Under the pieces are notes generated by a model. That model was not told the origin of the DNA. It saw nothing but the letters and a program-made list of their open reading frames with translations, and did not search any database. Below are positions 1 through 64,000 of a stretch of 64,000 nt of DNA, one piece after another (positions within the stretch are counted from its first letter, which is position 1; each line of letters opens with the position of its first letter). The translations under genes and the position numbers were made by a program. Source of the stretch: Clostridiales bacterium (GTDB lineage: Bacteria > Bacillota > Clostridia > Oscillospirales > Butyricicoccaceae); contig JALFIV010000033.1 of assembly GCA_022775385.1 (NCBI GenBank), positions 1-64,000 of the forward strand. The letters are read 5' to 3'.

Positions 1-76
<76 letters not shown>

Positions 77-214
77 GTCTTGCGATATTGATTATAGCAC
101 TATTTTCCGGAGTCTGCAAGAATTTTTTCCAAGAATCTTGACGGGAGCGCAATAATATGATATAAATTTAAAATAATTCCAGATTGTATTTGTAACTGTA
201 AAGGAGGACGGCAG

Positions 215-583
215 ATGACAAAGCAGAGGAGACTCATTGTTTCGATCATCCAGCAGTCAGACAAACACCTTTCGGCGGAAGAGATTTATGTACAGGCAAA
301 ACAGCAGATGCCGATGATTGTACTGGCAACGGTATACAACAATCTGAACGCATTGACCGATCAAAATGTCATCCGCCGCGTCAGCATGCACGGACAGAAG
401 GCATATTATGATAAGAATGTGATACCGCACGAGCACATTATGTGTGAGCGGTGCGGGGAAATTTCGGATGCGCATGTCGGTGATCTGACACAGCTGCTGC
501 GGGAGCGGTCGGGTCTGGATATCACATCGTACGAGCTCAACCTGCGTTATATCTGTGACGCATGCAAAGCAGCCGTTCCGTAA
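215..583 (+). CDS. Fur/PerR-family metal-responsive transcriptional regulator
   Basis: 122 aa; ATVYNNLNAL, HEHIMCERCGEI and CDAC metal-site motifs; RBS aaggagg upstream. Confidence 0.9.
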   Translation: MTKQRRLIVSIIQQSDKHLSAEEIYVQAKQQMPMIVLATVYNNLNALTDQNVIRRVSMHGQKAYYDKNVIPHEHIMCERCGEISDAHVGDLTQLLRERSGLDITSYELNLRYICDACKAAVP

Positions 584-595
584 AAATCCAAAACG

Positions 596-630
596 AAAAG
601 AGGTCAGAGCGAAAGCTCTGACCTCTTTTT
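596..630. terminator. bidirectional rho-independent terminator between fur and glgB
   Basis: aaaagaggtcagagc-gaaa-gctctgacctctttttt. Confidence 0.9.
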
Positions 631-650
631 TGTCATATGGAAAGTCAGTA

Positions 651-2609
651 TCAGAATTTAAATACCGCGACGCCGTATGCCGGAAGCGGATACTCGACGT
701 AGTACGGCTGACCGTCGCACTCGCCGGCCTTTGCCTGATAGACCGCGGTCTCGGTGATCGGTCTGCCGTCGCCGTCCATGCTGCCGGATGCCAGAATGCG
801 GGTGTACTTCTTTCTCTTGGGTACACCGACACGGTAGTCCGGACGGTCAACCGGCGTGAAGTTGATGACAAACAGCAGGTTGTTGCGCTTGGTCGGGGAG
901 AAGCGGACGAAGCTGAAGATACTGCGGTCGCCGTCGTTGGCGTTAATCCACTGGAATCCGTCCCACGTATCGTCCATCGCGTTGAGCGCCGGATACTTCT
1001 TGTACATCTTCAGCAGCTCGGCGACGAATTCCGACAGCGCCTGATGACGCGGATCATCCAGACACGGCCAATCCAGTTCGCGGTCCTCGTTCCACTCGCG
1101 GCGCTGGCCGAATTCCTGTCCCATGAACAGCAGTTTCTTGCCCGGATGGCCGAGCATGAAGGTGTAGGCCGCCTTGAGGTTGGCGAACTTCATCTCGTCC
1201 GTACCCGGCATCTTTTCGATCATCGCACCCTTGAGGTGGACAACCTCATCGTGGGAGATGACAAGAACGTAGTTCTCGCTGTATGCATAGGTCATGGAGA
1301 AGGTCATCTTGTTGTGGTTGTATTTGCGGAAGTACGGATCGCACTTCTGATACTCCAAAAAGTCGTTCATCCAGCCCATGTTCCACTTGAGGTCGAAGCC
1401 GAGACCGCCGTCGACCGGAGAGCCGGTGACCATCGGCCATGCCGTGGACTCCTCAGCGATCATGACCGCGCCGGGGCGGCGCTGATGGACAACCGAGTTG
1501 AGATGGCGGAAGAATTCAATTGCCTCGAGGTTCTTGTTCTCACCGTACTGGTTGGCAACCCACTGACCGTCCTGTCTGCCGTAATCCAGATAGAGCATGG
1601 AGGCGACCGCATCGATGCGCAGACCGTCGATGTGATACTCGCTCAGCCAGTAGAGGGCGTTGGCAATCAGGAAGTTCTTGACCTCGTTGCGTCCAAAGTC
1701 AAACACCTTGGTTCCCCAGTCCGGATGCTCGCCCTTGCGCGGGTCGGCGTACTCATACAGCGGACCGCCGTCGAAGTTTGCCAGACCGTAGGCATCGCGC
1801 GGGAAGTGCGCCGGCACCCAGTCCAGAATGACGCCGATGCCGTGACGGTGCATATAGTTGACAAAGTACATGAAGTCCTTCGGCTGACCGTAGCGCGCGG
1901 TCGGCGCATAGTAGCCGGTGACCTGATAACCCCAGGAGGCATCCAGCGGATGCTCCGCAATGCCGATCAGCTCGACATGGGTGTAATTCATCTTTTTGAG
2001 GTATTCGGCCAGAACCGGAGCGAGTTCGCGGAAATTATAGAATCCCGGATCGTCCTCGTCCTTCGGTGCGTGCTTGCGCCAGGAGCCCGGATGCATCTCG
2101 TAGATCGCCATCGCGGACTTCTTGAAATTGAAGCTCTTGCGCGCCTCCATCCAGCGGGTGTCTCCCCACTTGAAGCCGTCAATCGAGGCGATGCGGGAGG
2201 CGGTGCCCGGACGCAGCTCGGAGCTGGTGCCGAACGGATCGCACTTGAGCGTCGTCTTTCCGTCCTGTCCGGTGACGGCATACTTGTACAGCTCGCCCTC
2301 CTTGAGCTTGGGGACAAACAGTTCGTAGATGCCGAGCGGCTCCAGACGGTTCATCGGATGTGAATTCTCATCCCAGCCGTTGAAATCACCGACAAGGTTC
2401 ACCGACTTGGCGTTCGGTGCCCAGACTGCGAAATAGACGCCGCGCTTGCCGTCGCGGACCGCAAAATGTGCACCCATCTTGCGGAAGATGTCGTAATGTA
2501 CGCCCTGACCGAACAGATACTGGTCGAATTCGGTGATCCACGGCTCCGTGTAAGGAGCCGGAGCGGGCTTTCCGGTTCGTTTGCTTGTTTTCTTCTCCAT
2601 CTCTATCAC
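651..2609 (-). CDS. glgB: 1,4-alpha-glucan branching enzyme (GH13)
   Basis: 652 aa; GDFNGWDE, DWVPAHFP, GLRIDAVASMLYLDY, EFGQRREW motifs. Confidence 0.95.
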   Translation of the reverse strand: MIEMEKKTSKRTGKPAPAPYTEPWITEFDQYLFGQGVHYDIFRKMGAHFAVRDGKRGVYFAVWAPNAKSVNLVGDFNGWDENSHPMNRLEPLGIYELFVPKLKEGELYKYAVTGQDGKTTLKCDPFGTSSELRPGTASRIASIDGFKWGDTRWMEARKSFNFKKSAMAIYEMHPGSWRKHAPKDEDDPGFYNFRELAPVLAEYLKKMNYTHVELIGIAEHPLDASWGYQVTGYYAPTARYGQPKDFMYFVNYMHRHGIGVILDWVPAHFPRDAYGLANFDGGPLYEYADPRKGEHPDWGTKVFDFGRNEVKNFLIANALYWLSEYHIDGLRIDAVASMLYLDYGRQDGQWVANQYGENKNLEAIEFFRHLNSVVHQRRPGAVMIAEESTAWPMVTGSPVDGGLGFDLKWNMGWMNDFLEYQKCDPYFRKYNHNKMTFSMTYAYSENYVLVISHDEVVHLKGAMIEKMPGTDEMKFANLKAAYTFMLGHPGKKLLFMGQEFGQRREWNEDRELDWPCLDDPRHQALSEFVAELLKMYKKYPALNAMDDTWDGFQWINANDGDRSIFSFVRFSPTKRNNLLFVINFTPVDRPDYRVGVPKRKKYTRILASGSMDGDGRPITETAVYQAKAGECDGQPYYVEYPLPAYGVAVFKF

Positions 2610-2824
2610 TCCATATTATGATGATTGTCCAACAGTATGGATCGTGGTGCTTCTGGTTTTCGGCATACAGAAAATAGAAAACCGTTTTTCTGGATGCTCT
2701 TTTCTATTATACTCCATTCCCAGCGTTTTGTAAATTCCAACAAGGAAAAATGTTTTGGGGATAGAAAATTGTGAGATTTTACAGGAAAGATGAGATAATT
2801 GTGGAATACTGTACAGAAATTCAG

Positions 2825-4111
2825 TTATTCGACGGGAATCCCGCACGGGATTCCGTTCCGGAGCGAGGTAATCCGGACCGGAATTTCTTTTCCCTGATGC
2901 GCATCCGGCTGTTCGAGCTGTACGGCGAAATGCCACCGGCTGTGACCGGACTGTGTCCCATGATGCGGACGCTCCGGAATAATCGGGATGGTTTTCCCCA
3001 CAAATCCGGACAGAAACCGCTCGGAGAGTACAGATGCAATCCCGCGCAGTTCCTCGGCGCGGCGTGCGCGCTCCGCCGGCGGGACGGAGTCCGGCATCGA
3101 GGCGGCCGGCGTGCCGGGACGCTCGGAATAGGGGAACACATGCAGGGTGGAAAACTCGATTTCCTGTACAAACCGTTTGGTCCGCTCCCATTCCTCCGGC
3201 GTCTCACCGGGGAAACCGGTGATGATGTCGGTGGTGACGGAGCATCCGGGAAATGCGGCGCGCAGACGATACACAGCCTGTGCATAGTCCGCCGTGGTGT
3301 AGCGGCGGTGCATGCGGCGCAGGGTGGCGTCGCAGCCGGACTGCAGGGAGAGGTGGAAATGCACGGCGAGATTGGGGAGCACCGAGAGACGGCGGCAGAA
3401 CTCCTCTGTCACGATGCGCGGCTCGAGCGAACCGAGCCGGAAGCGGACGTCCGGCGCCGTGCGGCACAGCGATTCGGTGATGTCGATTAAGGTTGGATGA
3501 TCCGGCAGATCCCGTCCGTAGCTGGCGATTTCGATGCCGGTCAGGACGATCTCGCGGACCGAACCGCGCAGAGACCGGCACTGCGCGAGACAGCGGTCGG
3601 GCGGGAGCGAGCGGACATGGCCGCGGGCGTACGGGATGATGCAGTAGGTGCAGTAGTTGTCACAGCCGTCCTGAATTTTGAGCAGGGCGCGGGTGTGTCC
3701 CGGGAGAATGCCGGCGGGAAGCTCCTCAAAGACCGGATGCGCTTCATTTGGTCTGACCGTACAGCAGGTCTGACGATCGCGGACGGCGTTTTCGCACAAG
3801 TCGAGGACATGGGCGCGGTCGGCAGTGCCGCACACGATAGTGATGCCCTCCAGAGACGCGGCAAAGTCCGGATCGGTCTGAGCCAGACAGCCGCACAGCG
3901 CGATGACGGCATCGGGATTGTTCCGGCGCATCCGGCGCAGCTCGCGCAGGTTTTTGCGCGTTCCTGCCGCCGTCACCGTACAGGTATTCAGAATACAGAC
4001 GTCGGCATCGCGGTCGACAACTGTGTGTCCGCGCTGCTGTGCCAGCTGGATGAGCGCCTGCGTTTCAAACTGGTTGACCTTACAGCCGAGTGTAGAAAAA
4101 CAAAACTTCAT
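2825..4111 (-). CDS. mtaB: tRNA threonylcarbamoyladenosine methylthiotransferase MtaB (radical SAM)
   Basis: MKFCFSTLGCKVNQFETQ start; CDNYCTYCIIPYARG CxxxCxxC motif; TDIITGFPGET. Confidence 0.92.
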   Translation of the reverse strand: MKFCFSTLGCKVNQFETQALIQLAQQRGHTVVDRDADVCILNTCTVTAAGTRKNLRELRRMRRNNPDAVIALCGCLAQTDPDFAASLEGITIVCGTADRAHVLDLCENAVRDRQTCCTVRPNEAHPVFEELPAGILPGHTRALLKIQDGCDNYCTYCIIPYARGHVRSLPPDRCLAQCRSLRGSVREIVLTGIEIASYGRDLPDHPTLIDITESLCRTAPDVRFRLGSLEPRIVTEEFCRRLSVLPNLAVHFHLSLQSGCDATLRRMHRRYTTADYAQAVYRLRAAFPGCSVTTDIITGFPGETPEEWERTKRFVQEIEFSTLHVFPYSERPGTPAASMPDSVPPAERARRAEELRGIASVLSERFLSGFVGKTIPIIPERPHHGTQSGHSRWHFAVQLEQPDAHQGKEIPVRITSLRNGIPCGIPVE

Positions 4112-4237
4112 GATATCTCTCATTTCCTGTATCATAACAATGTCTTTTCATTATACCAGATTCCGAAAAAGAAACAAGAAGCGCCGTTCTGATTTCAGAC
4201 AGGGATGCATACGCTGTCTTGAAACGGGGGATGAACC

Positions 4238-5371
4238 ATGAAGCGAATGGGATTGGCTGTCCTGCTCGGGCTCTGTCTGACAATAACGGCGCAGGCAGCC
4301 GGGCTCCCGGACGGCAGTGCGAAATCGGCGATTCTGATGGCGTCCGACGGCACGGTGCTGTATGAGTCCAACGCGGACGAATCGCTCCCGCCGGCATCCG
4401 TCACCAAGATCATGACCATGCTGCTGACGATGGAGGCGCTGGACGAAGGCCGTGTTCAGCTGACCGATATGGTGACCGCATCCGCCAATGCCTGCTCGAT
4501 GGGCGGCACGCAGATCTACCTCAAGGAAGGCGAACAGATGACGATGGACGACATGCTCAAGTCGATTGCCATTGGGTCGGCAAACGACGCGGCGGTCGCG
4601 GTCGCGGAGCATCTGGGCGGCAGTGAAGAAGGGTTTGTCAATCGGATGAACGAGCGTGCCGCGGAGCTGGGATGCACAGGGACGACGTTTGTCAATCCGA
4701 ACGGTCTGGATACCGACGGGGAGCAGACGCTGACGACTGCGCGCGATCTGGCGCTCATCTCGCGGGAGCTGATGAAGCACGAGAAGATCTACGATTACAC
4801 AACGACATGGATGGACACCGTGCGCGGCGGCGCGTTTCAGCTGGCGAACACCAACAAGATGCTGCGGCAGTATGACGGGATGACCGGACTCAAGACCGGA
4901 TATACGAGTGCAGCGGGATTCTGCATCTCCGCGACAGCGCGGCGGGACGGGATGGACTTAATTGCGGTGGTCATGGGCGAACCGGATAAGGAGTCGCGCA
5001 ATGCGGACATCACCGCGATGCTCAACTATGGATTTGCCGGATACGGGATGGTGCCGATTCTGTCGGAGACCGATGTGCTCCCGTCGTCGGCGGTCGCACT
5101 GGGGAAGAAGGACCGCGTTTCGGCGGCGCTGGCGGACGACACGCCGGTGCTGATGCGCAAGGAGCAGGCGGGAACGGTGGAGCGGACGATACGGATGGAG
5201 GAACAGCTCTCCGCGCCGGTGGAACCCGGGACAAAAATCGGAGAAGTGGTTCTGACGTCGAATGGAGAAGAAGTCGCACGACGGGACATTTTGACCGCCG
5301 AACAGGTGGAAAAGAAGGGAATCAGTGATATTTACCGCGATCTTCTTCGGTTTCTTTTGATGAAATCCTGA
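4238..5371 (+). CDS. D-alanyl-D-alanine carboxypeptidase (DacF-like)
   Basis: 377 aa; signal peptide; SVTKIMTMLL (SxxK), SAN and KTGYTSAAG motifs. Confidence 0.92.
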   Translation: MKRMGLAVLLGLCLTITAQAAGLPDGSAKSAILMASDGTVLYESNADESLPPASVTKIMTMLLTMEALDEGRVQLTDMVTASANACSMGGTQIYLKEGEQMTMDDMLKSIAIGSANDAAVAVAEHLGGSEEGFVNRMNERAAELGCTGTTFVNPNGLDTDGEQTLTTARDLALISRELMKHEKIYDYTTTWMDTVRGGAFQLANTNKMLRQYDGMTGLKTGYTSAAGFCISATARRDGMDLIAVVMGEPDKESRNADITAMLNYGFAGYGMVPILSETDVLPSSAVALGKKDRVSAALADDTPVLMRKEQAGTVERTIRMEEQLSAPVEPGTKIGEVVLTSNGEEVARRDILTAEQVEKKGISDIYRDLLRFLLMKS

Positions 5372-5477
5372 TTCCGTAACAGATTGTTTTGAAAATCTTC
5401 ACGAAAACACGTTGTTTTTTTGTAATGATTATGGTAATATTGAATCAACCTCAAAACACTACAGGAGGAATTACAAA

Positions 5478-5888
5478 ATGGTTAAAGTATTGATGGCTGC
5501 CGCTGGCAGCGGAAAGACTAAGGTTATTATCGACAGCGTTAACGCAGCAGCGGCCAAGGAGCCGGGTACTGTTGTCTGCATCGCAAAGGGTTCCGCCCTG
5601 AATCTCGATATCTCGCATGCAGCACGACTGGTTAACGTGTCTGATTATAGTGTCAGCGACTATTCGTCCCTGCTCGGCTTTGTCGCCGGTATCCACGCGG
5701 GCAACTACGACATCAAGGAGATCTTCATCGACGGTCTGTACAAGGTCGCACGCGATGAAAAGACCGAGGACGCCGAGAAGTTCATCCTCAAGCTGGATGA
5801 GTTCTCTTCCAAGCACGAAGTCAACTTCACCGTTTCCATGTCGGATGATGCCGCACTGGCAAGCGACGTGCTCAAGAAGTACATGTAA
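5478..5888 (+). CDS. small P-loop protein of unknown function
   Basis: 136 aa from ATG after aggagg; MAAAGSGKTK Walker-A-like motif; putative Walker B EIFIDGL. Confidence 0.75.
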   Translation: MVKVLMAAAGSGKTKVIIDSVNAAAAKEPGTVVCIAKGSALNLDISHAARLVNVSDYSVSDYSSLLGFVAGIHAGNYDIKEIFIDGLYKVARDEKTEDAEKFILKLDEFSSKHEVNFTVSMSDDAALASDVLKKYM

Positions 5889-5896
5889 CAAACAGC

Positions 5897-5932
5897 AAAG
5901 ACCTGCCGGCTGTTCCGGCAGGTCTTTTTTTG
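5897..5932. terminator. rho-independent terminator
   Basis: aaagacctgccgg-ctgtt-ccggcaggtcttttttt. Confidence 0.9.
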
Positions 5933-5940
5933 CGCTCTTT

Positions 5941-6321
5941 TTAAAACAGATTGCCGAGTGTCACGGTCTCGGAGCGGAGCAGATCCGCAACCGACTCGCT
6001 CAGACCGGACAGCTCGATGAGATAACCGGCGTGGTCGTCCGTCCGGCTGCCCTCCTCGGCGCGGGCGAAGTTCGAGCACACCTCGTCCAGCTGTTTTTCA
6101 TTGATGGTCGCACTGAATATCGCTTCGGCACGGTCGTAGTTCCGCCTCGCCTTCGACAGACTCTGATAGGAGCGCGCCCAATCTCCGCCGTGCGCCGCTT
6201 CCAGCGCAGTGTCCAGCTCATCGGTGATGGTCCGGACGGTCGATTTCAGATAACAGATGTTGCCGATGCCGGCGGCGGTCACGACGGACAGCAGAATCAG
6301 AGAAATCCACAGACGCTTCAT
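5941..6321 (-). CDS. DUF4363-type membrane-anchored protein
   Basis: N-terminal TM helix; translationally coupled to a YetF-like gene, as is common for this family. Confidence 0.7.
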   Translation of the reverse strand: MKRLWISLILLSVVTAAGIGNICYLKSTVRTITDELDTALEAAHGGDWARSYQSLSKARRNYDRAEAIFSATINEKQLDEVCSNFARAEEGSRTDDHAGYLIELSGLSESVADLLRSETVTLGNLF

Positions 6322-7004
6322 GACGCCGCCCCTTTCCATTTCGGCTGGATGAACTGATTGCCGGCATCGTCCAGCGTGAACAGATAGACATCGTCAAACG
6401 AGCCGCAGTGGGCGCGTCTGCACTGGGCGCGCAGCCAGTCTTCATCCTTGCCGAGCACCTGCAGATTTTGACTGATTACGGTGCCGTTTGCAATCAGGAT
6501 GAGGGGAATGCCGGCCTCCGGCGGATTCAGACCGGTCTGTGCGGGGGTGACCGGCTGTGCCTCCGCTTTCAGAAGGACGCTGAGCTGTCCGTTGGTCTCG
6601 ACGATGGCGTAGCGGATGTCGGAGATTTTGGAGGCACCGGCGAGACGCAGCGCTTCCATCAGATCGTCGACCGACAGACGCAGATCCTTCATCATCTTCT
6701 GGTCGACCGTCCCGTTTTTGATGATGATGCAGGGATTGCCGCAGAGGATGCGGCGGGCACGGCTGCTGACACGGCACAGCGTCGCGAGCAGAACCTCGAG
6801 ACAGACCAGCGTGATCAGCGGAATGATGCCGTTGAACAGCGGGACGGCGACATCCTGCAGGGGGATGGAGGCAAGCTCGGAGACCAGAATGGTGACGGCG
6901 AATTCCGAGGTGGAAAGCTCGCCGAGCTGGCGTTTTCCGGACAGACGGAGACCGAACACCACCGCGAAATACAGAAGAATGGTTCGAAGAAACAGCAGCG
7001 TCAT
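6318..7004 (-). CDS. DUF421/YetF-like membrane protein
   Basis: 228 aa; GKRQLGELSTSEFAVTILVSELASIPL; C-terminal YetF domain. Confidence 0.88.
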   Translation of the reverse strand: MTLLFLRTILLYFAVVFGLRLSGKRQLGELSTSEFAVTILVSELASIPLQDVAVPLFNGIIPLITLVCLEVLLATLCRVSSRARRILCGNPCIIIKNGTVDQKMMKDLRLSVDDLMEALRLAGASKISDIRYAIVETNGQLSVLLKAEAQPVTPAQTGLNPPEAGIPLILIANGTVISQNLQVLGKDEDWLRAQCRRAHCGSFDDVYLFTLDDAGNQFIQPKWKGAAS

Positions 7005-7150
7005 GCGAACCCCTCCTTTGCATGCGTCATGCGGATTTGGTATCCTTGCAGAGTTTTCCGCGGAACGCCAAATTTTATTCTGATCACGGGATATTATTTG
7101 GAACGGATGGAGAAATCAAAGGAAATCATCCAAAATAATGAGAAAACCTG

Positions 7151-7178
7151 TTGACATTTCCACAAAAAGAGATATAAT
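7151..7178 (+). promoter_or_regulatory. sigma-A-type promoter of the ilvB leader
   Basis: TTGACA-N16-TATAAT. Confidence 0.8.
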
Positions 7179-7185
7179 ATTAAGC

Positions 7186-7468
7186 AATCGAAAAAAGCAA
7201 ATGCAGAGACCGGAATAGTAGCATCCTGGAGCTGTCAGAGAGCTGTCGGCTGGTGAGAGACAGCAGCGAGAGGAATGTGAATGTCATCCGTGAGCAGTTT
7301 GGGCGAACGGGATCTCCCAAGTAACCGAAATCGGGTCAGCCTCCGTTACAGGGCAAGCATTAAGCAGTTTTTTGCCGATGCGTTCGAGTGGCCGTCCTTT
7401 CCGGCGGCAATAAGAGTGGTACCGCAGAGTTTATCTTTGTCTCTTTCCGAGACGAAGATTTTTTTTTG
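7186..7468 (+). promoter_or_regulatory. T-box riboswitch leader upstream of ilvB
   Basis: aatagtagca near the stem I base; agagagctgtcggctggtgagag AG-bulge/distal-loop-like segment; T-box motif aagagtggtaccgcag (7412-7426); terminator atctttgtctc-tttcc-gagacgaagattttttttt (7433-7468). Confidence 0.9.
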
Positions 7469-7528
7469 CACTTCCGTTTGCTTTTTTCACCGTACCGAAT
7501 CAATATCAAATGTTCAGGAGTGATTGCA

Positions 7529-9193
7529 ATGAAACTCAATGGCTCGCAGATTCTCATTGAGGCACTGCTGGAGCAGGGAGCCGATACGATTTTCGGTTAC
7601 CCGGGCGGCGCTGTCCTCAATATTTACGATGAGCTGTATAAGAATTCCGATCGCATCACCCATATCATGTCTGCACATGAGCAGGGTGCGGCGCATGCCG
7701 CCGACGGATTCGCACGCGCAACCGGCAAGGTCGGCGTCGTGCTGGCAACCAGCGGTCCGGGTGCGACCAACCTCGTCACCGGCATTGCCACCGCATATAT
7801 GGATTCTGTCCCGATGGTTGCGATTACCGGCAACGTCGGCACCGCGGCGATCGGACGCGACAGCTTCCAGGAGGTCTACATCGCCGGCATCACCATGCCG
7901 ATTACCAAGCACAACTTCGTCGTCCGCCATGTCGAGGATCTGGCCGACACCGTCCGCCTCGCGTTTGAGATCGCGATGAGCGGCCGTCCGGGACCGGTTC
8001 TGATCGATATCCCGAAGGATGTCACCGCGGCGGAATGCGAGTACGAGCCGAAGCCGGCAGTCCAGCCGCGTCCGCTTCCGGAGATCAACATGGATGATAT
8101 TCAGAAGCTGGCGGACATGATCAACGAGAGCGAGCGTCCGACGATCTATTTCGGCGGCGGCATCATCAGCTCGGGCGCGAGCGAGGCGCTGAAACAGCTG
8201 ATGCACAAGGCGGAAATTCCGGCATGCCATGCGATGATGGGCATCGGCGCGCTGGATAAGAAGGATCCGCTGAATCTCGGCATGATCGGCATGCACGGCT
8301 GGGTTTCCGCCGGCAGAGCTGCGGACAAAGCGGATCTGCTGATTGCACTCGGCACCCGTTTCTCCGACCGCGTTGCGACCAAGATGACCGAGTTTGCCAG
8401 CACGGCAAAGGTCGTACAGGTCGACATCGACAACAGTGAGATCGACAAGAACATCCCCACCACGTTCTCCATCACCGGCGACGCCCGCAGGGTCCTCGAG
8501 GCGGTTCTGCCGCTCATCAAGGAGAACAAGCACACGGCGTGGCTCGAGCAGATCGCGACGTGGAAGGAGCGCATGGACTACCGTCCGGTCGACAACGACG
8601 AGGTCATCCGTCCGCATCAGCTGATGCGCGCGATTGACGAGGCGATCGGTCCGGAGGATATCGTCGCGACCGATGTCGGACAGCATCAGATGTGGGCGGC
8701 ACAGTTTACCGGACGCCGTATGCCGCATACGTTCCTGTCCTCCGGCGGTCTGGGCACGATGGGATACGGCTACGGCGCCGCAGTCGGCGCACAGGTTGCC
8801 TGCCCGGACAAGAAGGTTGTCCATGTCACCGGCGACGGCAGCTTCCATATGAATCTCAATGAGATCTGCACTGCGGTCAGCTATAAGCTGCCGATTGTCA
8901 CGGTCGTCACCAACAACGAGGTGCTCGGCATGGTTCGCCAGTGGCAGACCTCGTTCTACGGAAAGCGCTATTCGAGCACGGATCCGCATCGTCAGACCGA
9001 CTATGTCAAGCTGGCGGAGGCGTTCGGCGCCACCGGATACCGCTGCCGCACGATCGGCGAGTTCCGCGATGCCATGGCGAAGGCGCTGCAGTCGGACGGT
9101 CCGGTTATCATTGATGCGATCATCGACAAGGACGAGCGCGTTCTGCCGTTCATTCCGGCGGGACAGACCATCCGCAATGTTATTATTGACTGA
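7529..9193 (+). CDS. ilvB: acetolactate synthase large subunit
   Basis: 554 aa from ATG 7529; GYPGGAVLNIYDELY, TSGPGATN, TPP-binding GDGSFHMNLNE. Confidence 0.95.
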   Translation: MKLNGSQILIEALLEQGADTIFGYPGGAVLNIYDELYKNSDRITHIMSAHEQGAAHAADGFARATGKVGVVLATSGPGATNLVTGIATAYMDSVPMVAITGNVGTAAIGRDSFQEVYIAGITMPITKHNFVVRHVEDLADTVRLAFEIAMSGRPGPVLIDIPKDVTAAECEYEPKPAVQPRPLPEINMDDIQKLADMINESERPTIYFGGGIISSGASEALKQLMHKAEIPACHAMMGIGALDKKDPLNLGMIGMHGWVSAGRAADKADLLIALGTRFSDRVATKMTEFASTAKVVQVDIDNSEIDKNIPTTFSITGDARRVLEAVLPLIKENKHTAWLEQIATWKERMDYRPVDNDEVIRPHQLMRAIDEAIGPEDIVATDVGQHQMWAAQFTGRRMPHTFLSSGGLGTMGYGYGAAVGAQVACPDKKVVHVTGDGSFHMNLNEICTAVSYKLPIVTVVTNNEVLGMVRQWQTSFYGKRYSSTDPHRQTDYVKLAEAFGATGYRCRTIGEFRDAMAKALQSDGPVIIDAIIDKDERVLPFIPAGQTIRNVIID

Positions 9194-9210
9194 GATAGGC
9201 GGGAGGAAAC

Positions 9211-9699
9211 ATGGAAAAGTATATTGTAGCAGCATTGGTTAGAAACCATTCCGGCGTTCTCGCCCGTGTCTCCAGTCTGTTCGGCCGCCGCGGCTTCAAC
9301 ATCGACTCGCTGACGGTTTCGCCGACCATGGACGAGGATATTTCCCGTATCACGCTGGTCACCATCGGCGATGAGTACACGCTGGAGCAGATTCTCAAGC
9401 AGATGAAGAAGCTTGAGGAGTGCATTTCGGTTGTCCACATCGACGAGGAGGAGGCACACTGCCGCGAGCTGGTTCTGGTCAAGATCCACGGAGACCAGAC
9501 AGTGCAGGAGACCGTCCGTGAGATCTGCGAGGTCTACGGCGCAGGCATCCTGACCGCCATGAACGACACGATCATCGTCCGCAAGAACGGAACCCCGTCG
9601 GATGTCGATACGTTCTTGTCCGTACTCTCCAACTACGATGTTGTGGAGTCCAGCCGCACCGGCATCACGGCGATGTATAAAGATGAAAAAAGCATCTGA
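9211..9699 (+). CDS. ilvN: acetolactate synthase small regulatory subunit
   Basis: ACT domain VRNHSGVLARVSSLFGRRGFNIDSLTVSPT. Confidence 0.95.
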   Translation: MEKYIVAALVRNHSGVLARVSSLFGRRGFNIDSLTVSPTMDEDISRITLVTIGDEYTLEQILKQMKKLEECISVVHIDEEEAHCRELVLVKIHGDQTVQETVREICEVYGAGILTAMNDTIIVRKNGTPSDVDTFLSVLSNYDVVESSRTGITAMYKDEKSI

Positions 9700-9718
9700 T
9701 TTTTATGCGGATGCGCAC

Positions 9719-9747
9719 TTGATTTGTTAACCATATTTACTTATAAT
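9719..9747 (+). promoter_or_regulatory. putative promoter of ilvC
   Basis: TTGATT-N17-TATAAT. Confidence 0.7.
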
Positions 9748-9779
9748 ATAAACGTTGGGAAATATCATCCCTAGATTAG

Positions 9780-10787
<1,008 letters not shown>

Positions 10788-10822
10788 TTGCTCGTCAATT
10801 ACCGGACATAACCGCATACATT

Positions 10823-10862
10823 CGGGGACGGGACAAACATTGTCTCCGTCCCCGTCTTTTTT
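10823..10862 (+). terminator. rho-independent terminator after ilvC
   Basis: cggggacgggacaaacattgtctccgtccccgtcttttt. Confidence 0.85.
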
Positions 10863-10889
10863 CAATCCGTATCTATTCTGGAGGATACT

Positions 10890-12557
10890 ATGAACAACAA
10901 GAGAAGTGCAAATGTCACACAGGGTGTTGAGCGCGTTCCGCACCGCTCCCTGCTGCGCGCAATCGGTCTGACCGAAGAGGAGATGAACCGCCCGCTGATC
11001 GGCGTCGTCTCTGCGCATTCCGAGATCATCCCGGGTCACATCAATCTGGACAAGATCACCGAGGCTGTCAAGGCAGGCGTCCGCATGGCAGGCGGCACGC
11101 CGATCATGGTACCGGCAATCGGCGTCTGCGACGGCATCGCGATGGGTCATATCGGCATGAAATACTCTCTGCCGTCCCGTGAGCTGATCGCGGATTCGGT
11201 CGAGACGCTGGCGCAGGCGCATCAGTTTGACGGTCTGGTGCTCATCCCGAACTGCGACAAGATTGTTCCGGGTATGCTGATGGCAGCATGCCGCCTGAAC
11301 ATCCCGTCCATCATGTGCTCCGGCGGCCCGATGCTCGCAGGACGCTATAACGGTGAGAACGTCTCGCTGTCCTACACGTTTGAGGCGGTTGGCGCGCGCA
11401 AGGCAAACCTGATCAACGACGAGGAAATCAACCGCGTCGAGTGCGGCTCCTGCCCGAGCTGCGGCTCCTGCTCCGGCATGTACACCGCCAACTCCATGAA
11501 CTGCCTGTGTGAGGCAATCGGCATGGCGCTGCCGGGCAACGGCACGATTCCGGCGGTTTACTCCAGCCGCATCCATCTGGCAAAGCATGCCGGCATGAAG
11601 ATCATGGAGCTGGTCGAGAAGGACATCAAGCCGCGTGATATCGTCACCGAGAAGTCCATCCACAACGCACTCGAGTGCGAGATGGCGCTGGGATGCTCGA
11701 CCAACACGGTTCTGCATCTGCTGGCCGTTGCACACGAGGCAGGCGTCGACTTCGATCTGCGCACGATGAACGAGATCTCCGAAAAGACTCCGAACCTCTG
11801 CCATCTGGCACCGGCGGGACGTACGTACATTCAGGAGCTGAACGAGGCGGGCGGCATCTATGCCGTCATGAACGAGCTGTCCAAGAAGGATCTGCTCGAG
11901 CTGGATCAGATCACGGTCACCGGCAAGAAGGTCGGCGAGAACATCGCAAACTGCAAGAATACCAATCCGGAGGTCATCCGTCCGATCGACAATCCGTACA
12001 TGCAGACCGGCGGCATCGCCATCCTGTGGGGCAACATCGCGAAGGAAGGCTGCGCGGTCAAGCAGAGCGCCGTTGCACCGGAGATGCTCAAGCATGCCGG
12101 ACCGGCTCGCGTGTTCAACTCCGAGGAGGACGCGATTGAGGCGATCTACGGCGGAAAGATCAACAAGGGCGACGTTGTCGTCATCCGCTATGAGGGTCCG
12201 AAGGGCGGACCGGGCATGCGTGAGATGCTCAATCCGACCTCTGCGCTCGCCGGCATGAAGCTGGACAAGGACGTCGCACTGATCACCGACGGCCGCTTCT
12301 CGGGTGCCTCCCGCGGCGCATCCATCGGACATGTCTGCCCGGAGGCTGCGATGGGCGGCGAGATCGGCCTGCTGCGTGAGGGCGATATCATCGAGATCGA
12401 TATCCCGAACCGTGCGGTCAACGCGAAGGTCTCCGACGAGGAGTTTGCGGAGCGCCGCAAGAACTTCGTCCCGGAGGAGCCGAAGATCAAGACCGGCTGG
12501 CTGGCACGCTATGCCCGTCTGGTCACTTCCGCAAATCAGGGCGCAGTGCTCAAGTAA
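10890..12557 (+). CDS. ilvD: dihydroxy-acid dehydratase
   Basis: 555 aa; [35 protein letters not shown]. Confidence 0.97.
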
Positions 12558-12570
12558 ATCATCAAAAACC

Positions 12571-12609
12571 GGCGATGGTGTGGGATGTTCTCCCGCACCA
12601 TCGTTTTGT
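12571..12609 (+). terminator. rho-independent terminator after ilvD
   Basis: cgatggtgtggga-tgt-tctcccgcaccatcgtttt. Confidence 0.8.
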
Positions 12610-12696
12610 CTGTCCGCCGGATTGCATCTGTTCTTCGAGTATGATATACTGAATTCTGCAGAATTGTATTTTTTTGTACTGTGAGGGAGAACAACT

Positions 12697-13179
12697 ATGT
12701 TTAAGAACAAAACGAAGCGGTATCGCTATGAGATTATTGACGATCCGGATAATGCCGAGTATCCGAAGCATCCGGACAGACTGTCCAAGCAGCCGGGATG
12801 GACGGACAACGTTGCCGGACGCATGCCGACGTTTTATCTGTCCACGGCATTTCTCGGATTCGGTCTTACCTATGTGCTGGTCGGCATTGTCGGTCTGCTC
12901 CTGCATGCGGAACCGCAGAGAGCGATGCAGTGGATGGGCGTTGTCGGACTGCTTCTGGGTTTTGCGGCGGGCAAGTATCTGATTGAGCCGCGTCTGATCA
13001 TCCCGTTTGAGCAGGGAACGCCGGAGCAGAAGAAGGAGGCCGTCAGACGGATGAATGAATATCTGGATGAACTGGCTGAAGCGGAGGCGTATGCCCGCGA
13101 GGCGGAGCAGGAGGCGCTGGAACAGCCGGATTACGACCCGGCGGTGTTTGACGACGATGAGGAGGACGACGCAGTCTGA
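12697..13179 (+). CDS. hypothetical membrane protein
   Basis: 160 aa with two predicted TM segments and an acidic C-terminus; RBS gaggga. Confidence 0.7.
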   Translation: MFKNKTKRYRYEIIDDPDNAEYPKHPDRLSKQPGWTDNVAGRMPTFYLSTAFLGFGLTYVLVGIVGLLLHAEPQRAMQWMGVVGLLLGFAAGKYLIEPRLIIPFEQGTPEQKKEAVRRMNEYLDELAEAEAYAREAEQEALEQPDYDPAVFDDDEEDDAV

Positions 13180-13197
13180 CCGGATCGGTGAAAGAGA

Positions 13198-13240
13198 AAA
13201 AAGCGCTCCCGGCACCGGCGGTGCTGGGAGCGTTTTGTGC
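13198..13240 (+). terminator. rho-independent terminator
   Basis: gcgctcccggcaccgg-cggtgctgggagcgtttt. Confidence 0.75.
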
Positions 13241-13820
13241 AGGATGATAAATCGTAACAAAATCAGGACGAGAAAAACGCCGCTTCGGCAAAAGCGGCGT
13301 TTTTCTGCGGACCAGACTCAAAAAAGAGAGAGAGTCAAAAAAGATGGAGTGAGAGCGGAAATAAATCCGTAAGAGTCTGTGTCCGGTCTTTCTCAACAGT
13401 CGGCAACCTGTATGGAAAGAGAGATTTGTATGAAAAGGAAGGATTAAAATAGGGGAAAGTGAACTGGTATTTTCACTTTGGTGTTATCCCCTTGACAAGT
13501 ATTATTATAGTCATTAGCCACAAAAACACAATAATAAAATTGTGGGATTTTACGAAGATAAAAACAAGTGTCTTTGTACAGTGTGCACACAAGGCAAAAA
13601 TTATCCCAGAAATTTGAAATGATTTCACAGATAATAGCTAATTTCTCACCCGAAATAATGCGGTAATTGGGCAAAAATATGAGGATGTGCGTATTGATTT
13701 GTCAAATCTGCAATATCACGCATGGAAAGAACAACCGGTTTTTTTCGTTTTGCATGATTCCGCATGAAATACCTATAGAGGAACAGATATTTGAATTGCT
13801 TGGATGAAAGGAGAAAGACA

Positions 13821-14204
13821 ATGAATCGAATGATTGCGCTGTTCGGCGCACTCGGTGCGGCCGCCCGATACGTCATTTCGCTGGCTGTTCCGTCGGATGC
13901 ATTCCCGATGGCGACACTCATCGTCAACATCGCGGGCTGTTTTGTCCTGCAGCTGATTTTCACCTGGGTGCGCGAGCGGTCGGGACTGCCGGAGCACATC
14001 GTCACCGGCATGAGCACCGGACTGATCGGTGCGTTTACCACTTTTTCCACCTTCAGCTGTGACAACGCCGCGCTGTTTCTGTCGGGACAGCTCGGTCTGC
14101 TCGCGCTGAATGCCGGCGTCAGCCTGATCGGCGGACTGGCGGCGGCGCTGCTCGGTCTGTGGATTGGAGAGCGGCTGTGCGGAAAGGGGGAGCGGGCGGA
14201 ATGA
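13821..14204 (+). CDS. crcB: CrcB/Fluc fluoride channel subunit 1
   Basis: GALGAAARYVIS; GFxTTFSTF-like GAFTTFSTFS; start ATG after gaaaggag. Confidence 0.9.
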   Translation: MNRMIALFGALGAAARYVISLAVPSDAFPMATLIVNIAGCFVLQLIFTWVRERSGLPEHIVTGMSTGLIGAFTTFSTFSCDNAALFLSGQLGLLALNAGVSLIGGLAAALLGLWIGERLCGKGERAE

Positions 14205-14557
14205 TTGGTTCAATTGTTTTGGCGGCGGCGGGCGGCGCCGCGGGGGCGGTCTGCCGCAGTATGATATCCGGCGCAGTAAAACGCCGCTGGAACACGGTGT
14301 TTCCGGCGGCGACGTTTGCGATCAATCTGATCGGTTCGTTTGTTCTCGGCTGTCTGATGTGTCTGCGCGCGGGATCTTGGGTGTACCTCCTGCTCGGGAC
14401 GGGCTTCTGCGGCGGATTTACGACGTTCTCGACCTATCAGGCGGAAGCGCTCACGCTTCTGCGCGGCAGACAGCGTCTGCGGTTTGTCTGTTACTGGGCA
14501 GGCTCCTGTGTGTGCGGGTTTCTGGCGTCGATTTCAGCCATGACACTGCTGTCGTAA
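14201..14557 (+). CDS. crcB: CrcB/Fluc fluoride channel subunit 2
   Basis: GGAAGAVCRSMIS; GTGFCGGFTTFSTYQAEAL; ATGA overlap with preceding crcB. Confidence 0.9.
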   Translation: MIGSIVLAAAGGAAGAVCRSMISGAVKRRWNTVFPAATFAINLIGSFVLGCLMCLRAGSWVYLLLGTGFCGGFTTFSTYQAEALTLLRGRQRLRFVCYWAGSCVCGFLASISAMTLLS

Positions 14558-15291
14558 TCCACGTTCTCGAGGATCAGGCCGTGCGGCGGCATCGTGATGC
14601 CCGCGAGCTGGCGGTCGCCGGTCTCAAACACCGCGCGGATGCTGTCTAAATCGCGCGTACCCTGACCGATCTCGACGAGCGTGCCGGTCAGGATGCGGAC
14701 CATGTTGTACAGAAATCCCGTGCCGTGGAACACGAGCTGGAGTTCCCCGTCCGTGCGCGCAATATCGATGGAATGGATGGTGCGGACCGTGGATTTTTTA
14801 AACCGGCGGCTGACGGAGGAGAATCCGCGGAAATCGTGCGTGCCGACCATCAGCGCGGCGGCGCGGCGCATGCGCTCTTCGTCGAGCGGCTGAGGCCAGA
14901 CGCATACATACCGGCGTCGGAACACGTTCGGCGTGCCGCTGTCGTTGATGCAGTAGCGGTACTGTTTTCCCTTGGCGTTCAGACGGGCGTGGAAACGGTC
15001 GCCGGCGACGCGGCAGGAGAGCACCACGATGTCATCCGGCAGATAGCGGTTGCAGTAATGTTGTATTTCCTCCGGAGTCAGATCGGTTTCGAAGCGCGAA
15101 CTTGCCGTCTGCCTTGCGGCGTGGACGCCCGCATCCGTCCGTCCGGCGCCGTGGACTTCGACGCGGTGACCGAGCATGCGGGACAGAATCTGCTCCAGTT
15201 TTGCCTGAATCGTGCTGTCCGTATTTCCCTGACGCTGCCAGCCGCGGTAGCGCGAACCATCATAAGAGAGGGTGAAACAGTAGGTTTTCAT
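14491..15291 (-). CDS. truA: tRNA pseudouridine(38-40) synthase
   Basis: YDGSRYRGWQRQ; GAGRTDAGVHA; FHGTGFLYNMVR. Confidence 0.95.
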   Translation of the reverse strand: MKTYCFTLSYDGSRYRGWQRQGNTDSTIQAKLEQILSRMLGHRVEVHGAGRTDAGVHAARQTASSRFETDLTPEEIQHYCNRYLPDDIVVLSCRVAGDRFHARLNAKGKQYRYCINDSGTPNVFRRRYVCVWPQPLDEERMRRAAALMVGTHDFRGFSSVSRRFKKSTVRTIHSIDIARTDGELQLVFHGTGFLYNMVRILTGTLVEIGQGTRDLDSIRAVFETGDRQLAGITMPPHGLILENVDYDSSVMAEIDARNPHTQEPAQ

Positions 15292-15569
15292 CGGTGTTGG
15301 AATCCTCCGTTCGGTGCAGGATATTGGTCAAATACTCGTAATAGTATATCACAATTTGTTAGAAAACCAAAGATAGAACCGGAAATCTGCTCAGTTTGTT
15401 TTCAATTTATTTGAATTTATTTAACAATTGACTTGCAAAACACTGTATTGAGTGGTAACATAGGAGTAGACAAATTTGAGGAAATTTACCTGTATCGACA
15501 ATGGCGTCGCTTTCCTGCTGTTGTTCCTGCTGAGTAAGTTTCCTTTTTTTTGAAGGGAGTTATTTTCAT

Positions 15570-16994
15570 ATGGAAACATTAACAAATGTTGTTAATGCGG
15601 TAGACAGCTTTGTCTGGGGTCCGGTCATGCTCATTCTGCTTGTCGGCACGGGCATTTTCCTGACCATCCGCATGGGATTCCGCACTTGGCTGAATCTTCC
15701 TTACGCACTCAAGTCGGTGCTGAGCAAGGAGGCGCGCACGACACAGCGCGGTACGGGCGATATCTCCCCGTTTGCGGCGCTGATGACGGCGCTCGCTGCG
15801 ACCATCGGCACCGGCAACATCGTCGGTGTTGCCACCGCGCTGGTCAGCGGCGGTCCGGGCGCACTGATCTGGATGGAGATCTCCGCAGTCTTCGGTCTGA
15901 CCAGTAAGTTCACCGAGTGCATGCTTGCTATCAAGTACCGCACGGTCAATGAGCAGGGCGAAATGCTCGGCGGTCCGATGACAACCATGAAGAGTGGTCT
16001 GAAGAACAAGACGCTGGGCGCGGTTCTCGCGATGCTGTTTGCAATCTTTGCCGTCATCGCCTCCTTCGGCATCGGCAATATGACGCAGGCAAACTCGATT
16101 TCGTCCGCGCTGGAGAGCACCTTCCAGGTTCCGACCTGGATTACCGGTATTGTCATCACCGTTCTGGTTCTGTTCATCCTGCTCGGCGGCATTTCCCGTC
16201 TGTCCAAGGTATCCTCGGTCATCGTTCCGGTTATGGCGGTCTTCTACCTGATCTTCGGCGTCATCGTCATCGTCGGCAACATCGGCAACCTGCCGTCTGC
16301 CATTGTCCTGATGGTCAAGTGTGCGTTCAGCCCGGCCGCAGTCACCGGCGGCGTACTCGGTACGATCGTCTCCGGCATGATGCAGTCGATGCGCTGGGGC
16401 GTTGCACGCGGCGTATTCTCCAACGAGGCCGGCATGGGCTCCGCGGCGATCACGGCGGCGGCGGCAACCACGGACGATCCGGTTCGTCAGGGCTACATCA
16501 ACATGACGGGTACCTTCTTTGATACCATCGTCATTTGTACGATCACGGGCCTTGCCATCTGCAGCTCGGGTGTTCTGGGTCAGATTGATCCGGCGACCGG
16601 TGAGATGCTCACGGGCTCCGCACTGACCATCGCGGCGTTCCAGACCGTCCTCGGCACCTTCGGCGGATGGATGGTCACCATCGGCATCGCGCTGTTCGCA
16701 TTCTCCACCATTCTCGGATGGGAGTATCACGGCGAGAAGGCACTCGAGTACATCGTCAAGAGTCCGAAGATCTGCATGGTATACCGCGTTCTGTTCTCTC
16801 TGATCGCGTTCATCGGTGCAACCCAGTCCCTCGATCTGGTTTGGAGCTTTTCGGATATCGCCAACGCACTGATGGCAATTCCGAACCTGATCTGCATGCT
16901 GGCTCTGTCCGGTGTTGCGGCAAAGGAGGTCAAGCGCTTCCAGCCGATCATCGAAGAGGAAAAGCGCGCAAAGAAAATGGCAAAGACGAAGTGA
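15570..16994 (+). CDS. sodium:alanine/glycine symporter (AgcS family)
   Basis: 474 aa; GTGNIVGVATALVSGGPGALIWMEISAVFGLTSKFTE; SNEAGMGSAA. Confidence 0.95.
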   Translation: METLTNVVNAVDSFVWGPVMLILLVGTGIFLTIRMGFRTWLNLPYALKSVLSKEARTTQRGTGDISPFAALMTALAATIGTGNIVGVATALVSGGPGALIWMEISAVFGLTSKFTECMLAIKYRTVNEQGEMLGGPMTTMKSGLKNKTLGAVLAMLFAIFAVIASFGIGNMTQANSISSALESTFQVPTWITGIVITVLVLFILLGGISRLSKVSSVIVPVMAVFYLIFGVIVIVGNIGNLPSAIVLMVKCAFSPAAVTGGVLGTIVSGMMQSMRWGVARGVFSNEAGMGSAAITAAAATTDDPVRQGYINMTGTFFDTIVICTITGLAICSSGVLGQIDPATGEMLTGSALTIAAFQTVLGTFGGWMVTIGIALFAFSTILGWEYHGEKALEYIVKSPKICMVYRVLFSLIAFIGATQSLDLVWSFSDIANALMAIPNLICMLALSGVAAKEVKRFQPIIEEEKRAKKMAKTK

Positions 16995-17032
16995 TTCGGC
17001 TTCGTTTTAGGAGAGCATAAAGTACTCCCTTT

Positions 17033-17068
17033 CGCACATTGTGTGGAAGGGAGATTTTATTATTCGGA
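17033..17068 (+). terminator. terminator after the symporter gene
   Basis: ctccctttcgcacattgtgtggaagggagattttatt. Confidence 0.7.
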
Positions 17069-17148
17069 AAAATTTGGATACTTTGCGGCTGGTCATCACC
17101 GCTTTACTGTGATAAAATATAGTTCAGAATATACAGCGCAAAGGGGAA

Positions 17149-17952
17149 ATGACGATGATTAAAATGATCGCCTGTGATATTGACGGAACGATTCTGTTTC
17201 AGGGGGAGACCCGGCTGAACCGCCGGCTGTTTCCGATTATCCGACGTCTGCAGTCCTGCGGCGTGGAGTATCTCTCCTGCAGCGGACGGCAGTACGCCAA
17301 CCAGCGGCGGCTGTTTGCACCGGTCGCCGATGAGATCAGCTATATCTGTGAAAACGGCAGTCTGACCATGTACAGGGGACAGGCAGTCGGCTGTGAGGTG
17401 CTCGACCGCGCGCGGGCACTGGAACTGCTCCGGTTTATCCAGCAGCAGCCGGAGTGCGAGGGTCTGCTCTCGACGCAGAAGTGCTGTTATGTGGTGCCCA
17501 AGTCGGAGGAGTATGTCCGCCATGTCAGAGAAGTAGTCGGGAATGATACCGAGATTGCCGGTGACTGGGACGAGATTCCGGAGGACTTCATCAAGATTTC
17601 CCTGTACGCGCCGGAGGGCGACCTGCCGGCGATTCAGAAGCGCATGGCGGCGTTTTCCGAGCCGTATCAGACACCGGTGCTCGGCGGCTACGGCTGGATT
17701 GACTTTCTGCGCGAGGGGTGCAGCAAAGGGGCGGCGCTCCGGAAATACTGCGAATTCCGCGGCATCAATCCCGGCGAGGTGATCGGCATCGGCGACAATG
17801 AAAATGACCTCGCGCTGCTCGAGACGGTCGGGGAGATGTGGGCGGTTGAGAACGGACATCCCAATCTGAAGGCGCGCGCCAAGCGCACGGTCGGCAGTGC
17901 GATTGACGAGCTGGACCGGCTGGCGTCCCGTCTGGAAGAACAGCGTGCATAA
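17149..17952 (+). CDS. Cof-type HAD-superfamily hydrolase
   Basis: ACDIDGTIL; GIGDNENDLALLE. Confidence 0.9.
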   Translation: MTMIKMIACDIDGTILFQGETRLNRRLFPIIRRLQSCGVEYLSCSGRQYANQRRLFAPVADEISYICENGSLTMYRGQAVGCEVLDRARALELLRFIQQQPECEGLLSTQKCCYVVPKSEEYVRHVREVVGNDTEIAGDWDEIPEDFIKISLYAPEGDLPAIQKRMAAFSEPYQTPVLGGYGWIDFLREGCSKGAALRKYCEFRGINPGEVIGIGDNENDLALLETVGEMWAVENGHPNLKARAKRTVGSAIDELDRLASRLEEQRA

Positions 17953-17995
17953 AAAAGAAAGCGTCTGCTGGTTGGAGCAGACGCTTTCTTTTGTG
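17953..17995. terminator. bidirectional terminator at the end of the HAD gene
   Basis: aaaaaagaaagcgtctgctggttggagcagacgctttctttt. Confidence 0.9.
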
Positions 17996-18023
17996 TATGT
18001 GTGTGTAAAAGGAAAAGAGCGAA

Positions 18024-18054
18024 TAAAAAGAGCCAAACCCAGATGGTTCAGCTC
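18024..18054 (-). terminator. terminator of the orphan glycine riboswitch unit
   Basis: Minus strand GAGCTGAACC-ATCTG-GGTTTGGCTC followed by TTTTT. Confidence 0.75.
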
Positions 18055-18106
18055 TGAAGAGGACACAAGGACACCGCTGCAGGGTGCAGCGAAAGAAAGG
18101 GAGTTA

Positions 18107-18277
18107 CTCTGTCCTTTTGCCTGAGAGATTCGCGGGGAAACACCGCGTTGCACCTTCGGCACTCATCCAATGAGATTCTCCAGAGCTCCATCCGTTCACA
18201 GTCTCATCCGGATTTCCGGACACCTGAGAGTGTTACTCCTTCGGCGGGCGCAGGGCAGCGCCGCTTTTCCTGTGAAC
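18107..18277 (-). promoter_or_regulatory. tandem glycine riboswitch (two aptamers)
   Basis: Minus strand aptamer 1 (18277-18194): GTTCACAG...CCGAAGGAGTAACACTCTCAGG...CTGTGAAC; aptamer 2 (18185-18107): CTCTGGAGA...GCCGAAGGTGCAA...AATCTCTCAGGCAAAAGGACAGAG. Canonical glycine-aptamer consensus elements. Confidence 0.93.
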
Positions 18278-18294
18278 ATCATCTGGCTATACTC

Positions 18295-18323
18295 ATTATA
18301 GAAAAAGGACGGCGGAAAGTCAA
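18295..18323 (-). promoter_or_regulatory. near-consensus sigma-A promoter driving the glycine riboswitch
   Basis: Minus strand TTGACT-N17-TATAAT. Confidence 0.85.
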
Positions 18324-18335
18324 GAGGAAAATGGA

Positions 18336-19283
18336 TTATCTGCCGTATCGTGTCAGACGCTCCTCGACCTGACGCAGGCTGGTGACGCCGGTGGATGCGC
18401 CGACGGTTTCGACCGAGACCGAAGCGCAGGCGTTGGCGAAATAGGCGCAGTCGGCGAAGGAATATCCCGCGAGCAGGGCGTGCTGGAATCCGGCGGCGAA
18501 GTTGTCGCCCGCGCCGGTGGTATCGACACAGTTCGTATCCGGACAGGCGGGAATGCGCTGGCGCACGGAGCCGGAGGCAATCAGACAGCCTTCTGCGCCC
18601 AGCTTGACGATGACATGGCGGGAGCCGGCGGCGAGCAGAACGTCCGCGATGCGGTCGGGATCGGACTCACCGGTGATGACCGCCGCCTCGGTCTCGTTGG
18701 CAAAGACATAGTCCAGCTCGCGCAGGAGCGGCGCCAGCTCACGGGTGGTCTCTCCCTTTTTGGGGAGGACGAAGTCAGCACAGACCGGGATGCCGCGGGC
18801 GCGTGCGGTGTGCGCAATCTGTGCGAGCTGTTCAATGGAGATGAGCGGAAAGACGAAAATGCTGGCGAGCGAGAGCAGACGGACGCCGTTGAGCTGTTCG
18901 GGGGAGAAGTCCTCGGCGCGGAGGCGGCGCAGGCTGCTGTTCCGGTTGTTGTAGAACCGGCGCTCGCCGTCCTCATCCACGAGAACCACATTGACGCCGG
19001 TGTCCATCTCATCGGTGCGGCGGACGTACCGGGTGTCGATGCCGAGACGGGCGCAGTGCGTATCCAGAAACGCACCGGCGGGGTCGCATCCCCAGCAGCT
19101 GATCAAGCGGACGTCATGTCCGAGATTGGCGAGCACGGTGGCTTCGTTGAGCGCGTCGCCGCCGGTTGTCATGCCGATATAGCCGACCGGCGTGGAGTGT
19201 CGGGTGAAAACCGAGCGGTCGGCATGGATGACCGGAATGTCGATGATTCCGGCGCCGAATACCGCGATGTCACAGGATTTCAT
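18336..19283 (-). CDS. PfkB-family carbohydrate kinase
   Basis: GGDALNEATVLANLG; DTTGAGDNFAAGF signature. Confidence 0.92.
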   Translation of the reverse strand: MKSCDIAVFGAGIIDIPVIHADRSVFTRHSTPVGYIGMTTGGDALNEATVLANLGHDVRLISCWGCDPAGAFLDTHCARLGIDTRYVRRTDEMDTGVNVVLVDEDGERRFYNNRNSSLRRLRAEDFSPEQLNGVRLLSLASIFVFPLISIEQLAQIAHTARARGIPVCADFVLPKKGETTRELAPLLRELDYVFANETEAAVITGESDPDRIADVLLAAGSRHVIVKLGAEGCLIASGSVRQRIPACPDTNCVDTTGAGDNFAAGFQHALLAGYSFADCAYFANACASVSVETVGASTGVTSLRQVEERLTRYGR

Positions 19284-19304
19284 GGGTCAGGCTCCTTTCT
19301 GATG

Positions 19305-20687
19305 TCAGGACAGCTGATTCTGCTCCCGCGCCGCGCGGCGGATCGGGAAATAGCAGACGAACAGCATGGTAGTAAAGCTGGCCAGTCCGCCGCATACGTT
19401 GGAGATCGGCTCGGCGAGAAAGACGCCTGTGACGCCGAGTCCGCCGAGATGCGGCAGGAGAAGGGTCAGCGGAATGACGATGAATACCTTGCGCAGGAGG
19501 GAGAAAAACAGCGAAAAACGGGATTTTCCGAGCGCAAGAAAGGTGGTTTGTCCGGTGAACTGGAACGCCATAAAGCAGAATCCGAAGAAATAGATGTGCA
19601 TGGACGGAATCGTGACGGCGAGCAGATCCGGATCGGTGTTGAAAATCTGAATGAAAAATGCAGGGAACAGCGAGACCAGCGCCCACGCGATGAGGGTATA
19701 GCCGAACAGCAGGGAGGCGGTAAAGCGGATCGCCTGACAGACGCGGCCGTTTTCCTGTGCGCCGTAGTTGAATCCGATGACCGGCTGTGCGCTGTTGACC
19801 ACGCCGGTGACCGGCAGGGAGACAATCTCACGCACCGAGTTGATGATGGTCATCGCACCGACATAGAGGTCGCCGCCGAAGATGCTCAGCGAGGCGTTGC
19901 AGGCGATCTGCACCAGACTGTTGGTGGCTCCCATCGTGAAGCCGGACAGGCCGAGCGACAGGATGCGCAGGACGCGTTTTTTCCGGCACCGCAGACAGCG
20001 GATGCGCAGGCGGAGCAGCGTTCTGGGGCCGGTCAGAAACCGGAGCGTCCAGACTGCGGCGGCAAACTGGGACAGGACGGTCGCACAAGCCGCGCCGCGC
20101 ACACCGAGATCCAAAACAAAGATAAAAACCGGATCGAGGATGATGTTGAGCACCGCGCCGATGACGATGGTCAGCATGCCGGTTTTTCCAAACCCCTGTG
20201 CATTGATAAAGCTGTTCATGCCCAGACTGATCATGACGAACAGCGTGCCGAACAGATAGATCGTGATGTACGCATTGGCATAGGGGAACGTGACGTCACT
20301 CGCGCCGAGGGCGTACAGGAGCGGACGGCGCAGCAGCAGACCGGACAGGGTGATCAGCAGGCTGAGTACGAGGATGAGCGTCATGCAGTTGCCCATGATG
20401 GCCTCACCCTCTGCGTCGTTTTTCTTGCCGCGTTCGATGGAGAACAGCGGTCCGCCGCCGGTGCCGATCAGGTTGGCGAATGCAACGATGATCGTGACAA
20501 TCGGAAAACAGATGCCGACGCCGGTCAGCGCCGTGGTCGCATGGTCCATGAAGCGTCCGATATAGACGCGGTCGACGATGTTGTACAGAATATTGACCAG
20601 CTGCGCCAGGGTGATCGGAACGGCGAGCCGGATGATGTTGGTCGAGATTTTTCCCTGTGAGAAATCACTCTGGGAACGTGTATGCAT
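19305..20687 (-). CDS. MATE-family efflux transporter
   Basis: 460 aa polytopic protein; ITLAQLVNILYNIVDRVYIGR and MATE repeats. Confidence 0.92.
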   Translation of the reverse strand: MHTRSQSDFSQGKISTNIIRLAVPITLAQLVNILYNIVDRVYIGRFMDHATTALTGVGICFPIVTIIVAFANLIGTGGGPLFSIERGKKNDAEGEAIMGNCMTLILVLSLLITLSGLLLRRPLLYALGASDVTFPYANAYITIYLFGTLFVMISLGMNSFINAQGFGKTGMLTIVIGAVLNIILDPVFIFVLDLGVRGAACATVLSQFAAAVWTLRFLTGPRTLLRLRIRCLRCRKKRVLRILSLGLSGFTMGATNSLVQIACNASLSIFGGDLYVGAMTIINSVREIVSLPVTGVVNSAQPVIGFNYGAQENGRVCQAIRFTASLLFGYTLIAWALVSLFPAFFIQIFNTDPDLLAVTIPSMHIYFFGFCFMAFQFTGQTTFLALGKSRFSLFFSLLRKVFIVIPLTLLLPHLGGLGVTGVFLAEPISNVCGGLASFTTMLFVCYFPIRRAAREQNQLS

Positions 20688-20743
20688 GAAATTATGTCAG
20701 CTCCTTTTTGATTACTACAGTATAGCATAATTCGCGGATTCTG

Positions 20744-20785
20744 ACAAAAAAACACAGCCTGTTTTTCGAAAAAACAGACCGTGTT
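20744..20785 (-). terminator. rho-independent terminator
   Basis: Minus strand AAACACGGTCTGTTTTTTCGAAAAACAGGCTGTGTTTTTTT. Confidence 0.8.
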
Positions 20786-20791
20786 TGAGGA

Positions 20792-21466
20792 TCATTTGGA
20801 TAACCCGTGCCGGTCGAGCGGCTCGACGGAGGTGATGGTCACGGTGGAACGCGGTTTTCGGTTGCGCTCCACGGCCTCTCTGACGGCGGCGATCGGGAAA
20901 GCGCCGGCGCGGTGCTTGTTCAGCCACGGAAGCAGGGCGGTGAATCCGGCAGCGGTGAGGATGGACACCAGAAGCCGCAGGACGAGATCCATCACGCCGG
21001 CGGACGGCGATACGGCCGCCTCGGCGAGAACGGTCAGCGTGTTGACGGCGACCGAGAACAGCGCGGAAAAGACGAGACAGAGCCGCGAATGAATCGGATG
21101 CGTGGGATTAGAAAGCACGCAGCAGGGGAATACTAGTCCGAGAAGGACGAGAAAGCATCCGAGAACCACATGCGCGAACAGGGTGTAGCCCGGGATTCTG
21201 CCGCCGAGGCGCAGGACGTAGCATCCGGTGAACCAGATCAGCAGTGTGATCTCATACAGCAGACGGAGCCGGTAGGAGCGTTTGGTATGGAAAAAACGAT
21301 TGATGATTTTTGGGAGCGCGATCAGGGGGATGGTCAGCAGCGCAAACAGAAAACAGATTGGCTGGACGGTAAACAGCATGCTGATCGCGAGAAGCAGACT
21401 GAGCGGAATATAGAGCAGAACGAGAATCCGGTAGGCCGTCAGACTGAACTGGTTGTTTTCGTGCAC
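20792..21466 (-). CDS. hypothetical membrane protein
   Basis: 224 aa with multiple hydrophobic segments; RBS aggagg upstream. Confidence 0.7.
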   Translation of the reverse strand: MHENNQFSLTAYRILVLLYIPLSLLLAISMLFTVQPICFLFALLTIPLIALPKIINRFFHTKRSYRLRLLYEITLLIWFTGCYVLRLGGRIPGYTLFAHVVLGCFLVLLGLVFPCCVLSNPTHPIHSRLCLVFSALFSVAVNTLTVLAEAAVSPSAGVMDLVLRLLVSILTAAGFTALLPWLNKHRAGAFPIAAVREAVERNRKPRSTVTITSVEPLDRHGLSK

Positions 21467-21819
21467 GGATAATAATCCTCCTTTCCCTGAGTTCAGTATA
21501 GTATATCATGGATCGGCAGGGAATACAAACGGCAGAATGCAGACAGGATACAGAGAGGGAGATCTGCGGGTTTGCGTGCGAAAAAAACAAAAACTTTCCC
21601 AAAAGAACCTCAAAATACAAAAGTTTTGGCAAGGGAAACGGATTTTTGGAAATAATAATCAAAATTTTCTGGAAAAGCCCTTTCTTTTTATCCAATTTGC
21701 AGGTATAATATAACCGTTCCAGTGAAAAGCGTTTCGGTCTGCGCTGGCTGAGCAGATCGGGACTGCGAAGATATTTACACCCCGTGTGCGAGGCACACAA
21801 GAAAGGAAGGTAAACAACA

Positions 21820-22068
21820 ATGGCTACTACGACGTATGTGATTACTGATCCGGAGGGCATCCACGCTCGTCCGGCTGGCATTATTACCAAGGCAGCGAAG
21901 GAAATTAACGGCGGCATCACCATCGAGAAGAACGGCAAGGTTGCAGACGCGCGCAAGATGTTTGCGGTCATGGGTCTCGGCGTAAAGAACGGCGACACCA
22001 TCACGGTTTCCGCTGACACCGACGAGAACCTCGAAAAGTTCCTCGACGTGCTCCGTGCAAACGTCTGA
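21820..22068 (+). CDS. ptsH: HPr-family phosphocarrier protein
   Basis: DPEGIHARPAGIITKAA active-site His; AVMGLGVKNGDTITV; adjacent to ptsI. Confidence 0.93.
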   Translation: MATTTYVITDPEGIHARPAGIITKAAKEINGGITIEKNGKVADARKMFAVMGLGVKNGDTITVSADTDENLEKFLDVLRANV

Positions 22069-22084
22069 GAATCGTTTGATATTG

Positions 22085-22120
22085 CAGCTTTCGTTTCCGC
22101 TCTTGCGGGGACGAAGGCTG
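22085..22120 (+). repeat. 16-bp hairpin in the ptsH-ptsI intergenic region
   Basis: CAGCTTTCGTTTCCGC-TCTT-GCGGGGACGAAGGCTG pairs over 16 positions including three G-U. Confidence 0.8.
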
Positions 22121-22125
22121 TAATT

Positions 22126-22187
22126 CCATTCACGCAGTTTTGAGCGGGAGTAGGAGGAGAGCACCCGCTTGGACTGCGTGGAAATGG
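22126..22187 (+). repeat. second long stem-loop in the ptsH-ptsI intergenic region
   Basis: CCATT+CACGCAGT pairs with ACTGCGTG+(GA bulge)+AATGG; inner AGCGGG/CCCGCT stem. Confidence 0.75.
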
Positions 22188-22221
22188 GTTTGAGGAAGAA
22201 TTAAATCAGGAGGATTTTTGG

Positions 22222-23892
22222 ATGGTTGTATTACAGGGCAAGAGTGCATCCAAGGGCGTTGCAATTGGTAAACTTTGCTTTTACAAGCGCGGCAGCGGTG
22301 AGATCGTCCGCACTCAGGTAGAAGATACCGGGGCGGAGATTGTTCGCTTTGAGAGCGCGCGTATGACGGCGATAGATCAGCTGAAGGGTCTGTATGAAAA
22401 GGCAGTCGAGGAAGTCGGCGAAGAGGGTGCGATGCTGTTTGAAGCACACCAGATGATGCTGGACGATCTGGACTTTGTCGAGGGCATCACCGATCTGATC
22501 AGCGACGGTCTGAATGCCGAGGCGGCAGTCAGCGATGTTTCGGATCAGCTGGCAGAGATGTTTGCGAGCATGGACGATGCATACATGCAGGCGCGTTCCG
22601 CCGATGTCAAGGATATCGCACAGCGTGTCATCAATATTCTGTCCGGCGCCTCGGGCGGCGGCATGGATTCGGACGAGCCGGTCATTCTGGCGTCTGACGA
22701 CTTCAGCCCGTCCGAAACCGTTCAGCTGGACAAGTCCAAGCTGCTCGGTCTGCTGACCACCGGCGGTTCGGATCAGGCACATACCGCGATTCTGGCGCGC
22801 ACGATGGGTATTCCGTCGGTCTGCCAGCTGGGCGAGGAGCTCAGCGAGTCGTTTGACGGCAAGGACATCATCATCAACGGTCAGACCGGCGAGGTCTTTA
22901 TCGCACCGGATGAGGAGACAACCGAGCGCCTGACCGCGATCTACAAGAAGGAGCAGATGGAAAAGAAGCTGCTCGAGGAGCTGAGAGGCAAGCCGAATCA
23001 GACCATCGACGGCAAGAACGTCATGGTTTACTGCAACATCGGATCTCCGGACGATGTCGATGCTGTACTGGCGTCCGACGGCGGCGGAGTCGGCCTGTTC
23101 CGCTCCGAGTTCCTGTATCTGGCAGGCGACGATTATCCGACGGAAGAGGAGCAGTATCAGGCATACAAGACGGTCGCCGAGCGCATGGGCGGCAAGCGCG
23201 TCATTATCCGCACACTGGATATCGGCGCGGACAAGCAGGCGGACTACTTCAAGCTGGATCACGAGGAGAACCCGGCGATGGGTCTGCGTGCAATCCGCAT
23301 CTGTCTGACCCGCGAGGAGGTATTCCGCACGCAGCTGCGCGCACTGTACCGTGCATCGGCACATGGCAAGATTGCGATCATGTTCCCGATGATCACCTCG
23401 GTTTGGGAGGTACGCGAGATCAAGCGCATCTGTGAGTCGGTCAAGGCAGAGCTGCGCGAGGAAGAAATTCCGTTTGCGGATACCGTCGAGCTGGGCATCA
23501 TGGTCGAGACGCCGGCGGCAGTCATGGTTTCCGACCGTCTGGCTAAGGAAGTCGACTTCTTCTCGATCGGCACGAACGATCTGACCCAGTATCTGCTGGC
23601 GGTTGACCGTCAGGGCAAGGGTCTGGGCAAGTTCTTCGATGCCCATCATCCGGCGGTGCTCCGCGCAATCAAGATGGCTGCGGACAATGCGCACAAGGCC
23701 GGCATCTGGATCGGTATCTGCGGCGAGCTTGGCGCCGACGTAGAGCTGACCGAGCTGTTCATGGCGATCGGCATCGACGAGCTGTCGGTATCTCCGGCAT
23801 CCGTTCTGCCGCTGCGTTCGGTCATTCGTTCGATCGACACGACCAAGAACAAGGAAGCACTGCTGAGCAAGCTGATGGCTGAGGATGAGTAA
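22222..23892 (+). CDS. ptsI: phosphoenolpyruvate-protein phosphotransferase (Enzyme I)
   Basis: TTGGSDQAHTAILARTMGIPSV; GVGLFRSEFLY; SIGTNDLTQYLLAVDR. Confidence 0.97.
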   Translation: MVVLQGKSASKGVAIGKLCFYKRGSGEIVRTQVEDTGAEIVRFESARMTAIDQLKGLYEKAVEEVGEEGAMLFEAHQMMLDDLDFVEGITDLISDGLNAEAAVSDVSDQLAEMFASMDDAYMQARSADVKDIAQRVINILSGASGGGMDSDEPVILASDDFSPSETVQLDKSKLLGLLTTGGSDQAHTAILARTMGIPSVCQLGEELSESFDGKDIIINGQTGEVFIAPDEETTERLTAIYKKEQMEKKLLEELRGKPNQTIDGKNVMVYCNIGSPDDVDAVLASDGGGVGLFRSEFLYLAGDDYPTEEEQYQAYKTVAERMGGKRVIIRTLDIGADKQADYFKLDHEENPAMGLRAIRICLTREEVFRTQLRALYRASAHGKIAIMFPMITSVWEVREIKRICESVKAELREEEIPFADTVELGIMVETPAAVMVSDRLAKEVDFFSIGTNDLTQYLLAVDRQGKGLGKFFDAHHPAVLRAIKMAADNAHKAGIWIGICGELGADVELTELFMAIGIDELSVSPASVLPLRSVIRSIDTTKNKEALLSKLMAEDE

Positions 23893-24119
23893 TCTCTGAG
23901 CGCAACAATCAAACATTACAGGCACGCTGCGTCTGCGGCGTGTCTGTTTTTGTCTGCCGGAAGGAAAGCGCGCAAGGGATTTTTTGATATGTATTGCGAA
24001 ACGGCGAGAAAAGTAGTAAAATAACTATAATTTGAACCATAGACAGAAGGACAACGCGGAGTGCGGGAATCCGTTTTGAAACAGGACAATCCCGTGCATT
24101 CCCGAGGCAGGAGAATGAT

Positions 24120-24974
24120 ATGTTTGATAGTATAAAGGATCTGACCAAATCCAAGAAGGCGCTGGAGAGCGTCAATTCCCAGCTGGAAAAGACCCAGAGC
24201 GCGCTGGAGGAAGCCAAGGAACAGCTGGCAAAGCTGAACGGCGAGCTGGCGGAGAAGGAAGAGACCATCGACCGCCGCGATGAGATCATCCACGCGATCC
24301 ACCGTCAGGTGACCAAGGAGCGCGAGAGCATTCTGGAGGACTACGCCGAGCGCGAGGCGGCCGCAAAGGCGGCGCTCGATCAGACGACTGAGCTGCTGAA
24401 CGCGGCGCAGACCCGCTATGACGAGTGCGAGAGACAGGTATACTGCATCGCAAACCTCTACAAATCCATGCGCAGCGGTGTGGCGCAGTTCACACAGTCG
24501 GGCAATCCGAGCGATCTGGAGCTGACCGAGGAGCAGATGGAAGAGCTGAAGGTCATGGAGCAGTCGGTCGGCATGAAGCTGAATTCCTACCAGCTGAACG
24601 ACCTCAAGACCATGCAGGAGGCAAACAACAAGCTGATTGAGCAGCTGCTGACCCGTTATGAGTCCCGCCTGATCGTTCCGGCGGACCGTGTGGTATTCCA
24701 GCTCATGACGCTGGGTGTCCGCGCCGAGCTGCAGCAGATTCTGTCGGAGATGGAGTACGGCGATATCAACCGTGCGCAGATCAGCCTGCATCTGTCCATC
24801 CAGAAGTATCTGAAGATCATCTCGTTTGCCAATCTCGCGGCGACCGGCGTGCTGGAGGCATATGCCTCGGAGCTGGAGATGCTGCTCAAGGAGACCATCA
24901 AGATCGAGCACGAGTTCTGTCTGCGCCGTCATTCCTATCAGGCGCGTCAGGAGCTGGACGGTCAGGAAGAATAA
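24120..24974 (+). CDS. coiled-coil protein of unknown function
   Basis: 284 aa; N-terminal half strongly coiled-coil; continuous ORF. Confidence 0.75.
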   Translation: MFDSIKDLTKSKKALESVNSQLEKTQSALEEAKEQLAKLNGELAEKEETIDRRDEIIHAIHRQVTKERESILEDYAEREAAAKAALDQTTELLNAAQTRYDECERQVYCIANLYKSMRSGVAQFTQSGNPSDLELTEEQMEELKVMEQSVGMKLNSYQLNDLKTMQEANNKLIEQLLTRYESRLIVPADRVVFQLMTLGVRAELQQILSEMEYGDINRAQISLHLSIQKYLKIISFANLAATGVLEAYASELEMLLKETIKIEHEFCLRRHSYQARQELDGQEE

Positions 24975-25002
24975 GGATTTTTTCACAGCAAAAAGGAAAA
25001 AA

Positions 25003-25040
25003 GACCCTTCGGTCGAAAGAGCGAAGGGCTTTTTGCTTGA
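25003..25040 (+). terminator. rho-independent terminator
   Basis: agacccttcggtcgaaagagcgaagggctttttg. Confidence 0.7.
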
Positions 25041-25103
25041 TGGATTTTCCTGAGTGGGAATCCGATTTGTTTGAATTTCAACCACACACTCCCGGAGGAA
25101 TGT

Positions 25104-26942
25104 ATGCTGACACGTAAATTAAAACGTATTCTGCCCCGTGTGCAAAAGCCGGCCCGCTATGTCGGCGGCGAATGGGGTTCTGTGATCAAGGAGAAGGACG
25201 AGGTCTTTCTCCGCTTTGCCCTGTGCTTCCCCGACACCTATGAGGTCGGTATGTCGCATCTGGGCAGCCGGATTCTCTACGGACTGCTCAACAACGAGCC
25301 GGATATCTGGTGTGAGCGCGTGTTTGCGCCGTGGCTGGATATGGAGGAAGAGATGCGGAACGCCGGCATTCCGCTCTACGGACTGGAGAGCGGCGATGCG
25401 CTGAGCGAGTTTGACATGATCGGCTTTACCCTGCAGTATGAGCTGTCGTTCACCAACATTCTGAACATGCTGGATCTCGGCGGCGTGCCGGTCTATGCCA
25501 AGGACCGCACCGGACTGAAGCACATCGTCGTCTGCGGCGGTCCGTGTGCCTACAATCCGGAGCCGCTCGCGGATTTTGTCGATGTGTTCCAGATCGGTGA
25601 CGGCGAGGAGATGATGATCGACTTCACCAATCTGTACCGCCGCGCCAAGCAGGAGAACTGGAGCAAGGAGAAATTCCTGCGCGAGGCGAGTCAGATTCAG
25701 GGACTGTACGTTCCGAGTCTGTACGACGTCACCTATCACGAGGACGGCACGGTCAAGGCGGTCACGCCGCGCGACGGCGCGCCGGCATTTGTGCAGAAGC
25801 GCATTGTGCAGGATCTGGACAATATGTATTTCCCGGATACGCTCGTCGTCCCGTCCACCGAGATCGTCTTTGACCGCGCGATGGTCGAGCTGTTCCGCGG
25901 CTGTCCGCGCGGCTGCCGCTTCTGTCAGGCGGGACACACCTACCGTCCGCTCCGCAAGAAGAGCAAGGAGGTTCTGCTGAAGCAGGCAAAGGCGATTCTG
26001 GATCAGTCGGGCTACGAGGAGATCTCGCTGTCCTCGCTCTCGACCAGCGACTATTCCGAACTGGGCGAACTGGCGGACGAGCTGCTGAACTACTGCGAGG
26101 AAAAGCGCATCAGCCTGGCGCTGCCGTCCCTGCGCGCCGACTCGTTCTCCATCGATCTGATGGAGCGCGTGCAGAAGGTGCGCAAGAGCGGTCTGACGTT
26201 TGCGGCGGAGGCAGGAAGCCAGAGACTGCGCGACGTCATCAACAAGAATCTGACGGAGGAAGATCTGCTCAACGCGTGCAAGATCGCATTCGAGGGCGGC
26301 TGGAACAATGTCAAGCTGTACTTCATGATGGGTCTTCCGACCGAGACCAACGAGGACTTCGATGAGATGAGCCGTCTGTGCCGTTCGGTTGCGTACTGCT
26401 GGCGTCAGCACACGCCCAACCGCGCGCGCGGCGTCAAGATCACCGCGTCGACCTCCTGCTTTGTCCCCAAGCCGCAGACGCCGTTCCAGTGGGACGCGCA
26501 GGCGACCAAGGAAGAGCTGGACGAAAAGACCCGCTATCTGCGCGAGGTCATGAAGACCAAGAATGTCACATTCCGCTGGCACGATTCGGATGCGAGCTTT
26601 TTGGAGGGCGCGTTCGCGCGCGGCGACCGCCGTATGGCGGATGTCCTGTACACCGCGTGGAAATCCGGCTGCAAGATGGACGGATGGGACGCCTGCTTCT
26701 CGCTCGAGAAGTGGATGGATGCGTTTGCGGCGTGCGGACTGGATCCGGCGTTCTACGCCAACCGCCAGCGTCCGCTCGACGAGGTGTTCCCGTGGGATCA
26801 CATCGGCTGCGGCACGAGCAAGGAGCACCTCAAGCGGGAGTGGGAGCGCTCCCGCCGGGCGGAGACCACCCCCGCCTGTATCGACAAATGCGCCGGATGC
26901 GGCGCGGCGGGCCTGCTGAAGGGATGTGGATGTCATGTTTAA
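25104..26942 (+). CDS. TIGR03960-family B12-binding-domain/radical SAM protein
   Basis: RGCPRGCRFCQAGHTYRPLR; AAEAGSQRLRDVINK; followed by the TIGR03936-type partner. Confidence 0.9.
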   Translation: MLTRKLKRILPRVQKPARYVGGEWGSVIKEKDEVFLRFALCFPDTYEVGMSHLGSRILYGLLNNEPDIWCERVFAPWLDMEEEMRNAGIPLYGLESGDALSEFDMIGFTLQYELSFTNILNMLDLGGVPVYAKDRTGLKHIVVCGGPCAYNPEPLADFVDVFQIGDGEEMMIDFTNLYRRAKQENWSKEKFLREASQIQGLYVPSLYDVTYHEDGTVKAVTPRDGAPAFVQKRIVQDLDNMYFPDTLVVPSTEIVFDRAMVELFRGCPRGCRFCQAGHTYRPLRKKSKEVLLKQAKAILDQSGYEEISLSSLSTSDYSELGELADELLNYCEEKRISLALPSLRADSFSIDLMERVQKVRKSGLTFAAEAGSQRLRDVINKNLTEEDLLNACKIAFEGGWNNVKLYFMMGLPTETNEDFDEMSRLCRSVAYCWRQHTPNRARGVKITASTSCFVPKPQTPFQWDAQATKEELDEKTRYLREVMKTKNVTFRWHDSDASFLEGAFARGDRRMADVLYTAWKSGCKMDGWDACFSLEKWMDAFAACGLDPAFYANRQRPLDEVFPWDHIGCGTSKEHLKREWERSRRAETTPACIDKCAGCGAAGLLKGCGCHV

Positions 26943-27603
26943 GGCAAGAATGCGGTTTTCCAAGACGGACGAGGCGGCGTATATCTCGCATCTCGATCTG
27001 ATGCACTGTATGCAGCGCGTCATCGCCCGTGCGCAGCTTCCGGTGTGGTACACCGAGGGCTTCAACCAGCACATTTATATCTCGATCGCGCTCCCGCTGT
27101 CCACCGGATATTCCGGTGAGTGCGAATTTCTGGACTTCAACTGCACTGCGGACGAGATCCCGGCGGATGCGGTCGAACGCATGAACGCGGTCATGCCGCG
27201 CGGACTGAGCGTGCAGGAGATCTATCCGCTGAGCGACGGCGGACAGAAGGTGCGCGAGATCGCCTACTCCAAGTTTGAGATCACATGGGAGTTTGACGAC
27301 GGTGTTCCCGAAAACTTCTGCCGCGACGTGGAGGAGCTGTTTGCGCGGGAGGAGATTCTCATCCTCAAGCGCTCCAAGCGCGGCGAGAAGGAGGTCAACA
27401 TCAAGGATCTGATGAAGGGCATCTCGCTCGAGCAGGACACCGACTGTGTCCGCGCGTATGCAATTCTCGGCGCCGGCAACAATAACCTGAGTCCGGAGTA
27501 TGTGACCAGAACCATCACTGCGGAATATCCGCAGTATGCACCGGATGGCGTTTCCTATCACCATCTGATGACGTATGATACCAATCTGAATGAATTTCGA
27601 TAA
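26935..27603 (+). CDS. TIGR03936-family radical-SAM-linked protein (DUF2344)
   Basis: MRFSKTDEAAYISHLDLMHCMQRVIARAQLPVWYTEGFNQH. Confidence 0.88.
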   Translation: MFKARMRFSKTDEAAYISHLDLMHCMQRVIARAQLPVWYTEGFNQHIYISIALPLSTGYSGECEFLDFNCTADEIPADAVERMNAVMPRGLSVQEIYPLSDGGQKVREIAYSKFEITWEFDDGVPENFCRDVEELFAREEILILKRSKRGEKEVNIKDLMKGISLEQDTDCVRAYAILGAGNNNLSPEYVTRTITAEYPQYAPDGVSYHHLMTYDTNLNEFR

Positions 27604-27607
27604 AGAT

Positions 27608-29044
27608 ATGATGAGTAAACAGACCAGACAGGTCTCACAGGAGCAGATTGCGCACCAGTGGGACTGCATCAATCAAATTCAGCATCTGCTCTCGGTTCGG
27701 GCGGATGCGCCGCACTTTTACTGTCAGACCTTCGGCTGTCAGCAGAACGAGGCGGACACCGAGCGCATCGCGGGCATGCTGCGCGAGATGGGCTACGAGC
27801 CGACGGACGACCCGAAAAACGCCAATGTCATCGTGGTCAACACCTGTGCGGTGCGCGAGCATGCGGAAAAGCGCGTGCTGGGCATCATGGGTCAGTACAC
27901 CCACCTCAAGGAGGAGAACGATGACCTGACCATCTGCATGTGCGGCTGTATGGTACAGCAGGAGCACATGGCGGAGAAAATCAAAAAGAGCTATCCGCGC
28001 GTCGACATTGTGTTCGGTACGCATGCGCTGTGGCGGTTCCCCGAACTGCTGCTGCGCCGTTTAAGCGGAAGCAAGCGCATTTTTGACATTTCGGGCGATG
28101 ACCGCGGCGAGATCTCCGAGGGACTGCCGGTTCTGCGCGGACAGGGCTGCCATGCGTGGCTGTCCATCATGTACGGCTGCAACAACTTCTGCACCTACTG
28201 CATCGTCCCGTATGTGCGCGGACGCGAGCGCAGCCGCAAGCCGGAGGACATCGAGCGTGAGTTCCGCGAGCTGATCGCGGAGGGCTACAAGGATATCACA
28301 CTGCTCGGACAGAACGTCAATTCCTACGGCAAGGATCTCGGACTCGGCGTGGATTTTGCGGATCTGCTGGCGCGGCTGGACAAGGTGCCGGGCGAGTACC
28401 GCATCCGTTTCATGACCAGCCACCCGAAGGACGCCTCGGACAAGCTGTTCGAGACGATGGCGAACGGCACACACATCAGCCATCAGCTGCATCTGCCGTT
28501 CCAGTCCGGCTCGGATGAGATCTTGAAGCGCATGAACCGCCACTACGACGCGGCGCACTACCGCAGTCTGATCCAGTCGGCGCGCGAGAAAATGCCCGAT
28601 CTCGTGCTGTCCTCCGACATCATCGTCGGATTCCCGGGAGAGACCGAGGAGGACTTCCAGAAGACGCTCGAGATGGTGCGCTTCGGACAGTATGATATTC
28701 TGTACACGTTCCTGTACTCCAAGCGGTCGGGCACGCCGGCGGCAGAGATGCCGGACAGCGCGACCAAGGAGGAAAAACAGGATCGGTTTGACCGCCTGCT
28801 CGCGGAGCAGGAGACCATCAACGCCGCGCGGCAGGAGGCGTATCAGGACCGCATCGTGCGCGTGCTGATCGACGGTACGTCCAACAGCAAGCAGCCGACG
28901 GATCATCCGCTGACCGGACGGACCGACGGCGGGCTGCTCGTCATGTGCCGCGGCGACGGACTGAAGCTGGGCGAATTTGCGGACGTCCGCATCGAGCGAA
29001 CCTCCCTGCGCGCCCTGTATGGTGTGGAGGTAGGAAATGGCTGA
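27608..29044 (+). CDS. miaB: tRNA (ms2io6A) methylthiotransferase MiaB
   Basis: TFGCQQNEADTERIAG; CNNFCTYCIVPYVRGRERSR; FMTSHPKD. Confidence 0.95.
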   Translation: MMSKQTRQVSQEQIAHQWDCINQIQHLLSVRADAPHFYCQTFGCQQNEADTERIAGMLREMGYEPTDDPKNANVIVVNTCAVREHAEKRVLGIMGQYTHLKEENDDLTICMCGCMVQQEHMAEKIKKSYPRVDIVFGTHALWRFPELLLRRLSGSKRIFDISGDDRGEISEGLPVLRGQGCHAWLSIMYGCNNFCTYCIVPYVRGRERSRKPEDIEREFRELIAEGYKDITLLGQNVNSYGKDLGLGVDFADLLARLDKVPGEYRIRFMTSHPKDASDKLFETMANGTHISHQLHLPFQSGSDEILKRMNRHYDAAHYRSLIQSAREKMPDLVLSSDIIVGFPGETEEDFQKTLEMVRFGQYDILYTFLYSKRSGTPAAEMPDSATKEEKQDRFDRLLAEQETINAARQEAYQDRIVRVLIDGTSNSKQPTDHPLTGRTDGGLLVMCRGDGLKLGEFADVRIERTSLRALYGVEVGNG

Positions 29045-31634
29045 ATACACGCCGATGATCCAGCAGTATTTTGAGGTCAAAAAGACCTGTCAGGATGCGA
29101 TTTTGCTGTACCGGCTCGGCGATTTCTATGAAATGTTCTTTGACGACGCCAAGCTTGCGTCCAAGGAGCTTGATCTGGTGCTCACCGGACGCGACTGCGG
29201 ACAGGAGGAGCGCGCGCCGATGTGCGGCATTCCGTATCACTCCTGCGAGGGATACATCGCAAAGCTTGTGAAAAACGGCCACAAGGTCGCCATCTGCGAG
29301 CAGACGGAGGATCCCAAGAAAGCGAAGGGACTGGTGCGCCGCGAGATCATCCGCACGATCACGCCGGGAACCGTGATGGAATCCTCCATGCTGGAGGAGG
29401 GGAGCAACAACTACATCGCCTCGGTCTGCATCTGGGGACAGAACGCCGGCATCTGCTTTGCGGATATCTCCACCGGCGAGGTGCTCGCGACCGGCTGTGT
29501 GTCGGGAGACCTCGGCACGTACTGCATCGGCGAGCTGGGACGGTTCCTCCCGAAGGAGGTCGTTCTGTCCTCCGCGGCGGCGGAGGATGCATCGCTCATG
29601 CAGTTCCTCTCCGAGCGGCTGGAGTGCGGGACGGAGATTCTGCCGGACGAGCAGTTTGATCCGGAGCACTGCCGCAAACAGGTGGAGACCCGATTCAAGG
29701 AGGGAACCGAGGAGGCGCTCGGCGACAATGTTGCGATCGCCTGTGCGATTGGTGCGCTCATGCAGTATCTGGCGGAGACGCAGAAATCGCATCTGGATCA
29801 TCTGCACACGCTGAATTTCTACCGTCAGGGCCAGTACATGGAGCTGGATATGAACGCCAAGCGCAATCTGGAGCTGTTCGAGACCATGCGCGCCAAGGAG
29901 AAAAAAGGCTCGCTGCTGTGGGTGATCGATCATACCAAGACCGCGATGGGCGCGCGCATGCTGCGCCAGTGGCTGAGCAAGCCGCTGCTGAATCCGAATC
30001 TCATCGCCGCACGTCAGAAGGCGGTCGGCGAGCTCAAGGACAATATGCTCGTGCGCAGCGACCTGACGGACATCCTGCGGCGGGCGTTCGATATGGAGCG
30101 CCTGATCGGACGAGTGGTGTACGGTACGGCAAACTGCCGCGACCTGCGCGCACTCAGCCAGACCATCGCGCTGGTGCCGGAGATCCGCACGCTGCTCGGC
30201 TCGTGCGGCGCCGATCTGCTCGCTGTCCTGTGCGATGCGATGGATGACTTGGGCGATATGCAGGCGCTGATTGACGCCTCGATCATTGAGGAGCCGCCGT
30301 TCTCGCTGCGCGAGGGCGGGTTTATCCGCGAGGGCTACAGCGCGAAGCTGGACGAGCTGCGCGATATCGCCTCCGGCGGAAAGGGCAAGATCGCGGCGAT
30401 TGAACAGCGCGAGCGCGAGGCGACCGGCATCTCCAAGCTGAAGGTCGGTTACAACCGCGTCTTTGGCTATTATATCGAAGTATCGCGCCTGCAGTCCGCG
30501 CAGGTGCCGGATCACTATATTCGAAAGCAGACGCTCGCAAACTGTGAGCGCTATATCACACAGGAGCTCAAGGAGTATGAGAACACCGTGCTGAACGCAC
30601 AGGAGCAGATTGTCGATCTGGAGTATCAGCTGTTCTGCGAGGTGCGCGAGCAGGTGGCGCTTGCGGTGCACCGCATTCAGGCGACCGCGCAGGCGGTTGC
30701 GCAGACCGATGTGCTGTGCTCGCTCGCGGAGGTAGCGGATCTGTATCAGTACTCCTGTCCGACTGTGGACTATTCCTCGGTCATTGAGATTCAGGACGGA
30801 CGGCATCCGGTGGTCGAGCAGGTGCTGCGCGACACGATGTTTATCGCAAACGACACCCTGCTCGACGACAAAAACAACCGCATCGCGGTCATCACCGGAC
30901 CGAACATGGCCGGCAAATCGACCTACATGCGTCAGGTCGCGCTGATCACGATTCTGGCGCAGATGGGTTCGTTCGTTCCGGCGAAATACGCGCGCATCGG
31001 CATCGTCGACCGCGTGTTCACCCGTGTCGGCGCGTCGGACGATCTGGCGAGCGGTCAGTCCACCTTCATGGTGGAGATGAGCGAGGTCGCGGACATTCTG
31101 AACTACGCGACGCGGTCGAGTCTGGTCATTCTGGATGAGATCGGACGCGGCACCTCGACGTTCGACGGCATGAGCATCGCCCGTGCGGTGATCGAATATA
31201 TCGCAAACCGCCGGCATCTCGGTGCGCGGACGCTGTTTGCGACACACTATCACGAGCTGACCGCGCTCGAGCACATGATCGACGGGATCAAGAACTACAA
31301 CATCGCGGTCAAAAAGCACGGCGACGACATCACGTTCCTGCGCAAGATTGTGCCGGGCGGTGCGGACGACAGCTACGGCATCGAGGTCGCCAAGCTCGCG
31401 GGAATCCCGAATCCGGTGATCCGCCGCGCCAAGCGCATCCTCAAGGATCTGGAGGCGAGCTCGCCCGATATCGTAATGAACGAGCTGAATGAGGAGGAGC
31501 CGGAGGAGCAGGTGTCTCTGCTGGATGTCCAGAGCGACGCGGTCGGCGAGCGGCTGCGTCAGGTCAACATCGACACGATGACGCCGCTCGAGGCGCTCAA
31601 CCTGCTGTATGAGCTGAAACAGATGGTAAACTGA
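29037..31634 (+). CDS. mutS: DNA mismatch repair protein MutS
   Basis: DFYEMFFDDA; TGPNMAGKSTYMRQVALI; DEIGRGTSTFDGMSIA. Confidence 0.97.
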   Translation: MAEYTPMIQQYFEVKKTCQDAILLYRLGDFYEMFFDDAKLASKELDLVLTGRDCGQEERAPMCGIPYHSCEGYIAKLVKNGHKVAICEQTEDPKKAKGLVRREIIRTITPGTVMESSMLEEGSNNYIASVCIWGQNAGICFADISTGEVLATGCVSGDLGTYCIGELGRFLPKEVVLSSAAAEDASLMQFLSERLECGTEILPDEQFDPEHCRKQVETRFKEGTEEALGDNVAIACAIGALMQYLAETQKSHLDHLHTLNFYRQGQYMELDMNAKRNLELFETMRAKEKKGSLLWVIDHTKTAMGARMLRQWLSKPLLNPNLIAARQKAVGELKDNMLVRSDLTDILRRAFDMERLIGRVVYGTANCRDLRALSQTIALVPEIRTLLGSCGADLLAVLCDAMDDLGDMQALIDASIIEEPPFSLREGGFIREGYSAKLDELRDIASGGKGKIAAIEQREREATGISKLKVGYNRVFGYYIEVSRLQSAQVPDHYIRKQTLANCERYITQELKEYENTVLNAQEQIVDLEYQLFCEVREQVALAVHRIQATAQAVAQTDVLCSLAEVADLYQYSCPTVDYSSVIEIQDGRHPVVEQVLRDTMFIANDTLLDDKNNRIAVITGPNMAGKSTYMRQVALITILAQMGSFVPAKYARIGIVDRVFTRVGASDDLASGQSTFMVEMSEVADILNYATRSSLVILDEIGRGTSTFDGMSIARAVIEYIANRRHLGARTLFATHYHELTALEHMIDGIKNYNIAVKKHGDDITFLRKIVPGGADDSYGIEVAKLAGIPNPVIRRAKRILKDLEASSPDIVMNELNEEEPEEQVSLLDVQSDAVGERLRQVNIDTMTPLEALNLLYELKQMVN

Positions 31635-31647
31635 AAGGAGAATTGCT

Positions 31648-33666
31648 GTGCCGGTTATTCACGAACTGGATTCCCATATGTCCGATCTGATTGCGGCGGG
31701 AGAAGTGGTCGAACGGCCGTCCTCGGTCTGCAAGGAGCTGATTGAAAATTCCATCGACGCCGGTGCGACACAGATTACCGTTGAGATCGAACACGGCGGC
31801 ATCTCCTATCTGCGCATTCAGGACAACGGATGCGGCATGGAGCCGGCGGACGCGCCGACGGCGTTTCTGCGCCATGCGACCAGCAAGATCCGCACCAAGG
31901 AGGATCTCGCGGCGATCGGCACGCTCGGCTTCCGCGGCGAGGCGCTCGCGGCAATCTCCGCGGTCTCCCGCGTCGACCTGTTCACCAAGCAGAAGGGAAC
32001 GCTCGAGGGCACCCATCTGTTTGTGGAGGCGGGGACGGTCAAGGTCAACGAGAGCGCCGGCTGTCCGGACGGCACGACCTTCGTCATCCGCGATCTGTTT
32101 TACAACACACCGGCGCGCATGAAGTTCCTCAAAAAGGACTTCACCGAGGCGGGCTATGTCGTGTCGGTGGTGGAGCACGCGGCGGAGAGTCATCCGGAGA
32201 TCGCGTTCCGGTGCATCCGCGACGGCAAGACCGTGTTCCACTCTCCGGGAACCGGAGAGCTCCAGCAGGCGGTATTCGCGGTGTTCGGCAGGGAGCTGTC
32301 GCGCAATCTGATCCCGATTCCGCCGGTCACGATGGAGGATGTACGGGTACACGGATTTCTGTCCAAACCGCATGCGCCGCGCGCGAACCGGTCGTATCAG
32401 CACTTTTTCGTCAACGGACGCTTCATCAAATCCAAGCTGATTCAGGCGGCGATGGAGGAGGCGTACCGCAACGCGATTATCACCGGCAAATTCCCCTACG
32501 GCTGTCTGTGCATCGACCTGCCGCTCAGTCAGGTGGATGTCAACGTGCATCCGGCCAAGACCGAGGTCAAATTTGCCTTTGAAAAGAAGATTTTCTCCGC
32601 CGTATACACCGCGTGCAAGGGCGCGCTGGCGGCGGAGGACAACGTGCCGCAGATTCGGGCGGCGGAGATCAAAACGCCGCGCCCCGCGGTGCAGGAGAGC
32701 AGACCGGAACGAAAGCCGGTTGAGACACCCGCGCCGCGTCCGTCGGCCGCTCCCCAGCGGAGCGAGGCGGATGCCGACCGCCTCGACCGCATCCGCCGCA
32801 TGAGCGGACTGTCCCGCCCGTCGGAGCGGACTTCGGGAGCCGGAACGCTGTCGGCAGGGGGCGGATACCGCACGGGCGGTTCCGCGCCGCGGCGGAGCTT
32901 CCGTCCGTTTGTGGATGTGGATGCATCCGATGAGGAAGTGCTCGACACGGTCTCAAAGCCGTCCCTGCCGTTGGAGGAGCCGACTGCAGAGCAGGAGACG
33001 CTGCTGCCCGAGACGGAGGTGCAGATCGAGACTCCCGAACCGGTTTCCGAGCCGGAACGGGTTTCCGAAGAGATTCCGACCACGCTGGAGCAGGCGCGTC
33101 CGTCGGCGAAGGTGATCGGCTCGTGCTTCTCGACCTACATCCTCGCGGAGGATGCGGACGGTCTGATTCTGATCGACAAGCACGCGGCGCACGAGCGCAT
33201 GATCTTTAACGAACTGCAGAAATCCGCCGAGATCCCGACCCAGATGCTGCTCGAGCCGGTGGTCGTGGAACTGACAAGCGAGGAATTTGCGGCGGTGACC
33301 GGGAATCGGGAGACGGTGGAGGCGGTCGGCTTCCGTGCCGAGCCGTTCGGACGCCACAGCATCGCGGTGCGCGAGGCACCGGCGTATCTGGAGGCGGCGG
33401 AGATCCCGATGACCATGTCGGAGGTCGCGCAGAAGCTGCTCGACCGCCGCACGCCCATGCCGGACAAGCGGGACGATCTGATCCACATGGTTTCCTGTAA
33501 GGCGGCGATCAAGGGCGGATGGGAGACGAGCACCGCCGAACTGCAGGCAATCTGCGACCGCGTGATTTCGGATCCGGACATCGCCTGCTGTCCGCACGGA
33601 CGACCGGTGATGGTTCGCCTGACCAAGTACGAGCTGGACAAGCTGTTCAAGCGCGTCAACCAGTAA
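31648..33666 (+). CDS. mutL: DNA mismatch repair protein MutL (GTG start)
   Basis: IAAGEVVERPSSVCKELIENSIDAGA; GFRGEALAAIS; RBS aaaggag before GTG. Confidence 0.96.
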   Translation: MPVIHELDSHMSDLIAAGEVVERPSSVCKELIENSIDAGATQITVEIEHGGISYLRIQDNGCGMEPADAPTAFLRHATSKIRTKEDLAAIGTLGFRGEALAAISAVSRVDLFTKQKGTLEGTHLFVEAGTVKVNESAGCPDGTTFVIRDLFYNTPARMKFLKKDFTEAGYVVSVVEHAAESHPEIAFRCIRDGKTVFHSPGTGELQQAVFAVFGRELSRNLIPIPPVTMEDVRVHGFLSKPHAPRANRSYQHFFVNGRFIKSKLIQAAMEEAYRNAIITGKFPYGCLCIDLPLSQVDVNVHPAKTEVKFAFEKKIFSAVYTACKGALAAEDNVPQIRAAEIKTPRPAVQESRPERKPVETPAPRPSAAPQRSEADADRLDRIRRMSGLSRPSERTSGAGTLSAGGGYRTGGSAPRRSFRPFVDVDASDEEVLDTVSKPSLPLEEPTAEQETLLPETEVQIETPEPVSEPERVSEEIPTTLEQARPSAKVIGSCFSTYILAEDADGLILIDKHAAHERMIFNELQKSAEIPTQMLLEPVVVELTSEEFAAVTGNRETVEAVGFRAEPFGRHSIAVREAPAYLEAAEIPMTMSEVAQKLLDRRTPMPDKRDDLIHMVSCKAAIKGGWETSTAELQAICDRVISDPDIACCPHGRPVMVRLTKYELDKLFKRVNQ

Positions 33667-33689
33667 ACGACCGAAGGAGAGGAAATCCC

Positions 33690-34637
33690 ATGCAGCAAAA
33701 ATTGATCTGTATCGTCGGACCGACGGCGTCGGGAAAGACCGCGCTGTCGATTGCGCTTGCCAAAAAGCTGGATACCGAGATCATCTCGTCGGATTCCATG
33801 CAGATTTACCGTGGGATGGACATCGGAACGGCGAAGCCGGACATGGCGGAGCGTGACGGGGTGATCCATCACATGCTGGACGCCGCGGAGCCGGGAGAGG
33901 ATTTCTCGGCGGCGCGGTATCAGAGCATGGCGGACGCCTGTGCACAGTCCATCCTGTCGCGCGGACGCATCCCGATTGTGTGCGGCGGCACCGGTCTGTA
34001 TCTCGATGCGCTGATCGAGGGAAACACGTTTTCCGGAGAGGACGATTCCGGTCATCTGCGGGCATATTTCCGCGGAATTGCCGAGCGGGGCGGCGTGCAT
34101 CAGCTGCATCAGATGCTGCGCGCGGTCGATCCCGAATCGGCGGACAAGATCCACGAAAACAACGTCAAGCGCGTCATCCGCGCGCTGGAGGTCTATTCCC
34201 AGACCGGCATGACGATCGGGGAATACAACCGTCAGAACAAGCCGAAGGAGCCGAAGTACGACGCGGTGCTGATTGCGCTGTGTCCGTCCGACCGCGAGGT
34301 GCTGTACGACCGCATCAACCGGCGCGTGGATCAGATGATGGCGCAGGGACTGCTCGAGGAGACCGAGCGGCTGTGGAAGGCGGGCGCCCTGCGCGGAACG
34401 GCGGCGCAGGCAATCGGATACAAGGAGATTGTGCCGTATCTCACGGGAGAAGCCGCGCTGGCGGACTGCGTGGAGGACCTCAAGCGCGCGTCGCGCAACT
34501 ATGCCAAACGGCAGCTGACCTGGCTGCGGCGCGACAAGCGGGTGAACTGGATGACGTATGACGCCGCCGAGGAATTCCCCGCACTGCTCACGCGCGTGAT
34601 GCATCTGCTCGCGGAAAACGGCATTGCGGCGGAGTGA
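33690..34637 (+). CDS. miaA: tRNA dimethylallyltransferase
   Basis: IVGPTASGKTALSIALAK; ISSDSMQIYRGMDIGTAKP. Confidence 0.96.
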   Translation: MQQKLICIVGPTASGKTALSIALAKKLDTEIISSDSMQIYRGMDIGTAKPDMAERDGVIHHMLDAAEPGEDFSAARYQSMADACAQSILSRGRIPIVCGGTGLYLDALIEGNTFSGEDDSGHLRAYFRGIAERGGVHQLHQMLRAVDPESADKIHENNVKRVIRALEVYSQTGMTIGEYNRQNKPKEPKYDAVLIALCPSDREVLYDRINRRVDQMMAQGLLEETERLWKAGALRGTAAQAIGYKEIVPYLTGEAALADCVEDLKRASRNYAKRQLTWLRRDKRVNWMTYDAAEEFPALLTRVMHLLAENGIAAE

Positions 34638-34863
34638 GAAAAAAACAGAGACCAGCGGACGTCATCCGGACGGAGGGCGGATCGCCGGTCTTTTTGTGTT
34701 TTGCGGGGAATCCGCGCGGAAAACGGGAATTCCGGCGCAATTCAATTTTACATCTCGGCGAAGTTGGTATATAATGCGAAAGAGAGCGATCCCATCATAG
34801 CAAGTGGATCGGGGTTCTTCCTGCGCCAAGCAGGGAGAAAACAGCGATGAGGAGAAAACAGAT

Positions 34864-36099
34864 ATGAACATCCAGATGGTTGGCATTGACCACAGCGTGG
34901 CACCGGTGAGCCTGAGAGAAAAATTTTCGTTTACAACGACGCGCGTGATTGAGGCGGTTCAGGCGATTTGTGCGCTGGACGGCGTGACCGGATGCGTGAT
35001 GATCTCGACCTGCAACCGGATGGAGGTCTATCTGAGCACGAAGGAGGACCGGACTGTTCCGGTCTATGAGACGCTGTGCCGACTCAAACAGCTGCCGGAG
35101 GCGGACTATCGGGACTATTTTGTGCATCGGAGCGGGATGGACGCGGTGCGTCATCTGTTTTCGCTCGCGGCGGGCATGCAGTCGCGGATTGTGGGGGAGG
35201 ATCAGATCCTCACACAGGTCAAGCAGGCGCTGACGCTCGCGCGGGAGGCGGAGTGCACCGACAAGGTGATGGAAGTGCTGTTCCGCATGGCGGTGACGGC
35301 GGGAAAGAAGGTCAAGACCGAGGTCACGTTTGAAAAGGCGAACTCCTCCGCAATCTCCTCCGCGATCGACCGGATGAGCCGCGCGGGATATGGATTTGAC
35401 GGCATCCGCTGTCTGGTCATCGGCAACGGCGAGATGGGCAAGCGGACGGCGACCGCGCTGCGCGAGCAGGGAGCGGACGTGACCGTCACGGTGCGTCAGT
35501 ACCGCAGCGGCGTTGTCCAGATTCCGAGCGGCTGTCACCGCATCAACTACGGCGAGCGGTATGACTATCTGCCGCAGTGCGACCTGATCGTGTCCGCGAC
35601 GGCGAGTCCGAACCTGACGATCCGGAGAGAGACTCTGGAACAGCTTCCGCTGACCAAACCGCAGGTCTTTCTGGATCTTGCGGTGCCGCGCGACATCGAG
35701 CCGGACATCCGGACGCTCCCGAATGTGACGCTGTACGACATTGACTCGTTCGCATCCGGACAGCCTGCGGAAAACACCCGTCAGATCGAGGAAGCGGAAG
35801 AGATTCTGAACGCAGGCGCGGCGGAATTTGAAACGTGGTATGAGTGCCGCGATTTTGTGCCGAAAATTCAGTCGGTCGGCAGAGCGGCGGCGAAGGACAT
35901 CGTGTGGCGGATGGGAAAGGCGTTTGACGAGCATCCGCTTGCGGCGGAGACGCGGGAGGCGATCGAGCAGTCGGCCGCGCGCGCGTCCGAGAAGGTAGTG
36001 GAAAAACTGCTGTTCACCCTGCGCGACACGGCGGAGCCTGCGGTTCTGCGCGCCTGTCTGGACGCCTTTGCATCGGCTTATCCGGAGGAGGACGCATGA
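34864..36099 (+). CDS. hemA: glutamyl-tRNA reductase
   Basis: GIDHSVAPVSLREKFSF; STCNRMEVY; EDQILTQVKQA. Confidence 0.95.
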   Translation: MNIQMVGIDHSVAPVSLREKFSFTTTRVIEAVQAICALDGVTGCVMISTCNRMEVYLSTKEDRTVPVYETLCRLKQLPEADYRDYFVHRSGMDAVRHLFSLAAGMQSRIVGEDQILTQVKQALTLAREAECTDKVMEVLFRMAVTAGKKVKTEVTFEKANSSAISSAIDRMSRAGYGFDGIRCLVIGNGEMGKRTATALREQGADVTVTVRQYRSGVVQIPSGCHRINYGERYDYLPQCDLIVSATASPNLTIRRETLEQLPLTKPQVFLDLAVPRDIEPDIRTLPNVTLYDIDSFASGQPAENTRQIEEAEEILNAGAAEFETWYECRDFVPKIQSVGRAAAKDIVWRMGKAFDEHPLAAETREAIEQSAARASEKVVEKLLFTLRDTAEPAVLRACLDAFASAYPEEDA

Positions 36100-36608
36100 G
36101 CGAGTATTTTCCGCTGTTTGTCCCGATGAACGGGAAGACCGCCCTGCTGTTTGGCGGCGGCGCGGTGGCGGCGCGCCGGCTCAGAGGACTGATTCGGTTC
36201 GGCGTCCGGGTTACTGTCACCGCGCCGCGGTTTTGTGAGCAGGTTCGCTCACTGGCGGATCGGTATCCGGATCAGGTGACGCTGATGGACGGTGTCTACG
36301 AGTCGGGGACGATTGCGGGCGCGGATCTGGTGCTTTCCGCGACGGACGATCCTGAAGCGGACGAGATGATTTTTGAAGAATGCCGGAGCAAGGGGATATT
36401 GGTGAACACTGCTTCGGATAAGAAGAAATGTGATTTTTATTTTCCGGCGCTCATCGAGCAGGACGGGATTGTGATCGGCGTGTGCTCCGGCGGAACAGAC
36501 CACCGGAAGGTGCGCCGGGTGAGCGATACCATCCGAAAGGCGCTGGCGGAGACCGAACGGGAGGAGGAAGCGAATGAAGCCGATCCGGATCGGAACGCGG
36601 GCGAGTAA
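36096..36608 (+). CDS. precorrin-2 dehydrogenase / sirohydrochlorin ferrochelatase-like protein
   Basis: LFGGGAVAARRLRGL Rossmann motif; ATDDPEADEMIFEECR; operon context. Confidence 0.88.
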   Translation: MSEYFPLFVPMNGKTALLFGGGAVAARRLRGLIRFGVRVTVTAPRFCEQVRSLADRYPDQVTLMDGVYESGTIAGADLVLSATDDPEADEMIFEECRSKGILVNTASDKKKCDFYFPALIEQDGIVIGVCSGGTDHRKVRRVSDTIRKALAETEREEEANEADPDRNAGE

Positions 36609-37449
36609 GCTCGCGGTGATTCAGGCGGAGATGGTGCGCAGTTACCTGCTGGAGCGCGGGATTCCGGCGGAGCTGGTCACGATGACCACGACCGGAGACC
36701 GCATTCTCGACCGCACGCTCGACAAGGTGGGCGGAAAGGGACTGTTTGTCAAAGAACTGGACGCCGCGCTGATGGACGGGCGGAGCGACCTCTCGGTTCA
36801 CAGTCTCAAGGACGTCCCGATGGAGCTGCCGGACGGACTGCCGCTGCTGGGATTCTCCAAACGGGAGGATCCGCGCGACGCGCTGATTCTGCCGGAGGGA
36901 GCGGAACAGATTGACTTTTCCAAGCCCATCGGCTGTGCGAGCAGCCGGCGGATTCTGCAGCTCAAGCGGCTGTTTCCCGAGGCGCGGTTTGCGCCCATCC
37001 GCGGCAATGTGCAGACCCGTCTGCGCAAGCTGGACGAGGGACAGTACAGCGCGACCGTGCTGGCGGCCGCCGGACTCAAGCGCGCGGGTCTGGAGAGACG
37101 GATTTCGCGCATTTTCTCGACAGAGGAGATGCTTCCCGCCGCCGGACAGGGCGTGCTCGCGGTGCAGGGACGGGCGGATGAGGAGTACGCGTACCTGAGC
37201 GGATTTTTTGATGCGGACAGCCGGGACACGTCGCTGTGTGAGCGCGCGTTTGTCGCGGCGCTGGACGGCGGCTGCACCGCACCGACGGCGGCGTTTGCGG
37301 AGATTCTGCCGGACGGCGAGCGCATCCTGCTGACCGGATTGTATTCTGATGAGGAGACCGGCGCGGTGATTCGCCGTCAGTGTACTGGTCGGAGGACAGA
37401 CGCGGTGCGCCTCGGCGCACAGCTGGCATCGGAGGTGAAGCGGAGATGA
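36574..37449 (+). CDS. hemC: hydroxymethylbilane synthase
   Basis: IRIGTRASKLAVIQAEMV; SVHSLKDVPMELPDGL. Confidence 0.96.
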   Translation: MKPIRIGTRASKLAVIQAEMVRSYLLERGIPAELVTMTTTGDRILDRTLDKVGGKGLFVKELDAALMDGRSDLSVHSLKDVPMELPDGLPLLGFSKREDPRDALILPEGAEQIDFSKPIGCASSRRILQLKRLFPEARFAPIRGNVQTRLRKLDEGQYSATVLAAAGLKRAGLERRISRIFSTEEMLPAAGQGVLAVQGRADEEYAYLSGFFDADSRDTSLCERAFVAALDGGCTAPTAAFAEILPDGERILLTGLYSDEETGAVIRRQCTGRRTDAVRLGAQLASEVKRR

Positions 37450-38957
37450 AAGCAGGAACGGTGTATTTGGTCGGCGCGGGACCGTCGGACGTCGGTCTGC
37501 TGACCGAGCGCGGCAGACAGCTGATCGAGTCGGCGGACGTCATCGTCTACGACCGCCTGATCGGCACGAGTCTGCTGCTTCAGCTGCCGGACTCCGCGGA
37601 GCTGATCGACGTCGGCAAGCGGGCGGGACATCATACGCTCCCGCAGGAGGACATCAACCGCCTGCTGCTGACCAAGGCGCAGGAGGGAAAGACCGTCGTC
37701 CGGCTCAAGGGCGGCGATCCGTTTTTGTTCGGACGCGGCGGCGAGGAGCTGGAGCTGCTCGCACAGCACGGGATTCCGTTCGAGGTGGTTCCGGGCGTGC
37801 CGTCCGCGATCTCGGTTCCGGCGTACAACGGCATTCCGGTGACCCATCGGGATGCGGTATCGTCGCTGCACATCATCACCGGACACAAGCGGTCGGGACA
37901 GCCGCTCGATCTGGATTTTGACGCGCTCGTGAATACCCGCGGCACGCTGGTGTTTCTGATGGGCGTCAGCGCGCTGCGCGATATCTGCGCCGGACTGCTG
38001 GATGCCGGAATGAAGCCGGAGATGCCGGCGGCGATTTTGCAGCAGGGGACGACGGCGGGACAGAAGCGCGTTTCCGCCACGGTGTCCACGCTGCCGCAGG
38101 AAGTGGAACGACAGGGCATTGCGACGCCGGCGATCATCGTGGTCGGTGAGGTGTGCCGCTATGCGGAGCAGTTTGCATGGGCGGAGCGCCGTCCTCTGTT
38201 CGGCGCGCGCATCGTCGTGACGAGACCCAAGGCGCGCATCGGAACACTGTCCGGTCTGCTGCGTGAGCAGGGGGCGGAGGTCTGGGAGATTCCGGCGATC
38301 CGAACCGAGCCGATTGTCCCGAACGACGCGCTGACACGCGAACTTCACCGGCTGGAGACCTTCCAGTATCTGGTGTTCACGTCTCCGGCGGGCGCCGAGG
38401 TATTCTGCGAGGCGATGCTGGATGCCGGTATGGACATCCGCCGCCTGGGCGCGGGGAAAATCGCGGCAATCGGGGCGGGAACCCAGCGCGAACTGAGGAA
38501 ACACGGCATCCTCGCCGATCTGGTGCCCGACGTCTATGACGCGGCGCATCTGGGACGCACGATTGCGGCGGACTGCAAGGGCGGTGAGCGCATCCTGATC
38601 GTGCGCGCGAAGGAGGGCTCACCGGCGCTGATCGAGGAGCTTTCCAAAGCGAAGAATGTGGAACTCGTCGACATTCCGCTCTACGAGACCGTGTACGAGA
38701 CGCCCGCGCGGGTGGATCTCGCGGCGGCGATCGGCGCGGGAGCGCTTGACATGGCGGTATTCACCAGCGCCTCCACCGTGCGCGGATTTGCACGGGCGGC
38801 AGCGGGTGCGGATCTGACCGGTCTGACCGCCGTATGTATTGGAACACAGACAGAACAGGCGGCACAGCAGCTGGGGATGAAAACCGTGACGGCGGAGACC
38901 GCAACGGTGGACAGCCTCGTACAGGCGGCGGTGCGCGCGTTTTCTGACAGAAGATAA
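37446..38957 (+). CDS. fused uroporphyrinogen-III C-methyltransferase / uroporphyrinogen-III synthase
   Basis: VYLVGAGPSDVGLLTERG, VVRLKGGDPFLFGRGGEE plus C-terminal HemD-like domain. Confidence 0.94.
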   Translation: MKAGTVYLVGAGPSDVGLLTERGRQLIESADVIVYDRLIGTSLLLQLPDSAELIDVGKRAGHHTLPQEDINRLLLTKAQEGKTVVRLKGGDPFLFGRGGEELELLAQHGIPFEVVPGVPSAISVPAYNGIPVTHRDAVSSLHIITGHKRSGQPLDLDFDALVNTRGTLVFLMGVSALRDICAGLLDAGMKPEMPAAILQQGTTAGQKRVSATVSTLPQEVERQGIATPAIIVVGEVCRYAEQFAWAERRPLFGARIVVTRPKARIGTLSGLLREQGAEVWEIPAIRTEPIVPNDALTRELHRLETFQYLVFTSPAGAEVFCEAMLDAGMDIRRLGAGKIAAIGAGTQRELRKHGILADLVPDVYDAAHLGRTIAADCKGGERILIVRAKEGSPALIEELSKAKNVELVDIPLYETVYETPARVDLAAAIGAGALDMAVFTSASTVRGFARAAAGADLTGLTAVCIGTQTEQAAQQLGMKTVTAETATVDSLVQAAVRAFSDRR

Positions 38958-38972
38958 AAAGGAGAACAACAG

Positions 38973-39956
38973 ATGGATTTGCGATATCGTCCGAGACGCC
39001 TGCGCTCGAGCGCACGGCTGCGGAAAATGGTTCGGGAGACCCGCGTGGATAAGTCCTCGCTAATCTACCCGATGTTTGTCACCGAGGGCACCAATGTCAA
39101 GGAGGAAATCCCGTCCATGGCGGGACAGTACCGCTACAGTGTGGACCGGATGGAGGAAAAGCTGACCGAGCTTGCGGAGGCGGGTGTCGGCGGCGTGATG
39201 CTGTTCGGCATTCCGGATCATAAGGATGAGATCGGCAGCGGCGCGTATGCCGAGGACGGCATCGTACAGAAAGGCTTCCGCAAGGCGAAGGAGGTCTGTC
39301 CGGAGCTGTATCTGATCGGCGATGTATGTATGTGCGAGTACACCTCCCACGGTCACTGCGGCATTCTGCACGGTCACGACGTGGACAACGACAAGACGCT
39401 GGACTCGCTGGCGAAGATCGCACTGTCTCAGGTACAGGCGGGCGCGGACATGGTCGCGCCGTCGGACATGATGGACGGACGCGTCGGCGCGATCCGCGAG
39501 ATGCTGGACAGCAACGGATTCACGAACACGCCGATCATGGCGTACTCGGCGAAGTTTGCCTCGGCGTTCTACGGACCGTTCCGCGACGCGGCGGACTCCG
39601 CACCGGCGTTCGGCGACCGCAGAAGCTATCAGATGGACTTCCACAACCGCCGTGAGGCGCTGCGCGAGGTTCTGCTGGATGTGGACGAGGGCGCGGACAT
39701 CATCATGATCAAGCCGGCGATGGCGTACGGCGATCTGATCCGCGAGACCCGTGACGCGATTGACCTGCCGGTGGCGGCGTACAGCGTCAGCGGCGAGTAC
39801 TCCATGGTCAAGACCACGGCGGCGGCAGGATTTCTGGACGAGGCGTCCATTGTCTGTGAGATGGCGGCGTGTGCCTACCGCGCCGGAACGGATATTTACA
39901 TCACGTACTTTGCCAAGGAACTGGCACGGTACATGGACGAAGGGAGACTGGGATGA
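38973..39956 (+). CDS. hemB: porphobilinogen synthase
   Basis: LIYPMFVTEG; DVCMCEYTSHGHCG; MIKPAMAYGDLIRE. Confidence 0.96.
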   Translation: MDLRYRPRRLRSSARLRKMVRETRVDKSSLIYPMFVTEGTNVKEEIPSMAGQYRYSVDRMEEKLTELAEAGVGGVMLFGIPDHKDEIGSGAYAEDGIVQKGFRKAKEVCPELYLIGDVCMCEYTSHGHCGILHGHDVDNDKTLDSLAKIALSQVQAGADMVAPSDMMDGRVGAIREMLDSNGFTNTPIMAYSAKFASAFYGPFRDAADSAPAFGDRRSYQMDFHNRREALREVLLDVDEGADIIMIKPAMAYGDLIRETRDAIDLPVAAYSVSGEYSMVKTTAAAGFLDEASIVCEMAACAYRAGTDIYITYFAKELARYMDEGRLG

Positions 39957-41233
39957 ATACCGTATCCAAACAGCTGTTTGACCGCGCGGTCGTGCGCATT
40001 CCGGGCGGCGTCAACTCTCCGGTTCGCGCGTTTGGCTCGATTGGGTCGACACCGCGGTTCATCACAAAGGCGGACAAGACCCGCATGTGGGATGAGGACG
40101 GAAACGAATACATCGACTTCATCGGTTCGTGGGGACCGATGATTCTGGGTCACAACTTCCCGCCGGTCCGTGAGGCGGTCGTTCAGGCGGCGCAGAACGG
40201 ACTGAGTTACGGCGCGGCGACCCGCGCGGAGGTCGAGATGGCGGAGCTGATCTGCGGCATGGTGCCGTCGGTCGAGATGGTGCGCATGGTCAATTCCGGT
40301 ACGGAGGCGGTCATGAGCGCGATCCGCGCCGCACGCGGCTACACGAGACGGGACAAGATCATCAAGTTCAACGGCTGCTATCACGGCCACTCCGACGGAC
40401 TGCTCGTGCGCGCCGGCTCGGGTGTCATGACGGCGGGCGTGCCGGATTCGCTCGGCGTACCGGCGGACTACACGAAGAACACGCTGACGGCGGAGTACAA
40501 CAATCTGGACAGCGTCCGCGCGCGGTTTGACGAGTGCGGCAGCGACATCGCCGCAGTTGTCGTCGAGCCGGTCGGTGCGAACATGGGCACGGTGCTTCCG
40601 GCGGAGGGCTTCCTGCAGGGACTGCGGGACATCTGCGACCGGAACGGCGCGGTGCTGATTTTCGACGAGGTCATCACCGGATTCCGACTCGCGCCCGACG
40701 GCGCACAGGGATACTTCGGCGTGACACCGGATCTGACCACGTTCGGCAAGATCATCGGCGCGGGCATGCCGGTCGGTGCATACGGCGGACGACGGGAGAT
40801 CATGGAGATGGTCTCTCCGGTCGGCGCGGTCTATCAGGCGGGTACGCTGAGCGGCAATCCGGTTGCCATGGCAGCCGGTCTGGCGCAGATCGGCTATCTG
40901 AACGAGCATCGGGAGCTGTATCAGCAGCTGAATGAGACCGGCGACTGGTTCTACGGCGAGATCGAGAACACCGTCCGCGAGGCGGGACTGCCGTATCAGG
41001 TCAACCACATCGGCTCGCTCGGCAGTCTGTTCTTCACCGGAGAGCCGGTCACGGACTACGAGAGCGCCAAGACCTCGGACACAAAGGCGTACGCCGCTTA
41101 CTGCAATTTCATGATGGATCACGGTATCTACATTGCGCCGGCGCAGTTTGAGGCGATGTTCCTGTCCATGATGCACACGCGGGAGGAACTCACGCAGACC
41201 CTGTCCGTCATGCGGGAGTATTTTCTTGGATAA
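39953..41233 (+). CDS. hemL: glutamate-1-semialdehyde 2,1-aminomutase
   Basis: RIPGGVNSPVRAF; FNGCYHGHSDGLLVRAGSG; TTFGKIIGAGMPVGAYGG. Confidence 0.96.
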   Translation: MNTVSKQLFDRAVVRIPGGVNSPVRAFGSIGSTPRFITKADKTRMWDEDGNEYIDFIGSWGPMILGHNFPPVREAVVQAAQNGLSYGAATRAEVEMAELICGMVPSVEMVRMVNSGTEAVMSAIRAARGYTRRDKIIKFNGCYHGHSDGLLVRAGSGVMTAGVPDSLGVPADYTKNTLTAEYNNLDSVRARFDECGSDIAAVVVEPVGANMGTVLPAEGFLQGLRDICDRNGAVLIFDEVITGFRLAPDGAQGYFGVTPDLTTFGKIIGAGMPVGAYGGRREIMEMVSPVGAVYQAGTLSGNPVAMAAGLAQIGYLNEHRELYQQLNETGDWFYGEIENTVREAGLPYQVNHIGSLGSLFFTGEPVTDYESAKTSDTKAYAAYCNFMMDHGIYIAPAQFEAMFLSMMHTREELTQTLSVMREYFLG

Positions 41234-41256
41234 TCATTCTCTGTAAAATTTTTAAA

Positions 41257-41300
41257 CAGGCTGTCACGGAGCGATTTCTGTGACAGCCTGTTTTTGATTG
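41257..41300 (+). terminator. rho-independent terminator after hemL
   Basis: aaacaggctgtcac-ggagcgatttct-gtgacagcctgttttt. Confidence 0.9.
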
Positions 41301-41310
41301 CATGGAATTC

Positions 41311-41466
41311 TCAGTCCAAACCGAGGATTTTTGCCGCGTTGCCGCGCAGGATCTTTTCCTCCAGCTCGGGCGGAAGGTTCCAGTCCCTGACGCTCTGGAT
41401 GCCGCCGGCAATCGGTGCAAACGGATAGCAGGAGGCGAACACCACCTGATCCTTCGCCATGTACCG
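41311..41466 (-). pseudogene. 5'-truncated amidohydrolase remnant (C-terminal piece only)
   Basis: Minus-strand ARYMAKDQVVFASCYPFAPIAGGIQSVRDWNLPPELEEKILRGNAAKILGLD resembles the extreme C-terminus of amidohydrolase-2 family proteins; no N-terminal part present. Confidence 0.6.
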
Positions 41467-41558
41467 CGCCGCAGCTGGCGGCAGTTGCTGAAGTCGCGGA
41501 AAAATACGGCGACGGCACCTACACGCTGATCGTTCGGAAGGCGGAGGACGAAGCGTAA
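41463..41558 (+). pseudogene. 5'-truncated fragment resembling a nitrite/sulfite reductase ferredoxin-like half-domain
   Basis: Open frame TAPQLAAVAEVAEKYGDGTYTLIVRKAEDEA* resembles the QLxxIAxxAEKYGDGTxxLTxRQ segment; no start codon or upstream part. Confidence 0.45.
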
Positions 41559-41788
41559 TGCCCGCAAGAGTAAATGCAGAGAGCTTTGACGCGGAGGTCC
41601 TGCAGTCGGACAATCCGGTTCTGGTGGACTTTTATTCCGACAGCTGTGTGCCGTGCAAGCGCATGAATCCGCTGCTGGCCGAATTGGAACAGACCTATGC
41701 GGAAATACTGAAGATTGTCAAGGTCAATGTGAACTTTGACCGGGAGCTGACGGAAATTATCGAACAGCTTGCAAAGACAGAGGAGTAA
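41558..41788 (+). CDS. short thioredoxin-like protein (CVPC active site), apparently internally deleted
   Basis: 76 aa; NPVLVDFYSDSCVPCKRMNPLLAELE; lacks the cis-Pro segment expected after VNVNFDREL. Confidence 0.7.
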   Translation: MPARVNAESFDAEVLQSDNPVLVDFYSDSCVPCKRMNPLLAELEQTYAEILKIVKVNVNFDRELTEIIEQLAKTEE

Positions 41789-41794
41789 ACAGAC

Positions 41795-41932
41795 ATGAAA
41801 ATTATTGTAGCAGGTGCGCAAAAGGAATTCGCCGAGGGACTCACCGTGGCGCAGCTGGTGATTGACGAGAAGGTTGAGACGCCGCAGGATGTCACGGTGA
41901 CCGACGAGTATCTGGTGATTCTGGGACGATAA
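41795..41932 (+). CDS. 45-aa ThiS/MoaD-like small protein, lacking the C-terminal GG
   Basis: MKIIVAGAQKEFAEGLTVAQLVIDEKVETPQDVTVTDEYLVILGR; between the trx-like and trxB-like genes. Confidence 0.5.
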   Translation: MKIIVAGAQKEFAEGLTVAQLVIDEKVETPQDVTVTDEYLVILGR

Positions 41933-41947
41933 ACAGGAGGAATACGC

Positions 41948-42859
41948 ATGGTGGATACCATCATCATCGGCAGTGGTCCCGCCGGACTGACCGCGGCGAT
42001 CTATGCACAGCGCGCACAGCTGCGCGCGGTCGTAGTGGAAAAGGAGTACGGCGGAACAGGACAGATCGCGCAGAGCGACCGTGTGGACAACTATCCAGGT
42101 CTGCCGGGCGAAAACGGATACGATCTCGGCGAGAAGTTCCGCAGTCATGCGCAGGCGCTCGGCGCATCCTTTCTGGAGGCGGAGGTCACCGGACTGCGGC
42201 GGGACGCGGACGGCTGGACGGTTCTGCTTGCTCGGAGCGATCCGCTGTGCGGAAAGACCGTCGTGTACGCCGCCGGTGCCTCCCACCGGACGCTGGGCAT
42301 TCCGGGGGAAGCCGAGCTGACCGGAAGCGGGGTGTCATACTGTGCGGTCTGCGACGGCGCGTTTTATGCGGACAGGACGGTCGCGGTAGTCGGCGGCGGA
42401 GACACCGCGCTGAGTGAGGCGCTGTACCTGTCCAAGATTGCGAAAACCGTCTGGCTGGTGCATCGTCGGGATCAGTTCCGCGGCAATGCCTCCCTGCAGG
42501 CGCAGGTGCGGGAGACCGCAAACATCAAGCCGGTGCTGGAGGCACAGCCGGTGGAGGTGCTGGGAGACGGGATGGTCACCGGACTTGCTGTCCGGCAGGA
42601 CGGCATCGTGAAAACCCTGCCGGCGGACGGGATTTTTGTCGCCGCCGGACTGACGCCGAACACCGCGCTGCTGAACGGGATCGCGGCGCTGGACGGGAAG
42701 GGATATGTGCTCGCGGGGGAGGACGGGCGGACGTCCGCCGCAGGACTGTTTGCCGCTGGCGATGTGCGCGCAAAGCCGCTGAGGCAGGTCGTCACGGCGG
42801 CGTCCGACGGGGCGTGCTGTATCGCCTCGGTACAGCGGTATCTGGAGAGCAGACAATAG
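41948..42859 (+). CDS. thioredoxin reductase-like NAD(P)/FAD-dependent oxidoreductase
   Basis: IIGSGPAGLTAAIYAQRA; CAVCDGAFY; VVGGGDTALSEALYLS. Confidence 0.93.
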   Translation: MVDTIIIGSGPAGLTAAIYAQRAQLRAVVVEKEYGGTGQIAQSDRVDNYPGLPGENGYDLGEKFRSHAQALGASFLEAEVTGLRRDADGWTVLLARSDPLCGKTVVYAAGASHRTLGIPGEAELTGSGVSYCAVCDGAFYADRTVAVVGGGDTALSEALYLSKIAKTVWLVHRRDQFRGNASLQAQVRETANIKPVLEAQPVEVLGDGMVTGLAVRQDGIVKTLPADGIFVAAGLTPNTALLNGIAALDGKGYVLAGEDGRTSAAGLFAAGDVRAKPLRQVVTAASDGACCIASVQRYLESRQ

Positions 42860-42871
42860 CACATGACACAA

Positions 42872-42907
42872 CACTCCTGCATGGCGGCAATGCAGGAGTG
42901 TTTCTGC
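42872..42907 (+). terminator. rho-independent terminator
   Basis: acactcctgcat-ggcggca-atgcaggagtgttt. Confidence 0.8.
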
Positions 42908-42936
42908 GTTCGGATACGGTTTTCCGTCCGGAAATG

Positions 42937-42964
42937 TTGACTTTGTGGGCAATCCGATTATAAT
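42937..42964 (+). promoter_or_regulatory. putative promoter of hfq with a long leader
   Basis: TTGACT-N16-TATAAT, ~170 nt upstream of the hfq start. Confidence 0.75.
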
Positions 42965-43133
42965 GAAAAAGCAGTCTGACGATTGATTCCCGCCTCCGGC
43001 GCGGAACGGAGGCAGCAGATGCGGATTTTTGGATGGAAAAGTTCGGAAAACTGCCGCATTTTCGACAAAGTTTCGCACCCGCCGTGATGTAACATAAATT
43101 TAATCATGTACATTTCGGGAGGTTTGTTTTATA

Positions 43134-43391
43134 ATGAAGGGTGAAATCAATTATCAGGATACGTTTTTAAACAAGGTTCGGCAGGAGCGGGTTCCGCTCA
43201 CGGTGTTTCTGACAAACGGATTTCAGATGCGCGGCGTCATCCGCGGGTTTGACCATTTTGTCATTCTGCTTGACTGCGACGGAAAACAGGAGATGATCTA
43301 CAAACACGCGGTCTCCACCATCATCCCGTCGCGGCGGCTGGATTTGTTCCCGAAGCGGGAACGGGAGGCTCCTCCGGCCATAACCGATTAG
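43134..43391 (+). CDS. hfq: RNA chaperone Hfq
   Basis: LTVFLTNGFQMRGVIRGFDHFVILLDCDGKQEMIYKHAVSTIIPSR (Sm1/Sm2). Confidence 0.95.
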   Translation: MKGEINYQDTFLNKVRQERVPLTVFLTNGFQMRGVIRGFDHFVILLDCDGKQEMIYKHAVSTIIPSRRLDLFPKREREAPPAITD

Positions 43392-43398
43392 GAGAACT

Positions 43399-44652
43399 AT
43401 GAATCAGCAACAGTCCGGCAGGAGCGGACAGACGTCCCGTCCTGCACCCAAAATCACAAAATCTCTGTGGCTGCCGCTTGTCGTCATTGTACTGCTGTTT
43501 TTGTACATCGGCGGCAATTTCGTCGTGTCCCATTACCGTCCGGTTGAGACATCGCCGGCGATTCAGGTGTCGATGGACGATTCCATCACGTCCACCGGCT
43601 ACTTCTTCCGGGACGAGCAGCTCGTCGACGTCGGCGACGTCAGCATGGCGGTCTACAACTATGCCGACGGCGACAAAATCGCCTACGAAGCGCCGCTCGT
43701 GACCATTTACAAAAACCAGAAATCGCTTCAGAACAGTCAGGAGCTCAAGGAGGTCACCAGCTCAATCGAACAGCTGGAGGCGCTTCAGAACAACTCCTAT
43801 GTCACCAATACCAGCCAGATTGATCAGAAGATCACCACCGCGCTGAGCGAAATCGGCGATCTCGTGGACAGCGCCTCGTTCGGCCAGATTCCGGAGAGCC
43901 TCGGCCAGCTGCGTTCGTACGCGCTCAAGAGCGGCTCGATGACCGGAGATATCAGCGATATCGGCGAGCGGCTGTCCGATCTGTACAAAAAACAGACCAA
44001 GCTGGAACGTGCGCTCAAGGGAAAGACGATGGAGATCAATTCGGAGTATGCCGGATACTTCAGCCAGTCGACCGACGGCTATGAGCAGATCTTTACGACC
44101 GACCTCATTGACGGCATGACGGCCGCGTCGTTTGAGGAGCTGATTTCCAAGCGCCCGCGCGGCAGTGAGTCCTGCAAGATCATCAGCGAGTACAACTGGT
44201 ACTATGCGACCGTGCTGTCCGCCGCGGATGCGGGACGCATGGAGGTCGGACAGGCTGTCACGCTCCGGTTCGCTCAGCCGAGCGACCACGTGTCCGCCAC
44301 GGTCTATGCCATCCGTCCGGACGAGGAGTCGCCGGAGGATGTGCTGGTCATCTTTACCTCGGACGACATGAACAAGGACCTGGTCTCCATGCGCAAGGAG
44401 GTCGGGGATATCGTTCTCGATTCGTACACCGGACTCAAGATTCCGAAGGAGGCCGTCCGCATGAAGGACGACCAGCCGGGCGTCTATGTCCTCAACGGAA
44501 CCGTGGCGAGCTTCAAGACCATCGAGATGCTGTACACCGGTCCGGATTACTATATTGTCAAACAAAATGTCATAGGAAACGATTCGCTGGTTGTCAATGA
44601 CGATGTCATTGTACACGCGAAGGATGTAGAAGATAAGAAGGTTGTAAAATGA
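43399..44652 (+). CDS. HlyD-family periplasmic-adaptor-like membrane protein
   Basis: 417 aa; single N-terminal TM; adaptor-like barrel-sandwich/hairpin layout; YggS-neighbour context. Confidence 0.75.
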   Translation: MNQQQSGRSGQTSRPAPKITKSLWLPLVVIVLLFLYIGGNFVVSHYRPVETSPAIQVSMDDSITSTGYFFRDEQLVDVGDVSMAVYNYADGDKIAYEAPLVTIYKNQKSLQNSQELKEVTSSIEQLEALQNNSYVTNTSQIDQKITTALSEIGDLVDSASFGQIPESLGQLRSYALKSGSMTGDISDIGERLSDLYKKQTKLERALKGKTMEINSEYAGYFSQSTDGYEQIFTTDLIDGMTAASFEELISKRPRGSESCKIISEYNWYYATVLSAADAGRMEVGQAVTLRFAQPSDHVSATVYAIRPDEESPEDVLVIFTSDDMNKDLVSMRKEVGDIVLDSYTGLKIPKEAVRMKDDQPGVYVLNGTVASFKTIEMLYTGPDYYIVKQNVIGNDSLVVNDDVIVHAKDVEDKKVVK

Positions 44653-45359
44653 CGAGCGAAGAGCGCAGAGAGATTGAAAACAACGTTGCACAAGCACGGG
44701 AAAAGATTGCGGCGGCAGCGGTGCGCGCCGGAAAGCGGCCGGAGGATATCCTGCTGGTTGCAGCGACCAAGATGAACGACGCGGAGCGCGTGCAGGCGGC
44801 GGTTCAGGCGGGCATTGATGTCTGCGGAGAAAACCGCGTGCAGGAGCTGCTCGGCAAATACGAGGAGCACGCGTACGACGGCTGTCCGCTCCACTTTATC
44901 GGAACGCTCCAGTCCAACAAGGTTAAGTACCTGATCGGCAAGGTCTCCATGATCGAGTCGGTCAGCTCGGTCAAGCTGGCGAAGGTCATCGACAAGGAGG
45001 CACGCAAGGCGGGCATCGTGCAGGACATTCTGCTCGAGGTCAACATCGGACGGGAAGAGGCGAAGCTCGGCATCGATCCGGACGAACTGCCGGAAACCCT
45101 CTGCAAAATTGCAGAAATGGAAAATTTGAGAATCCGCGGACTGATGGCAATTCCGCCAAAGCCCGACATAAATAGAGAAAATACATATTATTTTGACAGA
45201 ATGTATCAACTATTTATTGACATATCGGCTAAAAAATACGATAATGTTTCTATGGACTATCTGTCCATGGGGATGAGCGCGGATTATGAAGCGGCCATCT
45301 CCTGCGGCGCCAACATCGTCCGGCTGGGGACAACCCTGTTCGGTGCGCGCCGCTACTAA
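44649..45359 (+). CDS. YggS-family pyridoxal-phosphate homeostasis protein
   Basis: LLVAATKMNDAERVQ; CGENRVQELLGKYE; HFIGTLQSNKVKYL. Confidence 0.95.
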   Translation: MTSEERREIENNVAQAREKIAAAAVRAGKRPEDILLVAATKMNDAERVQAAVQAGIDVCGENRVQELLGKYEEHAYDGCPLHFIGTLQSNKVKYLIGKVSMIESVSSVKLAKVIDKEARKAGIVQDILLEVNIGREEAKLGIDPDELPETLCKIAEMENLRIRGLMAIPPKPDINRENTYYFDRMYQLFIDISAKKYDNVSMDYLSMGMSADYEAAISCGANIVRLGTTLFGARRY

Positions 45360-45400
45360 ATTTGTCGTATGATCTTTTTATGATATGGGAGGATAACTAA

Positions 45401-45898
45401 ATGAGCTTTTTGAACAGCTTTAAGGACTGGGTAACCGGAGGAGCAGAAGACGAGGACGAGTACTACGTACAGGAAGACGAGGCGGTAGAACAGGAGCCGG
45501 CTTATGCCTCTCCGCGCTCGGCGTATTCGGAGTCCGCTCCGGTAGCTCGTCAGTCGTCTGCTGTCACTCGGTCGTCTGCCCGCAATGACAAGATCCTGAA
45601 TATCAACGCGACGACCAAGCTGGCAGTGGTTCTGGTCCGCGCCGAGCAGTTCAACGGTGTTTCGGACATCGCGGATCATCTCAAGAACAAGATGACCGTT
45701 GTCCTCAATCTCGAGAACGCCGAGAAGGAGACTGCCAACCGCATGCTGGATTTCCTCAGCGGCGTCACCTACGCCATCGAGGGCAAGATCAAGCGCGTTG
45801 CCAAGGACACCTATCTGATCACGCCGTACAACGTTGAGATCGTCGGTGAGGATCTCATCAGCGAGCTGGAGAGCAACGGCCTCAGCTTCCCGGGTTAA
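45401..45898 (+). CDS. sepF: cell division protein SepF
   Basis: 165 aa; VVLNLENAEKETANRMLDFLSGVTYAIEGKIKRVAKDTYLITP. Confidence 0.95.
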   Translation: MSFLNSFKDWVTGGAEDEDEYYVQEDEAVEQEPAYASPRSAYSESAPVARQSSAVTRSSARNDKILNINATTKLAVVLVRAEQFNGVSDIADHLKNKMTVVLNLENAEKETANRMLDFLSGVTYAIEGKIKRVAKDTYLITPYNVEIVGEDLISELESNGLSFPG

Positions 45899-45910
45899 GC
45901 CGGCGGACGG

Positions 45911-46186
45911 ATGATGATGGTTTATTTGATTCTGCGTCTGGCGATTTCCCTTGTGGTGCTGCTGCAGTGGATGCTCATTATCCGGGCGCTCATGTCGTGG
46001 TTCCCGCAGATTCAGCAGACCCGCGCATATGATTTCGTCTGCGTGATCACCGAGCCGGTCGTCCAGCCGTTCCGCACGTTTTTGGATCGGTTTGAAAGCC
46101 TGCGGTCCATGCCGCTGGATTTTTCGGCGATGCTGGCCTTTATCGCCCTCTGGGCGATTCAGGGACTGCTTCAGTCATTGTATTGA
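45911..46186 (+). CDS. YggT-family membrane protein
   Basis: 91 aa; two TMs; IIRALMSWFPQ...EPVVQPFRTFLDRF; sepF-divIVA context. Confidence 0.9.
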   Translation: MMMVYLILRLAISLVVLLQWMLIIRALMSWFPQIQQTRAYDFVCVITEPVVQPFRTFLDRFESLRSMPLDFSAMLAFIALWAIQGLLQSLY

Positions 46187-46273
46187 TTATGATTTTGGGT
46201 TCAGGCCGGATCTTCCGGCCATTTTCCCATGTGCGCCGTTCGGTGCACAATCTCAACAGGTAGGAGGACAGCC

Positions 46274-46966
46274 ATGCTGAGTGCTACGGAAGTTAAGCAG
46301 ATGAAGTTTGAAAAGGCGATGTTCGGCGGATACGACATGCAGGCGGTCGACACCGCGTTTCAGCAGATTTCCGCAGACTATGAAAAAATGGAACAGCAGA
46401 ACCGCGAGCTTCGCAGCAAGATGAAGGTTCTGGTCGACAAGATCGAGGAATACCGCCGGGTGGAAGACGGCATGCGTCAGGCGCTGCTCACGGCGCAGAA
46501 CATCGCGGAGGAGACGATGGACAAGGCCAAGCAGGAGGCGGAGCGCATCCTTGCCGACGCCCATGCACAGGCGGACACCATCTCCCGCACCGCAAACCAG
46601 CAGGGAAGCCTGCTGCTGCATCAGTATCAGGAGTCCATTGTTGAGGAAAAGAACAAGCTGCGCGAGGCGCAGCACGAGTGCGCGTACTTCATCGAGATGA
46701 TGACCAGACGGTTCAAGGAGGAGAGCGAGCGCATCGCCTCCATTCCGGAGCGTCTGGCATTCAAGCTGCCGGATGTGTCCGAGGAGGTCTCCCGCGCGGA
46801 GACGCTCAAGGGAGACGTCGAGGCGCCGATCGAGCCGGACTATGCCAATGATACGGCGTATGCCGAAAAGCTCGTCGAGGATTCGGCTGAAGAAGCGCAG
46901 GATGAAATGAAGGAAGAAGAGGAGACCGCCTACACGGTCGAGGTCTCCGGCTCCGCTGCGGAGTAA
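46274..46966 (+). CDS. DivIVA-domain septum-site protein
   Basis: KFEKAMFGGYDMQAVDTAFQQISADYEKM; coiled coil. Confidence 0.88.
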   Translation: MLSATEVKQMKFEKAMFGGYDMQAVDTAFQQISADYEKMEQQNRELRSKMKVLVDKIEEYRRVEDGMRQALLTAQNIAEETMDKAKQEAERILADAHAQADTISRTANQQGSLLLHQYQESIVEEKNKLREAQHECAYFIEMMTRRFKEESERIASIPERLAFKLPDVSEEVSRAETLKGDVEAPIEPDYANDTAYAEKLVEDSAEEAQDEMKEEEETAYTVEVSGSAAE

Positions 46967-47086
46967 AAACAGTTTTTTTGACGATAAACAGCGAAGATGC
47001 TGTTTGCGATATACCCCGCTGCAAGGGCAGCAGCATACCGTCGGACACACCGGCGGGATGTCAAACAGAAAGGATGGTACGGTTCA

Positions 47087-49885
47087 ATGCCGCAGGACTA
47101 CAACAAGACAATCAATCTTCCAAAGACAGACTTCCCCATGCGCGCCGCGCTGGCAAAGCGCGAGCCGGGTATGCTGGAGAAGATGTACGAGGACGATATT
47201 TACAATAAGCTGATGGAGAAGAACGAGGGCAAGCCGCTCTATGTTCTCCACGACGGCCCTCCGTATGCAAACGGCGATATCCACATCGGCCACGCGCTGA
47301 ACAAGATCCTCAAGGATTTTATCGTTCGCTATAAAAATATGTCGGGCTTCAAGGCACCGTATATCCCGGGCTGGGATACCCACGGCATGCCGATTGAGAC
47401 CGCGATCCAGAAGAAGGGCGTCAAGAGAAACGAGATGCCGGTTCCGGAATTCCGCGACAAGTGCCGCGAGTTCGCACTCGAGCAGGTCGAGAAGCAGCGC
47501 AAGGGCTTCAAGCGTCTGGGCGTTGTCGGCGACTGGGATCATCCGTATATCACGCTCATGCCGGAGTTCGAGGCAAAGCAGGTGCGCGTATTCGGCGCGA
47601 TGGCAAAGAAGGGTCTGATTTATCAGGGTCTGAAGCCGACCTACTGGTGCCCGACCTGTGAGACCGCGCTGGCTGAGGCGGAGGTCGAGTACGCAGACGA
47701 TCCGGTAACCACGATCTTCGTCAAGTTCAAGGTACACGACGACAAGGGCAAGCTGGCACAGTACGGCGACCTCGACAAGATGTACTTTGTCATTTGGACC
47801 ACCACGACATGGACCCTGCCGGGCAACATGGCGATCTGCCTCAACCCGCGTCTGGAGTACTCCCTGGTCAAGATTCCGACCGGCGAGATCCTCATCATGG
47901 CGACCGATCTGACCGACAGCGTGATGAGCGAGTGCGGCATCACCGAGTACGAAAAGGTTGCCACTATGTTCGGCGATGAGTTCGAATATATGACCGCATA
48001 TCATCCGTTCATGAACCGCGACTCCCTGCTGATTCTGGGCGATCACGTCACGCTGGATGCCGGCTCGGGCTGTGTACACACGGCGCCGTCCTTCGGTCTC
48101 GACGACTTCTATGTCTGCCAGCGCTATTCCGAGATCCCGACCGACATCAACATGGAGGTATCCGTCGATGCACGCGGCTTCCTGAACGAGTACGCAGGTC
48201 CGTACAGCGGCATCCACGTACAGAAGGCGCATCCGATCATCTTCAAGGATCTGGTCGAGAGCGGCGCACTGCTGTCCAGCAAGGACATTGTCCACAGCTA
48301 TCCGCACTGCTGGCGCTGCAAGCAGCCGATTATCTTCCGTGCGACCCAGCAGTGGTTTGCATCCGTCGACGCCATCAAGGACGACGCGGTCAAGGCGTGC
48401 GACGACATCTACTGGAAGCCGGCATGGGGCAAGGAGCGCATGATCTCCATGATTCAGGAGCGCTCCGACTGGTGCATCTCCCGTCAGCGCACGTGGGGTG
48501 TTCCGATCCCGATGTTCTTCTGCGAGAAGTGCAGCAAGCCGTACTGCACGGATGAGAGCATCGACAAGGTTGCTTCCATCGTGGAGAAGGAAGGCTCGAA
48601 CGCATGGTGGGCTCGCTCTGTCGAGGAGCTGATGCCGGAGGGCGCGACCTGTGTCTGCGGATGCACCGAGTTCCGCAAGGAGAAGGACATTCTGGACGTC
48701 TGGTTCGATTCCGGTTCCACCTGGTCGGCAGTCAGCGACACCCGCGAGGAGCTGCAGTATCCGGCTGACCTCTATCTTGAGGGCGGCGACCAGTACCGCG
48801 GCTGGTTCCAGTCCTCCATGCTGACCTCGATTGCGGTCAACGGCAAGGCACCGTACAAGGAAATCATCACCCACGGCTGGACGGTCGACGGCGAGGGCAA
48901 GGTCATGCACAAGTCGCTCGGCAACGCAATCAGCCCGCAGGATACCATCAAGGAATACGGCGCGGATATCTTCCGTCTGTGGGTTTCCTCCGCGGACTAC
49001 ACGCAGGATATGCGTCTGTCCAAGCCGATCCTCAAGCAGCTGGCAAACGCGTACCTCAAGATCCGCAACACCTGCCGCTATATGCTGGGCAATCTGAACG
49101 GCTACGATCCGAAGAACGCGGTCGCGTATGAGGATATGCAGGAGCTGGATCAGTGGGCGCTCATGCGCATGAACGATCTGGTCGCCAAGGCGAGAGATGC
49201 ATACGACAACTACGAATTCCACGCGGTTTACCGCGCAATCTATAACTTCTGTGTCGTTGATATGTCCAACTTCTATCTGGACGTCATCAAGGACAGACTG
49301 TACTGCGAGGAGACCGACGGTGTCCTGCGCCGCAGCGCACAGACCGCGATGCACCGCATCCTGGATGCGATGGTTCGTCTGCTGTCCCCGATCCTGTGCT
49401 TCACCTCGGATGAGGTCTGGAAGGCAATGCCGCACAACGAGGGCGACGACCTGACCAACATCATCTTCAACGAGATGCCGAGCGCAGACGCGTCCCTCGA
49501 GTTCGACGAGGACAAGGCGGAGAAGTGGAACAAGCTGATCGCAGTCCGCGACGAGGTCAACAAGGCGCTCGAGCAGGCGCGCGGCTCCAAGCTGATCGGC
49601 AAGCCGCTGGAGGCTGCTGTCGTCATCACCGCGTCCGAGGAGGATGCGAAGTTCCTGCGCGAGTGCGGTCAGGATCTGGCGAAGCTGTGCATCGTCTCCC
49701 GCGTCACGGTTCAGACCGGTGAGGGTGAGGGCGAGTCCTACGATGTCCTCGGCGGCATCAAGATCGCAGTTTCCCATATCGAGGGCGAGAAGTGCGCCCG
49801 CTGCTGGATCTACGATCCGACGGTCGGCGAGAGTGCAGAACATCCGTGCCTGTGCGCACGCTGTGCTTCGGTACTCACCAAGTAA
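47087..49885 (+). CDS. ileS: isoleucyl-tRNA synthetase
   Basis: DGPPYANGDIHIGHALNKILKD; PGWDTHGMPIE; KMSKS-like KVMHKSLGN. Confidence 0.96.
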   Translation: MPQDYNKTINLPKTDFPMRAALAKREPGMLEKMYEDDIYNKLMEKNEGKPLYVLHDGPPYANGDIHIGHALNKILKDFIVRYKNMSGFKAPYIPGWDTHGMPIETAIQKKGVKRNEMPVPEFRDKCREFALEQVEKQRKGFKRLGVVGDWDHPYITLMPEFEAKQVRVFGAMAKKGLIYQGLKPTYWCPTCETALAEAEVEYADDPVTTIFVKFKVHDDKGKLAQYGDLDKMYFVIWTTTTWTLPGNMAICLNPRLEYSLVKIPTGEILIMATDLTDSVMSECGITEYEKVATMFGDEFEYMTAYHPFMNRDSLLILGDHVTLDAGSGCVHTAPSFGLDDFYVCQRYSEIPTDINMEVSVDARGFLNEYAGPYSGIHVQKAHPIIFKDLVESGALLSSKDIVHSYPHCWRCKQPIIFRATQQWFASVDAIKDDAVKACDDIYWKPAWGKERMISMIQERSDWCISRQRTWGVPIPMFFCEKCSKPYCTDESIDKVASIVEKEGSNAWWARSVEELMPEGATCVCGCTEFRKEKDILDVWFDSGSTWSAVSDTREELQYPADLYLEGGDQYRGWFQSSMLTSIAVNGKAPYKEIITHGWTVDGEGKVMHKSLGNAISPQDTIKEYGADIFRLWVSSADYTQDMRLSKPILKQLANAYLKIRNTCRYMLGNLNGYDPKNAVAYEDMQELDQWALMRMNDLVAKARDAYDNYEFHAVYRAIYNFCVVDMSNFYLDVIKDRLYCEETDGVLRRSAQTAMHRILDAMVRLLSPILCFTSDEVWKAMPHNEGDDLTNIIFNEMPSADASLEFDEDKAEKWNKLIAVRDEVNKALEQARGSKLIGKPLEAAVVITASEEDAKFLRECGQDLAKLCIVSRVTVQTGEGEGESYDVLGGIKIAVSHIEGEKCARCWIYDPTVGESAEHPCLCARCASVLTK

Positions 49886-49946
49886 GAAATAGAAAACCGA
49901 CGGAGGCAGAGGAGGTTTCTTCTCTGCCTCCTTTTAAGGAGAAGCT

Positions 49947-50429
49947 ATGGCTATTTTTATGACACTGCTGGCGGTGGTGGTTCTCGTGGCTGTGGATCAG
50001 CTGGTCAAGGTCTGGGCGGTGACCTCGCTCGCCTCGGTGGGAACCATTCCGCTGATTCCGGACGTGCTGCAGCTGACCTATGTGGAAAACCGCGGCGCCG
50101 CGTTCAATCTGCTGGAAAACCATCAGTGGGTGTTCATCCTGTTCGCGTTTGTGGTCATCGGCGTCATCTGTGCCGCTCTGCTCCGCGGATACGCACAGAC
50201 GGTGGCCGGACGGCTCGCGCTGGTTTTGATCTGTGCCGGCGCGGTCGGCAACCTGATCGACCGGATTTTCCGGAACTTTGTCGTGGATATGATCCACTTC
50301 ACGCTGATTGATTTTCCGGTGTTCAACGTCGCGGACATCTTTGTCTGTGTCGGTGTCGCGCTGTTTTTCTACTACATGATCTTCGAGCACAAGGATGAGG
50401 ACGAGCAGAAAGACGGAGCGGAGCAATGA
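49947..50429 (+). CDS. lspA: signal peptidase II
   Basis: VAVDQLVKVW; NRGAAFNLL; GAVGNLIDRIFRNFVVDMI; FNVADIFV. Confidence 0.95.
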   Translation: MAIFMTLLAVVVLVAVDQLVKVWAVTSLASVGTIPLIPDVLQLTYVENRGAAFNLLENHQWVFILFAFVVIGVICAALLRGYAQTVAGRLALVLICAGAVGNLIDRIFRNFVVDMIHFTLIDFPVFNVADIFVCVGVALFFYYMIFEHKDEDEQKDGAEQ

Positions 50430-51349
50430 CACAGCAGATTGTGATTTCCGCGGAGGAGCAGGGAACCCGTCTGGATCGGGTGCTCAGCGGACGCTTTCCC
50501 GACATGACGCGCTCCTCGCTGCAGGGGCTGATTGAATCGGGCGCGGTCTGCAAGGACGGAAAACCGCTCAAAAAGAACTACAAGGTCTGTGAAGCCGACG
50601 CGATTTCGGTCGAGCTGCCCGAGCCGAAAGAGGTCGAGATTCAGCCCGAGGACATCCCGCTCGATGTGGTGTACGAGGATGCGGATATCGTCGTGGTCAA
50701 CAAGCCGCGCGGCATGGTGGTGCATCCCGCGCCGGGGAACTGGAGCGGGACGCTGGTCAACGCGCTGATGTACCACTGCGGGGACAGCCTGTCCGGCATC
50801 AACGGCGAGATCCGTCCGGGCATTGTCCACCGCATCGACAAGGACACGAGCGGACTGCTGGTGGTCGCAAAGAACGACGCCGCGCACCGCTCGCTCGCGG
50901 AGCAGATCGCCGTGCATTCGGCACTGCGCCAGTACTACGCGGTGGTGATCGGCTGTCCGAAGGAGGACAGCGGGACGATCTCCGCGCCGATTGCCCGACA
51001 TCGAACCGACAGAAAGAAGATGGCGGTCGATCCGAACGGGCGGGAGGCGGTCACGCACTATGCGGTGCTCGAGCGCTACCGCGGGTTTACCTATCTGACC
51101 TTCCGGCTGGAGACCGGACGGACACATCAGATCCGCGTCCACATGAAGCACATCGGACATCCGATCATCGGCGACCCGCTGTACGGTCCCAAGACCGACA
51201 GCTGGAAGCTCGGCGGACAGTGCCTGCACGCGGGAAAGCTGACGCTGACCCATCCGTCGACCGGAGAACGCATGACATTTACCGCACCGCTTCCGGACTA
51301 TTTCGAGGCGGTACTGAACAGATTAAGGAGTCATTATGGGGAAATTTGA
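50426..51349 (+). CDS. RluA/RluD-family 23S rRNA pseudouridine synthase
   Basis: GIVHRIDKDTSGLLVVAKND; GRTHQIRVHMKHIGHPI. Confidence 0.94.
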   Translation: MTQQIVISAEEQGTRLDRVLSGRFPDMTRSSLQGLIESGAVCKDGKPLKKNYKVCEADAISVELPEPKEVEIQPEDIPLDVVYEDADIVVVNKPRGMVVHPAPGNWSGTLVNALMYHCGDSLSGINGEIRPGIVHRIDKDTSGLLVVAKNDAAHRSLAEQIAVHSALRQYYAVVIGCPKEDSGTISAPIARHRTDRKKMAVDPNGREAVTHYAVLERYRGFTYLTFRLETGRTHQIRVHMKHIGHPIIGDPLYGPKTDSWKLGGQCLHAGKLTLTHPSTGERMTFTAPLPDYFEAVLNRLRSHYGEI

Positions 51350-52148
51350 CGGTGTACTGCTCGCCTCCGATATGGACGGCACGCTGCTGAACGATCAGCG
51401 GCAGATCGACCGCGGAAATATCGAGGCGCTGGAGTATTTTACACAAAACGGCGGCTATTTCGCCCTCGCAACCGGACGCACCCGCCCGGCGACAGATGCC
51501 TACCGCAGTCTGCTCCCGTGCAACTGTCCGGGCGTGTACCTCAACGGCGCGATTTTGTGCGACGAGCGCACCCGCGAGATTGTCTACATGGAGGGACTGG
51601 ACGCGCGCGCGCGTATGATCGCCAAGCGCATCATGAAGCAGTATCCGCACATCGGCATCGAGGTCTTTCTGCTCGATCGCTCGTATGTCTGCAATATGTG
51701 CGAGACCACCCGCATTCACTTTGAGAATCTGGATATCCCATACACCGTGCTGGACATCGACGAGATTCCGGAGCCGGTGGAGCAGTGGGGCAAGATCAAT
51801 TTCACGGGACTGACCCACGAGGTGGACGAGGTGCGTGCCGCACTCGAGGAGATGGATCCGTACTACAATCTGACCTTCTCGACGCCGGTCTTTTACGAGA
51901 TGACCTGCAAGGGCGGACACAAGGGCGACGGCGTTCAGCGCGTGGCGGATTACCTGTCTGTGCGTCCGGAGCATATCTACACCACGGGCGACAGTCAGAA
52001 CGACATCCCGATGCTGCGCATGGCGTCCAAGAGCTTTGTCCCGAAGAACGGACGCAAAGACGTCGTGGAACTGGCGGATGTCGTCGTCTCGGACAACAAC
52101 CACTGTGTCATGCGCGATATCGTCGGCTATCTCGACAAGGTGTACTGA
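51336..52148 (+). CDS. Cof-type HAD-superfamily hydrolase
   Basis: ASDMDGTLLNDQRQI; TGDSQNDIPML. Confidence 0.92.
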   Translation: MGKFDGVLLASDMDGTLLNDQRQIDRGNIEALEYFTQNGGYFALATGRTRPATDAYRSLLPCNCPGVYLNGAILCDERTREIVYMEGLDARARMIAKRIMKQYPHIGIEVFLLDRSYVCNMCETTRIHFENLDIPYTVLDIDEIPEPVEQWGKINFTGLTHEVDEVRAALEEMDPYYNLTFSTPVFYEMTCKGGHKGDGVQRVADYLSVRPEHIYTTGDSQNDIPMLRMASKSFVPKNGRKDVVELADVVVSDNNHCVMRDIVGYLDKVY

Positions 52149-52149
52149 G

Positions 52150-52578
52150 ATGACGCGGGAGAACATGGCGCGCATTCTCGGCGCGGTGTACAGCCTGACC
52201 TACTCGCTGTATCCGATCGAGATGCGGGAGGAGCGCAATGCACTGGTGCGCCGGGCGCTCGCGATGACCGCGGAAGATCCCTCCGAGCGGGAGATCGATC
52301 AGCTGCTGTTCGAGATCGGTCAGTCTAAAATCGCCCTCGACCCGGGCTGTCAGTGCATGATCGGTCACGGATATTATCCGGACGATTTCACCGACGGACT
52401 GCGCAAGCTCGAGCGCGAGGACGCGGACGGGCAGGCGGCGCGCGCGCTGTTTGCCGTGCTGCAACAGCCGGATCCGGCGTGGGAGCCGGCGCTGCTGTAC
52501 CGCGCGATTCGAGCGACCTACAACACGGAATACCACGCGGATACGATTCGAGAGATTCAAAACCAGCTTCGGAAATGA
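52150..52578 (+). CDS. hypothetical protein
   Basis: 142 aa; translationally coupled to the preceding gene. Confidence 0.65.
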   Translation: MTRENMARILGAVYSLTYSLYPIEMREERNALVRRALAMTAEDPSEREIDQLLFEIGQSKIALDPGCQCMIGHGYYPDDFTDGLRKLEREDADGQAARALFAVLQQPDPAWEPALLYRAIRATYNTEYHADTIREIQNQLRK

Positions 52579-52580
52579 GC

Positions 52581-52618
52581 AAAGCCCTCACTGTCACAAA
52601 CAGTGAGGGCTTTTTGGA
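52581..52618 (+). terminator. rho-independent terminator
   Basis: agccctcactgt-cacaa-acagtgagggcttttt. Confidence 0.9.
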
Positions 52619-52653
52619 TATTAGGAAGAAATTGTAGAAATTGCTTGAAGAAT

Positions 52654-53589
52654 CTACCCGTGAAGCCGCTTGATGACGCGGAACGCGGTGGTCTGCTCGG
52701 TGATGAGCGGGGAGCAGTGGGAGAAGAACACGATGCCGTCGCAGGGGGAATAGATGTGACCGATCACATGTCCCTCAAGCGGATGGATGATGTTCGCCAT
52801 CTCCTCGCCGAACAGTACGTTGTCGCCGGTCTTTTTGAGCGGCTGGAAGATGCCCGCGCATGGGCACTGGATGGACTGCAGCTCCTCGTCGTGAATGATC
52901 GAGGCGATGAATCCGCTGTGGCAGTTGTACTTGATGATGCCCATGCGGGACAGGAACCGGAGGACGGAGACCATCGCCAGATGGGCAGAGGACTCGTCGA
53001 TATGGTCGGTCTCCTTGGTGTAGACCGAGAACGCGTTGGTGTCCCACACCTGCCAGTTGTAATTCAGCGTGCCGGTGTCATACGGACGCGGTTTGCGGAT
53101 GAGCACATAGGGGAGTCCGAACAGGTTGGCAAGCGAGGTGGACTGGAATCCGGTGTCCATCATGCGGACATGGGGGATGAAGTCGCCCGGCATATAAAAG
53201 GATGGGAACTGGATGCCGAACCGGTAGCCCTGAACGCGGTCGAACACACCGGCGGCGATGCGCTGGGTGGTCTCGCCCTCGGAATAGCCCGGGAACATCC
53301 GGTTGACGTCCGAGTTGTCCATCGCCCAGAACCGCTTTCCGATGTTCATCGAGAAATGGTTGACCGACGGGATGATGAGAATTTCATTGCCCTTGACCAG
53401 CATGCCGCGCTTTTCGAGATTCTGCAGGGTGTTCACGAGCTGGGAGCAGATATACAGCTGCTGGATCTCGTTGCCGCGCATCGAGCCGACAATACAGACG
53501 GCTTTGTCGCCCTTGCCGAAGCGGTAGCCGGCAACCTGCATCGGCTCGCGGTACGGCGAGGGCATTTCGTAGAGTATTTCTTTAATCAT
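52654..53589 (-). CDS. succinylglutamate desuccinylase/aspartoacylase-family protein (M14-like)
   Basis: 311 aa; GSMRGNEIQQLYICSQLV; IIPSVNHFSMNIGKRFW. Confidence 0.85.
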   Translation of the reverse strand: MIKEILYEMPSPYREPMQVAGYRFGKGDKAVCIVGSMRGNEIQQLYICSQLVNTLQNLEKRGMLVKGNEILIIPSVNHFSMNIGKRFWAMDNSDVNRMFPGYSEGETTQRIAAGVFDRVQGYRFGIQFPSFYMPGDFIPHVRMMDTGFQSTSLANLFGLPYVLIRKPRPYDTGTLNYNWQVWDTNAFSVYTKETDHIDESSAHLAMVSVLRFLSRMGIIKYNCHSGFIASIIHDEELQSIQCPCAGIFQPLKKTGDNVLFGEEMANIIHPLEGHVIGHIYSPCDGIVFFSHCSPLITEQTTAFRVIKRLHG

Positions 53590-53896
53590 GGCTGTCCGCC
53601 TCCTGCGTCGGAAGTTTCTCTCCCAGAATGCGCGCGAGGAGCGAGCCGGCGTAGACGACCGGATATTCCCGGAGGGTGAAGACCATGCCGTCCACCTCGG
53701 AGACGGCGCGGTGCAGAATCTCACCGGTTGCCGGAGAGACGATGTCGCCGATCGGCTGACCGCGCGAGACCTTCTGCCAGTGCTGAACCGAGGGGATGAA
53801 GATGCCGGATTCACTCGCGTTGACAAAGCTGACGCTGCCGTCGGTTGAGATCGTCGGCTCACGGACCTCCGGTGCGTCTCCGTCCCAGATGTCCAT
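53582..53896 (-). pseudogene. truncated paralogous aspartoacylase-family protein (C-terminal domain only)
   Basis: 104 aa; ASESGIFIPSVQHWQKVSRGQPIGDIVSPATGEI matches the C-terminal barrel of the downstream paralogue; no catalytic N-terminal half. Confidence 0.6.
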
Positions 53897-54052
53897 TTCT
53901 ACGTCGGTTTTTTCGGGTTGTCAAGACATGGCCGGTGAGAAATTGTACGAATTTGCTCCATCTGTCCCGCATTGTGCACAATCCATGCCGTCTGCGCATA
54001 TATTGTCGAGAGACAAATCCGGATGCGAATCGGAGGAAACGGAGGGAATGTT

Positions 54053-55471
54053 ATGTGCGGAATTGCCGGTATGGTCGGCGCGGCGTGCTCCTATGAGACC
54101 GCGCTCCGGATGCTTGCCGCGATGCAGCGCAGAGGGCCGGATCAGCGCGGCATCTGGCAGGACGGAGATACGACGCTGATTCACTCGCGTCTGGCGGTCA
54201 TTGACATCGAGCACGGGCTTCAGCCGATGACATGGACGCAGGGCGAGCGGAGCTGTACGATTGTCTACAACGGGGAGATCTACAACACGCCCGAGCTGCG
54301 CAGTGCACTGGAGGGGCGCGGACATATCCTGCGGACGCAGTCGGATACCGAGATTGTGCTCCACGCCTATCTGGAGTGGGGAGAGGACTGTGTCCTGCAT
54401 CTCAACGGGATTTTTGCGTTTGCGGTGTGGGATTCGGCCTGTCAGGCGCTGTTTTTCGCGCGCGACCGCATCGGTGTAAAGCCATTCTTCTTTACAGAGA
54501 GAGGCGGACGCTTCTGCTTTGCCTCCGAGATCAAAACCCTGCTGTGCTGTCCAGGGGTGGAGCCATGCATCCATGCGGACGGGGTGTTTGAGCTGATGCT
54601 GCTCGGTCCGGGGCGCACGCCGGGATGCGGGGTGTTCCGGGATGTGCAGGAGCTGCGTCCGGGGTACTGCGGATGGTTTGACACCAGACGCGGATTCTCT
54701 CAGAGGCAGTACTGGCGGCTGCGCGATTGTCCGCACACGGACACGCTCGAGCAGACGGTGGAGACCGTGCGCGGTCTGGTTTCGGATGCGGTGCGGCGGC
54801 AGCTGGTCAGCGATGTGCCGCTGTGCACGTTCCTGTCGGGCGGACTGGATTCCAGCATTCTCTCAGCACTCGCCGCACGGGAGTACCGCAAGCGCGGAAA
54901 GACCCTGCACACGGTGTCGGTGACCTATCGGGACAACCGGAAATATTTCCAAGCGACAAAGTTTCAGCCCAACACGGATGACGACTTCATCGCGCGGATG
55001 AACGAGGCGATCGGGGCGGAGAATCATCTGATCACAATCGACACGCCGCAGCTCGTCGATGCGCTGTTCGAGGCAGTCGAGGCGCGCGATCTGCCGGGAA
55101 TGGCGGATGTGGATTCGTCCCTGCTGCTGTTCTGCCGCGAGATAAAAAAACTCGGCACCGTCGCGCTTTCTGGCGAGTGTGCCGATGAAATCTTCGGCGG
55201 GTATCCGTGGTACCGCGACCCGGAGGTTCGGCGGCGGGCGGGATTCCCGTGGGCGCAGTCCACCGCCTACCGCGCGTCATTCCTGCGCGAGGAGTGGAAA
55301 CAATACCGCGACCCGATGCAGTATGTCGATCAGAAATATCAGGAGACGATTGCTCAGGTTCAGCCGATTGAGAACGACACGCCGGACGACCGGCGCATCC
55401 GGGAGATGACCCAGCTGAATTTCCTGTGGTTTATGCAGACGCTGCTCGATGCAAACGTCCCAGCGGTCTGA
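54053..55471 (+). pseudogene. asnB: asparagine synthetase (glutamine-hydrolysing), 3'-truncated by the integrated element
   Basis: MCGIAGMVG start; LSGGLDSSIL; LSGECADEIFGGYPWYR; stops after QTLLD where homologues continue (RKDRMSM...). Confidence 0.85.
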
Positions 55472-55472
55472 C

Positions 55473-56951
55473 CTACTTCCAGACGATCTGCGTCGGCCGG
55501 TCAGAGCCGATCAGTACGCGGTCGATCAGCATCCGTGCGATGTCGCGCTTGCCGTCGTAGTCCAGCTCGGGGAAGTCGAGATATTCTAGTCCCTCCGGCA
55601 GACGGTACCGCGGCTGATGGCGCGCGATCTCGGCGGTGAGCGCGTCGTGCTCGTCCTCCAGCGCACACAGCTCCGCCTGTACGATGCGGATCGTGGAAGC
55701 GCCGCCGATCTTGATCGCCTCGATCAGATTGAGGGTCTGCTGTTCGTTCTCCAGCAGCTTGATTTTCAGCGCATTCACACCGCTGTCCGCGTCCGGATCG
55801 GTCTCGTCAGGACCGTCGTGCATCAGCGTCCGGACATGGGTTTGGATGGCGTCCGATACATAGGCTTCGTACACGGCAGCATTGCCGTGGATGACGGCGG
55901 TGCACCGTCCGGCGGTGTGGAACCGGTTGTAGCACTGGAGATAGGTTCTGCCTTTGTTCTGAAAGAACGTGATCCGTCCGCCGCACTGTGCGCATTTCAT
56001 CAGACCGGCGAGCCATGTGAGTCTGCTCCGGACGCCGTTCTTGATCTGTTGATTTCCGGACAGTGCGCGCTGTACCGTGAGAAACACGTGGGAGGGGATC
56101 ACACCCGCGTGGTGCGCGAGCGACAGCGTACACGTGCCGCCTGCGGATTTTCCGCCCTTGACGGTCAGATAGGCGGCGTGCGTCCCGTCGAACTCATGCA
56201 CATCGTTCACGATGTGCGCCGATGCGTAGTAGTGCGAGTACAGATCGACATCCGCGGCGGCATACACCGGATTGCGCAGGATGCGGCGCACCGCGGTCGC
56301 GCTCCAGAATTCCGACCGGCTGTCCGGACGGATACCCTTTTCGTTCAGCTCCTTTGCCAGCGAGTGCAGGGAACAGGTGCCGGACGCGTACTGATCGAAC
56401 ATCCAGCGCACCGTGTCCAGCCGCTCCGGAACCGGCGCAAGGACGGACTGATTCCTGCCGTCAATGAGCTGCTTCTCGATCCGGAAGCCGTAGGGCGCTT
56501 TGCCGCCAGCCCAGATGCCGCTGTTCGAGCGGGCATAGCGGTTGGTTGTGTAGCGGCTCACGATGGTCTCGCGCTCGAGCTGCGCGAACGCCATGATGAT
56601 GATCACCATCGCGCGTCCCATCGGGGAATTCGTGTCGAAGGACTCCGTGATGCTGGTAAACTCAACATGATGCTCGTCAAAGGTCTGCCAGAGTAAGCTG
56701 AAATCCAGCACCGAACGCGAGATGCGGTCGAGCCGGTAGCAGAACACCCGCTTGATCTTTCCCGCTTTCACGTCGTCCATGAGCTGGGAAAAGGCGGGGC
56801 GCTGGGTGTTCTTGCCGGAGTATCCGGCGTCCTGATACACGGCGGCGTCCGGATCGGCGGCGCGTTTACACAGCGCGATCTGTGATTCGATGGAAAGACT
56901 GTCCTTCTTCTCGATGGACTGACGGGCGTAAATCGCGTCAATTCGATTCAT
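55473..56951 (-). CDS. large serine recombinase (integrase)
   Basis: IYARQSIEKKDSLSIESQI; YSGKNTQRPAFSQLM; recombinase domain and zinc ribbon CAQCGG...CYNRFHTAGRC. Confidence 0.95.
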   Translation of the reverse strand: MNRIDAIYARQSIEKKDSLSIESQIALCKRAADPDAAVYQDAGYSGKNTQRPAFSQLMDDVKAGKIKRVFCYRLDRISRSVLDFSLLWQTFDEHHVEFTSITESFDTNSPMGRAMVIIIMAFAQLERETIVSRYTTNRYARSNSGIWAGGKAPYGFRIEKQLIDGRNQSVLAPVPERLDTVRWMFDQYASGTCSLHSLAKELNEKGIRPDSRSEFWSATAVRRILRNPVYAAADVDLYSHYYASAHIVNDVHEFDGTHAAYLTVKGGKSAGGTCTLSLAHHAGVIPSHVFLTVQRALSGNQQIKNGVRSRLTWLAGLMKCAQCGGRITFFQNKGRTYLQCYNRFHTAGRCTAVIHGNAAVYEAYVSDAIQTHVRTLMHDGPDETDPDADSGVNALKIKLLENEQQTLNLIEAIKIGGASTIRIVQAELCALEDEHDALTAEIARHQPRYRLPEGLEYLDFPELDYDGKRDIARMLIDRVLIGSDRPTQIVWK

Positions 56952-56999
56952 TTCGTCATCTCCTTTATTTACTTTTTGAAATGGATATAGTAAAATAAA

Positions 57000-57036
57000 G
57001 GAGCAGAAAAGACCGGTCAAAGTTTTTATCTGCTCC
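57000..57036 (-). terminator. putative terminator upstream of the recombinase
   Basis: Minus strand GGAGCAGA...TCTGCTCC followed by TTTATTTT. Confidence 0.6.
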
Positions 57037-57041
57037 TATGT

Positions 57042-57081
57042 CCCGTCTCGGTGCGCCAACACCGGGGCGGGAATTTTTTTT
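57042..57081 (+). repeat. cargo-flanking intergenic hairpin, copy 1
   Basis: cccgtctcggtgcgccaacaccggggcgggaattttttttg. Confidence 0.75.
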
Positions 57082-57083
57082 GT

Positions 57084-57752
57084 CTACTGTTCTTTCAGCG
57101 CTTCTGCCAGCTGGCGGAATAACCTCCTGTAATCTGTACAGATACAGCCGAAGATTTCCTGTGCTGTGCCTTCATTGTATGTGTGGGAAGTGAGATTGCG
57201 GTCGTTCAGCAGTTTGCTCCACAGAGCATCCTCGTCGATTAAACCGGCTGCATATGCTTCGCGCATGACCGCCTTTGGGGTATTTCGGAATTCGACGCCT
57301 TCCTCCAGCAGATATTCCCGAACCGTTTTCCAAGCCAGCTCGGTACAGAATTCAAAACGCTGAATAATCCCGTCGCGGATAATATCAGAGGGTGCCATTT
57401 CATAGGCTGTAATCGACTCGTCCAGCCGATCCACTGCCATACAGTACTTTGCATATTTTTCATTAAACTTTGTCATAAGATCAATGCCCTCTCTTTCTAC
57501 ATTCTGAATCAATGCGGGAGACAATGGATCGTCCATAAAGATGACATCAAACGAAAGCAAGGTGGGAAGATCATCGATGGCATCCAGAAAGGAACAGCGC
57601 GCTTCACGCGGCAGACCATAGACGGCAAGATCAATGTCGCTGCGCTGGCGGTGATCGCCGCGGGCACGGGAGCCGTACAGGACGATGCGCTGTGCACCCA
57701 GATTCCGACCGACAGCCGCGATCTGCTGATAGAGTTCATTGGGCTGAGACAT
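57084..57752 (-). CDS. fused MNT nucleotidyltransferase + HEPN (HI0074-like) protein
   Basis: GSRARGDHRQRSDIDLAV (MNT) and C-terminal helical domain with DRNLTSHTYNE (RX4-6H HEPN motif). Confidence 0.88.
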   Translation of the reverse strand: MSQPNELYQQIAAVGRNLGAQRIVLYGSRARGDHRQRSDIDLAVYGLPREARCSFLDAIDDLPTLLSFDVIFMDDPLSPALIQNVEREGIDLMTKFNEKYAKYCMAVDRLDESITAYEMAPSDIIRDGIIQRFEFCTELAWKTVREYLLEEGVEFRNTPKAVMREAYAAGLIDEDALWSKLLNDRNLTSHTYNEGTAQEIFGCICTDYRRLFRQLAEALKEQ

Positions 57753-57768
57753 AAGCACTCCTTTCCTT

Positions 57769-57802
57769 CCGGTGCGCCAACACCGAGGCGGTATTCTTTT
57801 TG
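57769..57802 (+). repeat. cargo-flanking intergenic hairpin, copy 2
   Basis: ccggtgcgccaacaccgaggcggtattctttttg; shares GGTGCGCCAACACCG exactly with copy 1. Confidence 0.75.
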
Positions 57803-57865
57803 TTTGTTATTCTGTCGGAGGATGACAAATGCCGCACGGCCTTACAGGGGGATGATGTGCGTTCG

Positions 57866-59572
57866 TTAAACATTGCGATTTCTTCCGTAATAGATAATTC
57901 CTTTGCGCAAACGCTGACGATATCTGCATCCGCCGGCAAAGGTTTGATCCGGATGAATACACTGCTTTGCATCACTGCACTGCTCATACCGAGAACAGCA
58001 GTCAAATCCGTCTGCGCTGTTAAATAAGCAATACTCATACATTTCAATCCAGAGTGGAGCGAGAGCATCCCAATCTGTTCCGGCAACAGGAAAACGCGGC
58101 CATGGCTGATTCTTCATGGTTTGTATAGGAATGATCGCTTGGCAGGCTTTCTTCATCGCCGGCATAATGTATGCATACTTTATTACCTCGCCGTTGAAAC
58201 GAAGGCATGTTTTATTACAGAAATTGATGACATAGTATGGTTTCGATTGTCCTGGGTTCCGGGGATCTAACTTGATTTTAAGATCGTGATATCCGGCAGA
58301 AGTCAGAACAGATTCGATTTTGGAAAAAATCTGGTCTTCGTTGAGGATCTCGGTATTCGTGGATTTCAATGCTTCGAAAAAAACAGATTCGCGAATAATT
58401 TTTACATTAGATCCGTTTTGCTGGTTTTCCAATGCCTTTTGAATTTTTGTTCCATAGCATCCGCATGACCAGGCATCGCTTCCTTTATTTCCGACGATTA
58501 AGTACGAGAGATTTTTTACAACGGATTTTCTCACTACTGCGCCGAGATCGGACAGCATGGCATGGACTTCTTCCTTATCACCATAGTCAAAGTCTCCGGT
58601 CGTGCAGACAGATTTTCCTACGATGTCCAGCGGTTCTTTCGGAATTGTGAAGTAAGAATCAATATCAATAATGACCGGTTCTTCTGCCGGATCAGGGCAG
58701 GACTGATTGCAGGCAACGAGGGGATCGGACAGAACGCAGGTTTTGATGTGTGCGGAAAGATCCAGTCCATCCTCCAACATTTTTAAAAGAATTTTCGCAC
58801 AGGCTCTTGTATCACTCTCTGCATTGTGATGGTCGAGCTCGATATGAAATTCATCGCACAGGACATTGAGAGCATGACTGCAGAATTCCGGATACATCTG
58901 TTTAGACATATTCAACGTGCAAGCATAAGAAACAGGAAGCTCAGGAAGCCCATAGAATGAAAACGTTTTTTTCAATACCGAAATATCATAGGGTGCATTA
59001 TGCGCAACAAGCAGAGTATTCTTGAAAAACGGCTGGATCTTTTCCCAGATCTGCGGGAATGTCGGCGATATCTCAGCCTGATCCGGAGTGATATCGTTTA
59101 CACCCATGTTGTAAAGATCAAAATGCGTTTCCGGATTGACGACAGAGTAAAACGAATCCGTTTCTACACCGTTTTCAAGCAGTAGCAGTCCAATCGAACA
59201 GATACGATCACTATTTGAGTTTGGCGTTTCTACGTCAAACACACAGATTCTTTTGTATTCAGAAGGGAATGTAACTGTTTTCAGCACTTGATCGGATAAT
59301 GAAGCCTTGGCTTTTGGCTGCATTTCTTTCAGAAACTCTGGGTCAATACAACTCAATTCTCCGCCAATATCAATAACGGCGGCCCATTGATCGGCATAAC
59401 CGACGACTGTGCATGGTTCAGATATTTTTGAAATTGCATCAATATGAAGGAATTTCTTTGGCTCTGTTGCACTGTTCGGGATTAATTTATATTCTTTTAA
59501 ATATGCTAATAACTGTTGTCCTTCAAGGCGCGTCCATCCTTCAGGAGGCGGTACAGTAAATCGTTTTTGCAT
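57866..59572 (-). CDS. multidomain DnaQ-like 3'-5' exonuclease with BRCT domain and Cys-rich C-terminus
   Basis: CVFDVETPNSNSDRI, AHNAPYDI, HNAESDTRACA (DEDDh); DIVGKSVCTTGDFDYGDKEEVHAMLSDLGAVVRKSVVKNLSYLIVGN (BRCT); CC-x5-C-x5-C tail. Confidence 0.88.
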   Translation of the reverse strand: MQKRFTVPPPEGWTRLEGQQLLAYLKEYKLIPNSATEPKKFLHIDAISKISEPCTVVGYADQWAAVIDIGGELSCIDPEFLKEMQPKAKASLSDQVLKTVTFPSEYKRICVFDVETPNSNSDRICSIGLLLLENGVETDSFYSVVNPETHFDLYNMGVNDITPDQAEISPTFPQIWEKIQPFFKNTLLVAHNAPYDISVLKKTFSFYGLPELPVSYACTLNMSKQMYPEFCSHALNVLCDEFHIELDHHNAESDTRACAKILLKMLEDGLDLSAHIKTCVLSDPLVACNQSCPDPAEEPVIIDIDSYFTIPKEPLDIVGKSVCTTGDFDYGDKEEVHAMLSDLGAVVRKSVVKNLSYLIVGNKGSDAWSCGCYGTKIQKALENQQNGSNVKIIRESVFFEALKSTNTEILNEDQIFSKIESVLTSAGYHDLKIKLDPRNPGQSKPYYVINFCNKTCLRFNGEVIKYAYIMPAMKKACQAIIPIQTMKNQPWPRFPVAGTDWDALAPLWIEMYEYCLFNSADGFDCCSRYEQCSDAKQCIHPDQTFAGGCRYRQRLRKGIIYYGRNRNV

Positions 59573-59590
59573 TGCATCACGTCCAATTCA

Positions 59591-59635
59591 TCCCTCGTCT
59601 GTGGCACCAGCACGGACGGGGGAATTTTTTATTTT
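59591..59635 (+). repeat. cargo-flanking intergenic hairpin, divergent copy 3
   Basis: tccctcgtctgtggcaccagcacggacgggggaattttttatttt. Confidence 0.55.
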
Positions 59636-60051
59636 CTCTTTTTGATCTGAAATTCCAGATAATCCGTCGCATCCAGCAATTCGGCTGCTGTCGCTTGCTT
59701 TGCTACCGACAGCACGCGCTCCACATTGGGGTGGGTAAGCGTTTCGGAGTCGAACCCTTCGGTTCCGGCTAGCGTAGATGCCACCTGCTGTGCGGTGTGT
59801 ATGGTTTCGCTGAGTTCAACCGTATGTGTGACAAGGTTGACCGCCGGATCTTCCGACCAGCCCATGAGATATCCTGGGGTTGTTTGTAAAGCCTTAGCGA
59901 TGGGTTTAATTTTTTCAATGCTCATTCCCTTGATTTCCTGTGATTCGTAACGATACACAGTGGACGGGGAAACGCCCATAATTTCTGCAACGCGTTCGGC
60001 ACTTAGTCCAAGTTCTTTGCGTCGGTCCTTAATTCGTTTACCAACATCCAT
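59629..60051 (-). CDS. cI-like HTH XRE-family repressor
   Basis: IKDRRKELGLSAERVAEIMGVSPSTVYRYESQEIKGMSIEKI. Confidence 0.9.
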   Translation of the reverse strand: MDVGKRIKDRRKELGLSAERVAEIMGVSPSTVYRYESQEIKGMSIEKIKPIAKALQTTPGYLMGWSEDPAVNLVTHTVELSETIHTAQQVASTLAGTEGFDSETLTHPNVERVLSVAKQATAAELLDATDYLEFQIKKRK

Positions 60052-60084
60052 GACATCCCCTCCTAGATATATTTAATCATGCTT

Positions 60085-60185
60085 CTTGCAAAAATGCAAG
60101 AAAAATTTTGCGAAAACGCGAAAATCATATTGACAACTTGCGAATATGCGAGTAAACTGTAAACATAAACTTGCGAATATGCGAG
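60085..60185. promoter_or_regulatory. divergent early promoter/operator region with four CTYGCR-N4-YGCRAG-type operators
   Basis: CTTGCAAAAATGCAAG (60085-60100), TTTGCGAAAACGCGAA (60107-60122), CTTGCGAATATGCGAG (60137-60152 and 60170-60185); TTGACA at 60130 and TAAACT at 60153. Confidence 0.85.
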
Positions 60186-60196
60186 GAGGTGATCCG

Positions 60197-60448
60197 ATGA
60201 GCGTAAAAACTGAAAAAATCTCAGAAAGGGCTTCTGAATTGAGAATGTCCGGAGATGATATTGCTGGTGCGCTTGGCGTAAATCCATCTACATACTATCG
60301 CAAAATGTCCAGTGGAGGAAAAGCATTTACTGTGGAACAGGCACAGTGTCTTGTTGATGTACTGGGTTTCACGAAGGACGAGGCAATTGATATTTTTTTT
60401 GCAGATAAACTCGCGGAAACGCGAGAAAATTCTAACACAACCAGTTGA
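60197..60448 (+). CDS. Cro-like HTH regulator
   Basis: 83 aa; RMSGDDIAGALGVNPSTYYRKMSSGG; divergent from cI-like gene; RBS gaggaggt. Confidence 0.85.
   Translation: MSVKTEKISERASELRMSGDDIAGALGVNPSTYYRKMSSGGKAFTVEQAQCLVDVLGFTKDEAIDIFFADKLAETRENSNTTS
60410..60425. promoter_or_regulatory. fifth operator-like palindrome inside the 3' end of the cro-like gene
   Basis: CTCGCG-GAAA-CGCGAG. Confidence 0.6.
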
Positions 60449-60567
60449 GAAAGCTAAGAAGTATTTTAAATTCGTACACATCAACAAGGCTCCTTTCTAC
60501 GTTAATTAGATCATGGAAGGAAAATACAAACAAGGATACACATAGCTTGAATCAGGGGGTGTATGTC

Positions 60568-60768
60568 ATGAGTCCATATCAACAGGTAATGAAATACTGC
60601 AAGGAACACGCGCCGCATGCCGTCCGTGTTGTCTACCGGCATACCGACGGAACGCTGGTTACGTTCCGGTATTCCGACATGGCGTACATGGGACGCTGTC
60701 CCTTTGACGATCTGGTCCATGTTCCGGATATCCCTCCGGAGCTGGCAGAGACCGTGCCCGATCGGTAA
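60568..60768 (+). CDS. small hypothetical phage protein
   Basis: 66 aa MSPYQQVMKYCKEHAPHAVRVVYRHTDGTLVTFRYSDMAYMGRCPFDD. Confidence 0.7.
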   Translation: MSPYQQVMKYCKEHAPHAVRVVYRHTDGTLVTFRYSDMAYMGRCPFDDLVHVPDIPPELAETVPDR

Positions 60769-60782
60769 TTCTGCCCGGTGCC

Positions 60783-60940
60783 TGTGCGGCGCCGTCAGCA
60801 TCCAATCAAATACGGCAAAAAATACTTACAAAGGAAAAATCCTTAGTCTTACTTGTACGACCTCTTACTACTTTTTGCCCTGTTTTCTCTCTCTTTTATC
60901 GGGATGCCGTTTCCCGGTTGGATGCTGACGGCGCTGCATG
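60783..60940 (+). ncRNA. candidate structured RNA element (multi-stem, unassigned)
   Basis: Arms TGTGCGGCGCCGTCAGCATCCAA and TTGGATGCTGACGGCGCTGCATG pair over 23 positions (20 Watson-Crick, 3 G-U); internal hairpins AAGGA/TCCTT, CGGGA/TCCCG and a GGCAAAAA/TTTTTGCC stem. Confidence 0.6.
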
Positions 60941-60967
60941 AGCGACAACATAACAGGAGGTGCCGTT

Positions 60968-61417
60968 ATGGCAAAAAACAAGAATATCCACACACTGTGC
61001 AGAATGTGTTATGAGCGGATGAAATCCGACCGCATGATTACGTTTGCGGGCGGAAAGACACACAAGGGCGTCTGTGCATCCTGCGGAGCACAGGGGAACG
61101 TAGCGCGATATAACGTCCATCTGGATGAGCCGCCTGCGCCGACACTCACGGCAAACGGAAGCGCCAGAACCGGAAAGCGTGAGCTGCCGGATGAGGTGCG
61201 TGAGCGCATCCGGGAGAAAGCGCAGCAGTCCGCTGTGGATGCGGACAAGCTCCGCGTCATGGTTACCCTGCACATCGATCCCAGAACGTGCAATTCGCTG
61301 GCGCACATGGCGAAGAACTGGGGGAAGTCGATGGATGAGACGGTTGATATTGTGGTGTCGCGCTATCGCAAGAGTGTTTCGGTGCGTCACAGACAGACGG
61401 AGCAGAGCCATGATTGA
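60968..61417 (+). CDS. phage protein with zinc-ribbon-like N-terminus and RHH-like C-terminus
   Basis: CRMCYE...CASCGA and C-terminal VTLHIDPRTCNSLAHMAKNWGKSMDETVDIVVSRYRK. Confidence 0.75.
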   Translation: MAKNKNIHTLCRMCYERMKSDRMITFAGGKTHKGVCASCGAQGNVARYNVHLDEPPAPTLTANGSARTGKRELPDEVRERIREKAQQSAVDADKLRVMVTLHIDPRTCNSLAHMAKNWGKSMDETVDIVVSRYRKSVSVRHRQTEQSHD

Positions 61418-61562
61418 GCAGGGGGCAAAGGTTGTGCTGTACGGTGTCCTCCTGACTGGCAGTGTGGTCGTCGTTGCCGTGTGCGGAGCGGCGGCTGTCA
61501 TCGGACTGTTTGTGCAGTGCATCATCAAACGGAAGGAGGAAATGAGTGAAAGAGATCATTGA
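61410..61562 (+). CDS. small single-TM protein
   Basis: 50 aa MIEQGAKVVLYGVLLTGSVVVVAVCGAAAVIGLFVQCIIKRKEEMSERDH. Confidence 0.6.
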   Translation: MIEQGAKVVLYGVLLTGSVVVVAVCGAAAVIGLFVQCIIKRKEEMSERDH

Positions 61563-61701
61563 ATCACTGGACGAAAAGACATATACCCGGCGCGTGGTGG
61601 AACAGGCCGAGCGCGAGTATCGGCGGAAGAGAAACATGGCGATGCTGACCGCGGGACTGCGGCGGTATTCGCACCTGACTGCGAAAGGAGAGACAGTATG
61701 A
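61546..61701 (+). CDS. small hypothetical phage protein (GTG start)
   Basis: 51 aa overlapping neighbours at both ends; RBS ggaagg. Confidence 0.5.
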   Translation: MKEIIESLDEKTYTRRVVEQAEREYRRKRNMAMLTAGLRRYSHLTAKGETV

Positions 61702-61922
61702 TGGTACCTTGTGGATCGCTGATGGAGATCGCCTGCATCGGCGTTGTGATTGGACTCGTGATCGGTCTGCTCTGCGGTGGCGCGCTGGCGTTTGACCTTG
61801 CGGACCGCTCACGCAGAGAACGCAGACGACGGGAGGCGCGCAGAGCGGCGCATCAGCCGCAGCGCGGATTCTACCTCGGCACATTGGTCTTTGACAATGA
61901 CCACCTGAAGGGGATGTTTTGA
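61698..61922 (+). CDS. small membrane protein
   Basis: 74 aa; one TM segment followed by a basic stretch. Confidence 0.6.
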   Translation: MMVPCGSLMEIACIGVVIGLVIGLLCGGALAFDLADRSRRERRRREARRAAHQPQRGFYLGTLVFDNDHLKGMF

Positions 61923-61923
61923 T

Positions 61924-62085
61924 ATGGACAAGCGTTGTGACGAACTGTTCCTCTGTCTGCTGGAGACGATCGATCTGACCATGGAGCAGATCGAGACCCT
62001 TTGTCCGGGAACATCGGATGCATACCGGGAAGCCATTGCGGCGTACATGATCAGGCAGACGATGCCGCAGGCATTGCTTCCGTGA
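61924..62085 (+). CDS. small hypothetical phage protein
   Basis: 53 aa MDKRCDELFLCLLETIDLTMEQIETLCPGTSDAYREAIAAYMIRQTMPQALLP. Confidence 0.55.
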   Translation: MDKRCDELFLCLLETIDLTMEQIETLCPGTSDAYREAIAAYMIRQTMPQALLP

Positions 62086-62184
62086 CGACAAAAAAAGACG
62101 CCGAGGCGAAGCACAACCGGCTTCGTCTCAGCGTCAACCAAAAATATCTATTATTATTTTACCACCGAAGGAGGGGTGGTGTCA

Positions 62185-62868
62185 ATGAATGAAATGAAAA
62201 TGGAGAGCGCGTACTGGGTTTCGATTCCAGTACAGCTGCTGGAAGATGAATCGCTTCCGCACGCGGCGCTTCGGCTCTATGGAATCATCGGGAGCCTGAC
62301 CTATTCCAGAGGATATTGCTATGCGTCCAATGAGACGCTGGCAGGCAAGATGCACAGCACCGTGCGGACGATACAGAACAACCTCGCGGTGCTCCGGGAA
62401 CGTGGATATATTGCGGTGCAGGATGCCGAGGGGCAGCGCCGAATTTATCAGGCAGATCTGAAAAACAGAGAGGAAGGAACCTGCACCCAAGGGGTGAAAA
62501 AAACTTCATCCCATGAAAATAATTTCTCGGATGGGTGCAAAAAATTTCGCGAAACCCATGAAAAAAGTTTCACCCAAGAAAGAATAAAAGAGAAAGAAAA
62601 GAGAGAAAACGCGAAGAAACATCGGGAGGACAAGCTCGCGTTCGGACGACGCGGGCTGGTTATGCTCACCAAGCAGGAATATGAGAGGCTGTGTACCGAT
62701 GCCATCAGCACGCAGGCGGTACAGGATGCGGTCACCGCGCTGGAGGCATACATAGCAAACGGTAAGGGACGGAAGTACAAGGATCACTATCTCACCCTGC
62801 TCAACTGGCTGCGGCGCGATCACAAGCTGAGAGAACAGCAGGACGGGCGGAAGGATGAGTTTTGGTAA
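62185..62868 (+). CDS. phage replication initiator-like HTH protein
   Basis: PHAALRLYGIIGSLTYSRGYCYASNETLAGKMHSTVRTIQNNLAVLRERGYI; immediately upstream of dnaB. Confidence 0.82.
   Translation: MNEMKMESAYWVSIPVQLLEDESLPHAALRLYGIIGSLTYSRGYCYASNETLAGKMHSTVRTIQNNLAVLRERGYIAVQDAEGQRRIYQADLKNREEGTCTQGVKKTSSHENNFSDGCKKFRETHEKSFTQERIKEKEKRENAKKHREDKLAFGRRGLVMLTKQEYERLCTDAISTQAVQDAVTALEAYIANGKGRKYKDHYLTLLNWLRRDHKLREQQDGRKDEFW
62491..62571 (+). repeat. four 17-bp iterons inside the replication initiator gene (putative origin)
   Basis: GGGGTGAAAAAAACTTC (62491), CCCATGAAAATAATTTC (62510), TGGGTGCAAAAAATTTC (62532), CCCATGAAAAAAGTTTC (62555). Confidence 0.75.
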
Positions 62869-64000
62869 TGGAACGCAAAGAGTTGTACGAGGCACAAAGC
62901 GCGGTGATCGGCAGTCTGCTGATTGATCCGGAGATCGCCGGTGAGCTGTTCGGAACCGTGGGACCGGAGGTATTTCGCGTGCCGGAGCTGCGGACGCTGT
63001 ACGATGCGGCGAAGGAGATCTGGAACAGCGGCAAGCGGATCGATCCGGTCGTCGTGCGGAATGCGGTCGGTCCGGAGTACGGAGAGATTATTGCGCAGAT
63101 CATGGAGGAGACACCGACTGCGGCGGCGTGGAAAGAATACGCGGATATTGCGAAATCCGAAGCCAGAAACAACGATGTGGCACAGATCGGCGCGCGGCTG
63201 CAGATGGCATCTACGCTCACAGAACAGCTCGAGCTGTCCAGAGAGCTCGGGAAACGGTTGGAGGGCGGTGAGGATCAGGATTTCTCTCTCAAACGTGCGA
63301 TGTTTGAATGGAACGACGAGATGAACCGGAAACCGAATCCGATCCTCACAGGAATTGATGCGCTGGACGACGGCAAGCTGCATCTGCGTCAGGGACAGTT
63401 TGGGATCATCGCTGCACGGCCGAGCGCCGGAAAGACTGCGCTGGCGCTGCAGATCATGACGGAGATGGCGCGGCACAAGCGCGTCGGGTTCTTCACGCTG
63501 GAGACCGGACGGGTGGAGCTGATCGACCGCATCCTCGCCCGAACCACACATGTTCCATTCGACCAGATTGTCAACCGGGCGGTGAACAGTGAGACGAACT
63601 GGACAGCCATTGCACGGAAACAGCGAGAGCTGCTGAAATACTGCCAGCTGGAAATCGTCGAGGCGGCGGGATATACCGTCGAACGGATCAGGGCGACCGC
63701 GATGAACCGCCGGTACGATGTGATCTTTATCGACTATCTGAGCATCATCCAGCCTGACAAGCGGTTTCGGGACAGCTATTCCGCGGTGACCGAGATCAGC
63801 AAGCAGCTGCACACGTTTGCGCAGCAGACCAAGACACTGGTCATCGCGCTGTCTCAGCTGTCGCGCGCGGCGGCGGATCGGGAACCGCGCCTGTCCGATC
63901 TCAGGGAATCCGGACAGATCGAGCAGGACGCAGACTGGGTTCTGCTGCTCCATGCGGAGGACGAGGAGGAAAACGACTCCACGCGTGTGCTCCGCATGGC
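62868..64000 (+). CDS. replicative DnaB-like helicase (runs off window)
   Basis: MERKELYEAQSAVIGSLLIDPEIAGELF; AARPSAGKTALALQIM; FIDYLSIIQP; IALSQLSRAAADREPRLSDLRESGQIEQDADWVLLL. Confidence 0.93.
   Translation, partial: MERKELYEAQSAVIGSLLIDPEIAGELFGTVGPEVFRVPELRTLYDAAKEIWNSGKRIDPVVVRNAVGPEYGEIIAQIMEETPTAAAWKEYADIAKSEARNNDVAQIGARLQMASTLTEQLELSRELGKRLEGGEDQDFSLKRAMFEWNDEMNRKPNPILTGIDALDDGKLHLRQGQFGIIAARPSAGKTALALQIMTEMARHKRVGFFTLETGRVELIDRILARTTHVPFDQIVNRAVNSETNWTAIARKQRELLKYCQLEIVEAAGYTVERIRATAMNRRYDVIFIDYLSIIQPDKRFRDSYSAVTEISKQLHTFAQQTKTLVIALSQLSRAAADREPRLSDLRESGQIEQDADWVLLLHAEDEEENDSTRVLRM

Follow-up and report, generated by a model that had tools for sequence, protein, structure and literature searches.

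A gene-less tandem glycine riboswitch in a Clostridiales bacterium is conserved in a sister species and may act as a glycine-sensing noncoding RNA on the neighbouring agcS1 gene

Organization of the locus

The window analysed here is a stretch of 64,000 nucleotides from the genome of a Clostridiales bacterium, in the following designated G000. The locus of interest is a short unit on the minus strand, located between the sugar kinase gene pfkB and a convergent operon consisting of agcS1 and a gene for a HAD hydrolase. The following features were assigned:

15570 to 16994, plus strand: agcS1, alanine/glycine:cation symporter (TIGR00835, 463 bits; PF01235)
17149 to 17952, plus strand: HAD-IIB (Cof-like) hydrolase, located behind agcS1 in the convergent operon (PF08282)
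about 17992 to 17953, both strands: bidirectional terminator, common to the orphan unit and the agcS1-HAD operon (from the fold)
18055 to 18029, minus strand: terminator 1, predicted to be ligand-controlled (terminator scan: 11 pairs, T5 tail)
18187 to 18181, minus strand: 5′ strand of aptamer-2 P1, AGCTCTG, at the same time the antiterminator strand (complementary to 18056 to 18050)
18193 to 18099, minus strand: glycine aptamer 2 (RF00504, 58.4 bits)
18282 to 18189, minus strand: glycine aptamer 1 (RF00504, 39.9 bits, whole-genome scan)
18323 to 18295, minus strand: promoter TTGACT-17-TATAAT (consensus scan, 11/12 consensus bases)
18336 to 19283, minus strand: sugar kinase of the PfkB family, encoded upstream of the unit in the same orientation (PF00294)

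An initial annotation made from the letters alone had described a near-perfect promoter, two glycine aptamers, an intrinsic terminator and the bidirectional terminator of a convergent HAD gene, with no gene downstream on the minus strand, and all of these elements were recovered by the dedicated scans. The promoter was the best among three promoter-like sites in 4 kb (1.3 in shuffled sequences). With an RF00504 cut-off of 32 bits, both aptamers were accepted in the whole-genome scan, while the window-level scans listed aptamer 2 alone. The fold of terminator 1 has an energy of -15.3 kcal/mol (z -3.6), and that of the bidirectional hairpin -26 kcal/mol (z -8.8). The convergent HAD gene was confirmed as well, as part of an agcS1-HAD operon and not as a gene standing alone. 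Neither the list of open reading frames nor the comparison of loci revealed a minus-strand gene beyond the aptamers, in G000 or in the sister species G006 described below; open reading frames past the aptamers run only through the riboswitch or antisense to the HAD gene.

The unit thus has its own promoter and terminator and is noncoding, as is characteristic of base-pairing sRNAs. With respect to RF00504, it has the aptamer sequence and structure above the cut-off and the P1-terminator platform, but not the control in cis of a downstream gene. Because 12 nt without a terminator separate the pfkB stop codon from the -35 box, the unit also constitutes the 3′-UTR of MATE-pfkB. On the opposite side, the facing operon encodes agcS1, so that the sensed ligand matches the likely substrate of the convergent neighbour. 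Upstream of agcS1 itself, neither a glycine riboswitch nor any other Rfam element was found. Elsewhere in the window, a T-box leader (RF00230, 114.8 bits) was detected at 7197 to 7447 on the plus strand.

Design of the predicted switch

In G000 the P1 strand AGCTCTG can pair with CAGAGCT (18056 to 18050), which is overlapped by the 5′ arm of terminator 1. This attenuation pairing, already noticed in the initial annotation, is kept with 6 bp in G006, and the same relation is realized with other bases in many agcS leaders of the family (TCACTCTG/CAGAGTGA, TGGCTCTG/CAGAGCCA and TGACTCTG/CAGAGTCA), in a comparison for which the terminator finder missed seven leaders and picked doubtful hairpins in a few. 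Since many family leaders keep the relation with other bases, a common platform with glycine-promoted termination is supported. Where tested, agcS glycine riboswitches are OFF switches (PMC11477304), and the orphan unit, as judged from its base-pairing potential, retains this OFF-type platform of agcS leaders, with either P1 or the antiterminator, and terminator 1.

According to the platform, glycine would close the P1 stem of aptamer 2, terminator 1 would form and an RNA of about 265 nt would result, whereas without glycine the P1 strand would disrupt terminator 1 and the RNA would run to the second terminator (about 340 nt). These predicted sizes replace the approximately 230 nt proposed initially. 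Minimum-energy folding gave opposite preferences, for the antiterminator form in G000 but for the terminator form in G006, and the ground state is therefore not settled by energies alone.

Conservation and selection

Among 12 genomes of the genus, the unit was found in one sister species, G006 (contig JAUNSG010000002.1, 'Eubacteriales bacterium isolate S4M_St_42'), with 81% DNA identity over 350 nt. Synteny in relatives had been suggested as a check at the outset, and G006 carries the unit in an identical arrangement, i.e. MATE, pfkB and the orphan unit followed by HAD and agcS1 on the opposite strand.

Conservation between G000 and G006 differs from element to element. Fourfold-degenerate sites of the five neighbouring genes are 55% identical, and for neutral sites and spacers taken together the identity is 35-58%. 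The promoter hexamers are identical at 12/12 positions and the spacer between them at 6/17 (Fisher p = 0.0004 for the hexamers versus the spacer plus upstream bases). The aptamers are identical at 151 of 167 positions, with all four substitutions of aptamer 2 located in or beside loops. Both terminators keep their folds in G006, where the bidirectional hairpin reaches -23.4 kcal/mol (z -8.1). The linker further downstream is identical at only 26/45 positions and differs by an indel of 10 nt; recent sharing of the locus alone therefore does not account for the conservation of the other elements.

Decay at the neutral rate, which the initial annotation had named as an outcome that would speak against its proposal, is not what these figures indicate. 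In this one comparison between two sister species, the element-wise conservation argues for a promoter and an RNA that are in use and makes a decaying relic unlikely. Very probably, the orphan unit represents a selected and expressed RNA.

One further segment, TTTACACACACATACAC (17993 to 18021, minus strand), is located between both terminators and is fully conserved in G006, whereas its flanks are not. It would be single-stranded in the predicted read-through RNA and corresponds on the other strand to the U/G-rich tail of the HAD terminator.

Riboswitch loci in relatives and ancestry of the unit

agcS1 was found in all 12 genomes of the genus with no riboswitch beside it outside the orphan locus, and is followed by HAD in most genomes where the contig covers this position. 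RF00504 matches were obtained in nine of the 12 genomes; apart from the orphan unit they are located upstream of agcS2, a paralogue 41-45% identical to agcS1, and this includes G000 and G006. In the genus and family, the riboswitch lies directly before agcS at 36 of 36 loci read, and the same holds for 40/40 loci of the order sample, three of which were missed by the pattern and read by hand. As each of these 76 other riboswitch loci has agcS directly downstream, agcS is the natural client. A link to glycine cleavage was rejected because gcvT was not found in any of the 12 genus genomes.

Two observations were made alongside. At L171 (G415:C7), two glycine riboswitches are located 2 kb apart on one strand (about 3004 and 5052, minus strand), the second of which precedes agcS and the first a gene with no assignment. 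In two genus genomes, neither of which has a glycine riboswitch match, agcS1 aligns piecewise with the agcS1 of the window, as far as about residue 345-361, and is part of a longer open frame (L131 in G003, L146 in G007).

The orphan unit is up to 81% identical to leaders from other genera of the family (G045) and 70% identical to the agcS2 leader of its own genome. In the tree it groups apart from the agcS2 leaders, with inner forks that are only partly supported. For the agcS subfamily behind the closest leaders, the genus offers no close relative, the best match being 45% identical. The pfkB-MATE block adjoins HAD only in G000 and G006 and is located elsewhere in relatives. A simple inversion of an ancestral riboswitch-agcS1 unit is not supported, since the order truA-agcS1-HAD is kept genus-wide without a nearby riboswitch and it is pfkB-MATE that has moved. 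A recent copy of the own agcS2 riboswitch is likewise not supported, since the orphan unit is 70% identical to it while identities of up to 81% are reached with another genus, several tree forks being weak. From this pattern we infer that the unit came with an agcS gene around the pfkB-MATE rearrangement and subsequently lost it. The part of the initial annotation that considered a relic detached from its target may hold for the ancestry, the leaders of an agcS subfamily absent from the genus being the closest, but neutral decay is not supported.

Candidate pairing with the agcS1 Shine-Dalgarno region

Prediction of base-pairing targets, as suggested in the initial annotation, was performed for five candidates, the start regions of agcS1, HAD, pfkB, MATE and agcS2. 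It yielded the Shine-Dalgarno (SD) region of agcS1 as candidate; the annotation had named neither agcS1 nor a pairing site. Two segments are involved:

15552 to 15566, plus strand: candidate target GAAGGGAGUUAUUUU, SD region of agcS1, complementary to the orphan seed
18110 to 18096, minus strand: candidate seed AGAGUAACUCCCUUU, overlapping the P1 3′ strand, 15-bp complement of the agcS1 SD region

The seed, which extends just 3′ of P1, can form 15 contiguous base pairs with the target (12 Watson-Crick and 3 G-U pairs), and both segments are identical in G000 and G006. Shuffled orphan RNAs reach the pairing energy with P = 0.004 in G000 and P = 0.001 in G006. No other sequence compared paired as strongly with the agcS1 SD; the comparison covered 734 further tiles of 340 nt from the window, 174 tiles from the G006 locus and 70 leaders of real glycine riboswitches. 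The genome-wide target search was a pattern search with the degenerate 15-bp pattern; in G006 it matched agcS1 and the orphan itself only, and in G000 these two plus a single position within an open reading frame, so that agcS1 is the sole gene-start site found with this pattern in both genomes. Among the five candidates, strong SD pairing recurs in both species for agcS1 only; weaker duplexes were predicted for pfkB in G000 alone and, with a tail segment, for MATE in both species.

Several observations limit how this complementarity is to be read. About 9 bp of the seed pairing are anti-SD pairing of a kind offered by most or all of the genus, and G002, a genome without the orphan, has a 16-bp chance match to the seed. 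Scores above that of agcS1 were obtained in G000 for four further start regions, which match structured portions of the orphan RNA. Furthermore, the CUCC of the seed may instead extend P1 via GGAG. The conserved complementarity between seed and target exceeds chance, subject to the generic anti-SD pairing and the G002 match.

The agcS1 leader (15478 to 15551, plus strand) contains a conserved hairpin GACAAUGGCG with the loop UCUCGUUCC or UCGCUUUCC, followed by CGCUAUUCG or a similar sequence. A T tract lies behind this hairpin, directly in front of the SD, in most if not all of the 12 genomes; the hairpin resembles an attenuator with a fixed loop and has no Rfam family match. It is overlapped by a short open reading frame (15501 to 15533, plus strand; MASLSCCCSC* in G000, MASRSRYSYVCIFC... 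in relatives), which is probably a by-product of the conserved RNA, a leader peptide being the alternative.

Interpretation and alternative explanations

The best explanation, although a tentative one, is that a former agcS leader has turned into a free-standing glycine-sensing noncoding RNA which, less surely, represses agcS1 by SD pairing. That agcS1 is the target of the RNA is conceivable enough to be preferred over other targets, and pairing to the SD as the mode of action is put forward with more reserve. The complete reading, in which a captured agcS-type tandem riboswitch serves as a ligand-sensing sRNA without a cis gene and silences the neighbouring agcS1 via its SD, is more doubtful still. 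Of the two possibilities raised in the initial annotation, a small RNA or antisense regulator that responds to glycine has the better support, from selection on the unit, the kept switch, the missing downstream gene and the candidate agcS1 SD site, all of which are read from sequence.

In the proposed mechanism, the orphan RNA would pair via AGAGUAACUCCCUUU with the agcS1 SD region and translation of agcS1 would be repressed, both being less certain than the action of the switch. Uptake would then be controlled as by an ordinary agcS riboswitch, but through RNA-RNA pairing. Without glycine, P1 would release all 15 nt of the seed, whereas with glycine bound only the UAACUCCCUUU part would be accessible. 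An active terminated RNA would mean lower uptake at high glycine, as known from ordinary agcS riboswitches; the sign of the glycine response would be reversed if the read-through form, with its seed fully released, is the more active one. Counted against agcS1 as target is that this gene already has its own conserved attenuator-like leader.

An antisense-acting riboswitch of the ubiG-mccBA or AspocR type, in which read-through at low glycine hinders agcS1-HAD by collision or duplex formation and glycine accordingly raises agcS1-HAD expression, is unlikely, even though the geometry at the 3′ end of a functionally matching convergent operon is that of the published cases (PMC9943018) and the predicted read-through RNA would overlap the HAD mRNA within the bidirectional terminator. 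This terminator is very strong, conserved and located directly behind terminator 1, so that little antisense RNA is expected to reach HAD or agcS1, and a transporter that goes up with glycine would be the opposite of the known agcS riboswitches (PMC11477304).

A selected glycine-sensing RNA with other targets, i.e. an mRNA in trans, a protein, or the 3′ end or stability of the MATE-pfkB mRNA, is also improbable. The selection on the unit would suit it, as would pfkB running into the unit without a terminator and the several other G000 start regions with helices of similar or higher energy; however, among the gene starts compared none of those helices recurs in both species, as the one with agcS1 does, and a role as pfkB terminator alone would require neither aptamers nor promoter.

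Still less probable is a relic without present function, whether transcribed or silent, that once served as leader of an agcS gene since lost or displaced. The resemblance to leaders of an agcS subfamily lacking in the genus and the position at a rearrangement found only in G000 and G006 would be expected for such a remnant, but promoter, aptamers, P1/antiterminator and both terminators are conserved against the divergence of neutral sites and spacers. Finally, a riboswitch of an unrecognised small minus-strand protein is very improbable and a downstream small open reading frame was rejected, because the 47-aa and 352-aa minus-strand frames that overlap the region start inside the aptamer, cross the terminators or run antisense to HAD, the 47-aa frame has no Pfam match and neither is kept in G006.

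Relation to known systems and significance

With the tandem glycine riboswitches (RF00504) located before agcS, the orphan unit shares both aptamers, the linker, the P1/antiterminator/terminator platform and the theme of ligand and transporter; it differs by having no downstream gene, by forming a short unit of its own that ends at a second terminator, and by the convergent position of agcS1 on the other strand. The SAM riboswitch at ubiG-mccBA of C. acetobutylicum and the B12 riboswitch of AspocR in Listeria are antisense-acting (PMC9943018, PMC8079631). Common to these and the orphan unit are the position at the 3′ end of a related operon, the opposing transcription and the OFF platform, whereas the ligand is glycine instead of SAM or B12 and the strong bidirectional terminator would stop the RNA before the operon.

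Ligand-terminated regulatory RNAs as proposed here are represented by SreA/SreB, SAM riboswitch RNAs of Listeria acting in trans, and by the B12 riboswitch-controlled sRNA Rli55/EutX. SreA acts by base pairing, as suggested for the orphan RNA, but still has a cis gene and pairs far upstream of the SD, and Rli55 sequesters a protein, whereas for the orphan RNA an SD target is predicted and a cis gene is missing. The use of a C-rich segment against the SD is known in Gram-positive bacteria from the icaR 3′-UTR (UCCCCUG), RNAIII and RsaE of S. aureus (PMC3868564); unlike the orphan these RNAs are not ligand-controlled, and icaR acts within one mRNA.

Riboswitch RNAs that act in antisense or in trans are thus known for SAM and B12. 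For glycine riboswitches, a published count gives 32 in antisense versus 3,153 in sense orientation, and the permease- and gcv-linked antisense examples were attributed to spurious small genes. In the literature searched, which covers part of what is published, no description of a glycine riboswitch as a gene-less sRNA was found.

Riboswitches are generally treated as cis elements. If the reading proposed here is true, it shows how a switch acting in cis can, once its gene is lost, turn into a regulatory RNA gated by a ligand, and the defined seed and target make this testable by compensatory mutation. As a caution, riboswitches without a downstream gene should not be filed as annotation errors.

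Follow-up and report, generated by a model that had tools for sequence, protein, structure and literature searches.

A long inverted repeat in the predicted early operon of a Butyricicoccaceae prophage: a candidate cis-acting RNA hairpin

Results and Discussion

The prophage and its early region

The window, by which we mean the whole 64,000-nt stretch of clostridial DNA analyzed here, covers the left part of a prophage of ~32 kb (about 55445-87361 of the contig) that interrupts asnB. The 5' part of this gene (window 53972-55471) ends in ...FMQTLLD, and the 3' part resumes with LLDRKDRMSMYSGLEVRVPFCDH on contig C91 from about 87358 onward. As CTCGA is common to both prophage junctions, it is conceivable that asnB would be restored if the serine integrase excised the prophage precisely. 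The prophage also codes for a fused nucleotidyltransferase and HepT/NTase-substrate-binding protein (57084-57758), whose gene adjoins one on the minus strand (57866-59572) for a protein combining a DEDDh exonuclease domain with a BRCT domain. Both genes match candidate defense models; the defense-system models gave no match to the 66-aa gene or the CxxC gene described below.

Beyond the CI-like repressor gene lies a predicted early rightward promoter with a consensus-like match, flanked by repressor-type operator-like sites (Table 1). The operators within 60108-60185 take the form TTGCGAA(A/T)A(C/T)GCGA, and a related palindrome, TCGCGGAAACGCGA, is found at the 3' end of the cro-like gene (60411-60424). 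The element that is the subject of this study, an inverted repeat spanning 60783-60940, occupies a 199-nt untranslated spacer between the 66-aa orphan gene and the gene for a 149-aa CxxC protein, in the sense direction of the predicted early operon. Both the order of the genes and the promoter match are consistent with its being an early-operon spacer. A preliminary description of this DNA had placed the element ~20 nt before the AGGAGG ribosome-binding site (RBS) of the next gene; the RBS is indeed just downstream, at a distance of 14 nt. The same description held that the element contains no open reading frame. Mechanically called reading frames do span the region, but none of them is gene-like.

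Table 1. Features of the inverted repeat and its surroundings, in window coordinates
Feature	Position	Strand	Remarks
Large serine integrase	55473-57020	-	
CI-like repressor	59629-60051	-	
Operator-like sites, repressor-type	60108, 60138, 60171, 60411		Flank the early promoter
Early rightward promoter, TTGACA-17-TAAACT	60130-60158	+	Predicted, consensus-like; putative source of the transcript
cro-like gene	60197-60448	+	
66-aa orphan gene	60568-60768	+	Directly upstream of element
Left arm, TGTGCGGCGCCGTCAGCATCCAATC	60783-60807	+	25 paired positions
AT-rich interior, 108 nt, 38% G+C	60808-60915	+	Folding, composition
Nested stem	60808-60885	+	Folding of interior
Hairpin AAGGA-AAAA-TCCTT	about 60831-60845	+	Folding of interior
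G-poor pyrimidine tract, 88% C/T	60861-60900	+	Composition scan of prophage
Small CGGGA hairpin	60900-60916	+	Folding of interior
Right arm, GGTTGGATGCTGACGGCGCTGCATG	60916-60940	+	Partner of left arm
AGGAGG RBS of CxxC gene	60955-60960	+	14 nt past stem
149-aa CxxC gene	60968-61417	+	Directly downstream of element; ribbon-helix-helix match weak, below cut-off
Replication initiator	62179-62868		~1.2 kb downstream of element
DnaB	62862 onward		

Architecture and statistics of the inverted repeat

The two arms pair over all 25 of their consecutive positions, through 21 Watson-Crick and 4 G-U pairs, and enclose 108 nt. The preliminary description had reported full pairing over 23 positions, a slight underestimate, with G-U as the only kind of non-Watson-Crick pair, which is indeed the case. 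A repeat search recovered a 21-nt core of the arms, 95% complementary, as its top match in the window. When gap-free helices with loops of up to about 400 nt were ranked across the whole 64-kb window, this helix had the highest count of Watson-Crick pairs, the runner-up having 17 pairs and a loop of 6 nt. In four windows simulated with a first-order Markov model, no helix went beyond 15 Watson-Crick pairs, within a run of 17, and a chance origin of the stem is thus excluded in practice. Across ~0.87 Mb of scanned sequence, an independent inverted repeat of comparable length was encountered only in the contigs L046 and L047 (19 pairs, 46-nt loop). These are related phage contigs that have the 19-pair hairpin in common (4400-4483 in each), with a helicase gene ~1.5 kb downstream of it, and the sequence differences between their two versions preserve the pairing by way of G-U.

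The element folds far more stably than its shuffled counterparts: the plus strand reaches -70.5 kcal/mol against -40.3 +/- 3.9 for the shuffles (z -7.7), and the minus strand -68.7 kcal/mol (z -6.5 against shuffles). Nearly all of this signal comes from the outer stem. Folded alone, the 108-nt interior is marginal (z -1.7 on the plus and -2.3 on the minus strand, against shuffles), as reflected in the values for the nested stem (z -2.4) and the small CGGGA hairpin (z -2.6). The inner stems named earlier (AAGGA/TCCTT, CGGGA/TCCCG and the nested one) are all present, but the branched multi-hairpin fold that they were said to form is not clearly significant without the outer stem. In base composition, the interior differs from both the arms (64% G+C) and the window (58% G+C), and no other 40-nt stretch of the prophage plus strand is as rich in pyrimidines as the tract within it.

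The G-U wobbles had been taken as a hint of selection at the level of RNA. We regard this as a weak argument, because just two of the four wobbles have further Watson-Crick pairs beyond them, the outermost two constituting the end of the helix, and because both strands fold almost equally well. The latter observation in itself counts against a reading at the RNA level. Of the proposal that the element is a new structured RNA, what stands is a real, stable closing stem a short way upstream of a gene; a new branched RNA is not established, since the outer stem supplies nearly all of the folding signal and the interior is marginal.

Search for relatives

The prophage has almost no relatives in public collections, and the element is present as a single copy in its own genome in blastn searches. 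Searches with the element by blastn against its own genome, 60 relatives, and phage and plasmid collections returned just short matches at the level of chance, and when the 2-kb early region was compared with 86 other genomes of the family, it matched none of them at the DNA level. The pair of arms, with a variable gap between them, was found nowhere in the viral and genome contigs scanned, and a pattern drawn from the interior in none of the viral contigs. The sole viral match to one arm (in L014) is set in different phage sequence and has no partner arm, and single-arm matches within the genus each carry two mismatches, with none seen paired. A covariance model (R1), run over 99 genomes and 76 sources, recovered only the element itself; it was built from one sequence and is therefore weak enough that distant relatives may be missed. 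Rfam gave nothing at the gathering score for either strand of the element, the sub-threshold matches being to plant microRNA precursors only; that to MIR172, far below the gathering score on both strands, was dismissed as an artefact of the long hairpin. Elsewhere in the window, a T-box leader (7197-7447, plus strand) and a glycine riboswitch (18099-18193, minus strand) lie above their Rfam gathering scores. A search of the literature for close parallels found no description of this element.

The flanking genes are similarly short of relatives. The 66-aa gene has one homologue (in L038, 75% identical), which the next gene follows straight on with the element absent, and the CxxC gene has one distant homologue (in L036, 29% identity), which stands directly behind another gene, again with the element absent. 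As the single homologue of each neighbor lacks it, the element appears, on this thin evidence, to be tied to neither gene.

Functional interpretation

We consider a cis-acting RNA structure to be the best single reading of the element. Within it, we tentatively favor, at somewhat short of even chances, a hairpin in the early phage mRNA that probably functions as a processing or stability site of the RNase III type. Long regular helices in transcripts are good substrates of RNase III, and we favor this reading because an unbroken helix of such length in a transcribed spacer would be one. Against the ~20 or more regular pairs on the transcribed strand that characterize such sites, the element offers 25 consecutive pairs on the plus strand, and the host genome has an RNase III gene matched above the curated cut-off. 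The context is also supportive: the element lies on the sense strand, with a consensus-like promoter and operators upstream, a good RBS shortly downstream, and genes for the repressor, the cro-like protein, the initiator and DnaB in the same region.

In the mechanism that we envisage, RNA polymerase starting at the early promoter, under the control of the operators, would transcribe the cro-like and 66-aa genes and continue into the 199-nt spacer, where the arms would close in the transcript to form the unbroken helix of 25 pairs. This helix would then act as the RNase III-type processing or stability site, at which the early mRNA may be cut or shielded. As a consequence, the 66-aa gene would be expressed separately from the genes that follow the spacer, namely the CxxC gene and, after it, those for replication. 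The closest counterparts would be the RNase III processing hairpins of phage early transcripts, such as the early-region sites of T7 and the N-leader site of lambda. Like these, the element would place a long regular helix in an untranslated part of an early transcript, near the next RBS, in a host with RNase III. Unlike these, it has a 108-nt interior in place of a short loop, and no sequence relatives were found for it. Indeed, the AT-rich and marginally folding interior, which is unlike the short loops typical of known processing hairpins, counts against the RNase III reading, as do the lack of a homologue in our searches and the absence of the element beside the homologues of its neighbors.

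Two other ways of acting in cis fared poorly. Sequestration of the RBS was rejected: the interior contains an ACCUCUU able to pair with AGGAGGU, yet 40% of shuffled loops do equally well, and the AGGAGG is predicted to be about equally accessible with and without the stem. A Rho-dependent rut site was likewise rejected: extreme as the C/T tract is within the prophage, the host genome (92% complete) yielded no Rho gene, TIGR00767 matching only the ATP synthase subunits AtpD and AtpA, both below the cut-off.

Among the explanations that dispense with a processing site, it is rather unlikely that the arms are the terminal inverted repeats of a non-autonomous, MITE-like element that became fossilized after insertion between two early genes. 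A MITE would likewise display long, nearly perfect inverted repeats flanking a short interior that is non-coding and differs in composition from its surroundings, and the absence of the element beside the single homologue of each neighboring gene would fit an insertion. Nevertheless, it is present in one copy, with none in the 60 relatives searched by blastn and no pair of arms among the viral and genome contigs; inspection of the flanks revealed no target-site duplication beyond 2-3 nt; the single-arm matches in the genus, all with two mismatches, were not seen in pairs; and no parent element was found. Similar geometry would be expected of an inverton, in which a recombinase would invert the AT-rich stretch bounded by the arms and so act as a switch for the gene downstream. 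The length and spacing of the arms and the position of the AT-rich segment upstream of a gene do match the general anatomy of invertons, but a scan for sigma-70-type promoters, the only kind covered, found no match in the interior on either strand, no dedicated invertase was found, and the opposite orientation was not encountered in this assembly. The sole recombinase recognized nearby is the large serine integrase, and enzymes of this type join unlike att sites. We therefore hold an inverton to be improbable. The arms were also compared with att sites; the best agreement, 16/25, falls at the 99th percentile of random places after several comparisons and is not convincing. Still less probable is a site acting as DNA, whether as a cruciform, as a paired binding site for protein or within a replication origin: while the element lies ~1.2 kb upstream of the initiator gene and DnaB and has an AT-rich interior, extrusion of a cruciform is unfavorable with a spacer as long as 108 bp, and there are no iterons in or beside the element, the sole close direct repeats being downstream at 62510-62571, within the initiator gene itself.

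The remaining alternative keeps the function at the RNA level but makes the element a discrete regulatory RNA, either a stem-closed sRNA from one or the other strand or a put-like antiterminator RNA that modifies RNA polymerase in the early operon. Its location downstream of an early promoter resembles that of putR in HK022, about 270 nt from its start site (PMC9378689); in both temperate phages, a structured RNA would be expected to follow the early promoter by some hundred nucleotides within the transcript. For an sRNA, there is a weak promoter match on the minus strand (TTGCCA-16-TATGTT), whose second hexamer ends at 60947 and which would start an RNA near 60940, at the edge of the stem. 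However, this match agrees at 9/12 positions, and promoter-like matches will turn up in this region by chance; neither edge of the stem has a terminator-like site; and neither an Rfam match nor relatives were found. The anatomy also departs from that of put RNAs, which are ~70 nt long, comprise two adjacent stem-loops and lie behind both early promoters (PMC9378689), whereas the element is one closed structure of 158 nt in a single copy. Taken together, we judge a discrete regulatory RNA to be unlikely, and it is more doubtful still that the element is an undescribed kind of antiterminator or sRNA, that is, a phage RNA whose branched polypyrimidine interior is displayed by the 25-pair stem for a protein or RNA polymerase to bind.

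Conclusions

We present a 25-pair inverted repeat that surpasses every other gap-free helix scanned in the window in Watson-Crick pairs and lies between two genes of a predicted early operon. Rather than a demonstrated new class of RNA, it is probably an ordinary regulatory or processing hairpin of the phage. If it indeed acts in cis, it would add another point of control by RNA to the early operon of a prophage whose host apparently lacks Rho. Moreover, should related phages turn out to harbor a family of such closing-stem RNAs, this family could reveal the way in which early phage transcription is steered in hosts of this kind.
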